The translations under genes and the position numbers were made by a program. Below the pieces are notes generated by a model, which was not told the DNA's origin, ran no database searches, and saw only the letters and a list, made by a program, of their open reading frames with translations. Positions 1 through 64,000 of a stretch of 64,000 bases of DNA are shown here, piece after piece; the first letter of the stretch is position 1, and each line of letters begins with the position of its first letter. Source of the DNA: Hyphomicrobiales bacterium (GTDB taxonomy: Bacteria > Pseudomonadota > Alphaproteobacteria > Rhizobiales > Rhizobiaceae); assembly GCA_900472175.1 (NCBI GenBank), contig UCHD01000017.1, positions 1-64,000 on the forward strand, given 5' to 3'.

Positions 1-101
1 GCAGCGGATGGGGGGCGACCATTGCAAACGCTAAGCGGAACCCCGTGACAGCCCCGCATGGATCGGCTAAACCAAGCCCCGCGAAACAACAGGCTTTCTT
101 G
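1..101. other. Left edge, no assignable gene
   Basis: This short edge precedes dapE. Frame 1 is open from base 1 to a TGA at 46-48, so the end of an upstream plus-strand gene could lie here, but 15 codons are too few to identify it. The dapE frame is also open through this stretch (a GTG at 45), but the extra N-terminal residues do not look like a DapE start. Nothing else is recognisable. Confidence 0.3.
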
Positions 102-1295
102 ATGACCGCTATCGATCCCGTCGCCAATCTCTCCGCCCTCATCCGCTGCCCGTCCGTGACGCCTGCCGAGGGCGGCGCACTGACAGCGCTCGAAGCGATG
201 CTCAAACCGCTCGGCTTTACCATCGACCGGGTAATGGCGACCGAAGAGGGCACGCCGGATATCGAAAATCTCTATGCCCGGCTGGGCACCGGCGGGCCGC
301 ACCTGATGTTTGCCGGTCATACCGATGTCGTGCCGGTCGGTGACGAAAGCGCCTGGACGCATGGTCCCTTTTCGGCCGACATTGCCGGGGGTGAAATGTA
401 TGGCCGTGGCGCCGTTGATATGAAGGGCGGCATCGCCTGCTTCGTCGCCGCCGTCGCCCGTCACATTGAAAACAACGGGCCGCCCAATGGCTCTATCTCG
501 TTCCTGATCACCGGCGACGAGGAAGGCCCGGCGATCAACGGCACCACCAAGCTGCTCGAATGGGCGGCCGCCAGGGGCGAGCGCTGGGATGCCTGCCTGG
601 TCGGCGAGCCGACCAATCCGGACCAGCTCGGTGACATGGTCAAGATCGGCCGTCGCGGCTCGCTGTCCGGCACCATTGCCGTGCACGGCGTTCAGGGCCA
701 TGCCGCCTATCCGCATCTGGCCGACAGCCCTGTGCGCGGCATTCTCTCGCTGACTCAGGCACTGATGGACCCACCCTTCGATGGCGGCACCGACAATTTC
801 CAGCCATCCAATCTGGAAGTGACGACGATCGACGTCGCCAACAAGGCGGTCAACGTCATCCCGTCCAAGGCATCGGCGAGCTTCAACATCCGCTTCAACG
901 ACACCTGGGACGCCGACAGCCTGAAGGCCGAGATCATCGCCCGGCTGGATCGGGCCGCAGCCGAAAGCCCGCTTCGCCCCGGCCGCCCGCCGGTCCGCTA
1001 CGATCTTACCTGGAGCGAACGCCCGAGCCACGTCTTCCTCACCCGCAACAATGCGCTGATCGCCTCGCTGTCGTGTGCTGTCGAAGCCGTCACCGGCCGC
1101 GAGCCAAAACTGTCGACCACCGGTGGCACATCGGATGCGCGCTTCATCAAGGATTACTGCCCGGTAGTCGAGTTCGGCCTTGTCGGCCAGACCATGCACA
1201 TGGTCGATGAACGTGTTGCCGTCGCCGATCTCGAAACCCTGACGCAGATCTACGAAACCTTCATCAGCCGCTGGTTTGGTCATGCCGCAGATTGA
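102..1295 (+). CDS. dapE: Succinyl-diaminopimelate desuccinylase DapE
   Basis: This M20-family zinc hydrolase removes succinate from N-succinyl-LL-diaminopimelate in the lysine and meso-DAP (peptidoglycan) pathway in the cytoplasm. The protein (397 aa from this start) shows the M20 metal motifs: GHTDVVPVGD with the first His/Asp ligands, the GRGAVDMKGG segment with the bridging Asp, the TGDEEGPA Glu-Glu pair, and a C-terminal TGGTSDARF segment. The ATG at 102 gives MTAIDPVANLSALIRCPSVTP, the normal DapE beginning, so the GTG at 45 is rejected. Length is typical. The stop overlaps the next gene by 14 bases, which suggests translational coupling. No oddities were seen. Confidence 0.96.
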   Translation: MTAIDPVANLSALIRCPSVTPAEGGALTALEAMLKPLGFTIDRVMATEEGTPDIENLYARLGTGGPHLMFAGHTDVVPVGDESAWTHGPFSADIAGGEMYGRGAVDMKGGIACFVAAVARHIENNGPPNGSISFLITGDEEGPAINGTTKLLEWAAARGERWDACLVGEPTNPDQLGDMVKIGRRGSLSGTIAVHGVQGHAAYPHLADSPVRGILSLTQALMDPPFDGGTDNFQPSNLEVTTIDVANKAVNVIPSKASASFNIRFNDTWDADSLKAEIIARLDRAAAESPLRPGRPPVRYDLTWSERPSHVFLTRNNALIASLSCAVEAVTGREPKLSTTGGTSDARFIKDYCPVVEFGLVGQTMHMVDERVAVADLETLTQIYETFISRWFGHAAD

Positions 1296-1896
1296 GGAAA
1301 TCGGTGCCTATCTGAAGGGCGTCTGGCTGCTGATCCTGGGTGACAGGAGCGGCTTCGACTGGCTCGACATCACCGCGACCGGCGTCTGGCGTTCATTTGC
1401 CGCGTTCCTCTGGTGCCTTCCGGCCATGGCGGTCGGCTGGGCAGCGTGGCGCTTGTTTTATCTGGAGCAGATGCCGCCAGGCACAGAAACCGGGCTTGGC
1501 TTCATTTTGAAGCTGTTTCTCGTCGACGTGACAATGTGGATTGTACCCCTTGTGCTGGTGTCGGTGCTGGCAAAGCCGCTCGGCTATGCCGGATTGCTCG
1601 CCCCGATCATCATCAGCACCAACTGGCTGGCCGTCCCGACCGTCTATGCCATGGCTGTTCCACTGGCGATCCGGCTGGTCATGCCGGGTGGACAGGGACT
1701 GGCATACCTGCTGTCGCTGATCCTGCTTCTGGCCAGTTTCACGGCGGTTTTCAGGCTGGTGAGGACAGTGACCAACAACCAGCTGCTGCTCGCATCAACG
1801 ATCTCGGCCCTGCTGATCCTGCCGTCGCTGATGTTGAGCGAAGCCCTGCCGCCATTGCTCGGCCTGATGCCGATCTATGCCGCACCCCTTCAGTAA
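1282..1896 (+). CDS. Conserved membrane protein of unknown function, downstream of dapE
   Basis: The protein is about 204 aa and rich in hydrophobic stretches. Roughly five membrane helices can be read, for example near residues 25-50, 65-85, 90-125, 138-160 and 168-190. No catalytic motif or known domain is recognised. I chose the ATG at 1282 over the in-frame TTG at 1276; it lies inside the end of dapE in another frame, so the two are probably co-transcribed. Its 3' end converges with and overlaps the end of truA by 7 bases. The link to dapE suggests an envelope-related role, but that is inference from position only. Confidence 0.8.
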
Positions 1897-2633
1897 TCGA
1901 CCTGCATGAAATAAAGCCCGTCGGGCGGCGCAACCGGGCCGCAGGCCCTGCGGTCCTTGGCCTCGAGTGCCGCCCGCACATCATCCGGCGTCCACCGGCC
2001 GTCGCCCGCCATTTTCAGCGTTCCGGCAAAGGAGCGTATTTGATTGTGCAGAAAGCTCTGCGCCGTCGCCCGGATTTCGATGACGTCGCCATTCCGCGTC
2101 ACGTCCAACCGGTCAAGCGTCCGCCAAGGGCTGTTCGCCTGGCAATGGGTGGAGCGGAATGTGGTGAAATCATGATAACCGACCAGCATCTGGGCGGCCG
2201 CGTGCATCGCCTCATGATCGAGCGGCTTCGACACCCACCAGGCGCGCTTCGCCTCCAGCGCCAAGGGTGATGGCCGCGAAATGATGCGGTAGAGATAATG
2301 CCGTCTCAGGGCTGAAAAGCGGGCATCGAAATCATCCGGCACTTCTGCCGCATCGATGATCGACACCTGCTGCCCGGCCTGGCCGAGATAGGCATTCAGC
2401 GCATTGCGCAGCGTCCGCGGATCCCAGGCCCGCGAAAGATCCACATGCGCCACCTGGCCACGGGCATGCACACCGGAATCGGTACGCCCCGCGCCACGGA
2501 TCAAACCGGGTTCGCGGGTCAAAGCCAGGATCGCCTTTTCGACCGCACCCTGCACCGACGGTCCGTTATCCTGCCGCTGCCAGCCGACATAATTGGAACC
2601 ATCATACTCGATCGTCATGCGAAACCGCGGCAT
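1890..2633 (-). CDS. truA: tRNA pseudouridine(38-40) synthase TruA
   Basis: TruA isomerises uridines 38, 39 and 40 in the anticodon stem of many tRNAs. The 247-aa protein has the usual N-terminus ([20 protein letters not shown]) and the catalytic motif [15 protein letters not shown], with the nucleophilic Asp at about residue 52. It ends in a typical second half-domain ([13 protein letters not shown]). Its ATG overlaps the fmt stop as TGATG, so translation is probably coupled to fmt in a def / toxin-antitoxin / fmt / truA run. Length is normal for the family. Confidence 0.96.
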
Positions 2634-3568
2634 CAGGAAAGCCTTGTACCAGCGGGGATCGGCGTACCGCGCCGGAAATCCTCGGCGTTCAATACCTTGC
2701 CACCAGCCTTCTGCAACCGGGTCAGCCGAACCGAACCATCGCCGCAGGCAATCGTCAGGTCGTCAAAAAGCGCCACTCCAGTCTCGCCACCGGCGGTTTC
2801 GACCACCGAAGAGAGAACCTTGACCCGCTCCGGCTTGCCATTGAGCTCCAACTCGAACCAGGCACCTGGAAAGGGCGACAGTCCGCGAATGTGATTGTGA
2901 ACTTCCGTAGCTGTCTTGGAAAAATCGATTCGCGTCTCCGCCTTGCTGATCTTGGCGGCATAGAGAACGCCCGTCTCCGGTTGAGGGGTCAGCGGCAGGT
3001 CGCCGCCGTCAAGCTTTTCCATCGCTTCCCTCATCAGGCCCGCACCGGCCAGCATCAACCTGTCATGCAGTTCGCCAGCTGTCGTATCGTTGCTAATCGC
3101 CACGACCTTGGTCAGCGCCACGTCGCCGGTATCAAGCCCCTTATCCATCTTCATCACCATCATGCCGGTCTCATGGTCACCGGCCATGATTGCCCGCTGG
3201 ATCGGCGCTGCACCCCGCCAGCGTGGCAGAAGCGAGGCGTGGCCGTTGTAGCAGCCAAGCCGGGTACCGGTCAGAATCTCCTCCGGCAAAAGCAGCCCGT
3301 ACGCCACGACAACAGCAACATCGGCATCGAACGCGCGAAAGGTCTCACGGTCCACAGCATCCTTGAAATTGACGGGCGTCAGCACCTCGATGCCGAGCAG
3401 TTCCGCCGCCTGATGCACCGGCGATTTCTGCAGGTCGAGACCCCGGCGTCCGCCGGGACGCGGGGGCTGGGTGTAGACGGCAACGATCTTATGACCGGCC
3501 TCAGCCAGTGCCGCCAATGTCGGCACGGAAAACTCCGGCGTTCCCATGAAGATGATGCGAAGCGGCAT
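2633..3568 (-). CDS. fmt: Methionyl-tRNA formyltransferase Fmt
   Basis: Fmt transfers a formyl group from 10-formyl-THF to Met-tRNA(fMet), enabling translation initiation. The start at 3568 ([18 protein letters not shown]) gives 311 aa, the family's usual size. An in-frame ATG at 3604 would add 12 unconserved residues running into the upstream toxin gene and was not used. Visible motifs are the Rossmann start, the folate-site segment [18 protein letters not shown] and the DTGD loop that follows it. The upstream neighbour is a PIN-domain toxin only 22 bases away, replacing the usual direct def-fmt junction, so fmt expression may partly depend on the toxin-antitoxin transcript. Confidence 0.96.
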
Positions 3569-3590
3569 GGCGCGCGGTTCCCCGTTCTGA

Positions 3591-4010
3591 TCAGGCCTCT
3601 TCAAACGGGTTTACGAGCTTCAAATCAAGCCCCTCGAAGTCTTTTGTATTGCGCGTCGCCAGCGTCGCATCGTGCGACAGGCAGATCGCGGCAATCATGG
3701 CGTCCTTGGTTTCCATCGTCTTGCCTGCCTTCTGGCGCTGGGCGGCAATGATTCCATATCGTGCTGCCGCAGTTTGCGAGAAACTCAGGATCCTGCTGGA
3801 AAACTCATTCTCAATTCGCAGGAACGTCTGACGCAGGCTCTCTTGCCGCCCCCCCGAATCCAGCAAAGCGATACCGAAGTGAATTTCTGCCAGCGCGATG
3901 GCCGTCAGAAAAACCACTTCACTGTCATAGCTATCCAACCATCGCAGAATGCGCTCGCTATGCTGCCGCCCCTGAAGTTCGGAAATGACGTTCGTATCAA
4001 GAACGATCAT
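3591..4010 (-). CDS. FitB/VapC-type PIN-domain toxin ribonuclease
   Basis: The 139-aa protein is a PIN domain of the VapC/FitB type, a Mg-dependent endoribonuclease that usually cuts tRNA or rRNA when freed from its antitoxin. The acidic residues expected in the active site are all visible: D5 in [12 protein letters not shown]42 in ALAEIHFG, D103 in [10 protein letters not shown] and D124 in TRNTKDFEG. The gene therefore looks intact. The start overlaps the end of the antitoxin gene by ATGA (4007-4010), the usual translational coupling of such pairs. It is lodged between def and fmt. The cellular target cannot be told from sequence. Confidence 0.9.
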
Positions 4011-4267
4011 GTGAAGTCCGGCGGGGCACGATCAGACTGCTTGCGAAACGCCTCGATGGCGCGCAACTCCTCATCTTCAAACGTCGCCTCGCCCAGAATC
4101 GAGCGCAGACGCTGTCCCGCGGTTTGGCCGCGCCGCCGCTCCTTTTCCAAGGCGGACCGAATCTGCGCAATCGCTTCATCCGAAAGACTGCGGCCATTGC
4201 GGCGTGCACTTTCCTGCAGCTCGATTTTCAGAGCATCGTCAATTCCGCGAAGAAGCAGATCGCCCAT
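4007..4267 (-). CDS. FitA/VapB-type ribbon-helix-helix antitoxin
   Basis: The 86-aa product pairs with the PIN toxin downstream. Residues 1-40 (GDLLLRGIDDALKIELQE then GRSLSDEAIAQIRSALE) fit an Arc/FitA-like ribbon-helix-helix DNA-binding and dimerisation unit. The charged C-terminal half (FEDEELRAIEAFRKQ) would bind the toxin. The ATG at 4267 is chosen because GGAGG lies 6 bases upstream; the TTG at 4273 would abut that site. A 23-bp palindrome immediately upstream (4280-4302) is the expected autoregulatory operator. The family normally represses its own promoter as an antitoxin-toxin complex. Confidence 0.88.
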   Translation of the reverse strand: MGDLLLRGIDDALKIELQESARRNGRSLSDEAIAQIRSALEKERRRGQTAGQRLRSILGEATFEDEELRAIEAFRKQSDRAPPDFT

Positions 4268-4279
4268 GCGCAACCTCCA

Positions 4280-4302
4280 CTATGATATCAATGATATCAT
4301 AG
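4280..4302 (-). promoter_or_regulatory. Palindromic operator of the toxin-antitoxin pair
   Basis: This is a perfect inverted repeat with 11-bp arms (CTATGATATCA and its complement) around one central base. Each arm contains the 8-bp palindrome TGATATCA, so two half-sites are stacked. It sits just upstream of the antitoxin ribosome-binding site, where ribbon-helix-helix antitoxins typically bind to repress their own operon. Binding itself is inferred. Confidence 0.75.
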
Positions 4303-4332
4303 TCCCGCAGGCCCAGGTTTTCAACGGAAGCG

Positions 4333-4857
4333 TCAGATCGCCTTGGCGCCGCGGGTCTTGGCCGCCTTGGTGAACTTGCGGATCACCATTTCGCGCTTGA
4401 GCTTGGAAATGTGGTCGATGAACAGCACGCCGTTCAGATGATCGATCTCGTGCTGCAGACAGGTCGCCAAAAGGCCGTCGGCCTTGGCGGTCAGCTTCTT
4501 TCCTTCCAGATCGATGTACTCGACCGTAATCGTCGCCGGCCGCTCGACCTCGGCATAATAATCCGGGATCGACAGGCAGCCCTCTTCGTAGACCGACCGC
4601 TCATCCGACGCCGTCAGGACCTTCGGGTTGATGAAGACCAGAGGCTGCTTGTCCTCGCCTTCTTTCGAGACGTCGATGACCAGCATCTGGCGCGGGACGC
4701 CGATCTGGATCGCCGCAAGGCCGATACCCGGCGCGTCGTACATCGTCTCCAGCATGTCATCCGCCAGACGGCGAATATCGGCATCGACTGTTTCCACCGG
4801 CTGGGACAGCTGGCGCAACACGGGATCGGGAAGAATGATGAGCGGCTTGATGGTCAT
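4333..4857 (-). CDS. def: Peptide deformylase Def
   Basis: Def removes the N-formyl group from nascent proteins on the ribosome. All three deformylase motifs are present: GIGLAA at residues 44-49, EGCLS at 92-96 (metal ligand C94) and HEIDH at 136-140 (two His ligands and the catalytic Glu). The start at 4857 ([15 protein letters not shown]) gives 174 aa, close to the family norm; the 30 residues available upstream in frame are not Def-like. Def is the first gene of the minus-strand group leading through the toxin-antitoxin pair to fmt and truA, and is divergent from rmuC. Confidence 0.97.
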
Positions 4858-5001
4858 CTGGCTCCCATAACTGATCTTTTGCGCCGATGGAATTCTCGTT
4901 TTCAAGATTTTTGCAGCGAATGCAGCAGTTTGTATCGGAGGATTCACCAGTGTTCTTGTTTTGATCTAGTCAGCAAAGCCGAATCCCCCTACCCTGCCGC
5001 A

Positions 5002-6201
5002 ATGGAACCGACAATTCTCACCCTCGATCAGCCATTGTTTATCCTTGGCTCCTATACGGTCACGCTCGGCATGTGCCTGTTCGGCTCTGTCGTCATCCTG
5101 CTGTTTGCCGGTATTCCGGCTGTTCTCGGCAGGCGGCGTGACCGGCAGGCGGCTGTTGATGCAGAGCAGCGCATGACGGCGCTTCTCGCCGCACAGACGG
5201 AGATGCAGGGCCGTATTGCTGCCATGGCCGATGTGTTCGGCGCGCGCCAATCCGAGCTTAACCAGTCGATCAGCCAGCGGATTGACGGCATGACGCACCG
5301 GCTCGGCACCTCGATTACCGAACAAACCAAGGCAACACATGAAAACCTGCGCCGGTTGCAGGAACGGCTGGCGGTCATCGACACCGCGCAGACCAATATC
5401 CAGTCGCTGGCCAAGGACATGGCCGGACTGCAAAGCATCCTGTCCAACAAGCAGACGCGCGGTGCCTTTGGCCAGTCACGCATGGAAACGATCATCGCCG
5501 ATGGCCTGCCGATGGGGGCTTATGCCTTCCAGGCAACGCTATCCAACGGGTCGCGGCCGGACTGCACCATCCGCATGCCAAACGGCCAGCCGGATCTGGT
5601 GATCGACGCGAAATTCCCGCTCGAGGGCTGGAATGCGATTCGCGGCGCCGAAAATCCGGAGATGATCCGCCAGGCGCAACAACAGTTCCGGCGTGACATG
5701 GAGGTGCATATCCGGGATATTTCCGGGAAATACCTGATCCCCGGCGAGACCCAGGAAACGGCCTTTCTCTTCGTGCCCTCCGAATCGATCTTTGCCGAAA
5801 TCCACGAGCATTTCGAAGGGATCGTCCAGAAGGCGCATCGCTCGCGGATCGTCATCGTTTCGCCGTCGCTGCTGATGCTATCAATCCAGGTCATCCAGGC
5901 TATTCTCAGGGATGCCAGGATGCGCGAGCAGGCGCACCTGATCCAGGGCGAGGTGATCCGGCTGATGGAAGACCTGACCCGGCTCGATGACCGGGTACGC
6001 AAGCTGCATGGCCATTTCCTCACCACCCAGAAGGATGTCGACGACATTCTGGTCTCCTCGGAAAAGCTCAAGAAGCGTGGCACGCGCATCGAGGCACTGG
6101 ACTTGGAAACAGCCGGGGCGATACCCGACGGCAAGGCCGATCAGAAATCCTTCGATGCGCGCATGGGGCAATTGAAGCTGCGGGTGGTTGACGAGGACTG
6201 A
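5002..6201 (+). CDS. rmuC: DNA recombination protein RmuC
   Basis: RmuC proteins are membrane-anchored, coiled-coil proteins with a predicted nuclease-like fold that limit DNA inversion and rearrangement at inverted repeats; the exact activity is unsettled. The 399-aa product has one N-terminal membrane helix (about residues 16-37), a long coiled coil (about 45-150) and the RmuC domain (about 165-370) with the segment PDLVIDAKFPLEGWNA. The ATG at 5002 is used because upstream in-frame sequence is antisense to def. The 144-bp gap to def probably holds divergent promoters. Length is normal. Confidence 0.93.
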   Translation: MEPTILTLDQPLFILGSYTVTLGMCLFGSVVILLFAGIPAVLGRRRDRQAAVDAEQRMTALLAAQTEMQGRIAAMADVFGARQSELNQSISQRIDGMTHRLGTSITEQTKATHENLRRLQERLAVIDTAQTNIQSLAKDMAGLQSILSNKQTRGAFGQSRMETIIADGLPMGAYAFQATLSNGSRPDCTIRMPNGQPDLVIDAKFPLEGWNAIRGAENPEMIRQAQQQFRRDMEVHIRDISGKYLIPGETQETAFLFVPSESIFAEIHEHFEGIVQKAHRSRIVIVSPSLLMLSIQVIQAILRDARMREQAHLIQGEVIRLMEDLTRLDDRVRKLHGHFLTTQKDVDDILVSSEKLKKRGTRIEALDLETAGAIPDGKADQKSFDARMGQLKLRVVDED

Positions 6202-6252
6202 CCCTGTCGGGCACTGTCCCGCGCAAATCGACTGCCCCGGGAGAGACTTCAG

Positions 6253-7152
6253 ATGATTACAGTTTTCGGCTCCATCAACATGGACCTGATCGCCACCACC
6301 GCACGCCTGCCAAAGCCCGGTGAGACGGTGACCGGCACCGGCTTCACCACCGCCGCAGGCGGCAAGGGTGCCAATCAGGCCCTGGCAGCACGGCGGGCGG
6401 GAGCCAGCGTCCGCATGGCAGGCGCAGTCGGCTCCGATAGTTTTGCCGATGGCGCGCTGGCTCTCCTGAAACAGGCAGGCACCGACATGTCGCTGACGAA
6501 AACCGTAAGCGAGCCGACCGGCACCGCACATATTCTGGTGGGTGGCGACGGCGAAAACGTCATTGTCGTGGTGGCAAGTGCCAACGGCACTGTGAGCACT
6601 GGCGATGCACAGTCCGCCGTCGAGACGATGGGCGCCGGCGATACGCTGATGCTGCAGCTGGAAATCCCGCCGGCATCGGTGGAGAAGGCGCTTGCTGCGG
6701 CAAAGAGCAAGGGCATCACCTCGATCATCAACATCGCGCCTTTGACTGCAGATGCCGCCCGGCTTGGCCGTATGGCGGATATCGTCGTTGCCAACGAGAC
6801 GGAATTCGAGCTGCTTGCCGGACGCGAAGGCCTTTCAGCAGCCGAGCGTGAAGACGCCATGCAGGCGCTGTCGCGGGACACAGGCCAGACCGTCATCGTA
6901 ACGCTGGGCGCTGAGGGCGTCATTGCGGTTCGGGGCGGCAATATCCATCGCGCCAAGGGCCTGAAGATCGAGCCGGTCGATACCGTCGGCGCCGGAGACA
7001 CGTTCTGCGGCTATCTCGCCGCCAGCCTCGATGCCGGTCTCGATTTCGATGCAGCTTTGCGCCGTGCCGCCGTTGCCGGCTCGCTGGCCTGCCTCAATCC
7101 CGGTGCCCAGCCAGCCATCCCCTTGGCCGCCGAGGTCGACGCAAAAATCTGA
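6253..7152 (+). CDS. rbsK: Ribokinase RbsK
   Basis: This PfkB-family kinase phosphorylates D-ribose to ribose-5-phosphate. The 299-aa protein carries the N-terminal signature GGKGANQALAARRAG and the C-terminal signature VDTVGAGDTFCGYLAA, whose Asp (about residue 248) is the catalytic base in the anion-hole motif. A good ribosome-binding site (GGGAGAG) precedes the ATG. It stands alone, without rbs transport genes nearby, so the substrate could be another pentose or nucleoside-derived ribose; the nucleoside hydrolase at 10493-11437 could feed it, though the two are not in one operon. Confidence 0.9.
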   Translation: MITVFGSINMDLIATTARLPKPGETVTGTGFTTAAGGKGANQALAARRAGASVRMAGAVGSDSFADGALALLKQAGTDMSLTKTVSEPTGTAHILVGGDGENVIVVVASANGTVSTGDAQSAVETMGAGDTLMLQLEIPPASVEKALAAAKSKGITSIINIAPLTADAARLGRMADIVVANETEFELLAGREGLSAAEREDAMQALSRDTGQTVIVTLGAEGVIAVRGGNIHRAKGLKIEPVDTVGAGDTFCGYLAASLDAGLDFDAALRRAAVAGSLACLNPGAQPAIPLAAEVDAKI

Positions 7153-7221
7153 GCGGCTGCGGCCGCCAGAGCGCCGTTGCGCAATCAGAACAGCCGACGT
7201 CGCCGCCACGGCACTGAGGAA

Positions 7222-7248
7222 GAAATCCCGTGAAAACTACGGGATTTC
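7222..7248 (+). terminator. Stem-loop downstream of rbsK
   Basis: Ten-bp perfect arms (GAAATCCCGT and its complement) enclose a 7-base loop 70 bases after rbsK. There is no T-run directly after it, so it may be a weak terminator, an mRNA-stabilising stem or a factor-dependent site. The rest of the 288-base gap before the chemoreceptor holds an AT-rich patch near 7260-7290 and two CCGCGG blocks near 7398-7418, but no gene. Confidence 0.4.
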
Positions 7249-7440
7249 GGTCTCCAACGTTGTTCTAATTTTAATAAATATCGCGCTATCAAACACCTGA
7301 AAGGGCTGCCTTCCAAGGATCATGGGCGGCCCAACGATGCCGGTTGGCATCCGGCGCTCCATGAGGGGGCATCTCCCACCCAAAGATCGCGTCACTCCGC
7401 GGCTACAAACCCGCGGACCTCTCACCATGCGGGGACATTC

Positions 7441-9810
7441 ATGTTCAAGTTCCAGGCCAAATCGCTGGCGACCAAGCTTATCGCGGTCACGGGCGGCACC
7501 ATTGCGCTCGTCCTTCTCGCCTCCAACTACGTGCTGATCTCCCAGACGCAGGATCGTGTCGAAACACTCGTCCTCGACCAGGCACGCACCGAGGCTAAAT
7601 CCATTGCATCCGATATTGCCAGCAATATTGCCGAACTGGCCGGTGCCGCCCGCTCGACAGCCGGCATCATCGGGCGCGGCCAGGAAGGCGGCTATCTCGA
7701 CCGCAAGGCTGTCGTCGATCTGCTGAAGGCCAATGTCGAGAAGAACGCATTCGCGTTCGGTAGCTGGTTTGCCGAAGAGCCGAATGCTTTCGACGGCAAA
7801 TCCAAGGACTTTGCGGGCCAGAAGGAATTCGGCGCCAGCAAGGATGGAACGCTGAATCCCTACTGGACCAAGAGCAAGACCGGCATTTCCTTCTCGACCT
7901 TCGATTCCGACTATGCGGCCGACTGGTATGCACTTGCGGCCAAGAGCCTCAAGGGCGCGATGTCGCCGCCCTACACCGAAAGCACGACCGGCGACAACAA
8001 CTCGATGTCCTCGATCGCCTATCCGGTCATGTCAAACGGCAAGCTGATCGGCGCCAGCGGCGTCGATGTTTCGCTCTCCTCGCTTGCCAACAAGGTCAAG
8101 GATATCCGCCCCTTCGGCACCGGCCGCGTGACGCTTCTCTCGCAGACCGGCAAATGGCTGGTCGCCCCGATCCCAGACCTGCTGATGAAGGAATACGACG
8201 GTGTCGGCGCCGATATCGTCAAGAATGCCCTGTCCACCGCACAGCCGGGCATGATCCATGACCTGACCTATGACGGTAACGAAACCTTCGAGCGCGTGGT
8301 CTATCCCTTCAGCCTGCCGGACGTGAACACCACCTGGGTGGTGCTCGTCGATGTACCGCAAAGCGCCATCAACGCACCTGTCGTCGACCAGACCTATATG
8401 ATGATCATTGGTGGCCTGATCGTGCTCGGCGCCGTGCTTCTCGGCCTCTATCTCTCCGTCCGCAGCTTCGTTCAGAAGCCGCTTGCAGGACTGGTCAGCG
8501 ATGTCGAGAACCTCAGCAAGGGTGTCTACTCCAACGCCATCTCTGGTCAGGACCGCACCGATGAAACCGGTTCCGTTGCCAAGGCGCTGGAAGGTTTCCG
8601 TCATCGCCTCGCCGATACCAAGCGCCTGGAAACCGAAGCGCAACAGGAGCGCCAGTCGTCCGAGCTGCAGCGCAACCAGTCCGAAGCCGAACGCGCCCAG
8701 TCGAACGCCACCCAGCGCGAGATTGTCGCCAAGCTCGCCAAGGGCCTGTCGCAGCTTTCTTCCGGTGACCTCGCCTACCGTATCACCGACGATTTCCCCG
8801 GCGAATATGCCCAGCTGAAGACTGACTTCAACTCCGCCATGGATAGCCTCGAAGAGACGATCCAGACGGTCAACAGCTCTGTCGTCAACATTAGCACCGG
8901 CACCAGCGAAATCAGCAATGCCGCCAATGATCTGTCGCACCGCACAGAACAGCAGGCCGCAAGCCTGGAAGAAACGGCGGCAGCACTCGATCAGCTGACT
9001 TCGCAGGTCAATGCCAGCGCCGACAACGCCAAGGTCGCGGCAAAGTCCGTCGAGACCGCCAGCACGGATGCCGAACAGTCCGGCGAAGTGGTACAGAAGG
9101 CGATTGCCGCGATGAAGGGCATCGAGCAGTCGTCCGGCGAAGTCAGCCGCATCATCGGCGTCATCGATGAAATCGCCTTCCAGACCAACCTGCTGGCGCT
9201 CAACGCCGGTGTCGAAGCTGCCCGCGCTGGCGATGCCGGCAAGGGATTTGCCGTCGTTGCCCAGGAAGTGCGTGAACTGGCACAACGTTCGGCCAATGCC
9301 GCCAAGGAGATCAAGACATTGATCAACACTTCGGCCGGCCAGGTTCGGGATGGTGTCGATCTCGTTGGCCGCGCCGGCGGTGCGCTGCAGAAGATCGCCG
9401 ATCAGGTCGTGCAGATCAATGGTCTGATCCGCCAGATCTCCGGTTCGGCTTCCGAGCAGGCCGTTGGCCTGAAGGAGATCAACACGGCGGTCAACCAGAT
9501 GGACCAGGTGACCCAGCAGAACGCTGCGATGGTGGAAGAAACCACCGCCGCCAGCATGGCATTGAACGAGGAAGCCCGCGCGCTGAGCACGCTGGTCTCC
9601 CGCTTCCACGTCGCTCGTCAGAACCTGTCTTCAGCTGACATGCTGCGCAGCACGGCCGACAAGATGAGGACGCCAGCCAAGGCATCAGCGCCGAGCTACA
9701 GCGCGCCGGCCAAGACCGCACCGTCCCGCTACAGTGTCGCGGCGCCACGGGCCGTGCCGCAGGTTTCCGGCAACACGGCTCTTGCCCAGGATAACTGGGA
9801 AGAATTCTGA
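7441..9810 (+). CDS. Methyl-accepting chemotaxis protein with periplasmic Cache sensor
   Basis: This 789-aa transmembrane chemoreceptor would signal through CheW/CheA. The order is: membrane helix 1 (about 11-33); a large periplasmic region (about 35-315) of double-Cache type, with the typical segment [19 protein letters not shown] and a WYALA motif; helix 2 (about 320-345); HAMP; a second HAMP-like segment around [10 protein letters not shown]; then the methyl-accepting domain with the invariant hairpin tip [20 protein letters not shown]. It ends in NWEEF, the pentapeptide that tethers CheR and CheB, so it can recruit its own adaptation enzymes. A terminator hairpin follows. Ligand unknown; Cache domains often bind amino acids or carboxylates. 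Confidence 0.95.
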
Positions 9811-9848
9811 GAGACGAAAGCACAGCAGAAATAAATGTTTTGCGCATT

Positions 9849-9875
9849 GGAGCGCCCTGCAGGGCGTTCCATTTT
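9849..9875 (+). terminator. Rho-independent terminator of the chemoreceptor gene
   Basis: A GC-rich stem (GGAGCGCCC with GGGCGTTCC, one G-T pair, TGCA loop) at 9849-9870 is followed by ATTTT. It lies 38 bases after the receptor stop codon and ends that transcript before the next gene. Confidence 0.75.
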
Positions 9876-9909
9876 ACAATCATTGAGCTTAGCGAAAGTG
9901 ACGATCATC

Positions 9910-10365
9910 GTGTCTGAGAATACTCATTCCCAAACCCATACCACGTTAATGGGCAAGGATCCGGCTTGGTTTATCGTTGCCTGGATGATCCTCGTGATCG
10001 CAGCGATCGTATTTGGTCCGCCGCAATTGGATTCGGGGTACCAAGCGCTCACCAATTTGGGCTTCTTCGACCTTCTGACAATATGGACGATTCCCGCGCT
10101 GGCTGGACCAGTTTTACTTTTTGTCCTGAAAGGGAAGATCCCTTTGTTTTACGGGTTTGTGGAGATCGCGGGAGGCAGCCTCGCAATCATATATGCCATG
10201 CCCGGTCTGGCCGATGACACGATACCCGCTCTACTTGCCTTTTTAACGGGCGTTTACTTCATGATTCGCGGACTGGATAATTTCTCCAAGGGCCTTAAAA
10301 AAGGTCAGCTTATGTATGGGATTTTCACCAAAATTCTTCGGGTCGAACTCGATAAGGGCAAATAA
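9910..10365 (+). CDS. Small membrane protein of unknown function, possibly acquired
   Basis: I do not recognise this family. From the GTG at 9910 the protein has 151 aa; an ATG at 9949 would give 138 aa, and neither has a strong ribosome-binding site. Four hydrophobic helices are visible (AWFIVAWMILVIAAIVFG, then IWTIPALAGPVLLFVL, FYGFVEIAGGSLAIIYAM and IPALLAFLTGVYFMIRG), with a positively charged C-terminal tail. Base composition is lower in GC than the neighbours and uses codons such as TTT, TTA and CTT that are rare around it, which suggests horizontal acquisition. It is isolated between a terminator and a candidate small RNA. Confidence 0.65.
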   Translation: MSENTHSQTHTTLMGKDPAWFIVAWMILVIAAIVFGPPQLDSGYQALTNLGFFDLLTIWTIPALAGPVLLFVLKGKIPLFYGFVEIAGGSLAIIYAMPGLADDTIPALLAFLTGVYFMIRGLDNFSKGLKKGQLMYGIFTKILRVELDKGK

Positions 10366-10388
10366 AACTGTCGCGGTTCAATGGCGGG

Positions 10389-10471
10389 AATAATACTGCC
10401 CTGCAGAACTCCCCCAGGAAACCCAGAGTATTATTTGCAACCCAACGGCGCCCTTGTGGCGCCGTTTTTTT
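10389..10471 (+). ncRNA. Candidate small RNA (or structured 3' UTR) with terminator
   Basis: The stretch contains a 9-bp perfect stem (AATAATACT at 10389-10397 with AGTATTATT at 10427-10435). Its 29-base loop includes an unpaired pyrimidine-rich AACTCCCCCAGG, which could pair with Shine-Dalgarno sequences. A strong rho-independent terminator follows at once. This resembles the architecture of rhizobial trans-acting sRNAs (stem, CU-rich loop, terminator). I could not compare it with Rfam families such as suhB/mmgR. Alternatively it is the 3' UTR of the preceding membrane-protein gene. No convincing own promoter was read. Confidence 0.45.
10445..10471 (+). terminator. Strong rho-independent terminator
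   Basis: Perfect 8-bp arms (ACGGCGCC and GGCGCCGT) enclose the loop CTTGT and are followed by a run of T. It ends plus-strand transcription just before the convergent nucleoside hydrolase gene. Confidence 0.88.
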
Positions 10472-10492
10472 GTATCATGTTGATGCTGCCGA

Positions 10493-11437
10493 TCAGAGAC
10501 GGGCCAGACGCTCCGTCAGAAGATCGAAGAAACCCTGATCGTCGACTTCGCGCATGACCTTGGCGTTGTGCTTGCGGCCGGTCACCTGCCACCAATCCAC
10601 GACTGTCATGCCAACGGTCAGCTCAGACTTGGTTTCGATCTCGACATTGCAATCGCGGCCCTTGAACAGCTCCGGGCGCAGGAGATAGGCGATGACGGTC
10701 GGATCGTGCAGCGGGCCGCCATCGGAACCGTATTTTTCGATATCGAAGCGCTCGAAGAATTCCAGCATTTCAGCCATCGCAACGGCCGCCGGCGAGCCGA
10801 TCGCCTTGATCTTTTCAACGCGGGTCTTGTAGGTCAGTACCCGGTGGGTGACATCAAGCGGCATCATGACGATCGGAATGCCAGACTTGAAAACGATATC
10901 GGCGGCATCCGGATCGACATAGATATTGAACTCCGCCGCCGGCGTGATGTTGCCGCCCTCGAAGAAACCGCCGCCCATCATGACGATTTCGCGAACGCGC
11001 GGGGCAATCTGCGGCGCCTTGTTGAGCGCCAGCGCGATGTTGGTGAGCGCACCCAAGGTGCAGAGTGTCACGGTTCCCACGTCTTCGGCCAGCAGGGTCT
11101 CGATGATGAAATCGACGGCGTGTTGCGTCTGCATCGGCATGGTCGGTTCTTCGACCACCGGGCCATCCAGGCCGGTCTTGCCGTGCACGTGCTCCGCTGT
11201 CACCAGTTGACGAACCAGAGGCTTGTCAGCACCTGCATAGACCTTGACGTCACGGCGATTGCACAGCTCACAAATCACCCGGATGTTGCGCGAGGTGAGC
11301 GCCACCGGCACATTGCCGGCGACAGCGGTAATGCCCAGCACATCAAGCTCGCCAGGGCTGCCGAGCGCCAGCATGATCGCGGCGGCATCGTCCTGCCCCG
11401 GATCGGTATCGATGATAATCTTTCTCGGCTCGGCCAT
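10493..11437 (-). CDS. Inosine/uridine-preferring nucleoside hydrolase
   Basis: The enzyme cleaves the N-glycosidic bond of ribonucleosides to give ribose and free base in the cytoplasm. The 314-aa protein starts MAEPRKIIIDTDPGQDDA, showing the calcium-binding Asp cluster (D12, D16, D17), and has the ALGALTNIA-like TLGALTNIALAL segment and a distal HDPTVIAYLL motif with the fourth Asp. The start at 11437 is preceded by GGAGGAGA; further upstream in-frame codons are not conserved. Released ribose could be used by a ribokinase such as the one at 6253-7152. Purine or pyrimidine preference cannot be told here. Confidence 0.92.
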   Translation of the reverse strand: MAEPRKIIIDTDPGQDDAAAIMLALGSPGELDVLGITAVAGNVPVALTSRNIRVICELCNRRDVKVYAGADKPLVRQLVTAEHVHGKTGLDGPVVEEPTMPMQTQHAVDFIIETLLAEDVGTVTLCTLGALTNIALALNKAPQIAPRVREIVMMGGGFFEGGNITPAAEFNIYVDPDAADIVFKSGIPIVMMPLDVTHRVLTYKTRVEKIKAIGSPAAVAMAEMLEFFERFDIEKYGSDGGPLHDPTVIAYLLRPELFKGRDCNVEIETKSELTVGMTVVDWWQVTGRKHNAKVMREVDDQGFFDLLTERLARL

Positions 11438-11498
11438 GCAGGTCTCCTCCAAATCAGCGAGCGGGACTATGATTTGCCTGTTGGCGCAGTGCAAGCGC

Positions 11499-11527
11499 CT
11501 TGCACTCGCTACGCACAGCTACCATAT
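11499..11527 (+). promoter_or_regulatory. Candidate sigma-32 (RpoH) promoter of hsp20
   Basis: CTTGCA at 11499-11504 and CCATAT at 11522-11527 are separated by 17 bases, which fits heat-shock promoter elements (CTTG-type -35 and CCAT-type -10). Transcription would begin near 11535, giving a leader of about 58 bases containing the thermometer-like hairpin. An AGTGCAAG/CTTGCACT palindrome (11488-11506) overlaps the -35 region and could bind a regulator. Confidence 0.55.
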
Positions 11528-11567
11528 TGAGGCCTCGCGGATGCTGCCTCGCAGGTCCGTCAAAACG

Positions 11568-11587
11568 GTCGCTTGAGCTGCAAGGAC
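11568..11587 (+). promoter_or_regulatory. ROSE-like RNA thermometer hairpin covering the hsp20 ribosome-binding site
   Basis: In RNA, GUC-G-CUUG (11568-11575) can pair with CAAG-GAC (11581-11587) with a single bulged G and a 5-base loop. This hides the AAGGA ribosome-binding site at 11582-11586, six bases from the ATG at 11593. A bulged or mispaired G opposite the Shine-Dalgarno is the hallmark of ROSE thermometers, which control many rhizobial small heat-shock genes. A second stem (GAGGC 11529-11533 with GCCTC 11546-11550) lies upstream. Confidence 0.5.
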
Positions 11588-11592
11588 TAGAC

Positions 11593-12024
11593 ATGACCCG
11601 GATCACGCCCTTCACGAGCCCGCTTCTGCTCGGTTTCGATGCGATGGAAAAGACCCTGGAGCGCATCGCCAAGGGCAATGACGGTTACCCCCCCTACAAT
11701 ATCGAGCGGGTGCGCCGGGACGAGTCGGTCAATGAGCCGGACAGCCTGCGAATCACCCTGGCTGTCGCCGGTTTTTCAGAAGACGACCTCGACGTCACGA
11801 CCGAGGAAAACCAGCTGATCATCCGCGGACGCCAGTCAGAGACCGGTGAACGCGACTATCTGCACCGTGGCATTGCAGCCCGCCAGTTCCAGCGGATGTT
11901 CGTTTTGGCTGAGGGAATGCAGGTTTCCAAGGCGGAGCTGAAGAACGGCCTGCTGTCGGTCGACCTCATTCGTCCGGAACCTGTCCGTATGGTAAAGAAA
12001 ATTAATATTTTGGTCCCAGAGTAG
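11593..12024 (+). CDS. Small heat-shock protein, Hsp20/alpha-crystallin family
   Basis: The 143-aa ATP-independent holdase keeps unfolding proteins soluble during heat stress. The N-terminus (MTRITPFTSPLLLGFDAMEKTLERI) is of the class found in rhizobial HspA/IbpA proteins. The alpha-crystallin domain (about 38-130) has the typical strands SLRITLAVAGFSEDDLDV, QLIIRGRQ, YLHRGIAARQFQRMFVLAEG and the C-terminal GLLSVDL. The start at 11593 follows an AAGGA site; an upstream in-frame ATG at 11500 is rejected because it would read through the promoter and leader. A DUF1150 gene follows, a frequent partner in this order. Confidence 0.94.
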   Translation: MTRITPFTSPLLLGFDAMEKTLERIAKGNDGYPPYNIERVRRDESVNEPDSLRITLAVAGFSEDDLDVTTEENQLIIRGRQSETGERDYLHRGIAARQFQRMFVLAEGMQVSKAELKNGLLSVDLIRPEPVRMVKKINILVPE

Positions 12025-12164
12025 GATAACCGGCAGCTCGCGCCGGCTGCACTAAGGACCCGGCCGCTCCCAATGGCCCCGAACTTCGTACAGGAAAATC
12101 AATGTGTTGCGGATTTCTTTTGCCTCCCCGGCGGTGAGATCGGCAAAGCAACGGAGTACGACTC

Positions 12165-12422
12165 ATGGGATTGAAACACGTCAGCTCACATCTGTCGAAA
12201 AACGACCTGGCCCATCTCGGCGCCGGTGAGGTTGGCTATATCCGCAAGATGCGCTCGGACGAAGTGTCGCGCGTCTTCCCGGAAGCGCCGAATATGGACC
12301 CCGATCTTGATCTATGGGCGCTGTTCGGCGCCGACGGCACGCCGATCCTTTTGACCGACAACCGTTCCAGCACCTTCTTCAAGGCCGCAGAAGACGACCT
12401 GCGTACCGTCAGCTTACATTAA
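12165..12422 (+). CDS. DUF1150 family protein
   Basis: The 85-aa protein belongs to a small alphaproteobacterial family of unknown function that commonly follows an Hsp20 gene. Conserved features visible are HLSKNDLAHLGAGEVGYIRKM near the start and LWALFGADGTPILLTDNR near the end. A GGAG site precedes the ATG at the proper distance. The 140-base gap from hsp20 shows GC-rich short inverted repeats but no strong terminator, so the two are probably co-transcribed and share heat control. A convergent terminator lies directly after it. Confidence 0.85.
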   Translation: MGLKHVSSHLSKNDLAHLGAGEVGYIRKMRSDEVSRVFPEAPNMDPDLDLWALFGADGTPILLTDNRSSTFFKAAEDDLRTVSLH

Positions 12423-12434
12423 GCGGGATAAACA

Positions 12435-12460
12435 ATTCCGGCGCTTAAACGCGCCGGAAT
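12435..12460. terminator. Bidirectional stem-loop between DUF1150 and trmB
   Basis: Perfect 10-bp arms (ATTCCGGCGC and complement) enclose the loop TTAAAC. The hairpin includes the trmB stop codon (12445-12447), so it is shared by two convergent genes. T-runs are short, so termination strength is uncertain. Confidence 0.55.
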
Positions 12461-13143
12461 GTGAGATAGGCCGACTTGCGGCCTTCCCGGCGCGCCTTGG
12501 CCTCGTAGCGCGTGCTCGGCCAGCCGGCATAGGGCGTCAGCCAGTCCGAGGCATTTTCCGCCGTCCATTCGAACGCCGCGTGATCGTGGCAGTGCGATAG
12601 CGTCCAGTTGACATAGGTATCGATGTCCGAGGCGAAGCAGAAGATGCCGCCCGGTTTCAGCACGCACGCAAAACGGTCGAGATTGACCGGAGAGACGAAG
12701 CGGCGCTTCCAGTGTTTCCGCTTCGGCCATGGATCGGGGTAGAGAAGATCGATCTGGTCGATCGAATTTTCCGGCAACCAATCCAGCACCTGCGTTGCAT
12801 CGTCATCATGCAGGCGCACGTTCTCGACGCCGCGCTCCTCGATATAACCAACCAGCTTTGCCATGGAATTGACGAAGGGTTCGACGCCGATAAAACCTGT
12901 CGATGGGTCTTCGGCGGCGCGATGGATCAGGTGTTCGCCGCCGCCAAAGCCGATTTCCAGCCGCACCCGGCCGACGGGACGTTTGAACAGCGTCTTCACG
13001 TCCGCAGGCGCCGGCGATGCCAGGTCCAACCGCAGCAAGGGCAGCACAGTTTCGAGATGTGATGCCTGCAGCGCGCGTAGGGGTTTTCCCTTGCGGCGGC
13101 CGAAGAAGGCTTCGGTCGAGCGGCTGCGGTGCTGTTCGGTCAT
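12445..13143 (-). CDS. trmB: tRNA (guanine-N7)-methyltransferase TrmB
   Basis: TrmB methylates G46 in the variable loop of tRNAs using SAM. The 232-aa Rossmann-fold protein has the SAM motif [15 protein letters not shown] (about 58-72), the [11 protein letters not shown] segment and the family motif [18 protein letters not shown] with the catalytic Asp. The start at 13143 ([20 protein letters not shown]) matches rhizobial homologs. It lies immediately downstream of metK, which supplies its cofactor; a stem-loop separates the two, so it may be transcribed at a lower level than metK. Confidence 0.95.
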
Positions 13144-13163
13144 GGCAATGGTCTTTCACGATA

Positions 13164-13197
13164 AAAGCGGATGTCTCCGTCAGGAAACATCCGCTTT
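13164..13197 (-). terminator. Stem-loop between metK and trmB
   Basis: Eleven-bp perfect arms (AAAGCGGATGT and complement) enclose a 12-base loop, with a short T-rich tail (TTTTAT) on the minus strand. It could partly terminate metK mRNA or set the metK:trmB ratio. Confidence 0.5.
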
Positions 13198-13230
13198 ACA
13201 GTTTTATCGGCAGGTCCGTAAAGAGCCTGA

Positions 13231-14511
13231 TCAGGCGGCCTTCAGCGCTTCTTCCTTCAAAGCGTCCTTGAGCGGCTTGACGAGGTCAAGCTTTTCCCAG
13301 GAGAAGGAGCCATCACGGCCAGCCTTGCGGCCAAAATGGCCGTAGGCCGAGGTCTTGGCGTAGATTGGCTTGTTGAGATCGAGGTGACGGCGAATGCCCG
13401 ACGGGGACAGGTCCATCGTCTTGCGGATCGCGCCTTCGACCTGGTCTTCGGTGACCTTGCCGGTGCCATGCAGGTCGACATAAATCGACAGCGGCTGAGC
13501 GACACCGATCGCATAGGCGATCTGGATCGTGCAACGGTCTGCCAGGCCAGCGGCCACGACGTTCTTGGCGAGGTAGCGCGCGGCATAAGCGGCCGAACGG
13601 TCAACCTTGGTCGTGTCCTTGCCGGAGAACGCACCACCACCATGCGGGGCAGCGCCACCGTAGGTGTCGACGATGATCTTGCGGCCGGTCAGGCCCGCAT
13701 CACCATCTGGTCCACCGATGACGAACTTGCCGGTCGGGTTGATGTACCAGTTGCAGTCATCGGCAATCTCGATGTCGTGCAGCGCTTCGCGGATATAGGG
13801 CTCTACGACGGAGCGCACCTTGGCCGAATCCCAGGCCTCATCAAGATGCTGGGTCGACAGGACGATCGACGTGACTTCCGACGGCTTGCCGTCGATATAG
13901 CGGACAGTGACCTGGCTCTTGGCGTCAGGGCCAAGACGGCCAGCCTCATCAGCGCCCTTCTTGCGGGCGGCGGCCAGAAGATCAAGAATACGATGCGAAT
14001 AATAGATCGGCGCCGGCATCAGTTCTGCCGTTTCCTTGCAGGCGTAACCGAACATGATGCCCTGGTCGCCGGCACCTTCGTCGCCCTGCTTGTCGGCAGC
14101 ATTGTCAACGCCCTGGGCGATATCGGCCGACTGCGGATGAAGCAGCACGTCGATCTTGGCGGTCTTCCAGTGGAAGCCAGCCTGTTCATAACCGATTTCA
14201 CGGATCGCCTTGCGGGCTGCGGTCTTGAACTTCGACGGGTTGATGACCGGATGTCCGGCAGCATCCTTCAGGATAATGCCGTCCTTGTCCTTCTTCAGAA
14301 GGGTGTCCGGTACTCGGACTTCGCCAGCGATGATGACGCGGTTGGTGGTCGCCAGTGTTTCGCAGGCGATACGAACCCCCCAGGGGTCAACGCCGGTCTT
14401 GGCGGCTTCACGATACACAAGATCGACAATTTCGTCCGAGATACGGTCACAGACCTTGTCCGGATGACCTTCTGCCACGGATTCACTCGTAAACAGGTAG
14501 TTAGCGCGCAT
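13231..14511 (-). CDS. metK: S-adenosylmethionine synthetase MetK
   Basis: MetK makes SAM from methionine and ATP, the methyl donor for the methyltransferases encoded nearby. The 426-aa protein (longer than the 384 aa of E. coli, usual for rhizobia) shows GHPDK at 15-19, [16 protein letters not shown], and the phosphate-binding [19 protein letters not shown]. The start at 14511 ([20 protein letters not shown]) is chosen; the 71 in-frame codons upstream span the promoter. It follows praR in the miaB-to-trmB minus-strand run but has its own promoter-like elements and an upstream palindrome. Confidence 0.97.
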
Positions 14512-14547
14512 GCGGGAAGTCCCCTCAATGAAAAAACTGCTTGACCG

Positions 14548-14576
14548 TGTTAGTGATATTGCCACGAAATGACAAG
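14548..14576 (-). promoter_or_regulatory. Candidate metK promoter
   Basis: On the minus strand, CTTGTC (14571-14576) and CTAACA (14548-14553) are 17 bases apart, close to the rhizobial housekeeping consensus CTTGAC-17-CTATAT. The metK leader would be about 30 bases. Confidence 0.4.
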
Positions 14577-14587
14577 CACACAAGGAC

Positions 14588-14603
14588 ATAAATATATCTT
14601 TAT
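14588..14603 (-). promoter_or_regulatory. Near-palindrome upstream of metK, possible methionine-cycle operator
   Basis: A 16-bp AT-rich element symmetric except for one base pair (ATAAATATATCTTTAT) lies 12 bp upstream of the candidate metK -35 box, in otherwise GC-rich DNA. It resembles ATAAAGATATCTTTAT-type sites that I associate with SAH/SAM-responsive regulators of alphaproteobacterial methionine-cycle genes; that association is from memory and unverified. Confidence 0.4.
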
Positions 14604-14689
14604 ATGGGCGATTAGGGAACGATTTTCTGGGCTTTTGGTGCTTTTCAGCCGCATTTCTGCGATGCGGTAATGGCGCTCGCATCAGACAC

Positions 14690-14717
14690 AAAAAAAGCGG
14701 CACTGTCCGGCCGCTTT
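14690..14717 (-). terminator. Rho-independent terminator of praR
   Basis: On the minus strand an 8-bp stem (AAAGCGGC with GCCGCTTT, 8-base loop) runs into a T7 tract. It lies 29 bases after the praR stop and separates that transcript from metK. Confidence 0.8.
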
Positions 14718-14745
14718 CTTTCATGCTGTCTCTTTGACGTCGGCC

Positions 14746-15165
14746 TTACTCGGCTTCCGCCTCTGCAGCCAGCGCCTTGACGAGGTCAACAAGCTTGCGG
14801 CGCACCTTGGGATCGCCAATCTTGACGAATGCGCGGTTCAGCTGGAGACCTTCCGAGGACGACAGGAAATCAACGACGTAATTCGAGCTTGAGGCTTCCG
14901 CCATGCCAGACGGACCGGTTGACTGATCGCCCGGTGCATCTTCGAAAAAGAAGGATACCGGAACATTCAAGATGCTTGAAATGTTCTGAAGACGGCTGGC
15001 GCCGACCCGGTTCGTGCCTTTTTCATATTTCTGAATCTGCTGGAAGGTGATCCCGAGGCTCTCTCCGAGTTTCTCCTGGCTCATGCCCAGCATGGTGCGG
15101 CGAAGACGAATCCGGCTACCGACATGAATGTCGATCGGGTTCGGCTTCTTCTTGTTTTCTATCAT
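14746..15165 (-). CDS. praR: PraR/PhrR-like XRE-family transcriptional regulator
   Basis: The 139-aa DNA-binding protein has an N-terminal Cro/C1-type helix-turn-helix (about 13-67; RIRLRRTMLGMSQEKLGESLGI then FQQIQKYEKGTNRVGASRL) and a variable C-terminal part. Length and sequence match the PraR/PhrR group of Rhizobiaceae, in which PraR represses quorum-sensing and attachment genes in R. leguminosarum. It sits between lnt and metK, with its own promoter-like boxes inside the lnt 3' end and a strong terminator after it, so it is likely a monocistronic unit. The symbol is assigned by similarity and is less certain than the family. Confidence 0.8.
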   Translation of the reverse strand: MIENKKKPNPIDIHVGSRIRLRRTMLGMSQEKLGESLGITFQQIQKYEKGTNRVGASRLQNISSILNVPVSFFFEDAPGDQSTGPSGMAEASSSNYVVDFLSSSEGLQLNRAFVKIGDPKVRRKLVDLVKALAAEAEAE

Positions 15166-15295
15166 AACGGTTTCCTAATAAGCAAAGTTTCAGCTACTCC
15201 ATAACCTGGACACTTGCCGAGAGCAGACTACACGTTACGTTGTGCAGCCGGGGCGGAAACCCCCCGAACATAGGTGAAGATCGATGGTGATTGCC

Positions 15296-15324
15296 ACTAT
15301 GCAATTTTAGGGGTTTTTGGTCAA
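15296..15324 (-). promoter_or_regulatory. Candidate praR promoter
   Basis: On the minus strand, TTGACC (15319-15324) and CATAGT (15296-15301) are 17 bases apart, a good housekeeping-sigma match overlapping the end of lnt. The praR leader would be about 120 bases. Confidence 0.5.
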
Positions 15325-16910
15325 TTCTCTCGCAGAATAAAACTTGCGCGGGAAATAACCGCCAAACCGAACAAAAGGCACCCAATCAGGATTGTGTTTC
15401 TTTCTTGCGCCTCAAGGCTTATTAGCAATACAAACTTTCCCGGCAAAAGTGTGTCCACAAAACCTTTTGTTCCGAGCTGAAGACCGGTAACGATTTCCCC
15501 GCGTCCGTTGACGACCGCCGATATGCCGGTATTGGCATCGCGAATGAGCGGCAAACCTGTCTCTACGGCGCGAAGACGCGCCTGCTGGAAATGCTGGTAT
15601 GGTCCGGGCGTATTGCCAAACCAGGCATCGTTGGTGAGATTGAGCAGCACATCGGCACGCAGCGCGTCCGTGCCGATTTCGCGGGGGAAAATGGCCTCAT
15701 AGCAAATCAACGGATAAAGCGTCTTGCCGCCCGGCAGCGTCAGCAGCGTGCGCGTTGCCGCAGCGGAAAAGCCGCCGGGCATGGCGACCGTATCGATGCC
15801 CGCCGCCGACAGGAGGTTCTCCAGTGGCAGATATTCGCCAAAGGGAACAAGATGGACCTTGTCGGACGCACCGACAATCTGGCCGCGATCGTCAATCACA
15901 TAGATCGAATTGTAGTAACGCGGCGGTTGGCCGGTGCCAGTGGCTTCCGCCCGCACCGCGCCGGCGATGAGCAACTGCCCGTCCTGCAGCACGTCGGAAA
16001 TTCTCAACAGCGCATCGGGATTTTCAGTCAGGATGAACGGCACCGCGGTTTCCGGCCAGACGATGATATCCGGCCGCTTGCCGCCGTCCGCGGGCGCCGC
16101 CTGCGTCAGCGCCAGATGCTCTTCAAAGATCGTCATCCGTTCGTTGTCGTCGATCTTCTTCGACTGATCGATCAAAGGCTGGACAAGCCGGACCGTCAAG
16201 GCTGGATCGGCCGGCGGCGGCAACGGTTGTTCCAGCCGGTAAAAACCGTAACCGAAATGTGCCGCGACCAGCAGGACCGCAAGGCCCAATCCTGCACGCA
16301 GGCCCTTGCGCGTGCCCATCAAGGCGGGCGCTGCGAAAACAAACACAGCCAGCATGTTGATCCCGGCAAGACCAACCACGGCGGCGGACTGCATCATTAG
16401 CGGAACCGGCATGGCCGCATAGCCGATCGCGTTCCAGGGAAAGCCGGTAAGGACGAAACTGCGCAACCACTCGAAAAGCCCAAAGGCAAAGGCGAGCGCT
16501 GCAATCCGGCCCAGGCCGTCGGACCACAAGATACGGGCCAATGCAGCCGCGCAAGCGTAGAAGAAAGCAAGGAACGCCGGAACGCCGATCACCGCCAGCG
16601 GCACGGCCCAGGCGAAATCATCGGCTTCGACCAGAAGTGCATTGCCCAGCCACCACAGGCCTCCGAGGAAATAGCCGAAACCGAAACACCAGCCGATCCA
16701 GAACGCCGGAAAGCTGCGCCGGATGGGGCCACGGTCCGGATTACCCGAAGCCCCATCGATCAGCCAGACGAGAATGGGGAAAGACAAAAACGGTGCTGCA
16801 AATATACCGAAAGGCGGCAGCGCGAAAACGGCAATCAAACCGGCGACGAAGGCGACAAGACCCCGGCGGGCTCCCGACAACAGCATGATCCTGCCCGCAA
16901 GCCACTCCAT
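15321..16910 (-). CDS. lnt: Apolipoprotein N-acyltransferase Lnt
   Basis: Lnt adds the third fatty acyl chain to the N-terminal Cys of lipoproteins in the inner membrane. The 529-aa protein has about six N-terminal membrane helices, then a nitrilase-like domain (about 225-490) with the Glu of WPETAVPF, the Lys of KVHLVPFGEYLP and the nucleophilic Cys of LICYEAIFP, and a final membrane helix. A GGGAGAAG site precedes the ATG. It follows corC, as in other rhizobia. The lipoprotein signal peptidase for the previous step is encoded at 39896-40384. Confidence 0.96.
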   Translation of the reverse strand: MEWLAGRIMLLSGARRGLVAFVAGLIAVFALPPFGIFAAPFLSFPILVWLIDGASGNPDRGPIRRSFPAFWIGWCFGFGYFLGGLWWLGNALLVEADDFAWAVPLAVIGVPAFLAFFYACAAALARILWSDGLGRIAALAFAFGLFEWLRSFVLTGFPWNAIGYAAMPVPLMMQSAAVVGLAGINMLAVFVFAAPALMGTRKGLRAGLGLAVLLVAAHFGYGFYRLEQPLPPPADPALTVRLVQPLIDQSKKIDDNERMTIFEEHLALTQAAPADGGKRPDIIVWPETAVPFILTENPDALLRISDVLQDGQLLIAGAVRAEATGTGQPPRYYNSIYVIDDRGQIVGASDKVHLVPFGEYLPLENLLSAAGIDTVAMPGGFSAAATRTLLTLPGGKTLYPLICYEAIFPREIGTDALRADVLLNLTNDAWFGNTPGPYQHFQQARLRAVETGLPLIRDANTGISAVVNGRGEIVTGLQLGTKGFVDTLLPGKFVLLISLEAQERNTILIGCLLFGLAVISRASFILREN

Positions 16911-17063
16911 TCACTTCTCCCAACCGGCGCAAGCCGCCACCCGATCCTTACGCAGCACACAGCGCGCAAAAACCGTCAATCCGAATCAACGTGGCGGCAG
17001 TGTTCCAAAAAAGTGGCTGCTTGTCGTGCCTGGAAACGGCGTTTCAGCCCCGCAGCGCGAGGC

Positions 17064-18218
17064 TTAGCCGGTTTCGCGCAGTGATTTCTCGGGCATGGCG
17101 GCTGATGCACCGTCAAACGCGACATCCTCCTCACCCTTTGCAGGGCGGCGGCGGGCGGGCGGGCGCTTGCGGACGATCCTCACGCGCTTCACCCGGCGCG
17201 GGTCGGCATCCAGAACCTGGAATTCGAAGCCGGGGATCGCCTGGACCACCTCACCGCGGGCCGGGATGCGGCCGAGCGAGGCAAAGACCAGACCACCAAG
17301 CGTGTCGACATCCTCAAGCTGCTCGCGGACGTCGAAATCCGGGCCGATCGCCGCGGCGATCTCCTCCAGTTCGACGCGGGCATCGGCGACAAAAACGTCG
17401 TCGGACGTCTTGGCGAACATCACTTCTTCGTCGTCATGCTCGTCTTCGATATCACCGACAACCATTTCGACGATATCCTCGAGCGAGGCGAGGCCATCGG
17501 TGCCGCCGTATTCGTCGATCACCAAAGCCATCTGGATACGGGCGGCCTGCATGCGCTGCATCAAATCCGAAGCATGCATGGATGGCGGCACGAACAGGAC
17601 CTGGCGGATGATGCCGGCCTCTTCGACGGTCTTCGACAAGTCAATGCGGCCGAGATCGAAACTCGGCTTGGGCTGGCGAACCGGCTTTTCGGCCGTGGTT
17701 GCCGTGGCACTTGCAGCAGAACGGCTGCCGGTGCGCCGCTTGTTGCGGGCCTGCTTGGTCACATAGGAGAGCAGATCGCGGATATGAACCATGCCGCGCG
17801 GATCATCAAGGCTTTCGCTATAGACCGGCATGCGCGAACGGCCGGATTCCTCGAAGATCACCATCAGTTCACCGATGGTGATGCTGAGATCCACGGCCTC
17901 GATATCGGCGCGCGGAACCATAACATCCTCGACGCGGACTTCCCGGAACCGCAGGATGTTGTTGAGCATGGCGCGTTCAGCCGGCGAAAACGCCGTATCG
18001 CCGTCGGCGGCACCTGTCATCAACGCGTCGGTAAGGTCTTCACGAAGGCTGGAGGCATTGCCCGCACGCCAGATCCGGGCTGCACGGCTCCAGAAGGAGG
18101 AGCCTGACTTGCCGTTCTCAGGTTTCGGGGCGGTGCTACTACTGCCCGCCTCGTCCTGACTGGAGGCTTCCGCCTCGTCTCTAACAGCCGGTGCCGGCTG
18201 CGCTCTAAAATCGCTCAT
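17064..18218 (-). CDS. CorC/TlyC-type CBS-domain protein
   Basis: This 384-aa protein is a soluble CorC/HlyC-family member: an acidic variable N-terminus, two CBS domains (about 95-155 and 190-250; VEDVMVPRADIEAVD, MPVYSESLDDPRGMVHIRDLL, ALVIDEYGGTDGLASLEDIVEMVVGD), then a CorC_HlyC transporter-associated domain (about 275-355). Family members have been linked to magnesium/cobalt efflux or haemolysis, but the true role is unclear. It lies between ybeY and lnt in the conserved phoH-ybeY-corC-lnt cluster, 12 bases after ybeY. Confidence 0.92.
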   Translation of the reverse strand: MSDFRAQPAPAVRDEAEASSQDEAGSSSTAPKPENGKSGSSFWSRAARIWRAGNASSLREDLTDALMTGAADGDTAFSPAERAMLNNILRFREVRVEDVMVPRADIEAVDLSITIGELMVIFEESGRSRMPVYSESLDDPRGMVHIRDLLSYVTKQARNKRRTGSRSAASATATTAEKPVRQPKPSFDLGRIDLSKTVEEAGIIRQVLFVPPSMHASDLMQRMQAARIQMALVIDEYGGTDGLASLEDIVEMVVGDIEDEHDDEEVMFAKTSDDVFVADARVELEEIAAAIGPDFDVREQLEDVDTLGGLVFASLGRIPARGEVVQAIPGFEFQVLDADPRRVKRVRIVRKRPPARRRPAKGEEDVAFDGASAAMPEKSLRETG

Positions 18219-18230
18219 TGTTCCAAACTA

Positions 18231-18737
18231 TCAAACGGGATCACTGTCCCCATAGGGATCAGATAAACCAAGACCGGCCAAAATGCGAGTCTCAAGGTCC
18301 TCCATTCTTTCGGCGTCACGCTCATCGATGTGATCATAGCCGAAAAGATGCAGGAATCCATGTACCAGGAGATGAGTCAGGTGCTCATCGAAAGGCTTGC
18401 CGAGATCATCGGCCTCGCGCACCAGCGTCTCATGGGCAAGGATGATATCCCCGAGCATCGGACCCGGCATCTTGCCCGGCGTCACCGGGAAGCCCGGAAA
18501 CGACAGCACATTGGTCGGTTTATCCTGGCCGCGCCATTCCGCGTTGATTTCCCGGATGGAGGCATCATCGGTAAACACCAGCGACACTTCCGGTGGCATT
18601 TTGGGAAATGGCTGTTTTTCTTCACGCTTCAGGAAATCGGCGCTCGCGCCAAGCACACGTTCAGTAAGAGACGCAAGTTCCGCTTCGGAAGGCCACGGAC
18701 CTTCCTCGACGCTGATCTGGATATCAAGGCTCGTCAT
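18231..18737 (-). CDS. ybeY: Endoribonuclease YbeY, rRNA maturation factor
   Basis: YbeY is a zinc-dependent RNase needed for 16S rRNA 3'-end maturation and ribosome quality control. The 168-aa protein contains the metal-binding motif HGFLHLFGYDH with H126, H130 and H136, and the preceding segment TNVLSFP. It is tightly spaced behind the PhoH-like gene (18 bases) and ahead of corC, the standard alphaproteobacterial order, which implies one operon. Confidence 0.95.
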   Translation of the reverse strand: MTSLDIQISVEEGPWPSEAELASLTERVLGASADFLKREEKQPFPKMPPEVSLVFTDDASIREINAEWRGQDKPTNVLSFPGFPVTPGKMPGPMLGDIILAHETLVREADDLGKPFDEHLTHLLVHGFLHLFGYDHIDERDAERMEDLETRILAGLGLSDPYGDSDPV

Positions 18738-18755
18738 GATTGGATTGCTTCCGCC

Positions 18756-19811
18756 TTAGCGGTCGCCCTGCTCGCTTTCGTCATGCACCGCCGTCGTTGC
18801 CTCATAGGCGCGGACGATACGGGCAACCATCGGATGGCGGACAACGTCGACATCCTTGAAGCGGACAACCGATACGCCCTCGACACCCTTGAGGATCTGC
18901 AGGGCTTCGACAAGGCCGGACTTGACGCCGCGCGGCAGGTCGACCTGGCTCGGATCGCCCGTGACGATCATCCGGCCGTTTTCGCCGAGACGCGTCAGGA
19001 ACATCTTCATCTGCATCGTCGTGGTGTTCTGTGCCTCGTCGAGAATGACGGCGGCATTGGCGAGCGTGCGTCCGCGCATGAAAGCGAGCGGGGCGATTTC
19101 GATAACGCCAGCAGTGATTGCCCGCTCGACCTTGTCGCCGGGCATCATGTCATAGAGCGCGTCGTACAGTGGCCGCAGATACGGATCGACCTTGTCCTTC
19201 ATGTCGCCGGGCAGGAAGCCGAGGCGTTCGCCCGCCTCGACCGCAGGGCGCGACAGCACGATACGATCGACCGCGCCGCGCTCGAGAAGCTGAGCGGCAT
19301 GGGCGACGGCGAGATAAGTCTTGCCGGTACCGGCCGGGCCGACGCCGAACACCAGTTCGGATCGTTCCAGGGCGCGCATATAGGCGTCCTGCGTCGGCGT
19401 GCGGGCGGCAACGGTCTTCTTGCGTGTCGAGATTTGCGCGAGGTTCAGCTTGGCTTTCTTTTCCATGGTCGGCAACTGGAGCTGGTCATCGGCAGCGACA
19501 GCCATGCGGATGGCGCCTTCGACATCGGAGGGTTCAACGGTGCTGCCGTTCTGCAGGCGCCCATAGAGATAATCCAGCGCCCGGCGGGCCTGATTGGTTG
19601 CGACGACTTCACCGGAGATCGCGACGGAATTGCCGCGCGGCCGTGCATCGATATGCAGGCGCTGCTCAATCAATTTGAGATTCTGGTCGAACTGGCCAAA
19701 CAACTCGCTGGCGAACCGGTTGTTCTCAAATGTGAGCACGAAGTGATTGACGTCTGTCGCGGATGTTTTCGACTGGCGCGGCGAAGATGAAACCAATTCG
19801 TGTCCGTTCAA
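18756..19811 (-). CDS. ybeZ: PhoH-family ATPase (YbeZ)
   Basis: The 351-aa protein is a PhoH-like P-loop ATPase, partner of YbeY in RNA metabolism. An N-terminal region (about 20-110) with a KH-like look precedes the ATPase domain, with Walker A GPAGTGKT at 158-165 and Walker B AVILDEAQNTT. The start is a TTG at 19811: AAGGAG lies 9 bases upstream and the N-terminus (MNGHELVSSSPRQ) fits rhizobial homologs. It sits between miaB and ybeY in the same operon. Confidence 0.94.
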   Translation of the reverse strand: MNGHELVSSSPRQSKTSATDVNHFVLTFENNRFASELFGQFDQNLKLIEQRLHIDARPRGNSVAISGEVVATNQARRALDYLYGRLQNGSTVEPSDVEGAIRMAVAADDQLQLPTMEKKAKLNLAQISTRKKTVAARTPTQDAYMRALERSELVFGVGPAGTGKTYLAVAHAAQLLERGAVDRIVLSRPAVEAGERLGFLPGDMKDKVDPYLRPLYDALYDMMPGDKVERAITAGVIEIAPLAFMRGRTLANAAVILDEAQNTTTMQMKMFLTRLGENGRMIVTGDPSQVDLPRGVKSGLVEALQILKGVEGVSVVRFKDVDVVRHPMVARIVRAYEATTAVHDESEQGDR

Positions 19812-19840
19812 GCGGTCAGGCTCCTTGAGTTGACGGTCCT

Positions 19841-21241
19841 TCAGCTTACCACTTCGGCAAACAGACTGTTAGGCCCCGCACCAGTGATTCGTACAGAAAC
19901 AATGTCACCGATTTGCGATGCGTTTGCATCAACATTCACAGACTGCAGCCAGGGCGAGCGGCCGATCAACTGGCCCGGCATGCGGCCCGGCTTCTCCAGA
20001 AGCAGGTCGATCGTCTTGCCGATACATTGCTGCGCAAACTCGTTTTGCTGTTTTAGCAACAAAGCCTGCAATCTTTCCAAGCGCTTGGCTTTTACGTCTT
20101 CCGGCACCTGATCGCCAAGATCGGCGCCGGGCGTTCCTGGGCGGGTCGAATATTTGAATGAAAATGCCTGTGCATAACCAACGGTTTCGACCAGGCGCAG
20201 CGTGTCCTCGAAATCCTCATCGGTCTCGCCGGGGAAACCGACGATGAAATCGCCCGAGAGCGCAAGATCGGGCCGGGCCGCCTTGATGCGGGCGATCAAC
20301 GCGATGTACTCGGCCGTCGTATGCCGCCGGTTCATCGCCTTGAGGATGCGGTTGGAGCCCGACTGGATCGGCAGGTGCAGATAGGGCATCAGTTGCGGCA
20401 GATCACGATGGGCGTCGATCAGGCTGTCATCCATGTCGCGCGGATGGCTGGTGGTATACCGCAGGCGGGCAAGACCCTCGATGCGTGTCAGGCGGTGCAG
20501 GAGTTCGCCGAGCCCCCATTTTTCACCGTCGGCGCCAACGCCATGCCAGGCATTGACGTTCTGGCCGAGCAGAGTGATTTCGCGCACGCCGGCATCCACC
20601 AGCTTCTGCGCTTCAGCAACGATCTGGGCAACTGGGCGGGAGACTTCGGAGCCGCGCGTATAGGGTACGACACAGAAGGTGCAGAACTTGTCACAGCCTT
20701 CCTGCACGGTCAGGAAGGCTGTGACGCCCCTCGCCCTGGTCTTGGCCTTGTCCGGTGCCGGCAGATGCTCGAATTTGTCCTCGATGGCGTAGTCTGTTTC
20801 CAGCACCCGCTCGCCACGCTTGACGCGTTGAAGTGCCTCGGGCAGCCGGTGGTAGGTCTGCGGGCCGATGACGAGATCGACGGCGGGTGCCCGGCGCAGG
20901 ATTTCGTCGCCTTCGGCCTGCGCGACGCAACCGGCAACGCCGATCATCATCTCGCGGCCTTCTCCGGCCTTTTTCTTCTTCAGGTCACGCAGCCGCCCAA
21001 GCGCCGAATAAACCTTCTCGGCGGCTTTCTCGCGGATATGACAGGTATTCAACAGGACAAGATCGGCGTCTTCCATGACATCGGTCGAGACATAGCCATC
21101 CTTGGCCAGCGCATCGGTCATCCGGTCGGAATCGTAGACATTCATCTGACAGCCGTAGGTCTTCACGAAGACCTTGCGGACGGCTGGGCTTTCGAGCGCC
21201 ATGTCGGGCTGTGCGGATAAAACGGCGATTTCCTGTGTCAT
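19841..21241 (-). CDS. miaB: tRNA-2-methylthio-N6-dimethylallyladenosine synthase MiaB
   Basis: MiaB is a radical-SAM enzyme with two Fe-S clusters that adds the methylthio group to i6A37 of tRNA. The three N-terminal Cys of the auxiliary cluster are visible ([26 protein letters not shown]), as is the radical-SAM CxxxCxxC (CDKFCTFC), followed by a C-terminal TRAM domain (about 400-465). I prefer the ATG at 21241 (MTQEIAVLS, preceded by GGAACCGGGC) to the in-frame ATG at 21253. It is the first gene of the miaB-ybeZ-ybeY-corC-lnt series and may rely on nfuA-type scaffolds for its clusters. Confidence 0.96.
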
Positions 21242-21302
21242 GCCCGGTTCCATAGAGCATCAAGGGTCAAAATTGAAGCCCTTTCCCTTGGCTGCAATAG
21301 CC

Positions 21303-22091
21303 TCAGCGGCCACGTAGCTTGAGAGCCAGCATCTCGCGGATGCTCTTCTCGACCTGGCGGCTGACGACCTTGCGATTGCTCTCTGCCGTGTAGGTGATCT
21401 GTTCGCCGTAAATGACATCGACATCGACAGCGCCCTCATAGAGGATACCGAGCAGATGTGGCGCCAGCGCGATATCGCCCGGCCAGGCCGCGACCGGCCG
21501 GTGATAGCGGCCCATCGGCATGCCGTGAATGCCGGTATAGGCGATGGCCAAAGGCTGGACATGGACGGCACCCGTCGGCGACATCGGCACGGCGGCGGCG
21601 GCGGCGCCGAACAGCGATGTCTTGATCTCCAGAAGCCGGTTGCCATCGGAAGTCGTGCCTTCAGGAAACAACACGACGATCTCGCCATCGGCCAGACGCT
21701 TGCCGATCTCGTTGACCTGATTGCCGGTGGTGCGCTTCTGCTCACGCTCGACGAAGATCGTCGCCTGCAGCCGCGCAAGAACACCGAAAACCGGCCACGC
21801 TTTGACGTCGGACTTGGCCACGAACACCACATCGGCGATCGAGCCGAGAACCAGAATATCCTTCCAGCTGGCATGGTTCGACACCAGCATCAATGGGCGC
21901 TGCCGGTCCGGCGTGCCATGGACGCGGATCCGGATGCCGACGAGGCGGCAGGCCATGCGATGCCACAGGCGCGGCAACGTGCGCCGTTGCGGCGTGTCCA
22001 GCCACAGAAACAGGATTTGCAGCGGCGCCATGACAACGGTCGCCAGAACGAGAATTGTCATGCACAGCGTGACGCGCAGCCAATTGATCAC
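21303..22091 (-). CDS. plsC: 1-acyl-sn-glycerol-3-phosphate acyltransferase PlsC
   Basis: PlsC converts lysophosphatidic acid to phosphatidic acid at the inner membrane in phospholipid synthesis. The 262-aa protein has an N-terminal membrane helix (about 8-30) and the acyltransferase motifs NHASWKD (H73 and D78, the catalytic HX4D), FVERE, and FPEGTTSDGN. Translation begins at a GTG (22091) with GAGG upstream. In this minus-strand run it sits between rimI and miaB. Some rhizobia have several PlsC paralogs with different acyl preferences; this one cannot be distinguished further. Confidence 0.93.
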   Translation of the reverse strand: MINWLRVTLCMTILVLATVVMAPLQILFLWLDTPQRRTLPRLWHRMACRLVGIRIRVHGTPDRQRPLMLVSNHASWKDILVLGSIADVVFVAKSDVKAWPVFGVLARLQATIFVEREQKRTTGNQVNEIGKRLADGEIVVLFPEGTTSDGNRLLEIKTSLFGAAAAAVPMSPTGAVHVQPLAIAYTGIHGMPMGRYHRPVAAWPGDIALAPHLLGILYEGAVDVDVIYGEQITYTAESNRKVVSRQVEKSIREMLALKLRGR

Positions 22092-22239
22092 GCGCAGTGC
22101 CTCGGCATGCCATTCGTCGTCATCGTCAGGCGCAAGGGGACGCGTCTATCGTGATTTCTGCTTGGTTTGTCGGCATTGCGGCGCAAGCGCGTCTCTCTTC
22201 CTGGTCCGCTTCACATCAGTCGATTCAAGGCAGCTACGG

Positions 22240-22752
22240 CTAACCAAGATCGAGCCGCATGACAAGGGCGGCAGTTTTGGCGCCGTTAACATCCTGATAA
22301 TAGGCGCGTCTTTCGCCGACCTTGGAAAATCCGAGTTTCCTGTAAAGCGCGATGGCGGCAATATTGGTCTCATCGACTTCGAGGAAAACCGCTTCGGCCG
22401 CCTGGTCGCGCGCTTCGCGCAATGCCGCCCGCATCAAACGCCAGCCAAGACCGAGACGCGAAAACCGCGGATCGACGCCGATCGTCAGGATTTCCGCTTC
22501 ACCGGCGGCCACACGCGACAGGACAAAGCCGCCGATAAGCGGTTGCGTAATAAAGGGCCGCGTATAGGCATTGTTCTGGCGGGCGATGAAGCCGAAAACG
22601 GTATCCTGGTTCAGCAGCGAATGCAGTTCGCCGTCGCTCCAGGCATGCGTGAACCGCAATTTATGGACGGCCGCTGCCTGCGGCAGGTCGGCCGTTTCCA
22701 GGGCGAAGATTTCGAATTCAGGCTTGCGGACAAAAAAGTCGGTCAGCGACAT
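22240..22752 (-). CDS. rimI: Ribosomal-protein-alanine N-acetyltransferase RimI
   Basis: This 170-aa GNAT acetyltransferase is predicted to acetylate the N-terminus of ribosomal protein S18. The acetyl-CoA site is visible as RFSRLGLGWRLM, followed by FLEVDETNIAAIALYRKLGF, typical of RimI. The start at 22752 begins MSLTDFFVRK; the 38 codons upstream in frame are antisense or out-of-frame to tsaB and not RimI-like. The ATG lies one base after the TAA of tsaB, so the pair is translationally linked, as in many bacteria. The 148-base gap to plsC holds no gene I can see. Confidence 0.93.
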   Translation of the reverse strand: MSLTDFFVRKPEFEIFALETADLPQAAAVHKLRFTHAWSDGELHSLLNQDTVFGFIARQNNAYTRPFITQPLIGGFVLSRVAAGEAEILTIGVDPRFSRLGLGWRLMRAALREARDQAAEAVFLEVDETNIAAIALYRKLGFSKVGERRAYYQDVNGAKTAALVMRLDLG

Positions 22753-22753
22753 C

Positions 22754-23419
22754 TTACGCTCGCGCCACCGCAAAACCGGCCTGCGACTTGACGTCGGGGC
22801 CGCGCAGATAAAGCGGGCTCGGTTTGCCCCGCGACGGGTCAGCCGCAGCACCAAGACGGGCGACAAGACGGATGTCGGTGAGGTCCGTTTGCGCGGTGTT
22901 TTCCGGCGGCTGGTCCGTCAAATGCCGGGTGGCGGTGCCACAGATGAGGCCGTCGAAACCAGCAAACAGCTTTTGGGCGTCCGGGATTTCCAGCATCAAG
23001 GCTTCGCTGCGTGGCGTACCGCCGGCTTCGAAACTCTGGCAATAAAGTTCGTCGCGCTTGGCATCGATCGTCGCCAGAATGGCGCGGCCCGGATGCCTTT
23101 CACGGGCAGCTTCGGCAATCGCGGCAAGCGTTGAAACACCAACGGCGGGCACGTTCAGTGCCAGCGCGAAGCCGCGCGCAGCGGCGACACCGACGCGGAT
23201 GCCGGTGAAGGAGCCCGGACCGACGGTCACCGCGACGCGGCCGATATCGACAAGCGCCTTGCCACACGCGGCGAGCGCCTCGTCGATAAACCCCATGAGT
23301 TGTTCTGCATGGCCACGGCCGATATCGGCCCCGGCCAAGGCCAGAACCGTATCGCTAGCGCTGTCGTAGACGGCTGCAAAACAGCCCGTCCCAGCCGTAT
23401 CAATGGCCAGGACGATCAT
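22754..23419 (-). CDS. tsaB: tRNA threonylcarbamoyladenosine biosynthesis protein TsaB
   Basis: TsaB is the non-catalytic partner of TsaD in the complex that makes t6A37 on ANN-decoding tRNAs. The 221-aa ASKHA-fold protein starts MIVLAIDTAGTGCFAAVY, with the central segment VAVTVGPGSFTGIRVGVAAARGFA that marks the family. It lacks the metal-binding His residues of TsaD, as expected. It lies upstream of rimI (1-base spacing) and downstream of nfuA with a 46-base gap. Confidence 0.95.
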   Translation of the reverse strand: MIVLAIDTAGTGCFAAVYDSASDTVLALAGADIGRGHAEQLMGFIDEALAACGKALVDIGRVAVTVGPGSFTGIRVGVAAARGFALALNVPAVGVSTLAAIAEAARERHPGRAILATIDAKRDELYCQSFEAGGTPRSEALMLEIPDAQKLFAGFDGLICGTATRHLTDQPPENTAQTDLTDIRLVARLGAAADPSRGKPSPLYLRGPDVKSQAGFAVARA

Positions 23420-23465
23420 GCTTCTTCAACTTTTCTGGATAGTAGCGGCACGGATAATCGCTCGC

Positions 23466-24032
23466 TTAGACGGCTTCGACCGCCTGCACTTCGGGGATGA
23501 AATGATGCAGCAGATTCTGTACGCCGTGCTTCAACGTTGCCGTCGAAGACGGGCAACCGGCGCAGGCGCCCTTCATGTTGAGGAAGACAGTGCCATCGCG
23601 AAAACCCTTGAAGGTGATATCGCCGCCATCCTGGGCGACAGCCGGGCGAACGCGGGTTTCCAACAGTTCCTTGATGGTCGCAACGATGGTTTCGTCGCCT
23701 TCCTCGAAGAACTCGCCGTGCTGGTCGCTTTCTTCAGCGCGGGTATGCACCGCCATGACCGGCTGGCCAGACATGAAATGCTCCATGATCGAACCGAGGA
23801 TCGCAGGCTTCAGGTGCTGCCATTCCTGCGCTTCCTTGGTGACCGTGATGAAATCATAGCCGAAATAGACCCCGGTGACGCCGGGGATCATGAACAGGCG
23901 CGCTGCGAGCGCCGAACCGGCTGCGGCTTCTTCCGCGTCGCGGAATTCGGCCGTACCGTTTTCCATCACGACCTTGCCCGGCAGGAATTTCAGCGTGGCG
24001 GGGTTCGGCGTGGCTTCGGTCTGGATGAACAT
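23466..24032 (-). CDS. nfuA: NifU-like Fe-S cluster scaffold/carrier protein (Nfu type)
   Basis: The 188-aa protein is an alphaproteobacterial/mitochondrial-type NFU: an N-terminal Nfu_N domain (about 1-88; MFIQTEATPNPATLKFLPGK) joined to a C-terminal NifU domain (about 110-185). The cluster-binding CxxC, C157 and C160, lies in GACAGCPSS. It would carry 4Fe-4S clusters to client enzymes such as MiaB or lipoyl synthase. An Irr-type iron control element sits 43-59 bases upstream of the start, so iron-responsive control is likely. A related gene has been called fssA in comparative studies of rhizobial iron regulation. Confidence 0.93.
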   Translation of the reverse strand: MFIQTEATPNPATLKFLPGKVVMENGTAEFRDAEEAAAGSALAARLFMIPGVTGVYFGYDFITVTKEAQEWQHLKPAILGSIMEHFMSGQPVMAVHTRAEESDQHGEFFEEGDETIVATIKELLETRVRPAVAQDGGDITFKGFRDGTVFLNMKGACAGCPSSTATLKHGVQNLLHHFIPEVQAVEAV

Positions 24033-24074
24033 GTCTCTACTCCGCGTCGGCCGGGATCGCGTTCAACCAGCCTG

Positions 24075-24091
24075 TTTAGAATTATTCAAAA
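24075..24091 (-). promoter_or_regulatory. Iron control element (Irr box) of nfuA
   Basis: TTTAGAA, three bases, then TTCAAAA matches the Irr ICE consensus (TTTAGAA-N3-TTCTAAA) at 13 of 14 specified positions. It lies 43 bases upstream of the nfuA start in an AT-rich patch. An overlapping ATTC-N4-GAAT palindrome (24084-24095) extends it. Confidence 0.6.
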
Positions 24092-24147
24092 GAATATAAG
24101 CCGTTTGGACGGCCGCTTCAAGATGCGCGGGCCAGCGTTTCAGCCGC

Positions 24148-24174
24148 GCCAGGATCAATTCCATTGATCCTGGC
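24148..24174 (-). terminator. Stem-loop after the universal stress gene
   Basis: A 12-bp perfect stem with a 3-base loop begins 14 bases after the usp stop. There is no T-run on the minus strand, so it may be an mRNA-end stabiliser rather than an intrinsic terminator. Confidence 0.45.
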
Positions 24175-24188
24175 CAATACGGCAGGGA

Positions 24189-24680
24189 TCAGCTCAGCGC
24201 GTCGATTTCCTCGTCCGTCAGCAGATCCGGGATCACCGTCACCGGGATCGGGAATGCGGCTGTCTTGCCGGCAATCGACGAAACCAGTGGACCTGGGCCA
24301 TCCTTGGCCGAACCGGCGGCCAGCACCAGAATGGCGATATCGCGGTCTTCCTCGATCAGGCTGTAAATCTGATCCGTTGCGCCGCCTTCGCGGATCACCA
24401 TTTCCGGCTCGATACCGATCGTTTCGCGCACCGTCTGGGCGATCTTGGCAAGCGTTGCCTCGGCCTCGGCCCGGGCTTCCGCCCGCATGATACCCTCGAC
24501 ACCTAGCCATTGCTGGAAATCGGCGTCGGCAATGACATAGAGCAGAACGAGCCCGCCATTGGAGTTCTTGGCGCGCATGCCGGCATAGTGAACGGCGCGG
24601 CCGCATTCCGGGGTATCGTCGATCACCGCCATGAATTTGCGGCGGTGACCTTCCAGTCTTGAGAGTCGTGTTGAAACCAT
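24189..24680 (-). CDS. Universal stress protein, UspA family
   Basis: The 163-aa single-domain Usp protein would be a cytoplasmic nucleotide-binding stress protein. Visible features are the first strand RKFMAVIDDTPECGRAVHYAG, the DIAILVLAAGSA strand and the glycine-rich ATP-binding loop (about 120-140, GSAKDGPGPLVSS), so it is probably of the ATP-binding subgroup. The start at 24680 is the only good one (MVSTRLSRLEGHRRK). It lies between trpS and nfuA. A stem-loop follows. Its exact function is unknown. Confidence 0.9.
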   Translation of the reverse strand: MVSTRLSRLEGHRRKFMAVIDDTPECGRAVHYAGMRAKNSNGGLVLLYVIADADFQQWLGVEGIMRAEARAEAEATLAKIAQTVRETIGIEPEMVIREGGATDQIYSLIEEDRDIAILVLAAGSAKDGPGPLVSSIAGKTAAFPIPVTVIPDLLTDEEIDALS

Positions 24681-24733
24681 GACGCGACTCTTACACCCGA
24701 TATTTTTGGCTGCAAGGTTTCTTTTGCGGTGGA

Positions 24734-25801
24734 TTATTGCAGAAAGCCGACGATTTCCCGGACCTGTTTCATCGTCACTTCGGCCCGCGCCCTGGCCCGC
24801 TCGCCGCCATCGCGCAGGATGCCATCGATATGGGTCGTGTCGTCCATCAGGCGGCGCATTTCGCCCGAGATCGGGGCGAGAACGGTAACTGCCAGATCAA
24901 CCAGAGCCGGTTTGAAGACCGAGAACTGCTGTCCGCCGAACTCTGAAAGCACCTCAGCCTTGGTCTTATCCGACAGCGCTGCATAGATGCCGACGAGATT
25001 GTCCGCTTCCGGGCGGCCCTTCAGGCCATCGGCTTCGCTTGGCAAGGCGTCCGGATCGGTCTTTGCCTTGCGGATCTTCTTCGAGATGGTCTCGGCATCG
25101 TCCATCAGGTTGATGCGGGAAAGGTCTGACGCATCCGATTTTGACATCTTCTTGGTGCCATCACGCAACGACATGACGCGCGGCGCCGGGCCGCCGATCA
25201 GCGGCTCAACCATGGGGAAATAGGCATGCACCGGCTCTTCGCCGACCTTGATATCGATACCGTAATCGGTCCGGCGGATATGATCACCGAAATCGATGTT
25301 GAATTTCTGGGCGATATCGCGGGCAAGCTCCAGATGCTGCTTCTGATCATCACCGACAGGCACGTGCGTAGCACGATAGACAAGAATGTCCGCAGCCATC
25401 AGGCTCGGATAGGCAAGCAGGCCAAGCGACATCTGTTCGGCATTCTTGCCGCCGGATTTGTCCTTGAACTGTGTCATGCGTTCCATCCAGCCGATGCGGG
25501 CGACGCAATTGAAGATCCAGGCGAGCTCGGCATGCTGCGGCACAGCCGACTGGTTGAAGACGATGTGTTTCTTCGGATCGATGCCCGAGGCGATGAAGGC
25601 GGCGGCAATCGAGCGAATCTGGCCCGGCATGTCCTCATGCACCAACTGCGCGGTGATCGCGTGCAGATCAACGACGCAATAGATGCAGTCATTGTTTTCC
25701 TGCAAAGCGACGAATTTGCGGATCGCGCCGAGATAATTACCGAGGTGGAGATTGCCTGTTGGCTGAACGCCGGAAAAAACGAGCGGCTTGAATTCTGACA
25801 T
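24734..25801 (-). CDS. trpS: Tryptophanyl-tRNA synthetase TrpS
   Basis: This class I synthetase charges tRNA-Trp. The 355-aa protein has the HIGH-equivalent [11 protein letters not shown] (about 16-26) and the KMSKS loop (KKMSKSDAS). The start at 25801 ([20 protein letters not shown]) is standard; the ORF stays open for 63 codons further upstream but that part is not TrpS-like. It is followed by usp at 53 bases. Upstream lies a 418-base gene-free region. Confidence 0.96.
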
Positions 25802-26219
25802 CGTGTCCTCATTCGGGCTTGTGGAGGGCCCGGCCTCTGTTGCTGTTGGCGGGCTTATGCACACAGGCGTAGCCATGATCAAGTGGGATGCAGCCGGTGC
25901 CGGTGGCAAATTCAACCCCAGATGACCGGACGCGCTGGCAAGACCTTGAATCCAAAGATTCAAATTGGAATTTTTTACTCTAATATTCACATTAGACTAA
26001 CGATTAAGACCGAAATGCGGCATAGCTATTTAGAGCTACAAGAAGAAAATTCCATAAATTTGCTGCAATTCGGATGAATTTGCCAATCCGCCACCACAAC
26101 CAGGTTCTCAGGCCGAGCTCATTCAGCTGTACTGCGCACATCAATGGCGCGGCGAACCGACATTTGCATGTGCCCCGATCCAAAGAAGGACGCTGACGGG
26201 CCGTGCCAAGGGGATTGTC
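25802..26219. other. Gene-free, partly AT-rich intergenic region between trpS and a divergent gene
   Basis: No credible coding sequence was found on either strand in these 418 bases. The part around 25960-26075 is much richer in AT than the rest of the window and probably holds the divergent promoters for trpS and the M15-like gene. A small stem-loop (TTGAATC, CAAA loop, complement) sits at 25947-25964, close to a T6 tract at 25972-25977. I could not assign clear -35/-10 boxes. Confidence 0.5.
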
Positions 26220-26702
26220 ATGCGTAATCTATTATCGCTCGCACTTGCGTGCCTGCTCGCCATTTCCGGTTTTTCCCTCGCCGAAGCCAAGGACGACAAA
26301 GAGCGGAAAGTGAAGCTTCCCGTACACAACAGAACAACGGCCTACGCCGTGCAGACCGTGTCGGTCAGAACCGGCTGCTTTTCACCACGTCTCGAGGGCA
26401 TTCTGGCGCATATCGCTGCCAAGACCGGCCGCCGGCCGCTGGTCACCTCCGGCCACCGGCCGCGCTCCCATCGCTCCGGCTCGATGCACCGGTTCTGCCA
26501 GGCCGCGGATATTCGCGTGCCCGGCGTTTCGGAAAGCGTGATCCTTGCCGCCGCGAGAACGGCACCGGGTATCGGCGGCATCGGCCGGTATTGCAACGGC
26601 ATCGTTCATGTCGATACGGGTGCGAAACGCCAATGGGCCTATTGCGGCAAGTCGAAACGTCATTTCCTCAGCGCCAAACGCCGTTCGGGAAAGCGGGCTT
26701 AA
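26220..26702 (+). CDS. Secreted M15/DD-peptidase-like zinc protein
   Basis: The 160-aa protein starts with a clear signal peptide (about 1-23, cut after SLAEA). The mature part has the M15A/Hedgehog-type metal pattern: SGHRPRSHRSGSMH with H90, AADIRVPG with D97 and IVHVDTG with H130 and D132. This suggests a periplasmic D,D-peptidase-like or peptidoglycan-binding enzyme. It also has four Cys (53, 93, 125, 142) in the mature part that could form disulphides, and a very basic tail. AGGGG precedes the ATG. It converges on murJ, a peptidoglycan-lipid flippase, with 9 bases between. Substrate is not known. Confidence 0.75.
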   Translation: MRNLLSLALACLLAISGFSLAEAKDDKERKVKLPVHNRTTAYAVQTVSVRTGCFSPRLEGILAHIAAKTGRRPLVTSGHRPRSHRSGSMHRFCQAADIRVPGVSESVILAAARTAPGIGGIGRYCNGIVHVDTGAKRQWAYCGKSKRHFLSAKRRSGKRA

Positions 26703-26711
26703 GCCCGACGC

Positions 26712-28304
26712 CTAGCTATCCTCTGGCGGCGGTGCGCTGGCAGCGGCCTTGCGCTTGATGTTGCGCCTAAGCATAGACAGATCCGCTCCGCCGATCAGGA
26801 AGGCGGTGGCGAAGTAGACGACCATCGAGACCCCGATCAGAATTCCAAGCGCGCCCAGTTTCGTCCAGAACGGCGACCCTGACGCCAGCGAGGCGGCGAA
26901 GACGCTGCGCAGATAATAGAGAACGCCGCCCATGATCGACGCGGCAACGATCAGCAGCGCGGTGCGGCGCACGAGCGCCCATTCCCACGCGAGATGACCG
27001 CGGCGCAGCAGCGTGACAAACAGCAGCACCGTGCTGATCCAGCCGGCCGTGGCTTCGGCAACCGCGATGCCCGGCGCGCCGAGGCGGGGAAACAGCGTGA
27101 TTGCCAGCGCACAATTGACCACGACAGCGATGGCCGAAAACCGCATCGGCATCTTGGTGTCCTCGCGCGCATAAAAACCCGGCTGCAGCGCCTTGATCAA
27201 CACGAAAGCCGGCAGGCCGATGCCGTAGATGGCAAGGATCGAGCCGACGACGGCGGTATTTCCGGCGTGGAATGCGCCGCGCTCAAACAGCACCCGGATG
27301 ATCTCGTCGGAGAGGATCCACAGGGCGAAGGCAGCCGGAATGGTCAGGAACAGAACGAACTCGATGGACCGGTTCTGCAGGTTTCCGGCTTCGCGCAGAT
27401 TGCCGCCCTTGAGCGCCCGCGACAGTTCCGGCAGCAACACGACACCAACGGCGATGCCGACCACGCCAAGTGGCAGCTGGTAGATCCGGTCGGCATATTG
27501 GAGGGCGGCGATGGCGCCGTCCTGGGCCGAGGCGATCGCCTGGCCGATCAGCTGGTTGATCTGGGTAATGCCGCCGGTGATCGCGGCAGGTACGGCCAGA
27601 ATCAGCAGGCGTTTGACGTTTGGCGTGAAGCGCGGGAACTTGAGCTTGATGCTCATACCGGCATGCAGGACGCCGAAATAGACGACAGCGAGCTGCAGGA
27701 TACCCGCGACAAGCACACCCCAAGACAGATACCAGGCGGTCGTCAGCGGATCGGCACCGGTATAGAGCGCATAGAACAGAGCGCCGATCATCACCACGTT
27801 GAGGAAAATCGGCGCAACGGCGGCGGCAAAGAAGTGGTGCAGCGAATTGAGCATGCCGCTCATCATCGCGGTCAGCGACATGCACATGAGATAGGGGAAC
27901 ATCACCATCGCCATGCGCACCGTGAGGGCTGATTTCTCGGCATCGTCGGCGAAGCCCGGCGCGATGACGAAGCGCACCAGGAGCGGCATCGACAGTTCCA
28001 TCGCGATGGTGATCAGCAGCAATACCGTGAACAGCACACCGAACACTTCTTCGGAAAAGCGCTTGGCACCATTGATGCCGTTGGCCTCGATCTCCTTGGA
28101 AAACAGCGGCACGAAGGCAGCATTGAAAGCGCCCTCGGCGAAGAGCCGGCGAAAAAGGTTGGGGAACCGGAACGCCGCATAAAACACGTCGGCCATCGGG
28201 CCAGTACCGAGTGCCGCGGCCATCAGCATTTCACGGGCGAAACCGAAGATGCGGCTGCCGAGCGTGGCGCCGCCGACGGTCATGAATTTCTTGACGAGGC
28301 TCAT
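26712..28304 (-). CDS. murJ: Lipid II flippase MurJ (MviN)
   Basis: MurJ moves lipid II across the inner membrane for peptidoglycan synthesis. The 530-aa protein is highly hydrophobic with about 14 membrane helices. It opens with [28 protein letters not shown] and has the conserved [25 protein letters not shown] with the functionally important Arg residues. Its ATG overlaps the glnD stop (ATGA, 28301-28304), so it is co-translated with glnD, an arrangement common in rhizobia. Confidence 0.95.
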
Positions 28305-31201
28305 GATTCTGCCTTGGATTTTTTTGCACCCGTGACGGAGCGCGTGTGTTGCGGCGCGATCATGCCCGACGGCATGCGGTCGCGCATCTCGTCCGCCTCG
28401 TCCGACATCACGGCCTTCAGCCGCGCAACGATATTGCTCTGCCGCGCTTCATTGGTGATCTTCTGGCCGACAAGATCGGTGACATAGAACGTGTCGATGA
28501 CCTTTTCGCCGAACGTGGTGATATGCGCCGAGGCGATATCGAGCGACAGGTCGGAGAGGACGGCCGTGACTTCCGACAACAGGCCGGTGCGGTCGAGACA
28601 CTCGACCTCGATGACGGTGAACTTGTTGGACAGGCTATTGCTGATGGTAACGGCCGGCGCCACCGTGAAGGCCTTGTTGCGCTTGCGGTGTTTCGTGCGG
28701 CTGGCAATCACCTCCGGCAGGCGCTTCTTGCCCGACAGGACGTCCTCGATCATCTTGCCGATATTCGCCGCCCGGCGCATCTCGTCATTGTCGTCGGGGA
28801 ACTCGCGATTGACCAGGATCGTATCGAGCGCCCGGCCATCCGAGGTGGTGAAGATCTGCGCATCGACGATATTGGCACCGGCGGCGGCACAAGCACCGGC
28901 AATCACCGCCAGCAGGCGCGGATGGTCAGGCGACAATATAGTGATTTCGGTGATGGCGTGGAACTGATGTGTGCGCACCATCGTCGCCAAAGCGCGGCCG
29001 GTCTTGTCGGCCTCGCGGATGAAGCGGGCATGACGCAGCTGGTCTTCCAGCGGCACCGACAACAGATAAGGCTGGTAGTGCAGCTTGGTGTAGGTCTTGC
29101 GGTCCTTCTGGCTCCAGTCGGACAAGGCCTCGAACAGCACGTCGGCCGCATGCGCCGCGCGCTCCTTGCGCGGCAAATCGGAGAAGCCGCCTGATAACAG
29201 CAGTTCGGTTTCGTAATAGAGCGTGCGCAGCAGCTGGCCCTTCCAGCCGTTCCAGACGCCGGGACCGACGGCACGGATATCGGCGATAGTCAGGATCAGC
29301 AGCATTTTCAGGCGGTCGAGGGATTGGACCTTTTCGGCAAAGTCGATGATCGTCTTGCGGTCGTTGAGGTCGCGCGTCTGCGCCACCATCGACATGGTCA
29401 GGTGTTCCTCGATCAGCCACGCCACCGTTTCGGTCTGCTTGGCCGTCATGCCGAAGCGCGGGCAGAGCTTGCGGGCAACCTTGGCACCGGCGGTCGAATG
29501 GTCTTCCGGGCGGCCCTTGGCGACATCGTGCAGAAGAACGGCAACGAACAGGGCGGTGCGATCCTCGATCGAGGGCATGAGCTTGAAAGCGAGCGGATGC
29601 AATTCCTCGTCGCGGCCCTGATCGATCCTGGACAGCACATCGACGGCGCGCAGCAGATGCTCGTCGACCGTGTAGTGGTGATACATGTTGAACTGCATCA
29701 ACGAGACGATCTTGCCGAACTCCGGAATGAAGCGGCCAAGCACGCCAGCCTCGTTCATCCGGCGCAAGATCAACTCAGGATCGCGGCGCGAGGTCAGCAT
29801 CGACATGAACAGCCGGTTGGCTTCCTCATTGTCGCGCACCGCAGGGGTGATCAGGCCGAGCGACCGGGTGACCTGCTTCAGGGCGGCGGGATGGAACTCC
29901 AGTCCATTGATATCGGCCACATGAAAGATGCGGATCAGATTTATCGGGTCACGCTTGAAAATATCCGGACTTGCAAGCGCAATACGGCCGCCGTCATCGA
30001 CGAATTCCAGGGTACCTGCAATCTTGCGGACGCGGTGGGTGAAGCGGCTGAGTGCTGCGGTGAACCCCGGAAGCTGCTTGGCCTGCTGGTCCTCCAGCGC
30101 CGCACAGAAGATGCGGGTGAGATCGCCGACGCTCTTGGCGACGAGGAAATAGTGCTTCATGAAGCGCTCGACGGCGGTCAAGCCCGGATGATCATGATAA
30201 CCGAGACTTTCGGCAATCTCGCGCTGGATATCGAAGGACAGCCGTTCTTCCGCCTTGCCGGTGAGGAAGTGCATGTGGCAGCGCACCGCCCAGAGGAAGT
30301 CGTCGGCTTTCTCAAAAAGCGCGTATTCCTGGCGTGACAGCACGCCGAGCTTGATCAGATCGGCGGAATCCTTCACCCGGTAGAAATATTTGGCGATCCA
30401 GAACAGCGTGTGGATGTCACGCAGGCCGCCCTTGCCTTCCTTGACGTTCGGCTCGACCAGGTAGCGCGTATCGCCGGCCTTGCGGTGGCGCTCATCCCGC
30501 TCGGCGAGCTTGGCGGCAATGAAATCGGGGCCGGTATTCTTGACGATCTCGGTGTCGAAACGAGCCTCCAGCTCATCGGCCAGCTCCTTCGAGCCGCAGA
30601 TATAGCGGGTTTCGAGGATCGCCGTGCGGATGGTCATGTCACCGCGCGACAGCCGGATGCATTCCTCGATGGTGCGCGTCGCATGGCCGACCTTGAAGCC
30701 AAGATCCCACAGGATATAGAGCATGAACTCGATGGCGGGCTCGGCCCAGACGGCTTTCTTGACCGGCAGCAGGAAGAGAAGATCAATATCGGATCCCGGC
30801 GCCAGCGTACCGCGGCCGTAACCGCCGACGGCAGTGACGGCGATGCGAGTCCAAGGCTGGGCATTGGCGGCGTCGAAGACCTCGTTGAGGACGAAGTCGT
30901 GCAGCACCGTGATCAGCTGGTCCTGCAGCCAGGAAATCCGCTCGGCACATTTCAGCCCGCTGCCGTCCTGGAGCAGCAATTCACGCGCTTTCTCGCGGCC
31001 GGCCAGATTGGCCTGCTTGAACGCCGCCAGCAGCGCCTGGCGCATCATGTCGCGATGCTCCGCATGCGCCGAAGCGATGAAACTGCACTTGGCCCTGAGT
31101 GCCGCGACATTCAGGATATCGGGAAATGACGTCTCATGTATGGTCATCAAAGGCCGACCGTCTTCCTGTCCGGCGGGCTCATCGAGCCGCTGCTTGTGCA
31201 T
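28301..31201 (-). CDS. glnD: Bifunctional [protein-PII] uridylyltransferase / uridylyl-removing enzyme GlnD
   Basis: GlnD senses glutamine and uridylylates or de-uridylylates PII proteins, feeding nitrogen control. Domain order: nucleotidyltransferase with [20 protein letters not shown] at about 126-145; HD hydrolase with [15 protein letters not shown] at about 555; and two C-terminal ACT domains (near 735-810 and 850-925). The length (966 aa, or 948 aa if the ATG at 31147, [20 protein letters not shown], is used) is normal; neither start has a decisive ribosome site. It links to rpoN and ptsN functionally. mutS lies 43 bases upstream. Confidence 0.95.
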
Positions 31202-31244
31202 GCGCTATAGCCTTTTTGCCCGAGAATGGACAAGACTTTAGCGA

Positions 31245-33989
31245 TCACGAATTACCAAGCTGCTTCTTCAACGCATAAAGCGCGTCCATGGCCTCTCGTG
31301 GCGTCATATCATCGGGATTGAGGTCTTTCAAAGCCTCCTCGACCTTGGACGGACCTGCCTTGACGCGCTCTTCACGGCGGATCGCCACCTGAAACAGCGG
31401 CAGGTCATCGATCAGCTGGCTGGCCGGATTCTTTCGGTCCGCATCTTCGAGCTTTGCCAGAACATCCTTCGCGCGGGAGACAACGGACGCCGGCAGCCCG
31501 GCAAGACGGGCGACCTGGATGCCGTAGGAACGGTCGGCAGCCCCGGGGCCGACTTCATGCAGAAAGATGACCTCGCCGTCCCATTCCTTCACCCGCATGG
31601 TGGCGTTCGATAGGCGCTCGAGCTTTTCCGACAGAACGGTCAGTTCATGAAAGTGCGTGGCGAACAGGCCCCGGCAGCGGTTGCCTTCATGCAGATGCTC
31701 GACGGACGCCCAAGCGATAGACAGGCCGTCGAATGTCGCGGTGCCGCGGCCGATTTCGTCGAGAATGACCAGAGAGCGGTCCGTCGCCTGATTGAGAATC
31801 GCGGCCGTCTCGACCATCTCGACCATGAAGGTAGAGCGGCCACGGGCGAGATCGTCCGACGCGCCGACGCGCGAGAACAGCCGGTCGACGATACCGATAT
31901 GGGCGGATGTTGCAGGCACGAAGGCCCCCATCTGCGCCATGATGGCGATCAGGGCGTTCTGGCGCAGGAAGGTCGATTTACCGCCCATGTTGGGACCGGT
32001 CAGAAGCCAGATCGCCCCATCGCCCTCGCCGTCATGCGGCGACAGATCGCAGGTGTTGGCAACGAAGGCGGCACCCGATTGGCGGCGCAAGGCCTGCTCC
32101 ACCACCGGGTGGCGGCCGCCGTCGATGGCAAACATTTTCGACGTATCGACCAGCGGGCGGCAATAGGCCTGCTCCTCGGCAAGGGTTGCGAGACCGGCGG
32201 ACACGTCCACGACCGCAAGCGCGAGCGCCGCCGCCTTGATCGCTTCGGCTTGCGCCACAACCATGGCCGAGAGCCGGTCGAACGCTTCAAGCTCGATGGT
32301 CAACGCCCGGTCAGCGGCATTGGCGATCTTGGTTTCGAGATCGGAGAGTTCGGTCGTGGTGAAGCGCATGGCATTAGCCATGGTCTGGCGATGGATGTAG
32401 CGCGCCTTAGCCTCGGGGCTGTCGGTCATCGGCCCGGCGTTGCCCTGGGTCACCTCGATGAAATAGCCGAGCACATTGTTGTATTTGATCTTCAGCGACT
32501 TGATGCCGGTTTCCTCGGCATAGTCGAGCTGCAGGCCGGCGATTACTCGTCGGGACTGGTCGCGCAGCGCCCGCATCTCATCAAGTTCGGCGCTGGCGCC
32601 ATCGCGCAAAAAGCCGCCGTCACGCTTCAACAACGGCAATTCGTCGCCGAGGATAGTCGCTAGTTGTTGGACCATGTCCTGCGGCAGCGCCCTCACCGCC
32701 TGCAGCGCGGCAACCAATTCCTCTGAGAGATCGCCGCGTCCAAGCAGGCCGGCCACCTCGACCGCAGACTGGCAACCGGCAAGAATGCTGCCGAGATCAC
32801 GCGGGCCGCCACGGCCAAGCGACAGGCGCGACAGGGCGCGCGGCATGTCCGGAACATGTTTCAGCGCCGCCCGCAGGTCGCCACAGAACGACGGCTGGTC
32901 GGCAAGGGCAGAGATGGAATCAAGCCGGGCATTGATACGGTCCGGATCTGTCAGCGGCGACATCAGCCGTTCGGCCAGCAGCCGGGCACCACCGCCGGTC
33001 ACGGTGCGATCCAGCGCCTTCAACAGCGTGCCATTGCGATCGCCGGACTGGGTTTTTACCAGCTCGAGATTGGTGCGGGTAGCCGGATCAATGAACAGCG
33101 TCGAGGCCGCACTTTCGCGCTCCGGGGCTCCCAGAGGCGGACGTTCGGCAAGCTGGGTCTTTTCGACATAGGAGATCGCTGCCGAGGCGGCGGCAAGCTC
33201 GGCGCGCGAAAAGCTGCCGAAACCATCGAGCGTCTTGACCCCATAATAGCGGGTGACGCGGTTTTCCGCCGTGGCACTGTCAAACAGCACGGCCGGTTGC
33301 GGAACCGCGACACGGCCGAGAATATCGATGACCGGGCGTATCTCGGGATCATGAAAGACCGTATCGGCGAGGATCAGTTCACGCGGCTCGATGCGCAGGA
33401 TATCGGCAAGCAGCCGTGTTTCCGTCGTTTCGGCCAGCCGGAAGACGCCGGTGGAAATATCGATCCAGGCAAGCGCGATGGCCGGCTCATTGCCGCCGCG
33501 AATGCGGGCAAGCGCCATCAGGTAGTTCGATTCCGATGGCGAGAGCAGCTTGTCTTCGGTGATCGTGCCGGGGGTGACGAGGCGCACGACATCGCGCTTC
33601 ACCACCGATTTTCCGCCGCGTTTCTTAGCTTCCGCCGGGTCTTCAACCTGTTCACAGACGGCGACACGGAAACCGAGACCGATCAGCTTTTGCAGATAAT
33701 CATCGGCCGCATGAACCGGCACGCCGCACATCGGAATGTCCTGGCCGAGATGCTGGCCACGCCGCGTCAGCGTGATCCCGAGCGCGCGCGACGCTTCGAC
33801 TGCATCCTGGAAGAACAGCTCGTAGAAATCTCCCATCCGGTAGAACAGGATCGAATCAGGGTTGTTCGCCTTGATCTCGATGAACTGTTCCATCATCGGC
33901 GTGGCCGTGGCGCGGCTCTCTTCCGTCGCCAGTTGGGCGGCTGTGAGAACCTCGGGAGGACGGGTGATTGGCTCGGCTACAAAAGTCAT
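31245..33989 (-). CDS. mutS: DNA mismatch repair protein MutS
   Basis: MutS recognises mispaired bases and starts mismatch repair. The 914-aa protein has the mismatch-binding motif [11 protein letters not shown] (Phe-X-Glu) near residue 48, the Walker A site [18 protein letters not shown], the ABC-type [12 protein letters not shown] Walker B, and the THFHELT motif. The start at 33989 ([15 protein letters not shown]) is used; the frame stays open for 420 codons upstream, but that stretch is antisense to the malic enzyme gene. It is divergent from tme with a 102-base promoter region. Confidence 0.96.
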
Positions 33990-34091
33990 GCTGGTTCCAA
34001 AAAAGTGGTGCCACACTATCCATGCGCGTTTATAGAAGACAACACCAAAGCGGCTGAGGAGAGCCGTCGCCCACAAAAGGTTGGAGGACTT

Positions 34092-36377
34092 ATGCCCGCA
34101 AACGACAAGCCCGGTCGCAGCACGACCAGCGTCACGGATCAGGAAGCGCTGGATTTCCATTCGCAGGGCCGGCCCGGGAAACTGGAGATTTCGCCGACCA
34201 AACCGATGGCAACACAGCGCGATCTGTCGCTTGCTTATTCGCCCGGTGTCGCGGTTCCGGTCAAGGCGATCGCCGCTGACCCCTCCAAGGCCTATGACTA
34301 TACGACCCGCGGAAACATGGTTGCGGTCATCTCCAATGGCACGGCCATTCTCGGCCTCGGCAATCTCGGCGCGCTGGCCTCCAAGCCGGTGATGGAGGGT
34401 AAATCGGTGCTCTTCAAGCGCTTTGCCGATGTCGATTCGATCGACCTTGAGGTCGATACCGAGAATGTCGACGAGTTCATCAATTGCGTGCGCTTCCTCG
34501 GCCCGTCCTTCGGCGGCATCAATCTGGAGGACATCAAGGCACCGGAATGTTTCATCATCGAGCAGAAGCTGCGCGAAATCATGGACATCCCGGTCTTCCA
34601 TGACGACCAGCACGGCACCGCCATCATTGCCGCCGCCGGCCTGATCAACGCGTTGACGCTGACCGGCCGAGATTTCAAGACCACCAAGCTCGTCTGCAAC
34701 GGTGCCGGCGCGGCTGCGATTGCGTGTATCGAACTGATCAAGTCGATGGGCTTCAACCCGGCCAACATCATTCTCTGCGATACCAAGGGCGTGATCTACC
34801 AGGGCCGCACCGAAGGCATGAACCAGTGGAAGTCGGCGCATGCGGTCAAGACTGATCGACGCACGCTGGAAGAAGCCATGAATGGCGCGGACGTCGTTTT
34901 CGGTCTTTCCCAGAAGGGAGCGTTTTCCGAAGACATGATCCGCTCGATGGCGGACCGGCCAATCATCTTTGCGATGGCCAACCCCGACCCGGAAATTACA
35001 CCGGAGGAAGTGTCCCGCATCCGCGACGACGCAATTATGGCAACGGGCCGCTCGGACTACCCGAACCAGGTCAACAACGTTCTCGGCTTCCCCTACATCT
35101 TCCGCGGCGCGCTCGACGTGCATGCCTCGACCATCAACGAAGAGATGAAGATCGCGGCCGCACAGGCGCTTGCGAGCCTTGCCAAGGAAGACGTGCCGGA
35201 TGACGTCGCTGCCGCCTATCAGGGCAACCGCCCCCGGTTTGGTCCGCAATATATCATTCCCGTCCCCTTCGATCCGCGGCTGATCTCGGCGATCCCGGTC
35301 GCCGTTGCCAAGGCTGCGATGGAAAGCGGCGTCGCCCGCAAGCAGATCCCGGACCTTGCCGCCTATGGCCGCCAGCTGTCAGCTCGCCGCGACCCGATCG
35401 CCTCGACGCTGCAACGCATCTATGAGCGCGTTCGCCGCCAGCCCAAGCGCATCGTCTTTGCCGAGGGTGAAGAGGTGCAGATGATGCGCTCGGCGATTGC
35501 CTATGCCAACCAGGAACTCGGCACCGCCATGCTGCTCGGCCGCGAAGACCGCATGCGCCAGACGGCCGAGCGCGAGGGTATCGATCTCGACCGGCCGGGC
35601 ATTCAGCTTGTCAATGCGCGCATTTCCAAGCGTACGGCCGCCTATACCGACTATCTCTATGCCCGGCTGCAGCGGAAGGGCTATCTGTTCCGCGACGCAC
35701 AGCGCCTGATCAACAACGACCGTAATCACTTCGCGGCCTGCATGGTGGCATTGGGTGACGCCGACGGCATGGTGACGGGGATCACCCGCAACTATTCCAC
35801 CGCGCTCGAGGACGTCCGCCGCTGTATTGACGAAAAACCCGGCCACCGGGTGATCGGCGTCTCGCTGGCGCTTTGCCGTGGCCGCACCGTGCTGGTGGCC
35901 GATACGGCAGTTCACGACATGCCGTCTGCAGATGAACTGGCCGATATCGCCGAAGAGGCCGCCGGCCTCGCACGCCGTCTCGGCTATGTGCCGCGCGTCG
36001 CAATGCTCGCCTATTCGACCTTCGGCCATCCTTCCGGCGAACGCTCCGAGCGGGTGCGCGAAGCCGTCAAGCTGCTCGACAAGCGCCGGGTCGATTTCGA
36101 TTATGACGGCGAGATGGCGGCCGATGTGGCGCTGAATGCCAAGGTGATGGAACAGTATCCGTTCTGCCGTCTGTCAGGTCCGGCCAACGTGCTGGTCATG
36201 CCGGCGTTTCACTCGGCTTCGATCTCGACCAAGATGCTTCAGGAGCTTGGCGGCTCGACGGTAATCGGCCCGCTGCTCGTCGGCCTCGACAAATCGGTCC
36301 AGATCGTCTCGATGTCCGCCAAGGACAGCGACATCGTCAACATGGCGGCACTGGCGGCGCACAACGCCAATAGCTGA
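34092..36377 (+). CDS. tme: NADP-dependent malic enzyme (Tme type) with phosphotransacetylase-like domain
   Basis: Malic enzyme oxidatively decarboxylates malate to pyruvate. The 761-aa protein joins a malic domain (about 1-430; [48 protein letters not shown]) to a phosphotransacetylase-like domain (about 440-761) that is regulatory in these chimeric enzymes. Gene order mutS / this gene / olsB matches the S. meliloti tme locus, which encodes the NADP enzyme, rather than dme (NAD). Cofactor choice was not read from the sequence. A GGAGG site precedes the ATG. A very strong terminator follows. Confidence 0.92.
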
Positions 36378-36393
36378 GCGCGCATCTGAAACG

Positions 36394-36428
36394 AAAAAGT
36401 CCGCCCGGAAAACCCGGGCGGACTTTTT
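36394..36428. terminator. Strong bidirectional terminator between tme and olsB
   Basis: Perfect 15-bp arms with a 5-base loop start with A5 and end with T5, so the hairpin works as an intrinsic terminator on both strands. It lies 16 bases after tme and downstream of the convergent olsB. Confidence 0.9.
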
Positions 36429-36564
36429 CATGCACTATGTTTGGCTTGATCAAAAAATACTCATTCGAATACACGATACGCAATACCGGCAGACTGATCA
36501 AAAACGTCCATTCACATGCAAACCAAGTGGAATTGACGACAAAGTATCACCCCAACGCAGCTTT

Positions 36565-37443
36565 TCAGCTGGCGAAACGGCCTGCATCGGCACCGTAATA
36601 ATTCAGGTAACGGCCGGAGATATTGGTGATCGGCAGGACGATCAGCACGTCGGTGGTACGGAACGCATGATCGACCACGGCACCATTGCCGACCATGGCG
36701 CCGAGACGCATATACCCCTTGATCAGCGGCGGCAGTGCGGCAAGCGCCTTGCGCATGTTGACCGCTTCGACCGGCATCAGGTCCATGGTGCGGAACAGTT
36801 CAGGCCGTGCCGAAACATCCCATTCTCCGCTCACCACCATGTTGTGATGCAGGAAAGACAGCGCCAGTGCATGTTCTTCCGGAATGACACCCGGAAACGA
36901 GCCGCAGCCGAACATCGCATCGACGCCATATTTCAACGCATAGGCCCAGTTTCCCTGCCACAGAAGTTCGACCGTGCGCTTGGTGCGGTATTCCGGCAGG
37001 ACGCAGGAACGGCCGAGTTCCATGAATTTCTTGTCCGGATGGCGCTCCAGCAATGATCCGACCGAAAATTCCGAAGCCGAATAAAACCCGCCTGTCCGGG
37101 TCGCGACATCCTGGCGAAGCAAGCGATAGGTTCCGACGATCTGATCTTCCGGATCACCCTCGATCGACGTGTCGAGCACAAGAAGGTGATCGCAGACCAG
37201 ATCCCAGGCATCGGCGTCGCGCTTGCGGCGGTCGGCCTCCTGCGGGATCTGCGCCTTCATCTCTTCGACGAAAACCTTGTAGCGAACAGCCTGCGCGGCA
37301 TCGATTTCGGATGCATTGCGGGCAAGCCGCGTCTCGAGATTGCCGATGCGGCCAAGTATGTCATGCGCCGGGGCATTGACGCCCCGGAGACGGGTCTGCG
37401 GCTGTTCAGCCACCACAACCAGATCCAGAGTCTCGATTGTCAT
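36565..37443 (-). CDS. olsB: L-ornithine N(alpha)-acyltransferase OlsB
   Basis: OlsB transfers a 3-hydroxyacyl group from ACP to ornithine, the first step of ornithine-lipid synthesis, phosphorus-free membrane lipids used under phosphate starvation. The 292-aa protein is a GNAT/hemolysin-like acyltransferase with RYKVFVEEMKAQIP, FMELGRSCVLPEYRTKRTVELLW and AMFGCGSFPGVIP. Identity is supported by gene order beside tme as in S. meliloti (SMc01127). A PhoB-type box lies 51 bases upstream of its start, consistent with phosphate control. The acyl-to-lyso partner OlsA is not in the window unless the PlsC gene serves that role. Confidence 0.92.
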   Translation of the reverse strand: MTIETLDLVVVAEQPQTRLRGVNAPAHDILGRIGNLETRLARNASEIDAAQAVRYKVFVEEMKAQIPQEADRRKRDADAWDLVCDHLLVLDTSIEGDPEDQIVGTYRLLRQDVATRTGGFYSASEFSVGSLLERHPDKKFMELGRSCVLPEYRTKRTVELLWQGNWAYALKYGVDAMFGCGSFPGVIPEEHALALSFLHHNMVVSGEWDVSARPELFRTMDLMPVEAVNMRKALAALPPLIKGYMRLGAMVGNGAVVDHAFRTTDVLIVLPITNISGRYLNYYGADAGRFAS

Positions 37444-37493
37444 CGTACGTCATCCTAGCCGCTTCAATCCTGTGCGGCTTAAACCATGTTTCT

Positions 37494-37511
37494 GCGACAG
37501 GATAGTGACAT
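37494..37511 (-). promoter_or_regulatory. Candidate Pho box of olsB
   Basis: On the minus strand the two heptamers ATGTCAC and CTGTCGC are separated by four bases, fitting the rhizobial PhoB box (CTGTCAT-N4-CTGTCAT) with the TGTC cores intact. It is 51 bases upstream of the olsB ATG. Four of the fourteen specified positions differ. Confidence 0.5.
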
Positions 37512-37535
37512 CAGAGCGGCAAGAAAACAGCCAAA

Positions 37536-39839
37536 TCACGGAGCAAGCAGGCGATCAAGTTCGGCGGTCAGCGCTTTCGGATCGGCGGGTTTGGACAACA
37601 CGGCGTTTGCTCCGGCAGCCAGAAGTTTCCGCCGCGTATCGGGTTGCGTATCGGATGTCAGAAAGATCACCGGCACGGGTCTGCTGCCAGATTGGCGCTC
37701 GTCCTCGCGCAGACGCTCCAGCATCGACAACCCATCGCCGCCGGGCATGTTCAGGTCACTGATGATCAGTTCCGGCGCGATACGGACGACAGCCGGCGCA
37801 TCGAACAAGGTGAGGGCAAGCACCCCGAAATCATTGACGACGCGAACGGTGTGGCCGGCTTTCTCCAGAACGGAACGCACCATGAGGGCATTGATCGGAT
37901 CATCCTCAGCCAGAAGTACTCCGCCGTCGGCCGGCCGGTCTCGCAGGGCGGGAACCTCGCGCAGCATCGGGCGGTTATCATTGATTGCGTCGCGCACTTC
38001 CATTCCCTTCATGCGGCCGCGGAGCACCTCGACCAGCGACTTTTCCCGCAGCGGCCTGATCAGCCAGGCATGGTAGCCGTCCATTTGATTGATCTGCCGG
38101 CCGTTACGTTCTTCCGGATTGATAAGATAGGTCTTGCGCAGCTTCTGCTGCTCGAGGCTAGGCATCTGCGTCAAAAGCCGGCGAAACTGGGCAGCATGGC
38201 GATGGTCAACGATGATGTCGGTCAAAGGCATGCCCGTCGACATCGCCCGCACGGCAGCGGCCTGCGCATCCTCCATGGTTTCGGCGCGTTCGCAGACACC
38301 GCCGAGCGTTCGGATGGTTGCCGCAAGCGCCGTGGAGGCAGGACCGGCCGGCGCCATGACCAGCACGCGGGACATGCCGAGCACATCTTTTCTGGCAAGC
38401 GAGGCAGTCGCAAGATCACAGCCGAGCGCGGGGAAGCGGATTTCAAACGTGCTGCCGGTGCCGGGAATGCTGGAAAGCGTCAGCGCGCCGCCATACTCCT
38501 CCATGATCCGCCGCGAGATGGCGAGCCCAAGGCCGGCGCCACCGGCGCGCTGCGCAGTGCCGCCCGCCTGCTCGAATTCGTCGAACACCCTGGCCTGCTC
38601 CTGAGCATTCATGCCAGGTCCGCTGTCCTCGATGCTGACGACGATCGTTTCGTGGTCGAGCGATGCTCTGACGAGCACACCGCCGGTATGGGTGAACTTG
38701 ACCGCATTGCCGATGACATTGAACAGGACCTGACGCAGGCGGGCCGCATCGAAATCCATCAGCCCCGGCACATCCGCGGCGATGGTGGCGCCGATCTCGA
38801 TGCCCTTTTCATGCGCCCGGTGCGACAGCATCTCGACGACGCTCTCGATCGTTTCGCGCAATGGCTCCGGCGCCGGGCGCAACTGGAACCGGCCGGCCTC
38901 GATCGAGGAGAAATCGAGCAGATCGTCGACCAACTGCACCAGCGCATGGCCCGATTCGCGCATCCCGGCCAGATAATTCTTCTGCTCGCTGGTCAGCCGT
39001 GTCTGGCTGATCAGGTGACTCATACCGAGAATGCCCGAGAGCGGCGTGCGGATTTCGTGGCTGACGGTCGCAAGCAGCCGCGACTTCGCCTGGCTTGCCC
39101 GTTCTGCGCGGCGGCGCGCTTCCTCGCTTTCGCGGGCGATCCGGCTTTCCTCGGTGACGTCGCGGGCGATGCTGTGCAGCATGAAGGCACCGCTTGCCGG
39201 CTCACGGGCAACCACATCATGCCAGTCGAATATTTTCGTACCCGTGTTGGTCACGATGCGAACACGGTAATGATTGGACCCAGGAGCCGGTTCGAAGTCG
39301 ATCCCGAGCGCCTCGCAGGTGCGCCCTTCCGGATTCAGCCACCCGGTCAACCGGCAAAAAACCGAATTGGCCTGGACGATCGTGCCGCCCGGTTCGCGAA
39401 TGACGGCGATATCGCCGAGCGCATCATGGATGGTGGAGAGAAGCTGCGATGTCTCGCTTCGCTCCCAGCGGCTGTCGCTGGCCTTTTCCTCGCGGATGCG
39501 GCCCGTCGCGGCAGCGGGCCTGACGCTGGATCCGTACCAATCCTTTAGCAAAAGGGCAGCGCCGGTGATACCTGCAACGGCCAGACCGGCCGAAAGCAGA
39601 TAGAAGCCGGCATCGATGCCGGTACCGAGAATGGCGGCAGAGCCCAGAAGCCCCGCACCGGCCAAGGCAGGCTTCAGCGCCGGATAGCGCTCACTCGCCC
39701 CCTTGAAGCCATCCTCCGGCTCCAGCGAATGCGGATCATTGACCAGCGGCGTATCGGACACATGCCGGTTGTTCAGCGTACGCTTCGGCGCGCTGAACTC
39801 GGTGGTAATCCGTTTTCTGAGGTTGGACAGGTCGCTCAT
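37536..39839 (-). CDS. Hybrid sensor histidine kinase with two receiver-like domains
   Basis: The 767-aa membrane kinase has two helices (about 58-76 and 79-98), a PAS domain (about 130-230), HisKA with phospho-His 261 in ATVSHEIRTPLSG, and HATPase_c (about 375-485; FNVIGNAVKFTH, DSGPGMNAQEQARVFDEFEQ). Two receiver-like parts follow. The first (about 493-610) lacks the acidic pair and looks degenerate; the second (639-767) is complete with AEDDPIN, phospho-acceptor D695 and K750. The same gene lies between olsB and lspA in S. meliloti. Signal and partner are unknown; no DNA-binding response regulator is adjacent. Confidence 0.92.
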   Translation of the reverse strand: MSDLSNLRKRITTEFSAPKRTLNNRHVSDTPLVNDPHSLEPEDGFKGASERYPALKPALAGAGLLGSAAILGTGIDAGFYLLSAGLAVAGITGAALLLKDWYGSSVRPAAATGRIREEKASDSRWERSETSQLLSTIHDALGDIAVIREPGGTIVQANSVFCRLTGWLNPEGRTCEALGIDFEPAPGSNHYRVRIVTNTGTKIFDWHDVVAREPASGAFMLHSIARDVTEESRIARESEEARRRAERASQAKSRLLATVSHEIRTPLSGILGMSHLISQTRLTSEQKNYLAGMRESGHALVQLVDDLLDFSSIEAGRFQLRPAPEPLRETIESVVEMLSHRAHEKGIEIGATIAADVPGLMDFDAARLRQVLFNVIGNAVKFTHTGGVLVRASLDHETIVVSIEDSGPGMNAQEQARVFDEFEQAGGTAQRAGGAGLGLAISRRIMEEYGGALTLSSIPGTGSTFEIRFPALGCDLATASLARKDVLGMSRVLVMAPAGPASTALAATIRTLGGVCERAETMEDAQAAAVRAMSTGMPLTDIIVDHRHAAQFRRLLTQMPSLEQQKLRKTYLINPEERNGRQINQMDGYHAWLIRPLREKSLVEVLRGRMKGMEVRDAINDNRPMLREVPALRDRPADGGVLLAEDDPINALMVRSVLEKAGHTVRVVNDFGVLALTLFDAPAVVRIAPELIISDLNMPGGDGLSMLERLREDERQSGSRPVPVIFLTSDTQPDTRRKLLAAGANAVLSKPADPKALTAELDRLLAP

Positions 39840-39895
39840 GACGCTTGGCCTAGCATGACAAGCGTTTTGATTGGCTTCAGTCGGTCTCTAAGTTT

Positions 39896-40384
39896 TTAAC
39901 GATCCTGCTTTTTCATATGCAGCAGTTCATCGAGAATAATCAAACCGGCACCGACGGTGATGAAGCTGTCGGCAAGGTTGAAGACGGCAAAGGACCATGT
40001 CGGCAGGTGAAACAGGACGTAGTCGATGACATAGCCAAAGACCAGGCCGTCAATCACATTGCCGATGGCGCCCGCAATGATCAGTGCGTAACCGAGATGC
40101 GTGAGGAAACGATCCGCCGGCGTCTTTCGCCACAGCCAGATGACGAAGGCCACGACGACAATTCTGAGGCCAATGATGGCCCAGCGCTCGACGCCCGAAA
40201 AAAGCGAAAAGGCGACACCGTAATTGTAGATACGGTGCAGCGCCAGAAATGGCAGGACGGCGACGCTTTCGCCGTAAGGCAGCCAAAGCTCGACGGCGGC
40301 CTTGATCGCCTGATCCAGCAGCACAGCGACGATGATGAGGATAGCGACCGGCACCGGGCGCGAAAAAAGGGCAGTCTTTTGCAT
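39896..40384 (-). CDS. lspA: Lipoprotein signal peptidase LspA
   Basis: LspA removes the signal peptide from diacylglyceryl-prolipoproteins in the inner membrane, the step before Lnt. The 162-aa protein has four membrane helices and the conserved aspartates D112 ([11 protein letters not shown]), D121 (VIDYV) and D139 ([12 protein letters not shown]), which include the catalytic pair. The Arg usually found in GNxxDR is replaced by Gly, a minor variation. Its start overlaps the stop of the upstream methyltransferase gene as TGATG, so translation is coupled. Confidence 0.95.
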
Positions 40385-41238
40385 CAGGTTCTATCGTCCA
40401 GCGTCAGCAGATGGCGGCGTGCCTCAAACAGCATGATGCCGGTGGCAATGGCCAGATTGAGGGAATCGGCCCGCCCCTGCTGCGGAATCCGGGCAAGGGC
40501 CGTGGCTTCCCGGGCAAGCTCCTCCGGTAACCCTGCCTGTTCGTTGCCCATCAGGATGACGACAGGCTTCTTGCGATAGTCGATGGTGCGGTAATCGACG
40601 GCGCCGGCAAGATGGGTGGCGGCGAGCTGTACGCCGGCAGCCTTCTGCCATTTGACGAACTCGGCGACATTGGCGCGAAAAAGCGGCATGGCGAACACCG
40701 ACCCCATGGTAGCACGCACCGTTTCCAGCGAAAACGGATCCGTGGTCTCACCAACGAGGATGACGCCGGAGGCGCCTGCCGCATCGGCGGTGCGGATGAT
40801 GGTCCCGAGATTACCGGGATCGCGGACGCGATCGAGCGCCACATAGGTTTCGCCCAGCGCCGGTTTGACATCCCGCAGGTTGGCGTAGCGCTGTTCGAAG
40901 ACGCCGACGACCATCTGCGGATTGTCGCGGCGGGTGATCGCCGACAGAACCTTCTCGCTGACTTCGAGTACAAGCCCGCCGGTAGCCACGGTCTTCAGCG
41001 CCACCTGCTCGACCTGCGTCTTGCCCTTGGCCGCCTTGGCATAGACCAGCGTCTTGATGGTCCAGCCGAGATCGAGCGCATCGATGACCAGCTTCAGGCC
41101 TTCGGCGATGAAGGACCGGGTTTCGTCACGCTCCTTCTTGTTGGCAAGCGCCTTGATATCCTTGATGATCGGATTGGCGAGGCTGGTGACTTCCTTCACC
41201 TGGCCGACACGCCGGGGTCCCTGATTATAATCGTTCAT
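40384..41238 (-). CDS. SpoU/TrmH-family tRNA/rRNA 2'-O-methyltransferase
   Basis: The 284-aa protein has an N-terminal substrate-binding domain (about 12-90) and a C-terminal SPOUT knot. The three SpoU motifs are clear: [36 protein letters not shown] and [21 protein letters not shown]. The SPOUT fold uses SAM to methylate ribose in rRNA or tRNA; which nucleotide cannot be read. The start at 41238 ([12 protein letters not shown]) overlaps the upstream methyltransferase stop by ATGA. It could be an RlmB-like or unassigned member. Confidence 0.9.
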
Positions 41239-42395
41239 TTCGGCACCCAACGGGAAAAGAGAGAGGTGGACAGCGCACGGCCCGGCTCGTTGCCGTCAAG
41301 ACCGCCTTCGCGCAGGATCAGTTCGCCCGATTCTACTGCACCGCCGCGGCCGCGCATCGTTTCACGCATCAACTCGTGGATGGAATAGAAGCTTGCGCGG
41401 ATCGAGTAGGCGGTCAGCACTAGGCCCTTGGCATCCGGCGACAGGATTTCGCGGCAGATATCCAGCATCAGGGCAAGATGATCGAAAAGCTGCCAGACTT
41501 CACCATTCGGACCGCGGCCGAATTTCGGCGGATCGGTGAGGATGATGTCATAGCGGCTGCCACGGCGCTCCTCGCGCTGGATGAACTTCATCGCGTCTTC
41601 GCAGATCCAGCGGATCGGCAGATGGTCGTTGCGGCCAAGCGCCTGGTTTTCGCGCGCCCAGCCGATCGCCTTCTTCGAGGCATCGACATGGGTCACCTCG
41701 GCGCCCGCCTTTGCGGCGATCAGCGAGGCAACACCGGTATAGCCGAACAGGTTGAGGACCTTCAGCGGCCGGCCCGCCGTCTCGATCTGCTCCTTCATCC
41801 AGCTCCAGTGGGCCAGCTGCTCCGGAAAGACGCCGACATGGCGAAATGCGGTGAAGCGGCCGTAGAACTCGGCATCGAGGATCTGCATCGGCCAGGTTTC
41901 GCCAAGCGCCTGCCGCGGGAAACGCCAGCGCCCCATGCCGTCTTCGTCGGTATCGCCGGTGAAGATCGAATCGGCATTGTCCCAGACATGCGCCGGCAGC
42001 GTTTTCGGCCAGAGCGCCTGCGCTTCGGGGCGAACGATGCGGTAAGGGCCGTATTGCTCGAGCTTCAGGCCATCGCCGCTGTCGATCAGGTGATAATCGC
42101 GCGCACCCTTGGTCTCCAGGATGATCGGAATACGCTCATCCGGCTTGGCGCCGGTGCGGATCCGCACCTCGGCACGTGGCGCTGGTTCCGATGCCGCGGA
42201 TTTTGCCGGTGTTCTCTCCCCGAATGCCTTGGCAGGAGGCCGAGCCTCACCGCTGCGCATCACCTGTTGTTTGGAGTGCTGGGGCTTGGATTGCGATGAC
42301 CGGCTGGCCGGCGCCTGTACGGCGCGGCCCTGTACGCCGCGCGACGACGTTGCCGGTGCGGTTTTGCCCTTTGGCCGTCTGTCTTTATCTTTCAC
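41235..42395 (-). CDS. Class I SAM-dependent methyltransferase, RlmI/RlmK-like
   Basis: The 386-aa protein has a basic, low-complexity N-terminus (about 1-65; rich in Lys, Ser, Ala) and a C-terminal Rossmann methyltransferase domain (about 190-370) with KVLNLFGYTGVASLIAAKAG (SAM motif I), EVTHVDASKKAI and the substrate motif LTDPPKFGRGPNG. That is the 23S rRNA cytosine-C5 or guanine methyltransferase group (COG1092). Translation starts at a GTG (42395). It is coupled to the SpoU gene below by ATGA overlap, making a two-enzyme RNA-methylation unit ahead of lspA. Confidence 0.88.
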   Translation of the reverse strand: MKDKDRRPKGKTAPATSSRGVQGRAVQAPASRSSQSKPQHSKQQVMRSGEARPPAKAFGERTPAKSAASEPAPRAEVRIRTGAKPDERIPIILETKGARDYHLIDSGDGLKLEQYGPYRIVRPEAQALWPKTLPAHVWDNADSIFTGDTDEDGMGRWRFPRQALGETWPMQILDAEFYGRFTAFRHVGVFPEQLAHWSWMKEQIETAGRPLKVLNLFGYTGVASLIAAKAGAEVTHVDASKKAIGWARENQALGRNDHLPIRWICEDAMKFIQREERRGSRYDIILTDPPKFGRGPNGEVWQLFDHLALMLDICREILSPDAKGLVLTAYSIRASFYSIHELMRETMRGRGGAVESGELILREGGLDGNEPGRALSTSLFSRWVPK

Positions 42396-42513
42396 GCCGT
42401 TTCGCCCGTCAGCTGCTAGTGTTCAAAGGCTGCAAATAGCACCGCTCTTTCTCTTGGCAAAGCTGTTTCCGATCTGCGATACATTTGGGCAGACATGATC
42501 AGGGAGGATCATC

Positions 42514-42972
42514 ATGGAGATGCAGGGCGAAGAACGTATTGCTGCCCGCCGCGATATCGTCTGGGCGGCACTGAATGATCCCGAGATTCTCAGGCAATGT
42601 ATCCCCGGCTGTCAGTCGCTGGAGCTGACATCGCCGACCGAACTCTCCGCCAGCGTCAAGATCAAGATCGGCCCGGTTTCGGCGTCCTTTTCCGGCGATG
42701 TCGTGTTGTCGAACATCAATGCGCCCGAGAGCTATACGATTTCCGGCGAAGGCAAGGGCGGCATTGCCGGCTTTGCCAAGGGGGGCGCGGATGTTGTCTT
42801 GAAGGAAGACGGCTCCGAAACGGTTCTTGTTTACGAAGCAAAGGCGGAAATCGGCGGCAAGCTGGCACAGCTCGGCTCGCGGCTGGTCGGCTCCAGCGCC
42901 AAAAAACTTGCCCAGCAATTCTTTGCCGACTTCAATGCCGCCGTCACCGCACAGGCCGCAGCAAACAGCTGA
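42514..42972 (+). CDS. CoxG/SRPBCC-type lipid- or cofactor-binding protein
   Basis: The 152-aa protein is a single SRPBCC (START-like) domain of the CO-dehydrogenase subunit G type: GEERIAARRDIVWAALNDPEILRQCIPGCQSLE, then KIKIGPVSASFSGDV. In CO dehydrogenase operons CoxG helps assembly or membrane attachment, but no coxMSL genes are near, so this is a free-standing paralog with unknown partner. It lacks the extended C-terminal membrane anchor of some CoxG proteins. It is divergent from the methyltransferase gene and converges on the LapA-domain gene, 6 bases apart. Confidence 0.85.
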   Translation: MEMQGEERIAARRDIVWAALNDPEILRQCIPGCQSLELTSPTELSASVKIKIGPVSASFSGDVVLSNINAPESYTISGEGKGGIAGFAKGGADVVLKEDGSETVLVYEAKAEIGGKLAQLGSRLVGSSAKKLAQQFFADFNAAVTAQAAANS

Positions 42973-42978
42973 ACGGAA

Positions 42979-43326
42979 TTATTTGGAAGAAGCCGGCAGC
43001 AGCGTCTGCGCGGCGATGGTTTCGGCGCGGGCGCGGTGTTTGTCGGCTTCCGCATGCCATTTTACCGCTTCATGCGCTTCGTTGCGCGCCCGCTTGCGAT
43101 ACTTGCCCTGCGTGAACCACGTCGTCAGCGAGCCGACGATCATGCCGAGGATCACGGCGAGAAACAGAAAGACGAAGAAGGGCGCCGAGGCCGACAGGAC
43201 GCTGTCGGTGGGGTTGAACGGATTGAACGCCAGAGTCACCATCTGCCGGTTGGCGACGGACAGCACGATCAGGATGATCGCGACCGGAACCAGCACCACG
43301 ATGTTCAACAGCTTCTTCATCATCAT
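42979..43326 (-). CDS. LapA-domain (DUF1049) inner-membrane protein
   Basis: The 115-aa protein has two membrane helices (about 6-23 and 48-70) around a short periplasmic loop, and a cytoplasmic amphipathic tail rich in Ala, Glu, Lys and Arg (about 75-110). This is the LapA/YciS-type architecture; family members assist LPS assembly in enterobacteria, but the role in rhizobia is not established. Three consecutive ATGs start the frame (43326, 43323, 43320); GGAG is best placed for the first. It lies 54 bases after ihfB, the same order as ihfB-lapA in many proteobacteria. Confidence 0.88.
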   Translation of the reverse strand: MMMKKLLNIVVLVPVAIILIVLSVANRQMVTLAFNPFNPTDSVLSASAPFFVFLFLAVILGMIVGSLTTWFTQGKYRKRARNEAHEAVKWHAEADKHRARAETIAAQTLLPASSK

Positions 43327-43380
43327 TCCGTGTCTCCGTCATACCGCCTGCCCGGTGCATTCAAGCGCCGGGCGGACGTC

Positions 43381-43683
43381 TCATTCATCATCTTCGTCGT
43401 CGGCGCCAGGATTAAGGCGTTCGCGCAATTCCTTGCCGGTCTTGAAGAAGGGAACCCATTTTTCCTCGACGAACACGCTGTCGCCGGTGCGCGGATTGCG
43501 GCCGGAACGGGAAGGCCGGTTTTTCACCGAAAACGCACCGAACCCGCGTAATTCAACCCGGTTTCCGCCCGCCAGGGCGTCTGTAATCTCATCGAGAACG
43601 GCATTGACGATATTTTCGACGTCACGGTGATAGAGATGCGGGTTGCGTGCCGCAACAATCTGCACCAGTTCTGACTTGATCAC
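43381..43683 (-). CDS. ihfB: Integration host factor beta subunit IhfB
   Basis: IhfB pairs with IhfA to bend DNA sharply, assisting sigma-54 promoters, recombination and replication. The 100-aa protein has the HU/IHF fold: [30 protein letters not shown], including the beta-arm with the intercalating Pro in RNPRTG. The Glu/Asp-rich tail DDEDDE is usual. It starts at GTG (43683) after AGGGGG. The upstream sppA gene (135 bases away) is on the same strand. IHF is needed by RpoN-dependent promoters; rpoN lies 3.6 kb away. Confidence 0.94.
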
Positions 43684-43818
43684 TGTCGCCCCCTGTTGTG
43701 AATTTGTATGTGATCTTAAAGCGTTAAGCCTATCGGGCGGCCTTGTCCACCTCTTGCGCGGACTGCCATGCCGTTTTCAAGCCTCCAAAAACGGCATCCA
43801 AAAGGCCATCGTGTCTTT

Positions 43819-44778
43819 TCAGTCGCCGCCAACCTGCCAAACGGAAACCAGACCGTCAAGAAACAACTTCTCGCGACCCAATTTTTCGAGTGCGCCCAAA
43901 GACGGAAAAGCGTCATATCCCAAGGATTTGGCCACGGCTGAAGCGGCCGATCCGATCCCGAACGGCAAGGATGAACTGGGTGCTTTCCACTCGATGACAT
44001 CCAGCCCCTTGCCAACCTTGCGGCCATCAAGGAAGGCGCGGATCTCATCCTCGCCGCCGAGTTCATCGATCAGCTTGAGTTTCAGCGCCTGGCGGCCGGT
44101 AAAGATGCGGCCGTCAGCAAGCTGCAAGGCCTCTTCACGCGGCATCTTGCGGCGATCGGCAACGAGATCGACAAACCAGTTGAAGCTGTCGTCGATCATC
44201 GCCTGGATCACCGCCTTGGCATCGTCGCTGGGCGGATGGAACGGCGACGGCTCGGCCTTCAGCGGCGCGGATTTGATTTCCTCCAGCGACACGCCGATCT
44301 TGTCCATCAGGTTCTTGAACTGCGGATACTGGAAAATCACGCCGATGGAACCGGTGATCGAGCTGTCGCCCGCAATGATACGGTCGCCGGCAAGCGCGAT
44401 CATATAGCCGGCCGAGGCAGCCAGTGTGCGCACATCGGAGACGACCGGCTTCTTGGCCGCGACCTTGCGGATGGCCTTGAACAGCACTTCGCCGCCGTAG
44501 GTCGTCCCGCCCGGCGAGGAAATGGTGACAACCAGCGCCTTGACCGCATCGGTTTCAGCGATGGTGTTCAGCCGCTCCAGCAGTTCGCGGTCATCCTGGA
44601 TGATGCCGGAAATGGTAACGCGGGCAATATGCGGCTGGCCAAGGCCGCCCATCCGGCCTGCACCGGAATAGAAATAGGCGGCGATACCGGCGCAAAGGAC
44701 GAGAGCAATAGTCACAAGCCGCCAGAAACCGAGCTTCCGCCGCAGTTGGCGCCGGTCGGCGATGGCAAGCTGATCCAT
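43819..44778 (-). CDS. sppA: Signal peptide peptidase SppA (short S49 form)
   Basis: SppA cleaves remnant signal peptides in the inner membrane. The 319-aa protein is the single-domain form, with one N-terminal membrane helix (about 17-40). The catalytic Ser is in SSITGSIGVIFQYPQF (about 142) and the general-base Lys about 52 residues later; the SSPGGTTYGGE and DVRTLAASAGYMIALAG segments shape the active site. GGAGG precedes the ATG. The upstream 225-base gap separates it from the divergent lptC and has short hairpins near 44804-44835 but no clear gene. Confidence 0.94.
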   Translation of the reverse strand: MDQLAIADRRQLRRKLGFWRLVTIALVLCAGIAAYFYSGAGRMGGLGQPHIARVTISGIIQDDRELLERLNTIAETDAVKALVVTISSPGGTTYGGEVLFKAIRKVAAKKPVVSDVRTLAASAGYMIALAGDRIIAGDSSITGSIGVIFQYPQFKNLMDKIGVSLEEIKSAPLKAEPSPFHPPSDDAKAVIQAMIDDSFNWFVDLVADRRKMPREEALQLADGRIFTGRQALKLKLIDELGGEDEIRAFLDGRKVGKGLDVIEWKAPSSSLPFGIGSAASAVAKSLGYDAFPSLGALEKLGREKLFLDGLVSVWQVGGD

Positions 44779-45003
44779 GATCTTTCCTCCTGTTCAAGGG
44801 CATAGGGACGCGTGGTCCCGCGTGCGAAACGCACAATTCAATAACCGCAGCAGGCTCCCGTTGTAACCCGGCCCGAACAAAATTCGCGCCTCACATTGTG
44901 GTTGAACAAAAAAATCTCCATATTCGCGCTCACTCACATCGCCTGACAGCCAAGGCATATGCGCATTTGCGCCGCGATGTATTTTGATTAACGGGTTTAT
45001 TTC

Positions 45004-45672
45004 ATGCTGAATGACGTGCAATTTTCCGGCGCCTTGCCGCATTCGGGGCCGGTTCTCACCGACGCCTATACCCTGGCAGCTCGCCATTCACGCCGGGTCA
45101 AACGGCTGAAAATCATGCTGCCGCTGATCGCCCTGCTGATCGGCACCATTTTCGTTGCCGTTTCCGTGGTGCGGGCCTTCCTGCCGGAAAACCTGCAGAT
45201 CGAGAATGCAACCATCGAGAACGGCAAGATCGTCATGCAGAACCCGGCAATTTCCGGGCGCAACAAGCAGGATATCAGCTATTCGATGAAGGCGACGCGG
45301 GCGCTGCAGGATATCGTCCATCCGGATATCATCACGCTTGAGACGATTCATGCTGAAATGCCCGTCAACGACAAGCTGATCGCCACCGTCGAGGCCGCCA
45401 GCGGCATCTACGACCGCGGCCGCAACACGCTGGATATGAACGCTCCTTTCACGATCACCATGAACAATGGCCTGATTGCCGATTTCGAAGCTGCCTATCT
45501 CGATATCAATGCCGGCGAGATGGAAACCAAAAAGCCGATTGCAATCAGCATGAACGGCGGTTCCATTGTTGCACAGACGCTGAGAATGACGGATAAGGGA
45601 CGCATTGTTACATTTGAAGGCATGGTGAAGGTCGTCGTCGATCCCAAAACCATCCGTAAAACCGCAAACTAG
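45004..45672 (+). CDS. lptC: LPS export ABC transporter periplasmic protein LptC
   Basis: LptC bridges the LptBFG transporter and periplasmic LptA. The 222-aa protein has one N-terminal membrane anchor (about 35-58; MLPLIALLIGTIFVAVSVVRAF) and an OstA-like beta-jellyroll periplasmic domain (about 65-215). The N-terminal cytoplasmic extension (about 34 residues) is typical for rhizobia. No strong ribosome-binding site precedes the ATG at 45004. It begins the lptC-lptA-lptB group, upstream of rpoN. Confidence 0.9.
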   Translation: MLNDVQFSGALPHSGPVLTDAYTLAARHSRRVKRLKIMLPLIALLIGTIFVAVSVVRAFLPENLQIENATIENGKIVMQNPAISGRNKQDISYSMKATRALQDIVHPDIITLETIHAEMPVNDKLIATVEAASGIYDRGRNTLDMNAPFTITMNNGLIADFEAAYLDINAGEMETKKPIAISMNGGSIVAQTLRMTDKGRIVTFEGMVKVVVDPKTIRKTAN

Positions 45673-45687
45673 AAAACCGGGGCACAT

Positions 45688-46248
45688 ATGTCGGCCACTC
45701 CAGCCTTTTCCTTTCGGCTTGCCGGAACATTCATTCTCTTGAGCCTTTTTGCCAGCGCCTCTTTTTCTCCGGCCGCCGCCCAGGCGACGACGAGCAAGAT
45801 GAAGGGCATGCAGCTTTCCAATGACGAGCCGATCCAGATCGAAAGCGACAAGCTTGAGATCAAGGATGCGGAAAGCAAGGCCATGTTCACCGGCAATGTG
45901 AAGGTCGTTCAGGGAACGACGACATTGCAGGCCGGCAACATGGTGGTTTTCTACAAGAAGGGCGGCGGCTCGATTTCCGGCGGCAATGCCGAGATCGATC
46001 GCATCGAAGTCACCCAGAAGGTATTCCTGCAATCGGGAACCCAGCAGGCGACAGCCGACAATGGCGAATTCAACATGACAGCGCAGACACTGGTGCTGAA
46101 GGGCAAGCAGGTTGTTCTGTCCGAGGGCAAGAACGTCTTTACCGGCTGCCAGCTGAACGTTCAGATGGATACGGGCGAGGCGCAGCTGCAAGCCTGCGGC
46201 GGCCGCGTCCAGATTCAGCTCGACCCGAAGTCCCAGAAAACGAACTGA
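45688..46248 (+). CDS. lptA: LPS transport periplasmic protein LptA
   Basis: LptA oligomerises in the periplasm to conduct LPS to the outer membrane LptD. The 186-aa product has a signal peptide (about 1-31, ending PAAAQA) and an OstA/LptA domain (about 45-165) with PIQIESDKLEIKDAESKAMFTGNVKVVQG. It lies 15 bases after lptC and 13 before lptB, so one operon is clear. Length is usual for the family. Confidence 0.93.
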   Translation: MSATPAFSFRLAGTFILLSLFASASFSPAAAQATTSKMKGMQLSNDEPIQIESDKLEIKDAESKAMFTGNVKVVQGTTTLQAGNMVVFYKKGGGSISGGNAEIDRIEVTQKVFLQSGTQQATADNGEFNMTAQTLVLKGKQVVLSEGKNVFTGCQLNVQMDTGEAQLQACGGRVQIQLDPKSQKTN

Positions 46249-46261
46249 TGCAGACGCCCAC

Positions 46262-47071
46262 GTGAATATTCCCTTTCTTCACAAGCGCAAACGGGGCGCC
46301 AAATCTGAGGCTGCCCCGGCTGCCCGTGCCGTCGACAAGGCGCGCTATGAAGGCACGTTGATCGCACGCGGCTTGACGAAGGCCTATCGCGGCCGGCGGG
46401 TCGTCGATGGCGTATCGCTCGTGGTGCGCCGCGGCGAAGCCGTCGGCCTGCTTGGCCCCAATGGCGCCGGCAAGACCACCTGCTTCTACATGATCACCGG
46501 CCTTGTGCCGGTTGACGAGGGATCGATCGAAATCAACGGCAACGATGTCACGTCGATGCCGATGTATCGCCGTGCGCGCCTTGGTGTCGGCTATCTGCCA
46601 CAGGAAGCGTCGATTTTTCGCGGCCTGACCGTCGAGGACAACATTCGTGCGGTCCTCGAAGTGCATGACAAGAACAGCGAACGGCGTGAAAGCAAGCTCA
46701 ATGAGCTGCTTAGCGAGTTTAACATTTCCCACCTGCGCAAGTCGCCGGCCGTCGCCCTTTCCGGCGGCGAGCGGCGGCGTCTGGAAATTGCGCGGGCACT
46801 GGCGACAGACCCGACATTCATGCTGCTCGATGAGCCGTTTGCCGGCGTCGATCCGATTTCCGTTGCAGACATCCAGGCGCTGGTGCGCCACCTGACCTCG
46901 CGCGGCATCGGCGTCCTGATTACCGACCACAACGTCCGCGAAACGCTGGGCCTGATCGACCGCGCCTACATCATCCATGCCGGCGCAGTGCTGACGCACG
47001 GGCGGGCCAACGATATCGTCACCAATCCGGACGTCCGCCGCCTCTATCTCGGCGACAACTTCAGCCTCTGA
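46262..47071 (+). CDS. lptB: LPS export ABC transporter ATP-binding protein LptB
   Basis: LptB is the ATPase of the LptB2FG transporter that extracts LPS from the inner membrane. The 269-aa protein has Walker A GPNGAGKTT at 65-73, the signature LSGGERRRLEIARAL and Walker B FMLLDEPFAGVDP, with the LptB-typical Q-loop LPQEASIFRGLTVEDN. The first 30 residues are a basic extension ahead of the ABC fold. The start is GTG (46262). lptB directly ahead of rpoN is a conserved proteobacterial arrangement. Confidence 0.95.
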   Translation: MNIPFLHKRKRGAKSEAAPAARAVDKARYEGTLIARGLTKAYRGRRVVDGVSLVVRRGEAVGLLGPNGAGKTTCFYMITGLVPVDEGSIEINGNDVTSMPMYRRARLGVGYLPQEASIFRGLTVEDNIRAVLEVHDKNSERRESKLNELLSEFNISHLRKSPAVALSGGERRRLEIARALATDPTFMLLDEPFAGVDPISVADIQALVRHLTSRGIGVLITDHNVRETLGLIDRAYIIHAGAVLTHGRANDIVTNPDVRRLYLGDNFSL

Positions 47072-47211
47072 GGCGCGAACCTACCGGCGAAAGGAAGGCG
47101 GCGGCGCGAAACCCGGCGCTTTTCAACAACCTGTCGCAGGCAGCCATCCTGATTTTCATGCCAGCAACCGACTGCCCACGGCCCGCTCATTCATCTTATT
47201 TCCGGCCGCCG

Positions 47212-47240
47212 CTTGACCAAACCCCATTAATACGCAATTT
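47212..47240 (+). promoter_or_regulatory. Candidate rpoN promoter
   Basis: CTTGAC (47212-47217) is a perfect rhizobial -35; CAATTT (47235-47240), 17 bases on, matches the CTATAT -10 at four of six positions. It would start transcription about 75 bases before rpoN. Confidence 0.4.
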
Positions 47241-47323
47241 TTGGGCCAGTTGAAGAACCGGCAATTTCACCCCCTCGAAAGATGAGAGCCGGCTCCGGTC
47301 ATCAAGCGGAGTTTTGCGTCAGA

Positions 47324-48898
47324 ATGGCACTTTCAGCCAGCCTCTTCCTGCGTCAAAGCCAGACCCTGGCGATGACGCCGCAACTGATGCAGTCGATCCA
47401 GCTGCTGCAGATGACGCATTTCGAACTGAACCAGTTCATCGAGCTCGAAGTCGAGAAAAACCCCCTGCTGGAATTCGCCAGCAATGACGACGCGCCCGCC
47501 GGGCCGGACCGCCACGGCAAGGACGACCTGCATATCACCCAGGACGAACGCAGCGACCGGGATAACGCCGACAGCGCGGCATTCGATCCGCTCGGCGACG
47601 TCTACGACAGCACGACCTCAGCGACCGGCGAGCGGATGAGCGAACAGCTCGATGCCAATTTCGAAAATGTCTTTCCTGACGATACGGCGCCGCAGCGCGC
47701 CGATGCGCCGGAACTTCTCAGCCAGTGGAAATCCATGCCCGGCGGCGGTGAAGGCGAAAGCAGCGATGGCTACGACCTCGACGATTTCGTTGCCAACCGC
47801 GTCACGCTGCGCGATTTCCTCAACGAGCAGGTTCCCTTCAGCGTGCATGGCGCGGCCGACCTGCTGATCGCCCAGCATCTGATCGACCAGCTCGACGAGG
47901 CCGGTTACCTGCATGCGGATATCACCGAGATGGCCGAACGGCTCGGCTGTGCGACAACGGATGTGGCGCGGGTGCTCGGCAGCCTGCAGCAACTCGATCC
48001 GCCGGGCGTCTTTGCCCGCTCGCTCAGTGAATGCCTAGCGATCCAGCTCAAGGCACGCAACCGGCTCGACCCCGCCATGGCAGCAATGCTCGACAATCTG
48101 GAACTGCTTGCACGGCGCGACTTTGCCAGCCTGAAGCGGATCTGTGGTGTCGATGAGGAAGACCTGATCGACATGCTTGCCGAAATCCGCAAGCTCGACC
48201 CGAAGCCCGGCACCGGTTTCGAGGCAAGCCCGTCGGAAGCGATCACGCCGGATATCGTCGTACGCCCGGCACAGGACGGCAGCTGGGCGGTGGAACTCAA
48301 TCCCGACGCTCTGCCGCGCGTCCTCGTCAACCAGACCTATTACGCGACGGTCTCCCGTCACGCGCCGAAGAACAGCGCCGATCATGCCTTTCTGACCGAA
48401 TGCCTGCAGACGGCCAACTGGCTGACCCGCAGCCTCGATCAGCGGGCCAAGACGATCATGAAAGTGGCAACCGAGATCGTCCGCCAGCAGGACGCCTTCC
48501 TGATCAACGGCGTCGAGCACCTGAAGCCTCTCAACCTGAAGACTGTCGCCGATGCCATCAAGATGCATGAATCGACAGTCAGCCGCGTCACCTCGAACAA
48601 ATATATGCTGACGCCGCGCGGGCTGTTCGAGCTGAAATACTTCTTTACGGTCTCGATCGGATCAGCCGAGGGTGGCGATGGACACTCGGCGGAATCCGTG
48701 CGTCACCGCATCCGCAACATGATCGTTCTGGAGAGCCCGGACGCCGTCCTTTCGGATGATGATATCGTTGATCTCCTGAAAAAGGGGGGGGTCGATATCG
48801 CCCGCAGGACTGTAGCGAAGTACCGCGAAGCGATGAACATCGCCTCCTCCGTGCAGCGCCGCAGAGAGAAGAAGGCACTTGCCAAGGTCTCGGCCTGA
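47324..48898 (+). CDS. rpoN: RNA polymerase sigma-54 factor RpoN
   Basis: RpoN directs transcription from -24/-12 promoters of nitrogen, C4-dicarboxylate and other genes, activated by enhancer-binding proteins. The 524-aa protein has the Gln-rich region I (LRQSQTLAMTPQLMQSIQLLQM), an acidic region II, the core-binding region III and the C-terminal RpoN box ARRTVAKYRE at 493-502. The start at 47324 (MALSASLFLRQ) is standard; 14 codons upstream in frame are ignored. It is followed by hpf and ptsN, a classic sigma-54 neighbourhood. Confidence 0.96.
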   Translation: MALSASLFLRQSQTLAMTPQLMQSIQLLQMTHFELNQFIELEVEKNPLLEFASNDDAPAGPDRHGKDDLHITQDERSDRDNADSAAFDPLGDVYDSTTSATGERMSEQLDANFENVFPDDTAPQRADAPELLSQWKSMPGGGEGESSDGYDLDDFVANRVTLRDFLNEQVPFSVHGAADLLIAQHLIDQLDEAGYLHADITEMAERLGCATTDVARVLGSLQQLDPPGVFARSLSECLAIQLKARNRLDPAMAAMLDNLELLARRDFASLKRICGVDEEDLIDMLAEIRKLDPKPGTGFEASPSEAITPDIVVRPAQDGSWAVELNPDALPRVLVNQTYYATVSRHAPKNSADHAFLTECLQTANWLTRSLDQRAKTIMKVATEIVRQQDAFLINGVEHLKPLNLKTVADAIKMHESTVSRVTSNKYMLTPRGLFELKYFFTVSIGSAEGGDGHSAESVRHRIRNMIVLESPDAVLSDDDIVDLLKKGGVDIARRTVAKYREAMNIASSVQRRREKKALAKVSA

Positions 48899-49004
48899 GA
48901 GCCGCCGTCGCGCGACGGCAACCCATTGCCTGCCCTTGTTATCCCCGACATCCCGGCAATATGCGGACTTTCGGCTTCAAATTCCGGATTTCTTAACTGT
49001 TTCG

Positions 49005-49033
49005 TTGACTCAAGCAACAACCGGTAGTATGAG
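49005..49033 (+). promoter_or_regulatory. Candidate hpf promoter
   Basis: TTGACT (49005-49010) and TATGAG (49028-49033) are 17 bases apart, giving a leader of about 150 bases. In the leader an ACGCAA/TTGCGT stem (49100-49118) encloses a pure-T loop. Confidence 0.4.
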
Positions 49034-49191
49034 GCCGCCGCAATGGGCACCGGCATACAGCCTGCCTTAAGCATATCCCTCCAAATCCCGGCCGTTCCGA
49101 CGCAATTTTTTTTTGCGTGCGTGAAATGCTTGGATGACGGATGCGGTTGGAATAGACTGGCTACGCAAATCACGAAAAGAGAGGAAACTCC

Positions 49192-49767
49192 ATGAGTGTG
49201 CGTGTATCCGGTAAACACATGGAAATCGGCGAAACGTTTCGTCTTCGGATCGAAGACCAGATCGAACAAGCTGTAACCAAATATTTTGACGGAGGGTATT
49301 CAAGCCAAGTCACTGTGGAAAAGTCTGGATCGCGTTTCAGCGCCGATTGCAAGATACACCTCGATTCTGGTGCTGCCTTGCAGGCGAGCGGCGAAGCAAA
49401 CGACCCGCAAGCGGCATTTGACGCAGCGTCGGAGCGGATTGCCAAGCGCATCCGCCGGTACAAGCGCAAGCTCAAGGACCACCACAATGGCAATGGCCAT
49501 GCTGGATTTGCTGAAGTAGCCTACACCGTAATGGATTCAGTGCCCGATGAAGACGATGAGCTTCCGGACAATTATGCACCGACGATCGTTGCGGAGAGTT
49601 CAAAACAACTGAAGACAATGTCTGTCGCAAACGCCGTCATGGCGCTCGACATGACAGATGATCCCGTTCTGATGTTCCGTAGTCCTGGCAATGAACAGTT
49701 GAATATCGTCTATCGACGCAACGATGGAAACATTGGCTGGATCGACGCAGCCAATATAAAGGGTTAA
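49192..49767 (+). CDS. hpf: Ribosome hibernation promoting factor, long form
   Basis: The 191-aa long-form HPF dimerises 70S ribosomes into inactive 100S particles in stationary phase or stress. An N-terminal S30AE domain (about 1-100; MSVRVSGKHMEIGETFRLRIEDQIE, AFDAASERIAKRIRRYKRKLKDHH) is followed by a linker and the C-terminal dimerisation domain (about 135-190; DPVLMFRSPGNEQLNIVYRRNDGNIGWIDA). GAGAGGAAA gives a strong ribosome site. It lies between rpoN and ptsN, as is common, and is followed by a strong terminator. Confidence 0.95.
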   Translation: MSVRVSGKHMEIGETFRLRIEDQIEQAVTKYFDGGYSSQVTVEKSGSRFSADCKIHLDSGAALQASGEANDPQAAFDAASERIAKRIRRYKRKLKDHHNGNGHAGFAEVAYTVMDSVPDEDDELPDNYAPTIVAESSKQLKTMSVANAVMALDMTDDPVLMFRSPGNEQLNIVYRRNDGNIGWIDAANIKG

Positions 49768-49775
49768 GTGGATGA

Positions 49776-49818
49776 TGTCCGGGGCCGGTCAGCCGGCTCC
49801 GGACAGTCTGCTTTTTTT
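49776..49818 (+). terminator. Terminator of hpf
   Basis: A 13-bp stem (TGTCCGG, a G-T pair, then GCCGG; loop TCAG) at 49776-49805 is followed after 6 bases by T7 (49812-49818). It begins 8 bases after the hpf stop, so ptsN probably has its own promoter in the next 125 bases. Confidence 0.75.
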
Positions 49819-49944
49819 CTGGTGGTTTACGCATGGAAGACCGTTGACGGTCCGCCGGTAAAGCGCCGAGAGAAGAATGGATGGAGCCGCCGTCCGGCAT
49901 TTTGCCGGGCGATGCGGTTTCTACCTGCGAACGAGGACAAAAGA

Positions 49945-50409
49945 ATGGCATTGGCAGGCTTGCTGCAGCAGAATGCGATACTTCCGGCCATGAAGGCCAA
50001 TTCGAAGAAGCAGTTGCTTCAGGAATTGGCGGCAAAAGCATCCAAGATCACGGATTTGCCCGAACGGGAAATCTTCGACGTTATCCTTCAGCGCGAACGA
50101 CTGGGCTCGACCGGTGTCGGCAACGGCATTGCCATCCCGCATGGCAAGCTTGGCCACCTGTCGTCGATCGTTGGCATTTTTGCGCGCCTGGAAACACCGG
50201 TCGATTTCGAAGCGCTGGACGACCAGCCGGTCGATCTGGTCTTCCTGCTGCTCGCGCCGGAAGGTGCCGGCGCCGATCATTTGAAGGCATTGTCGCGGAT
50301 CGCACGCGTGTTGCGCGACCCGGAAATGGTCGCTCGTCTGCGTGCGACCGATTCCGCCTCCGCCATCTACGCCTTCCTCAGCGACGATCAGGCCTCCAAC
50401 GCCGCCTGA
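49945..50409 (+). CDS. ptsN: Nitrogen-regulatory PTS protein EIIA(Ntr), PtsN
   Basis: PtsN is the phosphate acceptor of the PTS-Ntr chain (PtsP-NPr-PtsN), which adjusts potassium uptake, ABC transporters and nitrogen responses in rhizobia. The 154-aa EIIA type-2 domain has the phospho-His H66 in GNGIAIPHGKLGHL. The ATG at 49945 is preceded by GAGGA; upstream in-frame sequence runs through the hpf terminator and is not coding. Other PTS-Ntr genes are not in the window. Confidence 0.95.
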   Translation: MALAGLLQQNAILPAMKANSKKQLLQELAAKASKITDLPEREIFDVILQRERLGSTGVGNGIAIPHGKLGHLSSIVGIFARLETPVDFEALDDQPVDLVFLLLAPEGAGADHLKALSRIARVLRDPEMVARLRATDSASAIYAFLSDDQASNAA

Positions 50410-50418
50410 TCCGATCCC

Positions 50419-51225
50419 TCAATACAGGTTATGCTGATTGAGATGGTCGATGAAAATGCGAAACAGCTCCGCCTGGCTGGAAATGGCCAGGCGCTTGTAG
50501 ATGTTCTTGCGGTGAATGCGCACCGTCCCTTCCGAAATGCCGATGCTTTCACCGATCGATGCATTGCTGTGCCCGCGCAGGATAAGCCGCACGATGTTGC
50601 GCTGCTGCAGCGTCAGCCGGTCGGCGCAAAGCCGGCCAAAAGCTTCCTCCATCAGATCATCCTGACCGGCCTGCGGAAATGCGCGGCTTGTCTCGCGCTT
50701 CCAGCTTGACCGGATCGCCGCCTGCACGATCGGTTCGTAGGCGCGCAGGTTCTCCAGCTCGCTGTCGCTGAATCCCGAATGGCCCTTCACCCGCATCAGA
50801 GAATAGGTGGCCGTGACACCGCCATCCAGCGGCACCAGAAATCCGATTTCCTCGACCAGCGATCCTTCCTCCGTCGATACACACGGATGAACCTCCCGCG
50901 AAGTGCTGAACTGCGTGTCAAAAAACTCATCCGGCGCCAGATCCCGCATCCGCCATAGGCCGGCAGGGTGACTGTTGTTGCAGGCGACATAAAACGGATC
51001 GAGCAGATAGGCGCCGCCGAGATAGGCTGCCCAGGCCTTGGGTGCAACATGCCGGGTATATCCGTCATGCAGCAGGAGCGGACGGGCATCGTAGGGAAAG
51101 ACGAAGACGCCGGACAAATCGAAACCGGCGACCTGCCGCAGCATGGCATCGAGCGCTTCGCCGAATCCCGGCGTCGAGAGACCATCGATCAACGCGGCAA
51201 TCTGGCGGGATTCGTCTGGCAGCAA
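50419..51225 (-). CDS. LuxR-family transcriptional regulator (solo)
   Basis: The 268-aa protein has a C-terminal LuxR helix-turn-helix (about 203-260; LTLQQRNIVRLILRGHSNASIGESIGISEGTVRIHRKNIYKRL). The N-terminal region (about 20-180) is a PAS/GAF-like sensor with GAYLLDPFYV; it does not clearly show the residue set of AHL-binding domains, so the ligand is open. No luxI gene is present. It starts at TTG (51225) with AAGGA upstream. It is divergent from the SDR gene with a palindrome between them and is the probable regulator of the SDR-oxidase-TPP cassette. Confidence 0.88.
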   Translation of the reverse strand: MLPDESRQIAALIDGLSTPGFGEALDAMLRQVAGFDLSGVFVFPYDARPLLLHDGYTRHVAPKAWAAYLGGAYLLDPFYVACNNSHPAGLWRMRDLAPDEFFDTQFSTSREVHPCVSTEEGSLVEEIGFLVPLDGGVTATYSLMRVKGHSGFSDSELENLRAYEPIVQAAIRSSWKRETSRAFPQAGQDDLMEEAFGRLCADRLTLQQRNIVRLILRGHSNASIGESIGISEGTVRIHRKNIYKRLAISSQAELFRIFIDHLNQHNLY

Positions 51226-51251
51226 AGCGGACTTTCCTTCGTCAAGCGATC

Positions 51252-51267
51252 TATCCCCTATGGGATA
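51252..51267. promoter_or_regulatory. Candidate operator between LuxR regulator and SDR gene
   Basis: TATCCC and GGGATA flank a 4-base centre, giving a small palindrome 27 bases upstream of the regulator start and 61 upstream of the SDR start. The position fits a LuxR-type site controlling both directions. Confidence 0.4.
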
Positions 51268-51328
51268 TCGACAGCCCCCATTGCGTCAACAATAATCCTT
51301 GAAAAGCAAGAGCACGAGGAGAACGGCA

Positions 51329-52096
51329 ATGGCAGGCAGGCTTTCAGGAAAGACCGCACTGATCAGTGGAGGCGCCGGAGGATGCGGCCTTGCGGCCTCC
51401 CAGCTTTTTGCCCGCGAGGGCGCACGCGTCGGCATCGTTGACCTGCCGCGCAGCAAGGGCGAAGAGGTTGCTGCCCAAATCCGCGCCGAGGGTGGACAGG
51501 CCGTCTTCGCACCGGCGGATGTTTCTGTTTCCTCCGAGGTCAAGACAGCTGTCAAAGCCGTCGAGGATGCGCTTGGAGCGATTACCGTTCTCTTCAATCA
51601 TGCCGGCATTCTCGCCGTCGGACCTTTCCTGGAAACGGAAGAGGATGAGTGGGACCGGCTGATGGCGGTCAACGTGCGCTCGATGTTCCTGATGACCAAG
51701 GCCGTGCTGCCCGGCATGCTGGCGGCCGGTGGCGGCAGCATCGTCTCGACCTCCTCGATCTCGGCCGTTGCCGCGACGCCGATGGAGGTGCTTTACGACA
51801 CGACCAAGGGGGCCTGCCACATGTTCGCCCGGGCGATTGCGGTGGAATTCCGCGACCGCGGTATCCGCTCAAACGCTGTCTGCCCCGGCTTCATCGCCAC
51901 CGACCACGGCAAGCGCGAACTGGTCGGCCTTGCCAAATATGGCGTCGATGTTTCCGATGCGGCAATTGCCGCCCAGCAGGGCCGGATGTGTGATCCGATG
52001 GAGGTGGCGCAAGCCGCGCTGTTCCTGGCGAGTGATGAGTCGAGCTTCGTCAACGGCACGCATCTGTTTGTCGACAACTGCTTCACGGCGGTCTGA
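51329..52096 (+). CDS. Short-chain dehydrogenase/reductase
   Basis: The 255-aa classical SDR would oxidise or reduce a hydroxyl/keto group with NAD(P). It shows the nucleotide-binding SGGAGGCGLAAS (about 13-24), NHAGIL in place of the usual NNAG, the catalytic Ser in VSTSSIS and the YDTTK (YxxxK) motif. Asp 37 in IVDLPRS at the end of beta-2 suggests NAD preference. GGAG precedes the ATG at 51329; 10 codons further upstream in frame are ignored. It is the first gene after the divergent LuxR, 23 bases ahead of the FAD oxidase, so they are likely one operon. Substrate unknown. Confidence 0.9.
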   Translation: MAGRLSGKTALISGGAGGCGLAASQLFAREGARVGIVDLPRSKGEEVAAQIRAEGGQAVFAPADVSVSSEVKTAVKAVEDALGAITVLFNHAGILAVGPFLETEEDEWDRLMAVNVRSMFLMTKAVLPGMLAAGGGSIVSTSSISAVAATPMEVLYDTTKGACHMFARAIAVEFRDRGIRSNAVCPGFIATDHGKRELVGLAKYGVDVSDAAIAAQQGRMCDPMEVAQAALFLASDESSFVNGTHLFVDNCFTAV

Positions 52097-52119
52097 ACAA
52101 TCAAGGGGAGAATGGGATC

Positions 52120-53355
52120 ATGATGGAAGCAGGCGGCCACTGGCGCAACTGGGTGGGAAATCAATCGTGCATCGTCCGGCACCGGGGCGCGCCCGACAGC
52201 GAGGCGGCTCTGGCCGAAATGGTCCGGGAGGCAACCTCGAACGGTTTGAACGTTCGCTGTGCCGGTTCGGGCCATTCGTTCACGCCGGTGGCACTGACGA
52301 GCGGGCTACACCTGACGCTCTCTGGCCTGCAGGGCATCAGCCATATCGACACGGCGCGCAAGCGCGTCTCCGTCCATGCCGGCACGACGATCAACACGCT
52401 CGGCAAGGCGTTGAAGCGCAACGGCCTGTCGATGATCAACCAGGGCGACATCGACAGCCAGGCGCTGGCGGGCGCGCTGACCACCGGAACCCACGGCACT
52501 GGCATCAAGCTTGGCAACATGGCCTCGCAGATCGTCGGCATGCGGCTGGTGCAGCCGGATGGCAGCATTCTTGCCATCGATGACAGCGAACCGGACATGC
52601 TGAACGCCGCCCGCGTTTCCATCGGCATGCTCGGCGTCATCTCCGAGATCACCCTGCAGGTGATGGACAGCTACAATCTGCATGAAAAGCTGTGGCGTTG
52701 CACCTTTGACGAATGCATGGAGCAACATGACGATCTGGCCGCCAACCACCGGCATTTCGGCTTCTTCTGGTGCCCGGTGCCGGAAAGCCGCCATTGCTAC
52801 TGCCTGCCGGACACATCCTCGGTCTCGACCACGACGAGCCTTTCCGACGTCTGCGAGATGAAAACCATCGACATCACCGATCAGCCGCCGATGGAGAGCG
52901 CCTTCGAGAAGATCGCTTATTCCTCGGAAATCTACCCGATTGAATATGTGCCGAACTTCCACGAACTCGAATACGCCGTGCCGGTCAAATACGGCAAGCA
53001 GGCCTGCACGGAAGTGCGCAAGCTGATGCTGGAGAAACATCCGACCTGCATCTACCCGATCGAATACCGCTTCACCGCCGGCGACGGCGGCTGGATCAGC
53101 CCGTTCTTCGAACAGGATTCGATCACGCTGTCGGTCTCGGGCCAGCCCGGCACGGATTACTGGAACTATCTCAAGGACGTCGACGATATCCTGCGCCAGT
53201 TCGGCTCCCGCCCGCATTGGGGCAAGCTACATTTCCTCGGCGCCGAGGATGTGACGGCGCTTTATCCCCGCGCCGGGGATTTCCGGGCGCTGCGCAACAA
53301 GCTCGATCCGGAAGGGCGGTTCCTGAATGATCACTTGAAACAGTTGTTTGGGTAA
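52120..53355 (+). CDS. FAD-linked sugar-lactone/alditol oxidase (D-arabinono-1,4-lactone oxidase family)
   Basis: The 411-aa protein has an N-terminal FAD-binding PCMH domain (about 14-185) with AGSGHSFTP, whose H52 is placed to bind FAD covalently, and GALTTGTHGTG. The C-terminal ALO domain (about 190-411) ends with an HWGK motif (RPHWGKLHF), the family's HWxK signature. Relatives oxidise L-gulono-, L-galactono- or D-arabinono-lactone or free alditols such as xylitol, making hydrogen peroxide or passing electrons on. An AAGGGGAG site precedes two adjacent ATGs (52120, 52123). Substrate cannot be read; the cassette around it suggests polyol or sugar-acid breakdown. Confidence 0.88.
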   Translation: MMEAGGHWRNWVGNQSCIVRHRGAPDSEAALAEMVREATSNGLNVRCAGSGHSFTPVALTSGLHLTLSGLQGISHIDTARKRVSVHAGTTINTLGKALKRNGLSMINQGDIDSQALAGALTTGTHGTGIKLGNMASQIVGMRLVQPDGSILAIDDSEPDMLNAARVSIGMLGVISEITLQVMDSYNLHEKLWRCTFDECMEQHDDLAANHRHFGFFWCPVPESRHCYCLPDTSSVSTTTSLSDVCEMKTIDITDQPPMESAFEKIAYSSEIYPIEYVPNFHELEYAVPVKYGKQACTEVRKLMLEKHPTCIYPIEYRFTAGDGGWISPFFEQDSITLSVSGQPGTDYWNYLKDVDDILRQFGSRPHWGKLHFLGAEDVTALYPRAGDFRALRNKLDPEGRFLNDHLKQLFG

Positions 53356-53490
53356 TATTATGCAGTCTGGCCGTCGCGACAGATAATGCACTGCCACGCA
53401 AATTGTTGGGAGACGGTGAGCGTGGTAGAGACATCAAGCGCTCATCGTTCGTGAGCGATCTCGCGGAAATGGGCGGATGGGAGGCTGACC

Positions 53491-55044
53491 ATGAACGGTG
53501 CTGATATTCTGTGCGACGTGCTGTTGGCCAATGACGTCAATGTCTGTTTCGCCAATCCCGGCACGTCGGAAATGCATTTTGTCGCGGCTCTCGATCGCCG
53601 GCCGGACATGCGCTGCGTGCTGGGGCTTTTCGAAGGCGTTGTGACGGGTGCTGCCGACGGTTATGCGCGAATGACCGGCCGTCCGGCCGCGACGCTGCTT
53701 CACACAGGACCGGGATTGGCAAACGGGCTCGCCAACCTTCACAACGCCCGGCGTGCCCGCATTCCCATGATCAATGTCGTCGGCGACCATGCCTCCTACC
53801 ATCTTCCTCTCGACGCGCCGCTGACATCGGATATCGAGAGCCTGGCTGCGCCGATGTCCAACTGGGTACGGCGGATCGAAGGCCCGGACGACGTAGCCGC
53901 GGCAACGAAAGCCGCGATCGAGGCCTCGCTGGCGCCTCCGGGTATCGCGACCCTCATCCTTCCTGGCGACGCGGCGTGGGGCGAGGCACGGCCGCCTGCA
54001 TCGGCCGTCATCAACCGGCCCCAGCCTTCTGCCATCAAGAGTGAGGCAATCCGCAGTGCAACGGAAGCGATCCGCAAAGCCCGCGGCCGGAGTGCAATCC
54101 TTGTCAGGGGATTGGCAGCACAGGCTGATGCCCTCGAGATCGCCGGACAAATTTCGGCGGCACTCGATGTGCGCCTGTTCACCGAAGTTCAGGTGGCTCA
54201 CATGCAGCGCGGTGCCGGCCGTGTCGCGCCGGCCCGCATTCCCTACCCGATCGACGCGGCGCTGGAGGTCCTGGCCGATATCGACGTTCTCGTCCTCGCC
54301 GGCGCGCGGGAGCCGGTGGCTTTCTTCGCTTATCCCGACAAGCCCGGGCGGCTCGTTCACAAAGACTGCCAGGTTCTGACCTTGGCTGATCATGGCGAGG
54401 ACCTGAAAACGGCGCTGGAACAACTCCGCGATGAATTGGGAATCAAAAGCTCCCAGGCCGTACTGCTGGCAAAGACACTCCCGGATGAAGGGCGGCCCAG
54501 CGGAGCGTTGACGGAAGATGCAGTCGCTGTGATCGTGGCGCAAAAACTTCCGGACAATGCCATCGTTTGCGATGAAGCCATTACCTCCGCGCGACGGTTC
54601 TTTTCACTGTCGCAACAGTCGGCGCCTCATGATTTCATGATGAACACCGGCGGTGCCATCGGTATCGGCATCCCCTTGTCCATCGGAGCCGCGATCGCAT
54701 GCCCGGACCGCAAGGTCTTGAACCTTCAGGCTGACGGAAGCGGGATGTATACCATTCAGGGCCTGTGGACCCAGGCGCGGGAAAATCTCGACATTATCAC
54801 CATCGTCTTCGCCAACCGCACCTATGCCGTGCTGCATGGCGAAATGCGCAATGTCGGGGTTCAGACCATTGGGGAAAACGCCCGGAAAATGCTGGATCTC
54901 GACAATCCGGCGCTGGACTGGGTGTCGATGGCAAAGGGAATGGGCGTCGAAGCGGCGCGTGCCAGCTCCTGCGAGGCGTTCATCTCTCTCCTCGACCATG
55001 CGCTGTCGCGCCATGGGCCGTTCTTGATTGAGGCCGTTATCTGA
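53491..55044 (+). CDS. Thiamine-diphosphate-dependent enzyme, acetolactate synthase/benzoylformate decarboxylase-like
   Basis: The 517-aa protein has the three-domain fold of the pyruvate-decarboxylase group: PYR domain with catalytic Glu 48 in LGLFEGVVTGAADGYARM, a central domain (about 185-310) and a PP domain (about 350-515) with the Mg/ThDP motif QADGSGMYTIQGLW ending in FANRTY. Canonical proteins have GDG; here it is ADG. It is shorter than true acetohydroxyacid synthases (about 570-590 aa), and no small subunit lies nearby, so branched-chain synthesis is unlikely. GGGAGG precedes the ATG. A 135-base gap from the oxidase leaves co-transcription open. Confidence 0.85.
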   Translation: MNGADILCDVLLANDVNVCFANPGTSEMHFVAALDRRPDMRCVLGLFEGVVTGAADGYARMTGRPAATLLHTGPGLANGLANLHNARRARIPMINVVGDHASYHLPLDAPLTSDIESLAAPMSNWVRRIEGPDDVAAATKAAIEASLAPPGIATLILPGDAAWGEARPPASAVINRPQPSAIKSEAIRSATEAIRKARGRSAILVRGLAAQADALEIAGQISAALDVRLFTEVQVAHMQRGAGRVAPARIPYPIDAALEVLADIDVLVLAGAREPVAFFAYPDKPGRLVHKDCQVLTLADHGEDLKTALEQLRDELGIKSSQAVLLAKTLPDEGRPSGALTEDAVAVIVAQKLPDNAIVCDEAITSARRFFSLSQQSAPHDFMMNTGGAIGIGIPLSIGAAIACPDRKVLNLQADGSGMYTIQGLWTQARENLDIITIVFANRTYAVLHGEMRNVGVQTIGENARKMLDLDNPALDWVSMAKGMGVEAARASSCEAFISLLDHALSRHGPFLIEAVI

Positions 55045-55093
55045 CGGGTAACCGCAAGACCCCGAGAGCCTTACGTCAAACCTGCGTGACCAG

Positions 55094-55208
55094 GTTTTCC
55101 CTCCCCCTTGATGGGGGAGGTCGGAGCGAAGCTTGGGGGGAATGAGGGGGTACAAAGATCACCCCACCCCGGCACTGCGTGCCGGCCCTTTCCCTCAAGG
55201 AGAGGGTA
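55094..55208. repeat. RIME-like palindromic intergenic repeat
   Basis: This gene-free segment has three stem-loops: CCTCCCCC with GGGGGAGG (55100-55120), CCGGCAC with GTGCCGG (55169-55185), and CCTC/GAGG-type pairing at 55192-55206. The G/C-run style and palindromic arms are typical of short repeats scattered through Rhizobiaceae genomes. It ends four bases before the grpE stop and separates the TPP gene from grpE, possibly acting as a convergent terminator. Confidence 0.65.
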
Positions 55209-55212
55209 AAAA

Positions 55213-55827
55213 TCAGGCGGCCGGGGTTTCGTCTGTTGCGGGCGCCTTCGGGCCACCCTTGGCGACGCCAACCATGGCCGGGCGCAGGACGCGTTCGCCG
55301 ATCGTGTAACCGGCCTGAACGACCTGGACGACAGTGTTGTTCGGAACTTCCGGATTCGGAACTTCGAACATCGCCTGATGGAAGTTCGGGTCGAACTTCT
55401 GGCCGACCGGCTCCAGCTTCTGGACGCCATGGCGCTCAAGCGCCGACAGCATCGCGCGTTCGGTCATTTCAACGCCCTCGATCAGGGAGTTCAGACCAAC
55501 ATCACCAGCTTCGCGGGCTTCGGCCGGAATGGCATCGAGCGCGCGGCGAAGGTTGTCCGAAACGGCCAGCATGTCGCGGGCAAAACCGGCGACGGAATAG
55601 GACTTGGCATCCTTCACGTCGCGGGCAGTGCGGCGGCGCAGGTTGTCCATTTCGGCGGCAAGGCGCAGGTAGCGGTCGCGCATGTCGGCCGCTTCGGCCT
55701 TGGCAAGCTCCAACGGATCCGGCTCGGAAACGGCTGCCTCGACCTGCTCATCGGTGGCCTCTGCATAGGCTGCAGCGGCTTCGTCCGCGTTCACTTCAGC
55801 ACCATGTTTGTTCATATCGTCGGTCAT
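55213..55827 (-). CDS. grpE: Co-chaperone nucleotide exchange factor GrpE
   Basis: GrpE releases ADP from DnaK. The 204-aa protein has an acidic Ala/Glu-rich start, a long coiled coil (about 45-100; [24 protein letters not shown]-like segment) and the C-terminal beta domain (about 135-190; [39 protein letters not shown]). The start at 55827 has GGAGACCG upstream; 23 more codons are open but unconserved. It lies 115 bases downstream of hrcA on the same strand, the usual hrcA-grpE order. Confidence 0.95.
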
Positions 55828-55942
55828 GACGGTCTCCGGAATGTCAGTATGTCTAGGATTTGGTGTCGATATCGAGCTTTGAGGCCGAAAAATCAAGGGT
55901 GCAATCGAAAGCTGCCGGAAAAACCGGCCGCTTCGCGGCTGG

Positions 55943-57040
55943 TTATCGCGACAAACGCGACATCAATTGAGCAGTATAGTCCACCATCGGCACGATGCGC
56001 GAATAATTCAGCCGGGTTGGGCCGATGACGCCGACGGCGCCGACGATCTTGTCGTCGCTATCCTTGTAGGGGGCGACGATCAGCGACGAACCGGACAGCG
56101 AGAACAGCTTGTTTTCCGACCCGATGAAGATCCGCACCCCCGGCCCGCTTTCGGCCAGGTTGAGGATTTCGATCAGGCTGTCCTTCTTTTCCAGATCGTC
56201 AAACAGCATGCGCAGCCGGTCGACATCCTCGGCACCAGCGAGGCCTTCCAGAAGATTGGCACGGCCGCGCACGATCAGTTGCGTCGGCTTGTCGTCGGCC
56301 TCGCTGCCCGACCAGATGGCAAGGCCACGCTCGACCAGATCCTGGCTCAACGTATCCAGTTCGCGCCGGACGGTTTCCTTGACCTTTTCAAGCTGGCCGC
56401 GCACTTCGGGCAAAGTCTGTCCGGCCAGATGGGCGTTGAGGAAATTGGCGGCTTCCGTCAGTTGCGAGCTGGTGACGCCGGCCGGAAGCTCGATGATGCG
56501 GTTTTCCACCTGGTCGTGTTCACCGACAAGCACGGCGAGCGCCTTGGTCGGCGCCAGCCGCACGAATTCGACATGCCGCAGCACCGGGTCGTTCTTGGCG
56601 GTGATCACCAGCCCAGCCCCGCGCGACATGCCCGACAGCATCTGGCTCGCTTCGGTGAGCAAGGTTTCTACGGGTTGGTCCCGGTCGGCACGGCGCACGT
56701 GCCGGTCGATCGAGGCGCGGTCTTCCGGCGAGAGATCCCCCACCTGCATGAAGGCATCGACGAAGAAGCGCAGACCGTTCTGTGTCGGCAGCCGCCCGGC
56801 GCTGATATGCGGAGAATAGATCAGGCCGAGGTCTTCGAGGTCGCTCATCACATTGCGAACGGAGGCCGGCGACAGCGACATCGGCAGGATTCGCGACAGG
56901 CTGCGCGATCCGAGCGGCTCGCCGCTTTCCAGATAGCTTTCCACGATGCGGCGGAAGATTTCGCCCGACCGCTCATCAAGCGCCGAAAGCCTTTCCCGCA
57001 TTGCAGATTTATCCAGCACCATTCGAACGCAAAAACCCAT
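55943..57040 (-). CDS. hrcA: Heat-inducible transcription repressor HrcA
   Basis: HrcA represses groESL and related genes by binding CIRCE elements and is itself activated by GroEL. The 365-aa protein has an N-terminal winged helix (about 18-95; [44 protein letters not shown]) and a C-terminal GAF-like region (to about 355) with [23 protein letters not shown]. No CIRCE palindrome was found upstream or elsewhere in the window, so its targets lie outside. It is divergent from rph with a 170-base gap and followed by grpE. Confidence 0.95.
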
Positions 57041-57210
57041 GTTGTTGAAGTCAATTGAAATATAGTGATCCCGGGCCGGATAGCAAAAGGGAAATTGACT
57101 GGAAAGCCCGCCGTACAGCGCCTTTTGGCCTCAGCCACTCTTTTGGCGCAAATGATTTCCCTTCCTTCCAACATAGGTTAGAAGGCTCACAAACATCACA
57201 GGAGTTCATG

Positions 57211-57930
57211 ATGCGGCCTTCCGGCAGAAAAACCGACCAGATGCGCAAGGTTTCCTTCGAGCGCAATGTTTCCAAACATGCAGAAGGATCCTGCCTGGTA
57301 AAGTTCGGCGACACGCATGTGCTGGTCACGGCGAGCCTGGAAGAAAAGACGCCGCCGTGGCTGCGCAACAGCGGCAAGGGCTGGGTCACGGCGGAATACG
57401 GCATGCTGCCACGCGCCACCGGCGAGCGGATGAAGCGCGAGGCGGCGTCTGGCAAGCAGAGCGGCCGCACCCAGGAGATCCAGCGGCTGATCGGCCGTTC
57501 GCTGCGCGCCGTGGTTGACCTGCAGGCACTGGGCGAGCGCCAGATCTCGATCGACTGCGACGTCATCCAGGCCGATGGCGGCACCCGCACCGCCTCGATC
57601 ACCGGCGCCTGGATTGCGCTCCGCGATTGCCTCGCCTGGATGGAAGCCCGCAACATGATCAAGGTGGAAAAGGTCCTGAAGGACCATATCGCAGCGATCT
57701 CCTGCGGTATCTTCGCCAACCAGCCGGTCATCGATCTCGACTATCTGGAAGACTCGGCGGCTGAAACCGACGCCAATTTCGTCATCACCGGCTCCGGCGG
57801 CATCGTCGAGATCCAGGGCACGGCGGAAGGCAAGCCGTTCTCGGAAGAGGAATTCGGTACATTGCTAGGCCTTGCCAAGAACGGCATTGCCGAACTGGTC
57901 GGCCTGCAGAAGCAGGCGATCGGGGGCTGA
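57211..57930 (+). CDS. rph: Ribonuclease PH
   Basis: RNase PH is a phosphate-dependent 3'-5' exonuclease that trims tRNA precursors. The 239-aa protein has [40 protein letters not shown], the [38 protein letters not shown] core and the DLDYLEDS acidic site. Two ATGs are adjacent (57208 and 57211); GGAG is best spaced for the second, which also gives the family's start. It is divergent from hrcA and 3 bases ahead of the VOC gene. Confidence 0.95.
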
Positions 57931-57933
57931 GCC

Positions 57934-58350
57934 ATGACCGCGCCGTTTGAAGGCATTCTGGAGACGGCGCTCTATGTGGACGATCTCGACAAGGCGGAGG
58001 CGTTTTACGGCTCCGTTCTCGGTCTTGAGAAAATCAGCCGCGCAGGAAACCGGCATATCTTCTTTCGCTGCGGCCCCGGCGTTTTGCTGATCTTCAATCC
58101 GGCCGAGACGATCAAGCCCCCGCCGGCAGACGGCCTGCAAGTTCCGCCGCACGGGGCACATGGAAACGGGCATATGTGCTTGCGGGTCGCGAAAGGCCAG
58201 CTCGCGGCCTGGGAAGACAAACTGAAGGCTGCGGGCGTCGCGATCGAGAACGATGTGCATTGGCCATCCGGCTCCCGATCCTTCTACTTCCGCGATCCGG
58301 CTGGAAACAGCCTGGAATGCGCCGAAGCCAGTCTCTGGGCTATCGACTGA
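57934..58350 (+). CDS. VOC-family (glyoxalase/bleomycin-resistance fold) protein
   Basis: The 138-aa protein has two beta-alpha-beta-beta-beta repeats of the vicinal oxygen chelate fold: [23 protein letters not shown] at the start and [24 protein letters not shown] near the end. Metal-ligand candidates are a His in GHMCLRV and Glu in LECAE. Substrate is unknown; annotations of glyoxalase or fosfomycin resistance would be over-precise. It is squeezed between rph and rdgB and probably shares their transcript. Confidence 0.85.
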
Positions 58351-58390
58351 AACGAATGGGCGGAATGTCCGCCGGATGAGAAAGACGCAG

Positions 58391-59035
58391 ATGCGCAAGC
58401 TTGAAGACAAGACCCTGATCGTTGCCAGCCACAATGCCGGCAAGATCCGTGAAATCCGCGACCTGATCGGCCCGATGGGCTTTGAGGCCAAGTCGGCGGC
58501 CGATCTGAATTTCATCGAGCCGGACGAGACCGGCACGACCTTCGAGGAAAACGCCACGATCAAGGCGCTGGCCTCGGCAAAAGCCTCCGGCATGCCGGCG
58601 CTCTCGGACGATTCCGGCCTTGTCGTCGATGCGCTGAACGGCGATCCCGGCGTCTACACCGCCAATTGGGCCGAAACCGCTGACGGCACGCGCGATTTCG
58701 CCATGGCGATGCACAAGGTCGAAACTGCCATCCAGGAAGCCGACGCTTCCGCCTTCGACAAGCGCACCGGCCGCTTCGTCTCGGTGCTTTGCCTTGCCTG
58801 GCCGGATGGCCATGTGGAACTGTTCCGCGGCGAAGTGGAAGGCCACATCGTCTGGCCACCGCGCGGCACACAGGGATTTGGCTATGACCCGGTCTTTCAA
58901 CCGCTCGGCTACGACACCACATTCGGCGAAATGAGCGCCGAGGAAAAGCATGGCTGGAAGCCGGGCGATGCCGAGGCGCTGTCGCACCGGGCGCGGGCGT
59001 TCAAGCTTTTTGCCGAGACGTGCCTGAGTGCTTAA
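58391..59035 (+). CDS. rdgB: Non-canonical purine NTP pyrophosphatase RdgB
   Basis: RdgB hydrolyses dITP, ITP and XTP to monophosphates, keeping deaminated purines out of nucleic acids. The 214-aa protein has the Ham1 motifs: [55 protein letters not shown] and [18 protein letters not shown]. The ATG at 58391 is preferred (GAGAAAG upstream) over those at 58376 and further back. The order rph-VOC-rdgB-hemW matches many rhizobia. Confidence 0.95.
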
Positions 59036-59077
59036 GAGAGCCAGGTTGACTGGTTGCTCCGAATTCGAGGCGATTTA

Positions 59078-59207
59078 CCCCCCCTCTGTCACTCCGTGAC
59101 ATCTCCCCCACAAGGGGGGAGATCATTCTTTTTCCAAAAGGCCTAAAAGCCTGCGGCTAATCTCCCCCCTTGTGGGGGAGATGTCGGCGTCGCCGAGAGA
59201 GGCGGGG
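59078..59207. repeat. Inverted pair of RIME-like elements between rdgB and hemW
   Basis: Copy A (59078-59125) and copy B (59158-59207) are near-identical in inverted orientation. Each carries the core ATCTCCCCC-ACAAG-GGGGGAGAT type palindrome and a flanking TCTGTCACTC or TCTCTCGGCG arm. Between them is a 32-base spacer with a GGCCTAAAAGCC mini-stem. Together they could fold into one long hairpin. The rest of the 317-base gap (59036-59352) holds no gene I can see. Confidence 0.75.
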
Positions 59208-59352
59208 CAACCCGGCTCCGATTTCAGACATAGAGATAAAAGACCAAACCGTATAAGAGACGGGATAGCGTTTAGCGTTTCCGGTCTCTAAATATGCGGA
59301 CAACTCGACCTTAACGACGTCGCGCACCAGCGCCTGAAAGACCCAAAACAGA

Positions 59353-60528
59353 ATGGCCACTTTTTCTTCTATCGGCGACAACAAGGAGCCCGGTTTCGGG
59401 GTCTATGTGCATTGGCCCTTCTGTGCCGCAAAATGTCCCTATTGCGATTTCAACAGCCATGTCCGGCATCAGCCAGTCGACCAGCCGCGCTTTGTCAGCG
59501 CATTTCTGACCGAAATGGCCGCGATGCGGCATATGTCCGGGCCGCGCACCGTCACCAGCATCTTCATGGGTGGCGGCACGCCATCGCTGATGAACCCATC
59601 AACGGTCGAGGCCATTCTCGATGGTATCGCCAATCTCTGGCATGTGCCCGACGGCATCGAAATCACCATGGAGGCCAATCCCTCCAGCGTCGAAGCCACT
59701 CGTTTTCGCGGCTATCGCGCCGCCGGGGTCAACCGCGTTTCGCTCGGTGTCCAGGCGCTCAACGACCGGGACCTCAAATTTCTCGGGCGCCTGCACAATG
59801 TCGAGGATGCGTTGAAGGCCATCGGCCTGGCGCGCGATATCTTTCCGCGCATGTCGTTCGACCTGATCTATGCCCGCCCGAACCAGACCGTCGAAGCCTG
59901 GGAACAGGAATTGAAGCAGGCCGTTTCCTATGCCGTCGATCACCTGTCGCTCTATCAGTTGACGATCGAGGAAGGCACGCCCTTCTACGGACTACACAAG
60001 GCCGGCAAGCTGATCGTCCCGGATGGTGAGCATTCCGCCGTGCTTTACGAAGCGACGCAGGAGATCACCGAAGGTTTCGGCATGCCGGCCTATGAGGTAT
60101 CCAACCATGCCGCTCCCGGGGCAGAAAGCCGTCATAATCTTACCTACTGGCGCTATGGCGACTATGCCGGTATCGGCCCAGGCGCCCATGGGCGTCTGAC
60201 GCGCGGCCGCAACAAGATCGCCACCGCGACCGAACGCAAGCCGGAAGACTGGCTGCAGCTGGTCGAGGAGCATGGCCATGGCATGATCGATCAGGAAGTG
60301 CTGGGTTATGAAGAACAGGCCGACGAGTTGCTGCTGATGGGCCTGCGACTGAAGGAAGGCATCGATCTCGTGCGTTGGCAGGACCTGTCCGGCCGCGAGC
60401 CCGATCCCGACCGCGAACAATTCCTGATCGAACACGGCTTCATCGAACGCTTGGGCAATTCCCGCCTGCGCTGCACACCGGCCGGCATGCTGATCCTCGA
60501 CGCCGTGGTTGCCGACCTCGCCTGTTGA
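59353..60528 (+). CDS. hemW: Heme chaperone HemW (radical-SAM, HemN-like)
   Basis: HemW binds heme and delivers it to respiratory proteins; it is related to but not the same as coproporphyrinogen dehydrogenase HemN. The 391-aa protein has the radical-SAM CxxxCxxC (CAAKCPYC at about 25-32) with the HemW pattern CPYCDFNSH, IFMGGGTPSLMNP and the C-terminal HemN_C domain. It lacks HemN's longer N-terminus, and the cysteine set is of the HemW type. No good ribosome site is visible before the ATG. Converges on the MarR gene, 3 bases apart. Confidence 0.92.
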   Translation: MATFSSIGDNKEPGFGVYVHWPFCAAKCPYCDFNSHVRHQPVDQPRFVSAFLTEMAAMRHMSGPRTVTSIFMGGGTPSLMNPSTVEAILDGIANLWHVPDGIEITMEANPSSVEATRFRGYRAAGVNRVSLGVQALNDRDLKFLGRLHNVEDALKAIGLARDIFPRMSFDLIYARPNQTVEAWEQELKQAVSYAVDHLSLYQLTIEEGTPFYGLHKAGKLIVPDGEHSAVLYEATQEITEGFGMPAYEVSNHAAPGAESRHNLTYWRYGDYAGIGPGAHGRLTRGRNKIATATERKPEDWLQLVEEHGHGMIDQEVLGYEEQADELLLMGLRLKEGIDLVRWQDLSGREPDPDREQFLIEHGFIERLGNSRLRCTPAGMLILDAVVADLAC

Positions 60529-60531
60529 GTT

Positions 60532-61020
60532 TTACTCGAAAGCAGCCAGATATTTTTTGGCAATCGCATCCAGCGCCGTCCTCTCGTCAGGCTCCAGCAG
60601 CGCCGTCAACCGGTGCTGGTTGGCGACGTGGGCGGTAACAGCGCGTTCGACCAGTTCGAGCCCCGGCTGTGTCAGGGTGATCAGCACGCTGCGGCGATCC
60701 TCCGGGTTGGTCAGCCGCTCGACCAAACCTGCCTTTTCCAGCTGGTCGATCCGGTTGGTCATCGTACCGGACGTGATCATCATGGTGGCCAAAAGGTCAC
60801 CCGGCGACAGCTGATACGGCTTGCCGGACCGGCGCAGGGCCGCTAGCACATCAAAACTCGCCGACGACAGTCCAAGCTCCGAAAAGGTCTTCTCGACCTC
60901 GCGGCCAAGATAGGTGGATAGCCGCGCCAGCCTGCCGAGCAGGCCCATCGGCTCGACATCGAGGTCCGGGCGCTCCCTGCGCCACTGGCTGAGAATTCTA
61001 TCGACGTGATCTTCGTTCAT
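60532..61020 (-). CDS. MarR-family transcriptional regulator
   Basis: The 162-aa winged-helix protein is a MarR-type repressor. The DNA-binding part (about 50-120) contains LSSASFDVLAALRRSGKPYQLSPGDLL, then MMITSGTMTNRIDQLEKAGLVER and the wing NPEDRRSVLITLTQ. I prefer the ATG at 61020 (MNEDHVDRILSQWRRERPD, the usual start of this subgroup) to 61044, which lies inside the operator palindrome. It is divergent from an EamA transporter with two similar palindromes between, so it most likely represses itself and the exporter until a ligand binds. Confidence 0.9.
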   Translation of the reverse strand: MNEDHVDRILSQWRRERPDLDVEPMGLLGRLARLSTYLGREVEKTFSELGLSSASFDVLAALRRSGKPYQLSPGDLLATMMITSGTMTNRIDQLEKAGLVERLTNPEDRRSVLITLTQPGLELVERAVTAHVANQHRLTALLEPDERTALDAIAKKYLAAFE

Positions 61021-61042
61021 GACGATTTGATACGCAGAATTC

Positions 61043-61058
61043 ATCTTGACGTCAAGAT
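61043..61058. promoter_or_regulatory. MarR operator 1
   Basis: Perfect 16-bp palindrome ATCTTGACGTCAAGAT, 22 bases upstream of the preferred marR start. It shares its half-site with operator 2, and no base of the palindrome deviates from symmetry. Confidence 0.7.
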
Positions 61059-61078
61059 AATCGATGCTATTCTCAATT

Positions 61079-61096
61079 TATCTTGAAATCGAGATA
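61079..61096. promoter_or_regulatory. MarR operator 2
   Basis: An 18-bp palindrome (TATCTTGA, AA, TCGAGATA) with one mismatch, carrying the same ATCTTGA half-site as operator 1, lies six bases before the EamA start codon, where bound repressor would block initiation. Confidence 0.65.
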
Positions 61097-61102
61097 CTTT
61101 AA

Positions 61103-62005
61103 ATGAAGATAAAATCCTCCTCCCTCGCTGACATCGCCTTGACGGCGATTGCGCCCGCCATTTGGGGCAGCACCTATGTGGTCACCACCGAATTCCTGCC
61201 GCATGGCTATCCTCTGACGGTCGCCATGCTGCGCGCGCTTCCCGCTGGCCTGATCCTGCTTCTCATCGTCCGGCAATTGCCGCAGGGCATCTGGTGGGCG
61301 CGCAGCTTCATCCTCGGCGCTCTCAATTTCTCGTTTTTCTGGGCCATGCTGTTCATCTCGGCCTACCGCCTGCCCGGCGGGGTCGCGGCAACCGTCGGCG
61401 CCATCCAGCCGCTGATCGTCGTCATGCTGGCGCGGATGCTGATCGGAACGTCGGTAAAGACGATGGCGATTGCCGCCGGGATCGTCGGCATGGCCGGTGT
61501 TGGCCTGCTGGTACTCACGCCCGGCGCAACTCTCGACCCGATCGGCATCATCGCCGGACTGGCTGGCGCGGTTTCCATGGCATTTGGTACGGTGCTGACA
61601 CGGCATTGGGCGCCACCGGTACCCAGCCTTACCTTTACCGCGTGGCAGTTGACCGCCGGAGGCCTGTTGCTGGTGCCAGTCGCCCTGTTGGCCGAGCCGG
61701 CCCTGCCAGTGCCGACCATGACCAATGTGCTCGGCATGGCGTGGCTGGGGCTGATCGGAGCGGCCTTCACCTATCTCCTGTGGTTTCGCGGCCTGTCCAA
61801 GCTCGAACCCGCAGCCGTCGCCTCGCTCGGTTTCCTCAGCCCGCTGGTGGCAACGCTGCTTGGCTGGAGTGTGCTTGGCCAGAACCTGACGCCGCTGCAG
61901 ATTGTTGGCATGGCCGTAGTGCTGGTCAGCGTGTGGCTTGGACAACGGGCGCAGATGGCGCCGCGTCCTCAAGCACCGCTCGCAGCCAAAACGGTCAGCC
62001 CTTAG
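61103..62005 (+). CDS. EamA/DMT-family transporter
   Basis: The 300-aa protein has two EamA repeats totalling about ten membrane helices (first repeat about 8-137, second 150-285). The region begins SLADIALTAIAPAIWGSTYVVTTEFLP and includes GGVAATVGAIQPLIVVMLARML and LSPLVATLLGWSVLGQ. Such proteins export amino acids, metabolites or small toxic compounds. Regulation by the divergent MarR gene suggests a detoxifying or solute exporter. Its end overlaps the convergent proC-like gene by 11 bases. Confidence 0.92.
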   Translation: MKIKSSSLADIALTAIAPAIWGSTYVVTTEFLPHGYPLTVAMLRALPAGLILLLIVRQLPQGIWWARSFILGALNFSFFWAMLFISAYRLPGGVAATVGAIQPLIVVMLARMLIGTSVKTMAIAAGIVGMAGVGLLVLTPGATLDPIGIIAGLAGAVSMAFGTVLTRHWAPPVPSLTFTAWQLTAGGLLLVPVALLAEPALPVPTMTNVLGMAWLGLIGAAFTYLLWFRGLSKLEPAAVASLGFLSPLVATLLGWSVLGQNLTPLQIVGMAVVLVSVWLGQRAQMAPRPQAPLAAKTVSP

Positions 62006-62783
62006 CCGCCTTCTCCGTCGCCGCGGCCAACCCCTTGGAGATTGGCCCGGCGATATCTGCCGACAACATCGCCGTCAGCCCGGCGGCGGTGGTTCCGCCA
62101 TAGTTCGTAAAGACCCGAACTGTATCGGCCGGTGTTTCCGAAGCCCCGGCCAGCCATGTCCCGGCACCCAGAAAAAGCTGGCGGACAGCGATGTCGGCCA
62201 CATCGGGTGCCACCCCGTTTTTAATCGCATCCCGGATCATCACATCGGCAAAAGCGGCAATGAAGGCCGGACCGGAACCGGTCAGCGCGGTGAAATAATC
62301 CAGCTCGCCTTCCGTGGACACCCTCGCCGCCCTTCCGGAGCAGGCAAAGAAGCCGTCGGCGAAATCAGCGTCCGCTGCCGTGACGCCGGGGGTTGAAAAC
62401 CAAGGCGTGAAGGAGAGGCCCTGCTCGGCGCAGGCGTTCGGCATGGCGCGGATGATGCGCTCACTTTTGAACTGCGCACCGAGCACCGCCGCGGGCAAAC
62501 GCGCCATGACCGAGATGATCAGCTTGCCGGACAGATCAAGATCGAGCGCTCCGGCATCTTCCGGCCGCACCGAAAGAATGACGATATCAGACCGGGCCGC
62601 CAGCTCAGCATTATCGGTGGTAAACCGAACATCCGGCCAGGCTTCGAACCCTGCCCTATTGCCGCTGCGCGACGACAGAACCAGATCGGCGGCAGCGACG
62701 AACCCTTTGGCCAGCGCGGGGCGAAGCAAAGCCCCGCCCAGCCAGCCGGTCCCGCCGATGACGCCGAGCGTGGTCAAGCCCAT
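61995..62783 (-). CDS. Pyrroline-5-carboxylate reductase family protein (ProC-like)
   Basis: The 262-aa protein has an N-terminal Rossmann domain (LGVIGGTGWLGGALLRPAL; IVILSVRPED; IRAMPNACAEQGLSFTPW) and the C-terminal P5CR dimerisation domain (FTALTGSGPAFIAAFADVMIRDAIKNGVAP). The final step of proline synthesis is the natural guess. However, the Rossmann loop reads GGTGWLG rather than the usual GxGxMG, and many rhizobia keep several P5CR paralogs, so a paralog with another substrate is possible. Its start overlaps the M29 aminopeptidase stop by 10 bases; its end overlaps the EamA gene. Confidence 0.75.
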   Translation of the reverse strand: MGLTTLGVIGGTGWLGGALLRPALAKGFVAAADLVLSSRSGNRAGFEAWPDVRFTTDNAELAARSDIVILSVRPEDAGALDLDLSGKLIISVMARLPAAVLGAQFKSERIIRAMPNACAEQGLSFTPWFSTPGVTAADADFADGFFACSGRAARVSTEGELDYFTALTGSGPAFIAAFADVMIRDAIKNGVAPDVADIAVRQLFLGAGTWLAGASETPADTVRVFTNYGGTTAAGLTAMLSADIAGPISKGLAAATEKAAKG

Positions 62784-64000
62784 TCGCCCTTGCGCATGAC
62801 CGGAACCTTGGCCCCGTCAGCGCGAACGCCGTCGATATCGACCTCACCGGAGCCGATCATCCAGTCGATATGAATCAAGCTGGAATTGCCGCCCTGTGCG
62901 GCGATCTGTTCCTGGCTGAGCGAAGCACCGTCGAGGAAGCATTTCGAATAGCACTGACCGAGCGCGATGTGGCAGGAGGCATTTTCATCGAACAGCGTGT
63001 TATAAAACAGGACGCCGCTGGCCGAGATCGGCGAGGAATGCGGCACCAGCGCCACTTCGCCCAGACGGCGGGCGCCTTCATCCGTATCCAGCACCTTGTT
63101 CAGTACCTCCTCGCCCTTCGACGCCTTGGCCTCGACGATCCGGCCGCCTTCGAAGCGAACCTGAATATTGTCGATCAGCGTGCCCTGATGCGACAGCGGC
63201 TTGGTGCTCGACACATGGCCTTCGACGCGCAGCGCATGCGGCGTGGTGAAGACTTCCTCGGTCGGAATGTTCGGGTTGCAGGTAATGCCGTTCTTTGCCG
63301 TCGAGGCGCCGCCGTGCCATTCGTGACCATCGGCCAGCCCGACCGTTAGGTCCGTGCCGGGGCCGGTGAAATGCAGGGCGGAAAAACGCTCGCCGTTCAG
63401 CCATTTGGAACGCTTGGCGAGGTTGGCATTGTGCTCCGTCCAGGCGGCAATCGGATCGGCAACATCGACGCGGGAGGCGGCAAAGATCGCGTTGGCGAGC
63501 TTTTCGACGGCGACCTGTTCGATGTCATCTGGAAACATCTGCTTGGCCCAAGCGGGGTTGGGATAGGAAACGATGTTCCAGTTGATATCGAAATTGGAGA
63601 TTTTCTCCAGGGCCGGCTTGTAGGCCATCGACATCGCCTTGTTGGCGCGTGCCACCTTGGCCGGGTCCTGTGCGGCCAGCATCATCGGATTGTCACCGGA
63701 AATGGCAAGACGCGCGGTGTTGCTGCTGAAAGCCTTGGCCATGCCATCGTAAAGCCAGCCGCTGGCCTTGTCGAAACTCTCGTCGGGGGCATGGGCATAA
63801 CGTGAGAGCGTCGTTTCCTCATCGGAATAGAACGTCGTCACCAGCCCGGCACCGGCGATATAGGCATGCTTGGTAATCAGCCGCACCAGCGGCAGAGCCG
63901 CAATCGGCGCTGTGATCAGCAAATCCTGCCCGCGCTCGAGCCGCAGCCCAACCTTGATGGCGACTTCGGCGAGCTTGTCCAGTTTGACGGGATCGACGGC
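62774..64000 (-). CDS. M29-family (AmpS/AmpII-type) aminopeptidase, 5' end cut by window edge
   Basis: The gene runs off the window: the frame is open to base 64000 and the last codons read AVDPVKLDKLAEVAIKVGLR, the usual N-terminus, so only a few start codons are missing (about 409 aa seen). M29 metal ligands are visible in HIALG (DENASCHIALGQCYSK), HIDW (SLIHIDWMIGSGEVDIDGV) and upstream Glu residues (KGEEVLN). The enzyme would remove N-terminal amino acids from peptides using a cobalt- or zinc-type dinuclear centre. It feeds directly into the ProC-like gene, hinting at joint peptide/proline recycling. Confidence 0.88.
   Translation of the reverse strand, partial: AVDPVKLDKLAEVAIKVGLRLERGQDLLITAPIAALPLVRLITKHAYIAGAGLVTTFYSDEETTLSRYAHAPDESFDKASGWLYDGMAKAFSSNTARLAISGDNPMMLAAQDPAKVARANKAMSMAYKPALEKISNFDINWNIVSYPNPAWAKQMFPDDIEQVAVEKLANAIFAASRVDVADPIAAWTEHNANLAKRSKWLNGERFSALHFTGPGTDLTVGLADGHEWHGGASTAKNGITCNPNIPTEEVFTTPHALRVEGHVSSTKPLSHQGTLIDNIQVRFEGGRIVEAKASKGEEVLNKVLDTDEGARRLGEVALVPHSSPISASGVLFYNTLFDENASCHIALGQCYSKCFLDGASLSQEQIAAQGGNSSLIHIDWMIGSGEVDIDGVRADGAKVPVMRKGEWA

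Follow-up and report, generated by a model that had tools for sequence, protein, structure and literature searches.

A LuxR-type regulator, an SDR dehydrogenase and a FAD oxidase, encoded between ptsN and grpE in a 64,000-nucleotide stretch of Pararhizobium (GTDB genus) DNA, hereafter the window, constitute a conserved unit, and the strongest linkage of this unit elsewhere is to an ethanolamine-type permease. On a tentative reading, to which we give slightly less than an even chance, the three genes act as a single module that breaks down a small, ethanolamine-class amino alcohol. The ThDP enzyme gene that follows them looks like an optional passenger. Among the literature matches listed, as judged by title and abstract (broad search terms, with subscription journals falling outside), there is no description of a LuxR-SDR-oxidase module.

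Organization and distribution of the unit

Four open reading frames lie between ptsN and grpE, as the original prediction had it. The gene for the LuxR-type regulator (50419-51225, minus strand) is followed on the plus strand by those for a classical SDR dehydrogenase of 255 residues (51329-52096, with its ATG at 51329; 190.7 bits to adh_short_C2), an ALO/AldO-type FAD oxidase of 411 residues (52120-53355) and a ThDP enzyme of 517 residues (53491-55044). The SDR gene adjoins the oxidase gene in this slot in all 26 genomes of the genus, the window counted, and both are also present in the ptsN-grpE slot of Ensifer/Sinorhizobium and allies. In other slots, whose hosts include Pseudomonas, Paracoccus and Gordonia, the SDR accompanies the oxidase at 25 of 30 named loci and LuxR does so at 17 of the 30; a LuxR gene next to the SDR-oxidase pair is found at 41 of 80 named loci. 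Counts for LuxR, SDR, oxidase and transporters are from tblastn, with an SDR query that started at 51335 and so was missing its first two residues. Other neighbouring genes were delimited by a codon-score caller that sets starts wrongly and overlooks or misidentifies some genes, the oxidase itself being missed at L184, L218, L276-L278 and L288. Homologs at 37-42% identity have other gene contexts. The spread of the unit across Alphaproteobacteria, Gammaproteobacteria and Actinomycetota presumably reflects horizontal transfer.

The original prediction of a four-gene cassette does not survive these comparisons, since within the genus the ThDP gene is at the locus in 8 of 26 genomes and a full-length LuxR in 7 of 26 (window counted), with a LuxR fragment in one further genome. 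Its narrower core, an uncharacterised unit that combines a LuxR solo with a dehydrogenase and an oxidase of the covalent-FAD type, is supported. The co-occurrence on which that prediction was staked breaks down for the ThDP gene and is borne out for LuxR, SDR and oxidase.

The regulator and its candidate operator

The regulator carries a GerE domain (48 bits against a Pfam cut-off of 23.5) and has no match to the autoinducer-binding domain PF03472, even at an E value of 0.1. The best PDB match of its AF2 model (pLDDT 77.2) is the VqsR ligand domain 5xhx, at about 26% identity, so that a VqsR-like ligand domain is predicted. It resembles VqsR in its modelled ligand-domain fold, and both VqsR and PAB-type solos such as PipR in having no luxI partner, but differs from them in the missing PF03472 match and in its SDR and oxidase neighbours. 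As described in a survey in which LuxR solos are defined by PF03472, PipR senses HEHEAA, a plant ethanolamine derivative (PMC10134790), a further likeness if the ligand class proposed here is right.

Upstream of the SDR gene, a candidate operator with the dyad TATCCC-CTAT-GGGATA (51252-51267, plus strand) is conserved at loci with LuxR, its conservation extending into TCGAC, and abuts a sigma-70-like putative promoter of the SDR gene, TCGACA-17 nt-AATAAT (51268-51296, plus strand). This promoter is a motif match at 10 of 12 positions and the only such match in 50300-55300, where 1.2 would be expected by chance. The strict operator pattern, which was built from the same loci that were afterwards scored with it, occurs at 30 of 41 named loci with LuxR versus 1 of 39 without. 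It is absent from eleven LuxR-bearing loci (L269, L282, L285, L286, L290, L291, L294, L295, L296, L298 and L302), of which looser patterns pick up L291, L294 and L295. Over the 26 genomes of the genus, 8 of 10 operator matches are at the SDR-oxidase locus. Judged by these patterns, the LuxR protein has its own putative operator at the SDR promoter and one recognisable target in the genus. A wider LuxR regulon was considered and rejected: the two extra sites, in G199 and in G000 C12, both fall short of the full dyad and are taken as chance, and the latter falls within the predicted coding sequence of a GST-like gene beside a LysR-like gene.

The FAD oxidase

The oxidase matches ALO (132.4 bits), FAD_binding_4 (87.6 bits) and TIGR01679, bact_FAD_ox (343 bits, curated cut-off 292.25), and its AF2 model (pLDDT 81.5) has a fold like that of alditol oxidase and GalDH. 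Residues His52, Gly109, Glu315, Arg317 and Lys369 align with the corresponding positions of these enzymes. The original prediction of a covalent-FAD-type His52 agrees with its alignment to the flavin-linked His45 of alditol oxidase 8ot8, and the flavin may be covalently attached. Gly109 aligns with the gatekeeper G113 of 8qnc, a position at which, in the aldonolactone oxidase family (GULO/ALO), Gly goes with oxidase and Ala with dehydrogenase activity (PMC11099136).

Likeness to AldO (2vfr, 8ot8) and to GULO/ALO/GalDH (8qnb) extends to the fold, the covalent-type His and the Glu-Arg and Lys catalytic residues, whereas identity is 21-24% and the linkage of the unit to EutH in some genera sets it apart from these aldonolactone and alditol enzymes. 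The full AldO active-site set (Ser103, Gln295 and His350 with Glu, Arg, Lys and His118; PMC10771423) is not matched: Asp110 replaces Ser103, the residue that hydrogen-bonds flavin N5 in AldO, Ser338 replaces His350, and Gln295 corresponds to Glu282 only if the alignment is stretched by two residues. Asp110 and Glu282 were rejected as a mark of amine substrates, both being also kept in 30%-identical homologs. Ser338 and Ser340 alone separate close from distant oxidase homologs, with one exception.

Linkage to EutH and amine-type genes

In a Paracoccus sample the oxidase is present in 8 of 121 genomes and EutH in the identical eight, the gap between matches being 59-71 bp; random co-occurrence would have a probability of 1e-12, a figure that ignores kinship. 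The RefSeq gene order in P. yeei is HTH, SDR, "lactone oxidase" and eutH. Among 199 Pseudomonas genomes the oxidase occurs in 8 and EutH in 23, all 8 being shared and EutH lying within about 3.4 kb of the oxidase in each (hypergeometric probability 9e-9, kinship again ignored), and at four Pseudomonas loci LuxR, SDR and EutH occur together without the oxidase. The permease is identified by NF011668 (615.6 bits, cut-off 575) and by a PF04346 match. EutH is rare in the class, being present in 1 of 289 genomes sampled. Several findings count against the amino-alcohol reading: that one copy is apart from the oxidase; by tblastn, 18 of the 30 named loci outside the ptsN-grpE slot are without EutH; and the window's own genome has no NF011668 EutH.

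Other amine-type neighbours are each found in one or two lineages. Of these, BCCT and aminobutyraldehyde dehydrogenase score above cut-off, GbcA-like, Fae-like and ProX-like genes below it, and HODM and sarcosine oxidase alpha complete the set. Several of these, some genes off, may be chance. Some other Pseudomonas EutH copies are beside EutB, EutA or aldehyde dehydrogenase; the names EutB and EutA, like the fuconolactonase-like, altronate-dehydratase-like and ABC names used below, were read from the sequence, with no Pfam or NCBIfam run behind them.

Proposed function and alternatives

The favoured substrate would be ethanolamine, an N-methylated ethanolamine, a choline-like compound or an amino diol. 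The regulator would bind the amino alcohol or its product and activate the SDR-oxidase transcript from the operator abutting the -35 box; the SDR and the oxidase would jointly convert alcohol to aldehyde to acid, with oxygen as the probable acceptor in the oxidase step and with NADH and H2O2 as by-products, and the route would need no cobalamin. No importer was seen in the ptsN-grpE slot, so uptake would be supplied in trans, and no EutBC ammonia-lyase is encoded between ptsN and grpE. Ethanolamine utilisation through EutH and EutBC is comparable in the EutH-type permease beside the unit in other genera and, probably, in its ethanolamine-class substrate, but the unit has two oxidoreductases where Eut has a B12 lyase, has a LuxR regulator, and in the window genome is without EutH. 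A broader and doubtful proposition is that the unit represents a B12-independent oxidative amino-alcohol route shared by Alpha- and Gammaproteobacteria and Actinomycetota, controlled by a nutrient-amine-sensing LuxR with a VqsR-like domain, and a core locus in Pararhizobium. If true, the genes annotated as "D-arabinono-1,4-lactone oxidase" in a defined clade would have to be moved from sugar to amine metabolism. A LuxR family that is widely shared and that PF03472-based surveys would miss would then sense a metabolite and act through an operator recognisable in the sequence, and a core, so far unassigned nutrient trait of rhizobia would have been named.

It is unlikely that the substrate of the SDR and the oxidase is instead a sugar alcohol, a sugar acid or an aldonolactone, the EutH, APC and BCCT neighbours then importing something else or having widened specificity. 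In favour of this reading, the family names point to it, the oxidase shares its family and fold with alditol and aldonolactone enzymes, and it retains the catalytic Glu, Arg and Lys. Such a substrate would suit L177 and L180, of one genus, where a fuconolactonase-like and an altronate-dehydratase-like gene come after the oxidase gene, and L181, L183, L297 and L300, where a sugar-type ABC ATPase (cluster c7) is 5-8 kb away. These neighbours are few or distant, however, and in two genera the linkage to EutH is exact. The polyol or lactone substrate originally guessed finds an echo in the few loci with sugar-acid-type neighbours, while the strongest linkage, to an ethanolamine-type permease, points away from it. 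The same permease linkage could suit signal processing, in which LuxR would sense a plant ethanolamine derivative that the SDR and oxidase inactivate; a LuxR solo with a single recognisable target in the genus and several plant-associated hosts would fit as well. We consider this improbable, as the LuxR is without PF03472, no pip peptidase neighbour was seen and some hosts are not plant-associated, such as Paracoccus yeei from human samples.

That all four genes make up one pathway closing with ThDP-dependent cleavage is very improbable. The ThDP gene is on the same strand in the window, after a gap of 135 bp, and at one locus, L299, a 53% ThDP relative is about 6.6 kb from the oxidase, yet its presence in 8 genomes of the genus compares with 26 of 26 for the SDR-oxidase pair, and outside the genus, where its contexts are varied, the oxidase is found within the retrieved flank at 0 of 58 ThDP loci. 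It was rejected as a member of the unit on these counts and is judged a local extra with another job; the genomes lend almost no support to the predicted path from polyol or lactone through a 2-keto acid to ThDP-dependent cleavage, the last enzyme of which is accessory.

The ThDP enzyme itself matches TPP_enzyme_N (104.2 bits), TPP_enzyme_C (91.2 bits) and NF005760, PRK07586 (742.3 bits, cut-off 363). It resembles the PRK07586 "acetolactate synthase large subunit" in its full-length match and in an ADG motif common among relatives, and what distinguishes it here is its place outside the LuxR-SDR-oxidase unit. Described earlier as shortened, it is of normal length, 517 residues against a 514-position model, and the supposedly special ADG variant is the usual form, found in 57 of 64 aligned relatives with GDG in 7. 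The catalytic Glu48 is kept in all 64.

Layout and conservation of the locus

The source of the window is Pararhizobium in the GTDB sense, and among the best 80 of 188 named loci the closest to it are those of Rhizobium sp. Root1334, Pararhizobium sp. YC-54, and R. herbae and its relatives. The ptsN-grpE interval holds four genes: one of LuxR type (50419-51225), on the minus strand, and three on the plus strand that encode an SDR (51329-52096), an FAD oxidase (52120-53355) and a ThDP enzyme (53491-55044), with 23 bp between SDR and oxidase and 135 bp between oxidase and ThDP gene; the base composition of this region is that of the remaining window. The oxidase occurs in all 26 genus genomes at 91-99% identity (split into two pieces in one), and tblastn places the SDR beside it, at gaps of about 20 to 530 bp, with ptsN and grpE flanking the pair, in all 25 further genus genomes. 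Full-length LuxR occurs in seven of the 26 (G000, the window's own genome, and G175, G211, G212, G213, G218 and G219); G215 retains just a fragment, a luxR remnant (locus L160, about 4457-4605 oriented) beside a still-intact operator. Of 188 named loci the best 80 were examined: the SDR was found at 50/50 and LuxR at 24/50 of those in the ptsN-grpE slot, and SDR, LuxR and the ethanolamine permease family EutH at 25/30, 17/30 and 12/30, respectively, of those elsewhere. The latter include Pseudomonas, Paracoccus, Halomonas, Acidiphilium, Brucellaceae and Gordonia (oxidase identity 66-74%), and so wide a distribution, across classes and phyla, suggests transfer.

Conservation across the genus and the named loci divides the four genes into separate groups. 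The original prediction, which joined all four in one cassette, was right that a real, uncharacterised unit is present, but it set the boundary one gene too far. A close ThDP relative occupies the ptsN-grpE locus in only 8/26 genus genomes, with no second close relative in those eight among the matches listed, and the oxidase was found at 0/58 fetched ThDP loci outside the genus, some of which stop at contig ends. These 58 loci (43-76% identity) were drawn from 199 sampled genomes of the family, leaving aside a partial match in genome G051 and all weaker matches. SDR relatives lie near two of the 58, at only 28-31% identity. The neighbours, mapped at all but five and named by sequence reading, form several sets; in one of these, for example, ABC transporters accompany a dipeptidase-like gene, and another combines CoA-transferase, aldolase and kinase genes. 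A contrary case is Rhizobium sp. CF080 (L299), with a 53% ThDP relative about 6.6 kb from the oxidase. Taken together, these comparisons suggest that the ThDP gene is a passenger. In one of the eight genus genomes that have it, G212 (L155), it is broken, but there rpoN, ptsN and hrcA are broken in the same stretch, which suggests assembly errors.

Intergenic palindromic CTCCCCCTTGA-type repeat elements lie between the ThDP gene and grpE (55100-55215), and similar elements take up a large part of the oxidase-grpE gap in several relatives without the ThDP gene, L151 excepted. A VOC-family gene (57934-58350) follows rph and adjoins it in every genus stretch extending that far.

Active site of the oxidase

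In alignment, His52 corresponds to the His that is linked to flavin in alditol oxidase 8ot8, and Glu315, Arg317 and Lys369 to its Glu, Arg and Lys. Gly109 falls at the gatekeeper position described in PMC11099136 as Gly in oxidases and Ala in dehydrogenases. The predicted model (pLDDT 81.5) fits alditol oxidases and GalDH to about the same degree. Oxidation with production of H2O2 is therefore likely, but the substrate cannot be read from the pocket, since distant homologs also have the unusual Asp110. The window's own genome carries a second, distant oxidase homolog (33-38%; G000 C32, 3146-4405).

Operator and LuxR protein

The luxR-SDR gap contains TATCCCCTATGGGATATCGACAG, starting at 51252, whose dyad (51252-51267) stops immediately before TCGACA, with AATAAT 17 bases further. 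No other sigma-70-like match occurs within 5 kb, and this one is weak alone, 1.2 being expected by chance. The operator, which abuts the promoter-like TCGACA, is read as a putative activator site, activation by LuxR being suggested by its position. Sites of this type can also be recognised in Ensifer, Brucellaceae, Paracoccus, Sinorhizobium medicae and Gordonia, and in a Pseudomonas locus (L284) such a site precedes eutH. Among the best 80 of 188 named loci the pattern TATNNCYYNYRKNATATNGAC occurs at 30/41 with LuxR versus 1/39 without, and its reversed control at none; across the 26 whole genus genomes there were 10 matches, eight at the unit's locus, and none for the control. LuxR is read as having a single recognisable target in this genus. 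The protein has no autoinducer-binding Pfam match; its predicted model most resembles the ligand domain of VqsR, with quorum-sensing receptors next. S. meliloti L287 keeps the operator without a LuxR match.

EutH linkage and the substrate class

The commonest neighbour found outside the slot is the EutH permease (NF011668, 615.6 bits against a cut-off of 575; also PF04346). Within the genus of Paracoccus onubensis (121 genomes) the oxidase occurs in eight genomes and EutH in the same eight, 59-71 bp separating the matches; within a Pseudomonas genus (199 genomes) the oxidase occurs in eight and EutH in 23, and both lie within about 3.4 kb in all eight, in varying gene order. The chemistry first proposed, polyol or lactone oxidation to a 2-keto acid followed by ThDP cleavage, had been drawn from family names. 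The best reading is instead that the unit, under LuxR control, would oxidise some amino alcohol of the ethanolamine class; the linkage, exact in two genera, supports the class, and we give this reading slightly less than an even chance.

Other neighbours are of both amine and sugar type. An APC permease occurs at L282, L290 and L305, and weakly at L291; L305 also has an aminobutyraldehyde dehydrogenase (783.5 bits, cut-off 615) and L302 a BCCT transporter (428.3 bits, cut-off 407.55). Below cut-off are a GbcA-like oxygenase at L294 (508.8 bits, 670) and Fae-like (112.6 bits, 118.05) and weakly ProX-like (50.3 bits, 215) proteins at L181. L285 has HODM as a neighbour, and L183 sarcosine oxidase alpha. 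Counting against the amino-alcohol reading are the fuconolactonase-like and altronate-dehydratase-like genes following the oxidase in L177 and L180, a sugar-type ABC ATPase 5-8 kb away in L181, L183, L297 and L300 (all named by sequence reading), and the loci where EutH was not seen (18/30 named non-slot loci among the best 80 of 188). EutH occurs in one of 289 genomes of the window's class, where it does not adjoin the oxidase. The S. meliloti neighbours, phaP1 on one side of SDR-oxidase and a LysR/methylmalonate-semialdehyde dehydrogenase pair on the other, tell nothing about amines.

Four Pseudomonas mini-clusters (L351, L352, L353 and L354) combine SDR, EutH and a VqsR-like LuxR without the oxidase, which had no match in their genomes at E 1e-100. 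The RefSeq annotation of Paracoccus yeei gives the order helix-turn-helix, SDR, 'D-arabinono-1,4-lactone oxidase', eutH.
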